Assembly (NCBI GenBank): GCA_019057775.1
Contig: JAHLWT010000151.1
Location: 1-9,797, forward strand
From: Promethearchaeota archaeon
GTDB lineage: Archaea; Asgardarchaeota; Lokiarchaeia; Sigynarchaeales; SOKP01
Direction: 5' to 3'
DNA length: 9,797 nucleotides
Shown: piece by piece, positions 1 through 9,797 of the stretch
Position numbering within the stretch: the stretch's first letter is position 1
Layout of the letters: the number at the start of each line of letters is the position of its first letter
Translations under genes and position numbers: made by a program
The notes under the pieces: generated by a model
What the model saw: the letters and a program-made list of their open reading frames with translations, nothing else
The model's database searches: none
What the model was told of the DNA's origin: nothing

Positions 1-56
1 TCATTGAATTTTAAAGAACGAAAAAAGAACATTGTAAAGCCGAAACAAAAGGCCAC
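1..56 (-). CDS. Possible start of a gene running off the left edge
   Basis: A GTG codon at 56-54 is preceded by AGGAG (67-63) with a six-base gap, and the frame stays open to the window edge (18 codons; VAFCFGF then TMFFF, hydrophobic). This could be the N-terminus of a membrane protein or signal peptide in the same direction as the HD gene upstream. The evidence is only a ribosome site and a short open frame, so it may be chance. Confidence 0.15.
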   Translation of the reverse strand, partial: MAFCFGFTMFFFRSLKFN

Positions 57-92
57 CCAAAACTCCTAATAAAAATGTTTTTATGAATCATT

Positions 93-1589
93 TTAGAACT
101 GTTTATGTTTATACGTTAATTTCGTATATTCTCTCCCGGTTTCGAATTCGTCATGAAGGAATCCTGAAACTTCGTTTATAATAGTTTTTTCATTCCGGCA
201 GCAAATCATCACTTGCGTTTCCGACTTGAAATTCTTTATTTTTTTGAATAGTTCCGGAAAACTGTCTTTAGTTGTTTTACCAGGATATCCTACATCTAAT
301 TTCTCTATCCCGTCAGGGAAAAACTTTACCTCTGGCACAAAAACAACCAATATATCTTTTTCACCAATATCTTTCTCGCCAATCTTCTTTGCCCATTCCT
401 TCTCCCGTCTCCTTCGCGATTCAAAATCTTTCCACTTATCAGAATCTCTCGGAATAACACAATATAACCTTTTAAAGAGTAACCGATTTTCAATTTCAAA
501 TATGACTCTTGCTACTTCGGTAGATTCGCCTCGCAAACGGGATATGAATGATCTGTCATCGAGCTGGTAATATTTCCTTATTTTAGCCTTTGTAAAATAA
601 TTCTCATTAAAATAGTTATATATAGCTCTAATTAACATTTCCTGCGCAATTAAAGGAACATGATGATAGATAAAACTGCTAAGTGCGGCGAACCGTGAAG
701 AGAACAAGGTAAATAGAGAACTAATCATAGTGTTTTTAATAGAAATCCGTATTTCACTTGTATTAATCCGTTTGGTATCTATGTTGTAACAGATCCTGGT
801 AACGTCAGTAGCGCCACCGAAAGGCACGCCTGTATAATATGCGTCTCTCACCATATAATCCAACTTATCAATATCAACGGGACCGTTCAGCAATATTGAT
901 ATGCCAGGTTTATCCAAATCTCGCCCAAGATCTTTCCCTGTAATAGAACAACCGATCATCCTAAGAAATTGTCCAGAGCTTATTGAATCACTTTCGGACC
1001 TTCTTACTTTTTTAAATATCTTAGATATTATGTACCTCATACAGGCAGGTTTGCCTTCTACTATTTCTTTCCAAATAATATTTCTCGCTCTTTTTTCATG
1101 AGGTGGTACGGAACCAGTATTAAAAAGATTATGAAGGACGTCTGTGAAATGAGAAAAAGGCCCCTGCCCAATGTCGTGTAAAAGGGCAGCAATTTTAAAA
1201 GCTATTTCCTCTAACTTGTTATTCTCTTCCTTAAAGTATTCCCGAAAAAACTTATTTTCGGCGATTTTGCAAGCCAAATGATAAACTCCTAAAGAATGGT
1301 CGAATCTAGTATGACCGGCGGTCGGAAATATAAGTTCGCTAAAAGAAAGTTGCTTTATCCTTCTTAATCTTTGCATATAGCATGTGTCGATCAAAATATT
1401 TGCGATACTGTCTATTCCAATCTCACCATAAATAGGGGATGTTATGGAGCGGCTAATTTTACAGAAGTTTTCTTCATTTAATCTTTTAAGTCTTTTTTCT
1501 ATTCGGCCACGACAACGGTCGCATAATTTGCCTATCTTATTGGTCTTATCATAACCGTATGGCCAAAAATGATACATACTCATTTTCAT
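93..1589 (-). CDS. HD-domain phosphohydrolase, SAMHD1/dGTPase-like
   Basis: Predicted metal-dependent phosphohydrolase of the HD superfamily, closest in layout to dNTP triphosphohydrolases such as SAMHD1. The metal ligands are readable: H98 in RFDHSLG, H138-D139 in ALLHDIGQGPFSH, and D241 in VDIDKLDYMVRDA, a block that in SAMHD1 also carries nucleotide-contacting residues. The N-terminus holds a CxxC pair (C23, C26) before a basic helix. Residues from about 330 to 498 form a charged C-terminal part that I do not recognise. The ATG at 1589 follows AAGAAGAAG; M3 and M5 are close alternatives. The gene stands alone, after a 360-base stretch without an intact gene. Family members degrade dNTPs, and some bacterial ones starve phages of nucleotides, which fits this neighbourhood, but the substrate cannot be read from sequence; other HD phosphohydrolases share the core. 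The fold is near certain, the substrate is not. Confidence 0.85.
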   Translation of the reverse strand: MKMSMYHFWPYGYDKTNKIGKLCDRCRGRIEKRLKRLNEENFCKISRSITSPIYGEIGIDSIANILIDTCYMQRLRRIKQLSFSELIFPTAGHTRFDHSLGVYHLACKIAENKFFREYFKEENNKLEEIAFKIAALLHDIGQGPFSHFTDVLHNLFNTGSVPPHEKRARNIIWKEIVEGKPACMRYIISKIFKKVRRSESDSISSGQFLRMIGCSITGKDLGRDLDKPGISILLNGPVDIDKLDYMVRDAYYTGVPFGGATDVTRICYNIDTKRINTSEIRISIKNTMISSLFTLFSSRFAALSSFIYHHVPLIAQEMLIRAIYNYFNENYFTKAKIRKYYQLDDRSFISRLRGESTEVARVIFEIENRLLFKRLYCVIPRDSDKWKDFESRRRREKEWAKKIGEKDIGEKDILVVFVPEVKFFPDGIEKLDVGYPGKTTKDSFPELFKKIKNFKSETQVMICCRNEKTIINEVSGFLHDEFETGREYTKLTYKHKQF

Positions 1590-1952
1590 ATCTTCTTCTT
1601 TTTTAATGCTGGAATTATGAATATTCAGTCACTGAAGAATAATTAATATTGTTCGCTCAGTGCTAGTTAATAATGCTTCTACGATATTCTTACATAGTTT
1701 GCGGATACAATACTTATTATATTGGGCCGTAATGAGGTCCCTTTAGAACACAGCATCCAAAGGAGTACTAACTAATATGCCGCTATCTCGGCATTCTTTA
1801 ACTACTTGAACACTTTCTCTTTTAGCGAAAGATTCAATATAATCTCTTTGAACCTATAGACAGTATTTCTTTTTTACCCGGTCTCTCTGATTGATGCTCT
1901 TTCATAAATATAAATAGCTGTTGCAATTCTATATTAACCCTAGTTAAATAAT
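1590..1952. other. 363-base region without an intact gene
   Basis: No complete gene is visible on either strand. It holds minus-strand coding remnants in two frames (described separately at 1743-1905), and a perfect 6-bp hairpin ATGCCG/CGGCAT at 1777-1794 that lies inside the remnant and is not followed by a clean T-run. A small hairpin TTCAG/CTGAA lies at 1624-1636, upstream of the HD gene. The HD gene promoter should be here, but I found no convincing -35/-10 pair. Confidence 0.5.
1743..1905 (-). pseudogene. Frame-broken remnant of an unidentified gene
   Basis: Two short frames look like one broken protein. An ATG at 1905 opens 23 codons (starting MKEHQSERPGKKEILSIG, stop at 1836-1834). 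In another frame, 1853-1743 reads 36 codons without a start, from VQRDYIESFAKRES through VQVVKECRDSGILVS to PLDAVF and a TAA. The second piece has protein-like composition, with a mix of charged and hydrophobic residues in a helical pattern. No ribosome site precedes the ATG. I do not recognise the family. It may be debris of a gene once downstream of the HEPN gene, or chance. Confidence 0.3.
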
Positions 1953-2693
1953 CTAATCATTACTCATAAGTCTTTCCCAACAGGCGTCACAAGGTTGTTC
2001 GCTCCGTCTACCTGCAAAGGCATAGGGAACCCCGCAGCTCTCACAGGTAAATATATAAACTGGTTCGTGACAGAAAAAACATTTTGTTTCATTACTCCCA
2101 CATGGTTCATACAAAACTGTTTCATTCCAACAATATGGACATTCTAATTTCTGGTACAATAAGGAATCCTTACCTGCAGGGATTACATCATTCATCTTCT
2201 CAATCGCCATCTTCATCCTTTCATCGTAAGATACAATAATCTCCTCAATTTCCTTCCATTCTGATTCACCAACATATTCTTTCAAATCTATGTTTAATTT
2301 CTCCATAGAAAATTTAAAAATGAATTTAAGAGACTCACCTAACATATCCTCGGCAGTTTTTTTATTCAAAGTTACACTTTTATGCTCAATTCTATTTCTA
2401 TATCCTTGCAGGTTCTTTAATGCGATACACTCGGTGCCCAACTTTATGAGTTTAAGGTTCTCTAAACGTACCACTAAAACATCAAATCCAACCGTGTGTG
2501 CATCTTCCCTTACGGGTTTATCTATATTCTTATAAATTAGAATCGGATGTATCCTATATATAGATTCTTTTAATAGTAATTCAATGCCGTGAAAAATATG
2601 AAGAATGGCATACTTGTAATCTGATTTTACAAAATGTTCTATGCCATGTTTTATGGAATCTATACCATTTTCTACCAAACTAAATCTTAACAT
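1953..2693 (-). CDS. HEPN-like protein with C-terminal zinc ribbons (candidate RNase)
   Basis: The N-terminal 165 residues are helical and resemble HEPN domains: an opening helix (GIDSIKHGIEHF), a second of the form YAILHIFHGIELLLKES, and R99-N100-R-I-E-H104, which matches the Rx4-6H motif (usually R followed by a polar residue) that forms the RNase active site in HEPN toxins and effectors. The C-terminus has four CxxC pairs (C185/C188, C205/C208, C217/C220, C235/C238) plus C198, enough for two zinc ribbons. Its ATG lies inside the end of a 41-aa EVE-like ORF (overlap ATGTTAA), and the nearest GGAG is 13 bases away, so translation probably depends on coupling to that ORF. No MNT-type antitoxin gene is adjacent. 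RNase activity is inferred from one motif; a non-catalytic binding role remains possible. Confidence 0.7.
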   Translation of the reverse strand: MLRFSLVENGIDSIKHGIEHFVKSDYKYAILHIFHGIELLLKESIYRIHPILIYKNIDKPVREDAHTVGFDVLVVRLENLKLIKLGTECIALKNLQGYRNRIEHKSVTLNKKTAEDMLGESLKFIFKFSMEKLNIDLKEYVGESEWKEIEEIIVSYDERMKMAIEKMNDVIPAGKDSLLYQKLECPYCWNETVLYEPCGSNETKCFFCHEPVYIFTCESCGVPYAFAGRRSEQPCDACWERLMSND

Positions 2694-2812
2694 AATAGTA
2701 ATTTATCTCCAGATTCCCACTTCTTAATTTTATTAATTTTAGCTCCCCACATGCCAGACTTTATGCATATCAGATAGTTCAATTTAGTACATGAAAGAAA
2801 ATAATAGGCCAT
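2687..2812 (-). CDS. 41-aa EVE-domain N-terminus, possibly a leader or remnant
   Basis: A short ORF with a very good ribosome site (AAGGAG, five bases before ATG at 2812). It starts MAYYFLSCTKLNY and has Trp22-Gly23 and a late SGDKLLL. This order (aromatic strand, Asn at about 12, WG near 22, then GDK plus hydrophobics) is that of the start of EVE/DUF55 (PUA-like) domains, which bind modified bases. A full EVE domain is about 140 residues, so only the first two strands or so are present before the TAA, and the rest is not found in the frames that follow. The stop overlaps the HEPN start. It may be a truncated gene whose remaining front end now serves as a translational leader, or a real small protein. 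Confidence 0.5.
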   Translation of the reverse strand: MAYYFLSCTKLNYLICIKSGMWGAKINKIKKWESGDKLLLC

Positions 2813-2838
2813 AAGCTCTCCTTGCTTTTCTGCAACAG

Positions 2839-2861
2839 GAACAAATGTTCATGTGTCATGA
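2839..2861. repeat. Two overlapping palindromes downstream of the promoter
   Basis: GAACA-aa-TGTTC (2839-2850) and TCATG-tgt-CATGA (2849-2861) are perfect inverted repeats sharing two bases. They begin about eight bases past the -10 box at 2869-2874 and end before the ribosome site of the 41-aa ORF. That position suits a repressor operator for the EVE/HEPN unit; small RNA hairpins in the leader are an alternative reading. Confidence 0.4.
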
Positions 2862-2868
2862 GCAGAAA

Positions 2869-2898
2869 ATTATAATCTTTTGTATTTTTATTTCTGAA
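2869..2898 (-). promoter_or_regulatory. Promoter for the EVE-leader/HEPN unit
   Basis: A consensus -10 TATAAT (2874-2869) lies 18 bases downstream of TTCAGA (2898-2893), a 4/6 match to TTGACA. Transcription would start near 2862, 50 bases before the 41-aa ORF. It sits in the only gap between the nuclease operon and the HEPN gene, so the two blocks are probably separately transcribed, although no terminator is visible between them. Confidence 0.5.
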
Positions 2899-2930
2899 TT
2901 TAAAACTTACAAAAGGATTAAATTTGGATT

Positions 2931-3461
2931 TCATGTGGTACGTTTGGCGATTTTGTTCTTTAAATACCTACAAAATTTACTAAAAGAAAATAAGTTAGGG
3001 TCATTTGCTGGAATGGACCTATATTTTTCCATAGTTCCCCTAATTATGGGATGAATTATGGCGTACTTGTCTTTGATTCCTGGACCGAGCTTTACTGCAC
3101 GCATAAGGTCGTTTTCGGATTCAAGAATATGGACTACCCAAATTTCTTTTTCTGGGTGATTTTCAGAATAAGCAAACTTATCCCACCTAATCCACAAGTC
3201 AGCTGCTTCAGACAAGGGTTTGTCAGGCCCTGTTACCTCAACATAAATCCCTGTGGTTCGCGTATAGTATAGAATTTCAAGGTCAGGTTCGCCTTTTTCT
3301 TCAGGACTTTCCTCAACATATTCCGTTGAACGGGACAAAAATCCATATTCTACTGCCTTAATCCCTTTTGATTTGAACGCATAGATAACTTTATCGACTC
3401 GCCTAACAGCATTTTTCCAGGAGTGACCGTATTTCTTCTTCCAAAATTCTTTATCTTTCAT
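2931..3461 (-). CDS. PD-(D/E)XK-like protein with degenerate active site
   Basis: This 176-residue protein is the last gene of the methyltransferase/nuclease operon. Its core reads GEPD60 followed by a strand and GIYVEVTGPDK (E75-V76-T77), the spacing of a PD-(D/E)XK nuclease with Thr where the catalytic Lys normally sits. A following helix (WIRWDKFAY) offers K95 as a possible migrated lysine, an arrangement known in some restriction enzymes. A later strand, EIWVVHILES, completes a typical core. The start ATG is one base after the preceding stop (TGATATG), so translation is coupled. It could be the second half of a heterodimeric nuclease with the gene just upstream, each protein cutting one strand, or a non-catalytic partner. 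No family was recognised beyond the fold; the nuclease assignment is moderate. Confidence 0.55.
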   Translation of the reverse strand: MKDKEFWKKKYGHSWKNAVRRVDKVIYAFKSKGIKAVEYGFLSRSTEYVEESPEEKGEPDLEILYYTRTTGIYVEVTGPDKPLSEAADLWIRWDKFAYSENHPEKEIWVVHILESENDLMRAVKLGPGIKDKYAIIHPIIRGTMEKYRSIPANDPNLFSFSKFCRYLKNKIAKRTT

Positions 3462-3462
3462 A

Positions 3463-3945
3463 TCACAACTTCGGTATAAGGCTACTGTAATCTATTGATT
3501 TTCTCCTATTATCCCATTTACAAATTCTCATCATTCGTTCTCTCTTTCTTCCATATACAAGAAGGTCTTCCCTTTTTAGAACTTTAAACAGATATTCAAG
3601 GCTTCCTAACCCTGCTGATGAAACCAGGAAGGATTCAATAGGGCTAACTAATTGTGTATAACCCCACAACTGGCCCAAATCAGCAAGGGTCAACGGTTTG
3701 TCCTTTACTTCCAAAAATACTAATTCGACATCGCCACTTTTTCTTAATACCCCGACAATATCTACACGTATTGATAACCCAATGGCTTCCCTTATCTCAA
3801 TGCCAATGCTTTTAAGATAAGAATCCAAGGGTTGTCTTGACGTCTTATGCGTCGTAACTACAGAATAACCCTCGTATTTTTCCTCAAGATATTTTCTGCA
3901 CCATGTCTCGATCTCCGGATACAGCGATTTTTCTTCCCTGCTCAT
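3463..3945 (-). CDS. PD-(D/E)XK nuclease, candidate restriction subunit
   Basis: A small nuclease-like protein (160 aa) with a complete active-site signature: an acidic helix near the N-terminus (E11 in LYPEIETW), D62 in RVDIVGVL, E79-V-K81 in VFLEVKDKP, and Q92 in the helix DLGQLWGYTQL. That layout is typical of stand-alone PD-(D/E)XK domains. I chose the ATG at 3945 because GGGAG lies eight bases upstream and it follows the previous stop by one base (TGATATG). The frame extends to 3996, but that would overlap the upstream gene by 50 bases. It has no obvious DNA-recognition domain, so specificity is probably supplied by a partner, with the LAGLIDADG-like neighbour the natural candidate. The C-terminal 30 residues are strongly basic (YGRKRERMMR), which may help DNA contact. 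Confidence 0.75.
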   Translation of the reverse strand: MSREEKSLYPEIETWCRKYLEEKYEGYSVVTTHKTSRQPLDSYLKSIGIEIREAIGLSIRVDIVGVLRKSGDVELVFLEVKDKPLTLADLGQLWGYTQLVSPIESFLVSSAGLGSLEYLFKVLKREDLLVYGRKRERMMRICKWDNRRKSIDYSSLIPKL

Positions 3946-3946
3946 A

Positions 3947-4900
3947 TCATTTTCTCCCATAACCAAGCGCGTCACAGATTTCCTTCCAAGAATCAAAATG
4001 CCTACCTCTTATCACTTGTGGAATTTTATCGCTATGCTCCATAGGGTGTGCCGGTTTAGGTTTATGTACTTGTCTAGTTTCCCAGTAGTATTTATGATGT
4101 GCAGTTTCAATATGTCCCAACATACGGCCAAAGTTTTCTTTATGATATTCAGAACGAGTACTATTAATTTTGTGTCTTAAAACCTTGTCCCACTCAATTC
4201 TGTTTGCTGCGACCAACTTTCTCAACGCTTCCATTTTGTGAACTATTCTAAAACCCACTTTCTCAAACTCATCTGCAAATATTTTTATCTGATGTTCTCT
4301 AAACCACGCGTTTTGCTTTCCACTGTTATAATCTTTAAGCTGGGGGTCCCTCATATTTGGATGTCCCCAATCAATTGTGTGTACAGGAACATCCAGATCA
4401 AAAAGCAAATTGCCTATGTCCACCACCAAATACCAGTTTACAGGAATCTCTATGTATACCCTATTGTTGTAAGCAATGCCATAGGCAACATTGCTGCCTC
4501 TAATATGGGCAGTTACGTCTGCAAGTCCAATCATGAACTCTCTCTTTATATCAAAAGGAGAATCAAAAATTTCTCTAGGTATCCGAAAATCCTTGCAGGA
4601 ACTGAGTCCTTGAAAATGTCTGTTCATCTCTCTGGTTAGAAAATCCTCATTGTTTTTGGTGAATTTTATTACTGTTTTCTTTTGAATTTGAGTAGATGAT
4701 ATTCTCGTTCCTATGAGCGGCTCAAGATTGTTTCTTATATCATCGAGACTTGCTTTGACAGAAAGCTTCGCATTCATTCCTTCACTAATTAAGTTCTTAT
4801 GCGGGATGTCGATTATAGTATCCGTTTGAGAATTGCCTCTAAGGATGGTTCCTTTTCCAGTTATCATCCCAAGCAAATAAGCCAATTCTGCATTAATCAT
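3947..4900 (-). CDS. Degenerate LAGLIDADG-like protein in a restriction operon
   Basis: This has the double-motif layout of monomeric LAGLIDADG homing endonucleases. Motif 1 is LAYLLGMITGKGTI at residues 6-19 and motif 2 is FMIGLADVTAHI at 122-133, preceded by RIPREIFDSP, a phrase usual just before the second motif. The residue that should be the catalytic Asp is K16 in motif 1 and T130 in motif 2, so metal-dependent cleavage is unlikely; D128 keeps the earlier Asp of motif 2. Residues 199-219 (WFREHQIKIFADEF, then GF) match the end of the second half-domain. An extra C-terminal 90 residues are basic and His-rich. It starts one base after the methyltransferase stop (TGAAATG) with AAGGA upstream. 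The inferred role is DNA recognition for the two nucleases encoded next. It is not inside an intron or intein here, which argues against selfish homing. Confidence 0.65.
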   Translation of the reverse strand: MINAELAYLLGMITGKGTILRGNSQTDTIIDIPHKNLISEGMNAKLSVKASLDDIRNNLEPLIGTRISSTQIQKKTVIKFTKNNEDFLTREMNRHFQGLSSCKDFRIPREIFDSPFDIKREFMIGLADVTAHIRGSNVAYGIAYNNRVYIEIPVNWYLVVDIGNLLFDLDVPVHTIDWGHPNMRDPQLKDYNSGKQNAWFREHQIKIFADEFEKVGFRIVHKMEALRKLVAANRIEWDKVLRHKINSTRSEYHKENFGRMLGHIETAHHKYYWETRQVHKPKPAHPMEHSDKIPQVIRGRHFDSWKEICDALGYGRK

Positions 4901-4901
4901 T

Positions 4902-5717
4902 TCATTTATCCTTTTTCTTAAATATTAAAATGTATTCATGAACCTTGTTTACCCTGAAGATGTAAGGGTAACCTAATGGTCTCATGTTATTGTATTCATG
5001 TTGCCTGTCCCATATCATTATGTCCTCAAACGCAAACCCGATTTCCTTCATTTTCTTAGCCATGTCTGAATGAAAATGATAGAATCTGTCTTTTTTTCTT
5101 ATATCCATAAGGATTATTACACAGTGTCCATTTACTCTCAGAACATCGTATACCTTTGAAAAAATCTCTTTCAACTCATCCAAAAATTCGTCATAATCTC
5201 TTATATTCCCAAGGTCAATCTTTGAATCACTATATTTTGCTATTTCCTTTCTGTCTGCAGTTCTTTTCATACTTAATATGTCCCAATAAGGAGGTGAAGT
5301 CAAACACAAATCCACACTCTCGGGTTTAACATAAGTCAACAAGAGTCTAGAATCCTTGTTATATACATCTGGTTTTAGTAAGCATTTTTCTTTACCTAAT
5401 TCTTTCCTGACTTGTTTTAGTCTTTTGCGTGCAACCGAAGCATATTCTTTTGACAATTCAAAACCTATCCCTTTCCTTCCCTTTGTATATGCGGCAAGAA
5501 CTGTACTACCAATGCCCATAAACGGGTCAAGAACTAATCCTTTTCTCATAGTAAATATGTCTATCACTCTTGATGCCAATTGTACGGGGAACATTGCTGG
5601 ATGTTTTAATTTCTTCTCGTCATTAGTCTTTCTTATGTCACGCCAAATACTGAAAGAATATTGCAACCATTCCTTTCCAGTTAACTCATTATACCTATTC
5701 GCTTTTTTCCTTACCAT
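4902..5717 (-). CDS. DNA methyltransferase, N4-cytosine/N6-adenine type (SPPYW)
   Basis: Amino-methyltransferase transferring a methyl group from S-adenosylmethionine to DNA. KHPAMFP (38-44) and VLDPFMGIGST (62-72) form the cofactor site, followed by GRKGIGFE. The catalytic motif IV is LTSPPYWD (139-146), a spelling commoner in N4-cytosine enzymes, though N6-adenine is possible. The C-terminus, YPYIFRVNKVHEYILIFKK, matches late motifs of this family. In beta-class enzymes motif IV precedes motif I; here motif I comes first, so the order is permuted. The recognition part must lie in the roughly 80 residues after motif IV, which is short. Its ATG overlaps the upstream methyltransferase stop (ATGGTAA), so the two are translationally coupled. 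It probably protects the second strand or second site type of the same recognition sequence. Confidence 0.88.
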   Translation of the reverse strand: MVRKKANRYNELTGKEWLQYSFSIWRDIRKTNDEKKLKHPAMFPVQLASRVIDIFTMRKGLVLDPFMGIGSTVLAAYTKGRKGIGFELSKEYASVARKRLKQVRKELGKEKCLLKPDVYNKDSRLLLTYVKPESVDLCLTSPPYWDILSMKRTADRKEIAKYSDSKIDLGNIRDYDEFLDELKEIFSKVYDVLRVNGHCVIILMDIRKKDRFYHFHSDMAKKMKEIGFAFEDIMIWDRQHEYNNMRPLGYPYIFRVNKVHEYILIFKKKDK

Positions 5718-7408
5718 ACGCTTCTCTTAGAAAGCATCTTTGAAACTGCTTTCTCTACAAGCTTGATTTCTTTCTTGTTTAAGGAATATATGTCATACAC
5801 TAACACATCTATATCCCTATTTTTCTCTTTTTTCAACTCAACTTTGTCGTCCACTATAATAGAATCAGCAATTTTTATCAATTGCCTAAATCTTGTTCTA
5901 TCTGGATTGTCCACTATAGGAACTAACCCTATGTATGATTTGTCCAAATGCATCGTGAGTCTTGACTTGTCAAAAACGCCATACATCAGATGAAAATTTA
6001 TCAATTTTGAATTTAAGAGCGCCAGAATGTACTTGCCTTTTTCATTGTCAGAAACGAGTATATTTGTTACGGTATCAAGCGTTAACAATTTCCTATCGTC
6101 ATATGCAGCTATCACCCCTGATTCTGATGAAAATATATTTTGCAAAACGACTTTTTTATTCTTTAAACTATTGACTTTTGATTTACCTTGCTTTTCGAGT
6201 AATTTTCTATCCAGCGCATATGGATTTTTTATTGCAAATTTGGTTATATTTTTGCCCCTGATTACTTCTATGTCTTTATTATCAGCATTCTTTACCTTAA
6301 TCTGATTGCCGCCTATTGGCAATCCTCTGAAAATCCTTCCGTCAACAAATCTATCCAGTTTTGTACCGATCTTAGAAATTTTGTCAACTAACTTATAATA
6401 TTCCCTGTCCCCAAAGGTCAAGAACCTATTTAAGCAGGAAAACTTACTTTGTTCTATCATTACATAAGGCTGCTTTGAAAGGCCTTTGTCTTTATAATCA
6501 AATACGGATATTTTCACTCTATTTTTAAAAGCAGGGGTTTTCTTTTTAATAATTAATATAATCTGTTCACCTCTAACGTTCTTAAATTTTGAACCAAGGT
6601 CAAAAATCTGTAGCAATTCTGTATTCTGAATCAGATATCTTCTAAGATTAATATATGAATCAACATAAAGAATTGATTTCGGAAGCAGAAATGCCAATAC
6701 GCCTTCTTTCTTTAGTAACTCTAGAGACCTTGCTATCATCAATGTCGCAGCATTTACAGGCCCGTGAATAACTTTTGAATAGATAGACTCTAATGGGTCA
6801 AAATCTTTGTGTCTACGTAGGGTAACATATGGTGGATTTCCTACGATGAAATCAAATCCACTTTCTTTCATCACATTGTGAAATTCTGAATACCAATCAA
6901 AACCCCGCCTATCAATCTCATTCTTCGAAACTAGACTGTTTCCTGCTTTGATGTTTTTCTTTATCACGCTGATATAATCGTCATTAAACCCTGATTTCAT
7001 GTATAGGCAAGCACGAGTCATCTTTGCAGCATTGCTATTTATATCAACGCCAAAGATATTGTTCAAAAATCTCAGCCCAAATTTTTCCTTAAATACATCA
7101 AATACTGTTAGAAGAAATGACCCACATCCACACGCTGGATCTAATATCTTTGAATCTTTTGTTATATTAAGCTGAGAAAGCATATATTCAACTATTGCTT
7201 TGGGTGTGTAATATTGGCCCTTATCTTTTCTTTCAATTTGAGCAAGAGAACGCTCAAAAAATTCTCCCATTAACTCGGGTGAATGCCCCTTTTTAAACGA
7301 CTCGATAAATAGCTTTTCAACATCTTTATCATGAGTGCTAAGCAAGTCATCAAATACGATATGAATCTTGTCCAACATTCTTTTTTCAAAAATAGATAAA
7401 CCTTTCAT
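5711..7408 (-). CDS. N6-adenine DNA methyltransferase, TaqI/Eco57I-like
   Basis: First gene of the operon. A helical N-terminus leads to KGQYYTP (64-70), the cofactor-site Asp-Pro motif ILDPACGCGSFL (89-100), the acidic GVDIN (121-125) and catalytic FIVGNPPYV (188-196), the signature of N6-adenine enzymes. Residues about 335-500 look like a TaqI-type target-recognition domain (IRGKNITKF, LALLNSKLINF), and the end DIDVLVYDIYSL is the usual C-terminus of Eco57I-like proteins. No nuclease domain is fused at either end, unlike type IIG enzymes, so restriction must come from other genes, and the downstream ones fit. I prefer the ATG at 7408, with AGAGG ten bases upstream; a TTG at 7411, seven bases from that site, is the alternative. 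It methylates adenine in the site defined by its recognition domain, which cannot be read by eye. Confidence 0.92.
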   Translation of the reverse strand: MKGLSIFEKRMLDKIHIVFDDLLSTHDKDVEKLFIESFKKGHSPELMGEFFERSLAQIERKDKGQYYTPKAIVEYMLSQLNITKDSKILDPACGCGSFLLTVFDVFKEKFGLRFLNNIFGVDINSNAAKMTRACLYMKSGFNDDYISVIKKNIKAGNSLVSKNEIDRRGFDWYSEFHNVMKESGFDFIVGNPPYVTLRRHKDFDPLESIYSKVIHGPVNAATLMIARSLELLKKEGVLAFLLPKSILYVDSYINLRRYLIQNTELLQIFDLGSKFKNVRGEQIILIIKKKTPAFKNRVKISVFDYKDKGLSKQPYVMIEQSKFSCLNRFLTFGDREYYKLVDKISKIGTKLDRFVDGRIFRGLPIGGNQIKVKNADNKDIEVIRGKNITKFAIKNPYALDRKLLEKQGKSKVNSLKNKKVVLQNIFSSESGVIAAYDDRKLLTLDTVTNILVSDNEKGKYILALLNSKLINFHLMYGVFDKSRLTMHLDKSYIGLVPIVDNPDRTRFRQLIKIADSIIVDDKVELKKEKNRDIDVLVYDIYSLNKKEIKLVEKAVSKMLSKRSVW

Positions 7409-7411
7409 CAA

Positions 7412-7663
7412 ATTATTTCCTCTGTCCTTTTTCTTATCGAGAATAAATGTGTCTTGTCTTCACCAATTTTTCTACCTGTTTATATTGAACGTAGCAGGTC
7501 CACATTTAGAATCTTGCACTCATTCCTTTCTTTTTACTCCTATAGTGGCGCTTCGTGGTAGGGACATTACCTAAATTTTCTGAATATTGAGCGCTCGCTC
7601 CGGCTCATAATATATATGCTATATTTTTACTATTTTTCATCCAAAAGTCTTTTTTCAACTTTT
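7412..7663. promoter_or_regulatory. Leader region of the methyltransferase operon
   Basis: This gap precedes the five-gene operon. A -10-like TATAAA (7484-7479, minus strand) lies inside an inverted repeat ACCTG (7474-7478) / CAGGT (7495-7499) with a 16-base gap, so a repressor bound there would cover it; the -35 is poor. A GC-rich patch containing the palindrome GAGCGCTC (7589-7596) stands out from AT-rich surroundings. No convincing terminator or small gene was seen. Confidence 0.3.
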
Positions 7664-8107
7664 CTATCTTCTCAAAATTTCCCAAATGGTCTGTGTAAAT
7701 ATAGCAGCTAATGCCCCCACACTTGCACCTAGTAATGCAGCCCACAAGAGCCATTTACGATTTTGCGCTTCGCGCAGCAATTCTTTATGCTCTTCCGGAC
7801 TATATCCAGGAGAATATGGGAAGAAGAATTTGCAGGTTCGCCTTGATGTAATAGATCTAAGTTCTTGGCTTTTATCAAATTCCGTTAAGGAAAAAGACCA
7901 TTGGTTTCTTGAGCATCGTAGAGCCCCTGGGTCATCATGTGTTCCACCCTCAATATGTTGCCTACCTAATGAAGTACATTCTTTTGTCTTCAACAATTCG
8001 TTCATTTCGCTGAATGAAGCCCCTAACTTAATTAATTGACGCACAAAGGCAGTAGGGATGCTCAAACCCAAAAATCCACAATTTGTGCATTTCACTTGCT
8101 TCCGCAT
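7664..8107 (-). CDS. Cys-containing protein with C-terminal membrane anchor
   Basis: A 147-residue protein starting with a CxxC (C7, C10) and containing C44, C65 and C92, which could bind a metal. A stretch around CKFFFPYSPGYSPEEHKELL (92-111) precedes a basic turn and one membrane helix at about 118-138 (WLLWAALLGASVGALAAIF), leaving the N-terminal domain probably in the cytoplasm. I have the impression of a widespread unnamed family ending in a PG-sP-EEH phrase plus a single helix, but can give no function. The ATG at 8107 follows the preceding stop by six bases, with GGTGAGGA as ribosome site, so it is the last gene of a three-gene operon. Small membrane-anchored proteins next to nucleases are sometimes abortive-infection effectors; that is only a guess here. 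Confidence 0.7.
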   Translation of the reverse strand: MRKQVKCTNCGFLGLSIPTAFVRQLIKLGASFSEMNELLKTKECTSLGRQHIEGGTHDDPGALRCSRNQWSFSLTEFDKSQELRSITSRRTCKFFFPYSPGYSPEEHKELLREAQNRKWLLWAALLGASVGALAAIFTQTIWEILRR

Positions 8108-8113
8108 TATTCC

Positions 8114-8341
8114 TCACCGGTTTCCCATAGATATGAACGGAAAGGTTGACATTTTTGCTTTTTCTCGCAAAAAGCTTATGTATTTACCTTTTTTGGATTT
8201 TGTGGCCTTTCTATATATTATGTTTGATATTGCTATGTCCTGGATGGTGAGGCCGGTGGAGTCGAAGATTGTGATTTCGTCATTATTGGTCCTTTGATAG
8301 TCAAAACTCCGAATGAAAATCTTTTTACCTTGTTTATCCAT
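8114..8341 (-). CDS. 75-aa hypothetical protein
   Basis: A small soluble-looking protein with a basic, hydrophilic N-terminus (MDKQGKKIFIRSFDYQR), a central IFDSTGLTIQDIAISNIIYRK and a lysine-rich tail. No Cys, no membrane helix and no recognised motif. Its ATG comes two bases after the stop of the membrane-protein gene, and the next gene begins six bases after its own stop. The tight spacing on both sides, more than its sequence, supports a real gene. Function unknown. Confidence 0.55.
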   Translation of the reverse strand: MDKQGKKIFIRSFDYQRTNNDEITIFDSTGLTIQDIAISNIIYRKATKSKKGKYISFLREKAKMSTFPFISMGNR

Positions 8342-8343
8342 TT

Positions 8344-8529
8344 TTACTTCTTCTGTTCCTTTCTACCTGAAAATGCCCAATAACCTAAAATAATCAGGTT
8401 GATTGGTGTAATAATAGAAAGTATGCCGAAAAGAAGTGGATTTTTTCCATACTTTGCTGCTATCTTGCCAAAACAAACAGCAGCGTATACAAAGATGATG
8501 GGCAACATAATTTTCCCGAGAGTATCCAT
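8344..8529 (-). CDS. Small membrane protein with two predicted helices
   Basis: A 61-residue protein with hydrophobic segments at about 8-26 (MLPIIFVYAAVCF) and 32-54 (LLFGILSIITPINLIILGYW), a short positive loop (KIAAKYGK) and a basic tail (SGRKEQKK), so the loop and tail charges favour both ends inside or outside with a hairpin. The start is well supported by AAAGGAGGG just before ATG at 8529. It opens the three-gene operon. No family recognised; in this neighbourhood a membrane-acting effector or simple membrane anchor partner are both possible. Confidence 0.65.
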   Translation of the reverse strand: MDTLGKIMLPIIFVYAAVCFGKIAAKYGKNPLLFGILSIITPINLIILGYWAFSGRKEQKK

Positions 8530-8565
8530 TATTTCCCTCCTTTTGAAATCATTTTAGCCTTAACA

Positions 8566-8593
8566 ATAATATCCTAATGATACTACACGTCAA
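8566..8593 (-). promoter_or_regulatory. Sigma70-like promoter for the small membrane-protein operon
   Basis: TTGACG (8593-8588) and TATTAT (8571-8566) are each a 5/6 match to consensus, separated by 16 bases. Transcription would start near 8559, giving a leader of about 30 bases that contains the strong ribosome site before 8529. It lies in the 78-base gap after the EVE-nuclease gene, so the three-gene operon can be expressed independently. Confidence 0.55.
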
Positions 8594-8607
8594 TAGAATA
8601 AAAATAT

Positions 8608-9441
8608 CTATAATTTTCCAATAACTCCCCCCTTCACCAGGCTGGGGATTTCACGTTGAAGTTCAATGACTTCTACAGGGCAAGTTGGATAATCATTATT
8701 CCAACATACAACATAATCACAGCAGATTTGTTGATGTTTTGGATTTTTCACATGTTCTCGAAATTTTCTTGCATTATACTCGAATTCTATATACTTACGC
8801 GAAAAGGTTTTTCCTTGTTTTTCAATGGCGCAAGCGTCTGGAAAGCCCTGTCGGATGAATTCAATCTTTACAAACTCATGAGTTTTAAGTCTATCCATAA
8901 AATGAGCAAACAAAGCAACAACACCTTGTTCACTAGTTGGAGCATAATTTAGCACGCCTAAATCCATAGGTCGACCTAAATTTTCATCATTCGCTAGCCC
9001 TTTAAATAATTCTTTTTCTGATGGTTTATAAGCACGCAACACTTTTTCAATATTGCGAAAATCTGCGGGCGTAATTTTAACAGATGTTCTATCTTTGAAT
9101 CTTATCGGGATAAACTTCCGTTTTGGAAAAATACTAATTGGTTTTTTAACGAGTTTAACTAATTCTTGGATGGGGATAAAATATGGAGATGGGACCAAGT
9201 ATCTCTTCCGAATTTTCATACAAATATGCGGTCCTTTCCAAGCAGTATCATCAGCCCATTCTTCTTGTTTTCCCACAACCTGAAAAGTCCCAACTACTAC
9301 TGAATCCCGCATTGCATAGTATACGATTTGATCCCCTTGTTTTACCTTAGTAATTTTACCTGCCATTTTTTTTTCTTTTCCAATATAGTCAGGATGCGCT
9401 TGATAAGCAGAAAGACTATGGATAATAAACCAATATTTCAT
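8608..9441 (-). CDS. EVE domain fused to a restriction-endonuclease-like domain
   Basis: Residues about 1-135 read as an EVE (PUA-like) domain: MKYWFIIHS at the first strand, KQGDQIVYYA (34-43), and VVVGTFQVVG (48-57). EVE domains bind modified DNA bases such as 5-methyl- or hydroxymethylcytosine. Residues about 165-265 form a second domain with GFPDACAI (D202), YIEFEY (E219, E221), then CCDYVVCWNND (240-250) and VEVIEL (256-261). The PD...ExE arrangement resembles a PD-(D/E)XK core without the usual Lys, and the CD..VCW phrase is characteristic of a domain I associate with restriction-like proteins. Together they suggest a modification-dependent (type IV) nuclease that cuts phage DNA bearing modified bases. 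The ATG at 9441 has GAGGTGA upstream. Such an enzyme must tolerate the marks laid by the methyltransferases 1-3 kb away. Confidence 0.75.
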   Translation of the reverse strand: MKYWFIIHSLSAYQAHPDYIGKEKKMAGKITKVKQGDQIVYYAMRDSVVVGTFQVVGKQEEWADDTAWKGPHICMKIRKRYLVPSPYFIPIQELVKLVKKPISIFPKRKFIPIRFKDRTSVKITPADFRNIEKVLRAYKPSEKELFKGLANDENLGRPMDLGVLNYAPTSEQGVVALFAHFMDRLKTHEFVKIEFIRQGFPDACAIEKQGKTFSRKYIEFEYNARKFREHVKNPKHQQICCDYVVCWNNDYPTCPVEVIELQREIPSLVKGGVIGKL

Positions 9442-9477
9442 AAAATCACCTCATTCCCAAAATCATTTCTTCAAGTT

Positions 9478-9506
9478 TTTCTAAAATTATTTGTTAGCTT
9501 TGTCAA
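9478..9506 (-). promoter_or_regulatory. Promoter for the EVE-nuclease gene
   Basis: A perfect TTGACA (9506-9501) is followed after 17 bases by TAGAAA (9483-9478), a 4/6 match to TATAAT. It lies between the HD-GYP stop and the EVE-nuclease start, giving a leader of about 30 bases, and marks the likely boundary between ordinary chromosome and the defence block. Confidence 0.5.
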
Positions 9507-9534
9507 CTTATAGATTAATTAGATTTTTGAAAAC

Positions 9535-9797
9535 TTATATTTCTCCGGTATTATATAACTTGACCATAACGTCTACAATCTGAGGGGCAAACTGGGTGCC
9601 TTTGTATTTTTTAAGTTCATTTATTGCATCCTCTTTTGTCAAAGCAGGTCGGTAAGGTCTATGTAGAGTCATAGCATCAAAAGCATCAGCAACTCTTATT
9701 ATCTGAGCGAAGAGGTGAATTTCTTCTCCTTTTTGTTGGGAAGGATATCCTGTACCATCGAAGTTTTCATGATGATAGAGTATACCGGCGCAGATAT
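9535..9797 (-). CDS. HD-GYP domain protein, C-terminal part (partial)
   Basis: Only the last 86 codons are in the window; the frame runs off the right edge. It reads GILYHHENFDGTGYP at residues 4-18, the HHE and GYP signature that names the family, then IIRVADAFDAMTLHRPYR (32-49), ALTKEDAINEL and a terminal GTQFAPQIVDVM. This is the conserved C-terminal half of HD-GYP phosphodiesterases, which hydrolyse cyclic di-GMP and are often fused to receiver or PAS domains (not visible here). It has no evident link to the defence genes and is most likely flanking housekeeping or signalling sequence. Confidence 0.92.
   Translation of the reverse strand, partial: ICAGILYHHENFDGTGYPSQQKGEEIHLFAQIIRVADAFDAMTLHRPYRPALTKEDAINELKKYKGTQFAPQIVDVMVKLYNTGEI

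Follow-up and report, generated by a model that had tools for sequence, protein, structure and literature searches.

The window analysed here, a stretch of 9,797 nucleotides from a Promethearchaeota archaeon (contig JAHLWT010000151.1), holds an operon that consists of a conserved four-gene core and one local extra gene. The core encodes two methyltransferases (M1 and M2), a LAGLIDADG protein without catalytic acids (S) and a small PD-(D/E)XK nuclease (R1), and, judging from the sequences, it is likely to form a Type II-like restriction-modification system acting on an asymmetric site, in which S would recognise the DNA, R1 would cut it and M1 and M2 would protect the host. The system is widespread in bacteria and archaea and apparently undescribed; a literature search, outside of which lay most subscription papers and REBASE, revealed no description of such a system or of LAGLIDADG proteins in restriction systems. 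In the available text of a main review of Type II enzymes LAGLIDADG is not among the named catalytic classes and the word itself does not occur (PMC4081073), and for GmrS, according to the accessible part of the source, LAGLIDADG motifs were once asserted and later denied (PMC4619093).

All five frames listed in the earlier note were found in place on the minus strand. M1 (5711..7411) encodes a gamma-class N6-adenine-type DNA methyltransferase (NPPY) with a TaqI-like C-terminal recognition domain and overlaps by 7 bases with M2 (4902..5717), which encodes a beta-class methyltransferase with an SPPY motif, probably of N4-cytosine type. These are followed by S (3947..4900), a LAGLIDADG protein in whose two motifs the catalytic acids are replaced and which is the proposed DNA-recognition subunit, R1 (3463..3945), a 160-aa PD-(D/E)XK nuclease and the proposed cleavage subunit, and R2 (2931..3461), a 176-aa protein with the signature PD...EVT and an accessory gene outside the recurrent core; the M2/S, S/R1 and R1/R2 junctions are gaps of 1 base each in the ORFs of the window. 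The start of R1 was taken at 3945, the conserved 160-aa start given by a 160-aa entry in the list of homologues, the mechanical ORF starting at a TTG at 3996. When the five proteins were compared with Pfam, NCBIfam and PADLOC no family match to the hallmarks of Type I systems (the HsdS recognition subunit and the HsdR translocase) was found, and, as in Type II systems, the methyltransferases share an operon with a nuclease whose catalytic motif is intact.

The search for S revealed 426 homologues besides that of the window and 58 other loci, both bacterial and archaeal; plasmids, phages and viral contigs account for two each. The core order is an adenine-type methyltransferase (M1), a cytosine-type methyltransferase (M2), S and R1, and in 57 of the 58 loci R1 immediately follows S; locus L051 lacks R1. 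The operon had previously been described as a unit of five genes, and while a recurrent unit does exist, it has four: R2 was found at none of the 58 related loci, which rules out the five-gene unit. The cassette is carried by Lactiplantibacillus plasmids of 6.5 and 8.8 kb and by phages; accessions for the Lactiplantibacillus plasmid proteins are WP_253735073.1 (methyltransferase), WP_220639322.1 (S) and WP_253735072.1 (R1). Separate searches with R1 and with S matched the same two plasmids and two phages, and the same three out of 384 Omnitrophota genomes when three additional weak matches of S, all inteins, were set aside. The trees of S and R1 correlate with r 0.969 over 51 loci including the window, a value reached in 0 out of 2000 permutations, but both the pairing and the correlation are what is expected of any tight operon.

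Pfam backed both of the methyltransferase classes that had been proposed, M1 matching Eco57I (4.2e-29), N6_Mtase (8.6e-29) and TaqI_C (9.1e-12), with no match to a nuclease domain, and M2 matching N6_N4_Mtase (2.4e-36). The motif NPPY/NPPF is present in 31/31 gamma-class enzymes adjoining S and SPPY in 36/36 beta-class enzymes, the window included in both cases. The product of M2 is probably N4-methylcytosine; its assignment as a cytosine type rests on the SPPY motif because beta-class enzymes can make 6mA, as the available account of M1 of the MhoVII system describes (PMC12898733), and its relatives in the PDB include both N4-cytosine and adenine enzymes.

One adenine-type and one cytosine-type methyltransferase were found together in 49 of the 51 loci with enough upstream sequence (50/52 with the window), the exceptions being L043 and L051, which have a cytosine-type enzyme only and 2.9–3.7 kb of upstream sequence. 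The adenine-type partner is of gamma, EcoRI-like or D12 class and the cytosine-type partner is a beta enzyme with SPPY or a C5 enzyme, in the pairings gamma+beta, gamma+C5, EcoRI-like+C5 and D12+beta. In an Omnitrophota relative, in which S and R1 are 71% and 76% identical to those of the window, a D12 enzyme replaces the gamma methyltransferase. The earlier note had proposed that the two methyltransferases guard the two strands of an asymmetric site, and the occurrence of one enzyme of each type is as predicted; methylation would then block restriction. Searches for the target sequence through relatives of the methyltransferases, in the PDB and on plasmids and phages, gave no usable specificity. 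The M2-like genes examined in Haloferax and Helicobacter are located in other gene contexts, and a search for literature on the methylome of Alkaliflexus retrieved no such paper.

No convincing family was found for S, R1 or R2 in Pfam, NCBIfam or PADLOC (best E 0.07 or weaker), nor did their profiles give any significant match to PDB sequences. A profile comparison of S with LAGLIDADG regions of inteins using hhalign resulted in a probability of 98.3 (E 2.4e-14) over 190 columns with both motifs aligned, compared with 0.07–0.4% for the controls, and such homology over both motifs places S within the LAGLIDADG superfamily. The set consisted of 12 regions from 33 loci, three of these loci having been retrieved by means of the S profile, and because the selection pattern required D or E at the catalytic positions it is no evidence for an acid there; D or E does occupy the catalytic positions in the three inteins examined in full. 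An internal repeat in S is weak only (E 0.0058, 6%) with a plausible register.

In active LAGLIDADG homing endonucleases position 8 of either motif is acidic. Among 178 S sequences the corresponding position is occupied in motif 1 by K (125), N (39), R (6), H (3) or a gap (5) and in motif 2 by T (171), A (5) or a gap (2), so that D or E is found at neither position in any of them; in the window the acids are replaced by K16 and T130. The description of S as a degenerate LAGLIDADG protein thereby holds on both counts, the profile match and the loss of the acids. Conserved features of S are a C-terminal extension (residues about 234–317) and the polar residues R147, Y149 and E151 following motif 2 (95–100%). 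S would be the specificity subunit that recognises DNA. The common descent with homing endonucleases, together with the presence of the cassette on plasmids and phages, could also suggest that S and R1 together are a homing or mobile element inserting itself into methyltransferase operons, with no part in restriction, but there is very little chance of this, given that all 178 S sequences are without catalytic acids and that a methyltransferase lies upstream of the pair in all 55 loci (of 58) having any upstream sequence.

In R1 the motif residues are D62 and E79-x-K81, with Q92 and Y96, and the triad D, E and K that defines PD-(D/E)XK nucleases is kept in 177/177 sequences. The sole PDB match of the R1 profile was EndoMS (E 0.68, not significant), and comparison with the NucS_C profile then gave moderate support (probability 51, E 1.5e-4) across D..ExK..QL..Y. 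R1 can accordingly be retained as the PD-(D/E)XK nuclease it had been taken for. The self-sufficient restriction enzyme PvuII has 157 aa, and R1, being no smaller than such enzymes, may not need S. It could be imagined that R1 alone recognises and cuts the site and that S is a transcriptional controller similar to WhiA or a C-protein, WhiA being a precedent for a dead LAGLIDADG protein turned regulator (PMC3781837, as far as the accessible text goes). This is unlikely, since S showed no match to the WhiA family in Pfam or NCBIfam at E up to 1, the polar residues after motif 2 are conserved, and the pairing of an adenine-type with a cytosine-type methyltransferase implies an asymmetric site, for which a small homodimer is ill-suited. 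In addition, R1 did not turn up without S when plasmids, phages and Omnitrophota were searched, whereas related systems can usually do without a controller.

R2 has ten homologues besides that of the window, and in all 11 sequences T replaces K in the motif PD...EVT, leaving no D...(D/E)xK, though a lysine such as K95 could conceivably be supplied from elsewhere in the protein. Its profile matched neither R1 nor NucS, and R2 was not found in 33 S-bearing genomes or in 384 Omnitrophota genomes, both searched without a positive-control genome known to hold R2. The claims that R2 is a PD-(D/E)XK-like nuclease and that the system contains two nucleases were not supported, and R2 is an optional extra. 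A division of labour like that of Type IIT heterodimers, with R1 cutting one strand and the other left to R2 or an accessory protein, is improbable to a high degree: R2 does start one base after R1 in the window, and two contigs (of lengths 80899 and 2459) seem to hold homologues of both, but the failure to find R2 at the S loci or in the S-bearing genomes searched and the replacement of ExK by EVT stand against it, as does the fact that an accessory family of 113–164 aa is also absent at many of the S loci. Among the 120 of 427 S homologues listed, none has a contig of either length.

In the proposed system of one nuclease and one specificity subunit, S, of intein LAGLIDADG lineage and having lost its catalytic acids and carrying a C-terminal extension, would recognise the unmodified site and recruit R1, probably acting as a dimer, to break the DNA. 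On host DNA, M1-type enzymes would methylate an adenine in one strand, the M2-type enzymes would methylate a cytosine in the opposite strand, and S would thereby be blocked. The suggestion that S targets nucleases to unmethylated sites has lost its second nuclease and is otherwise in keeping with an S that is devoid of catalytic acids and accompanied by a nuclease that looks active; binding of R1 by S, and a target common to the whole family, are what we infer. With some reserve we lean towards a homing endonuclease stripped of catalysis that became a stand-alone specificity subunit loading a generic PD-(D/E)XK nuclease, while the methyltransferases (three classes for m6A, beta or C5 for cytosine) are exchanged and a single asymmetric target is conserved, an architecture absent from the literature searched. 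If true, a LAGLIDADG protein that only recognises DNA and leaves the cutting to a separable nuclease would parallel in nature the meganuclease fusions made by engineering and would illustrate how a selfish homing enzyme can turn into an immune sensor, and the swapping of methyltransferases around a constant S-R1 would be a natural experiment in which restriction specificity is held and protection replaced. One cassette is located on the 6.5-kb plasmid of a cultured Lactiplantibacillus and the system is therefore directly testable.

When compared with known systems, S resembles the dedicated specificity proteins without nuclease activity of Type I and Type IIB systems (HsdS, BcgI, BsaXI) in its proposed role. 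In those systems methylation too is directed by the S subunit, and the nuclease shares its polypeptide with other functions; here M1 brings a TaqI_C domain of its own, R1 is a separate protein and there is no helicase-type core protein. The two different catalytic sites of a Type IIT heterodimer are lacking, S having no catalytic acids and R2 not being found in relatives. Also comparable are split Type IIS/IIT enzymes such as R.BspD6I/BstNBI, for which the available texts give a 604-aa recognition and nicking subunit and a 186-aa catalytic subunit (PMC4081073, PMC6261011); an asymmetric target, here inferred, and a small nuclease relying on a larger recognition subunit, here proposed, would be shared, but the large subunit of BspD6I cuts one strand while S is related to homing endonucleases and has no catalytic acids. 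In MhoVII of Mycoplasma hominis, according to the accessible part of its description, a beta-class and a D12-class methyltransferase each serve one strand of a non-palindromic site, similar to the strand division between different classes proposed here, but both of its marks are 6mA and no LAGLIDADG component is mentioned there (PMC12898733). WhiA/DUF199 is likewise a LAGLIDADG protein domesticated after loss of catalytic residues, in which the DNA-binding surface of the degenerate domain is altered and binding falls to a separate HTH, as far as the available text describes (PMC3781837); unlike this HTH transcription factor, S occurs together with a nuclease and methyltransferases, and it has no match to the WhiA family. 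S is also kin to intein endonucleases (Pfam LAGLIDADG_3), with which both motifs and their surroundings align, but the three inteins examined in full reside inside host proteins and have their acids, while S is free-standing, acid-less and equipped with a conserved extension at its C-terminus.

The five genes at 2931–7411 lie on the minus strand and are spaced by overlaps or 1-base gaps. Pfam identifies M1 (5711–7411) as an N6-adenine-type methyltransferase with a TaqI-like C-terminal recognition domain and M2 (4902–5717) as an N6_N4 methyltransferase, taken here to be of gamma and beta class respectively; S (3947–4900), R1 (3463–3945) and R2 (2931–3461) gave no convincing family match in Pfam, NCBIfam or PADLOC. 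The conserved form of R1 starts at 3945, giving 160 aa, and not at the upstream TTG at 3996. A defence-island neighbour lies just past the downstream end of the operon (1953–2693, minus strand), a protein with matches to PADLOC PDC-S64 (1.7e-27) and DUF3644 (3.8e-7) and cysteine pairs close to the C-terminus. The minus strand also holds an HD and HD_assoc_2 protein with weak dGTPase matches (93–1589) and a 75-aa ORF, perhaps a gene remnant (8114–8341), whose sole match is to the final portion of ornithine cyclodeaminase/mu-crystallin (6e-7). EVE proteins are readers of modified bases, and a protein with a weak EVE domain (8608–9441, minus strand; E 7.4e-4, under the Pfam cut-off) and an uncharacterised C-terminal part may be a modification-dependent partner.

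Homologue searches (E ≤ 1e-3, the window's own proteins left out) gave 426 homologues of S, 434 of R1 and 10 of R2. For the gene order 58 loci carrying S were compared, 52 from a one-genome-per-species scan together with two viral contigs, two plasmids and two phages; these are loci and not independent events, as L031 and L052 are two places on one contig, L055 and L056 have the same protein accessions and S is identical at some of the loci. Most come from metagenome bins, so that single placements may be wrong, and going by their record titles they include Omnitrophota, Patescibacteria, several Bacillota, Endomicrobium kin, Bacteroidales and kin, Anaerolineaceae, Synergistaceae, Gastranaerophilales and one alphaproteobacterium among the bacteria, and Thermoplasmata, Pacearchaeota, Altiarchaeales, Bathyarchaeota and Nitrososphaerales among the archaea, besides further groups.

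At 57 of these loci R1 lies downstream of S in the same orientation. A reverse search with R1 alone returned the same two plasmids and two phages, and a third viral contig, absent from the S listing, proved to carry S as well, with EcoRI-like and C5 methyltransferase genes upstream. Among 384 Omnitrophota genomes S matched six, three of them weakly and to inteins, and R1 was found in three, the same as for S once the intein matches are set aside. The S and R1 trees are correlated (r 0.969, 51 loci including the window) well beyond the highest of 2000 permutations (≤ 0.41). The exception, L051, has the S of lowest identity among the listed loci (31%) and the longest end branch of the S tree (1.67); its region 2847–5544 contains the diverged S and a beta methyltransferase without R1, adjoined by a convergent gene that is HNH-like by eye, and is possibly a decayed or rewired system.

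The earlier note had described a five-gene operon with two small PD-(D/E)XK-like proteins, of which the S-R1 pair and the nuclease character of R1 stand; R2 was not found in the recurrent unit, and its nuclease character is not supported. All 177 sequences keep the R1 triad D62, E79 and K81, and 176, all but a fragment, also have Q92 and Y96. The R1 profile matched 18 NucS sequences from 20 loci (51%, E 1.5e-4; controls < 1%) with the catalytic motifs in register, suggesting a kinship of moderate, not decisive, strength. R2 has a threonine in its PD...EVT motif in 11/11 sequences and its profile matched neither R1 (0.4%) nor NucS (0.7%). It was detected at none of the 58 loci, was not found in the viral contigs, plasmids and phages searched, and gave no match in 33 S-bearing genomes or 384 Omnitrophota genomes, both sets being without an R2-positive control genome. 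R1 and R2 are linked in the window and two further links are suggested by common longest-contig values (80899 and 2459); among 120 listed of 427 S homologues none had these values.

Upstream of S the methyltransferases are gamma and beta (SPPY) at 26 loci and in the window, EcoRI-like and C5, fused or split, at 14, D12 and beta at five, and gamma and C5 at four (in pieces at L045). Four loci, where the sequence ends within 1.1 kb upstream, show a cytosine-type enzyme only, three have no upstream sequence, and L043 and L051 show beta only although 2.9–3.7 kb of upstream sequence is available. One adenine-type and one cytosine-type enzyme are thus paired at 49 of 51 loci with enough upstream sequence (50/52 including the window). 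Pfam names the representatives EcoRI_methylase, C-5 methylase, D12 and N6_N4, and motif IV reads NPPY/F in 31/31 gamma, NPPF in 14/14 EcoRI-like, DPPY in 5/5 D12, SPPY in 36/36 beta and PCQ in 20/21 C5 matches, the miss being the L045 piece. SPPY points to N4-cytosine and N/DPPY to N6-adenine methylation, with exceptions; the beta-class enzyme of MhoVII is described as making 6mA (PMC12898733). The S tree shows at least two changes for each methyltransferase type, and an Omnitrophota genome outside it has D12 in the place of gamma with identities to the window of 71% (S), 76% (R1) and 56% (M2). Since beta enzymes occur with either gamma or D12 partners, gamma enzymes with either beta or C5, and C5 enzymes with either gamma or EcoRI-like ones, the simplest reading would be that all share a single asymmetric target in which an A on one strand and a C on the opposite strand can be methylated.

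Small accessory proteins of about 112–164 aa, mutually similar, are encoded either in the stretch that separates the methyltransferases from S or downstream of R1 (L012, L014, L016, L024–L026, L031, L033, L034, L038, L045, L046, L048–L050, L053, L054, L124, and on the opposite strand at L004); four tested gave no Pfam match above cut-off. The complete cassette is found on Lactiplantibacillus plantarum plasmids of 6.5 kb (L055) and 8.8 kb (L056), with a YafQ-type toxin gene alongside, offering a compact test system.

That S is a degenerate LAGLIDADG protein, as previously suggested, was borne out. The three inteins it matched weakly in Omnitrophota are hosted by a ribonucleotide reductase (Pfam Intein_splicing and LAGLIDADG_3) and, as named by reading the sequence, a gyrase-A-like and a UDP-glucose-dehydrogenase-like protein. 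A set of 33 loci, the three intein loci and 30 others drawn by LAGLIDADG_3, yielded 64 ORFs, of which the S profile matched 10 at E ≤ 1e-3; three of these are the intein loci previously found with that profile, and the best reversed ORF gave E 1.9. Profile-profile comparison with 12 LAGLIDADG regions gave 98.3% (E 2.4e-14) over 190 columns covering both motifs, against 0.07–0.4% for R1, R2 and reversed S. LAGLIDADG_3 domains were seen in 48/60 sampled genomes of the archaeal phylum of genome G005, up to 24 per genome.

The eighth motif position holds the metal-binding acid in active LAGLIDADG enzymes. In 178 S sequences (120 listed homologues and all 58 loci) it is K125/N39/R6/H3 (gap 5) in motif 1 and T171/A5 (gap 2) in motif 2, in agreement with an earlier selection of 110, and because these acids are absent it is very unlikely that S cuts as LAGLIDADG enzymes do. 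Past motif 2, conserved polar residues (R147 100%, Y149 95%, E151 97%) alternate with V148, I150 and I152 (78–79%) in a likely strand, which may be a retained DNA-reading face; the extension past residue 234, which the alignment does not cover, is ≥ 90% conserved at 15/84 positions and is a candidate for docking R1.

S is probably a recognition subunit, which would bind the unmodified asymmetric site and bring R1 as the cutter, methylation of the target bases stopping S. An R1 that recognises its site without S is unlikely, as is cutting by S itself, given the pairing of the methyltransferases and the lost catalytic acids of S. That S is a regulator is possible, with WhiA as a warning precedent in the accessible part of PMC3781837. 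A LAGLIDADG specificity subunit in restriction was not found described in the literature within reach, which left out most subscription papers and REBASE, where an entry may exist, nor in the accessible parts of PMC11997821, PMC4619093, PMC12898733, PMC3781837, PMC4081073 and PMC6261011. The nearest working analogue of a recognising S with R1 is BspD6I, in which the catalytic subunit (186 aa) relies on a larger one (604 aa) that both recognises and nicks (PMC4081073, PMC6261011); in contrast to BspD6I, the recogniser S keeps none of the catalytic acids of its kin and resembles a domesticated homing endonuclease.
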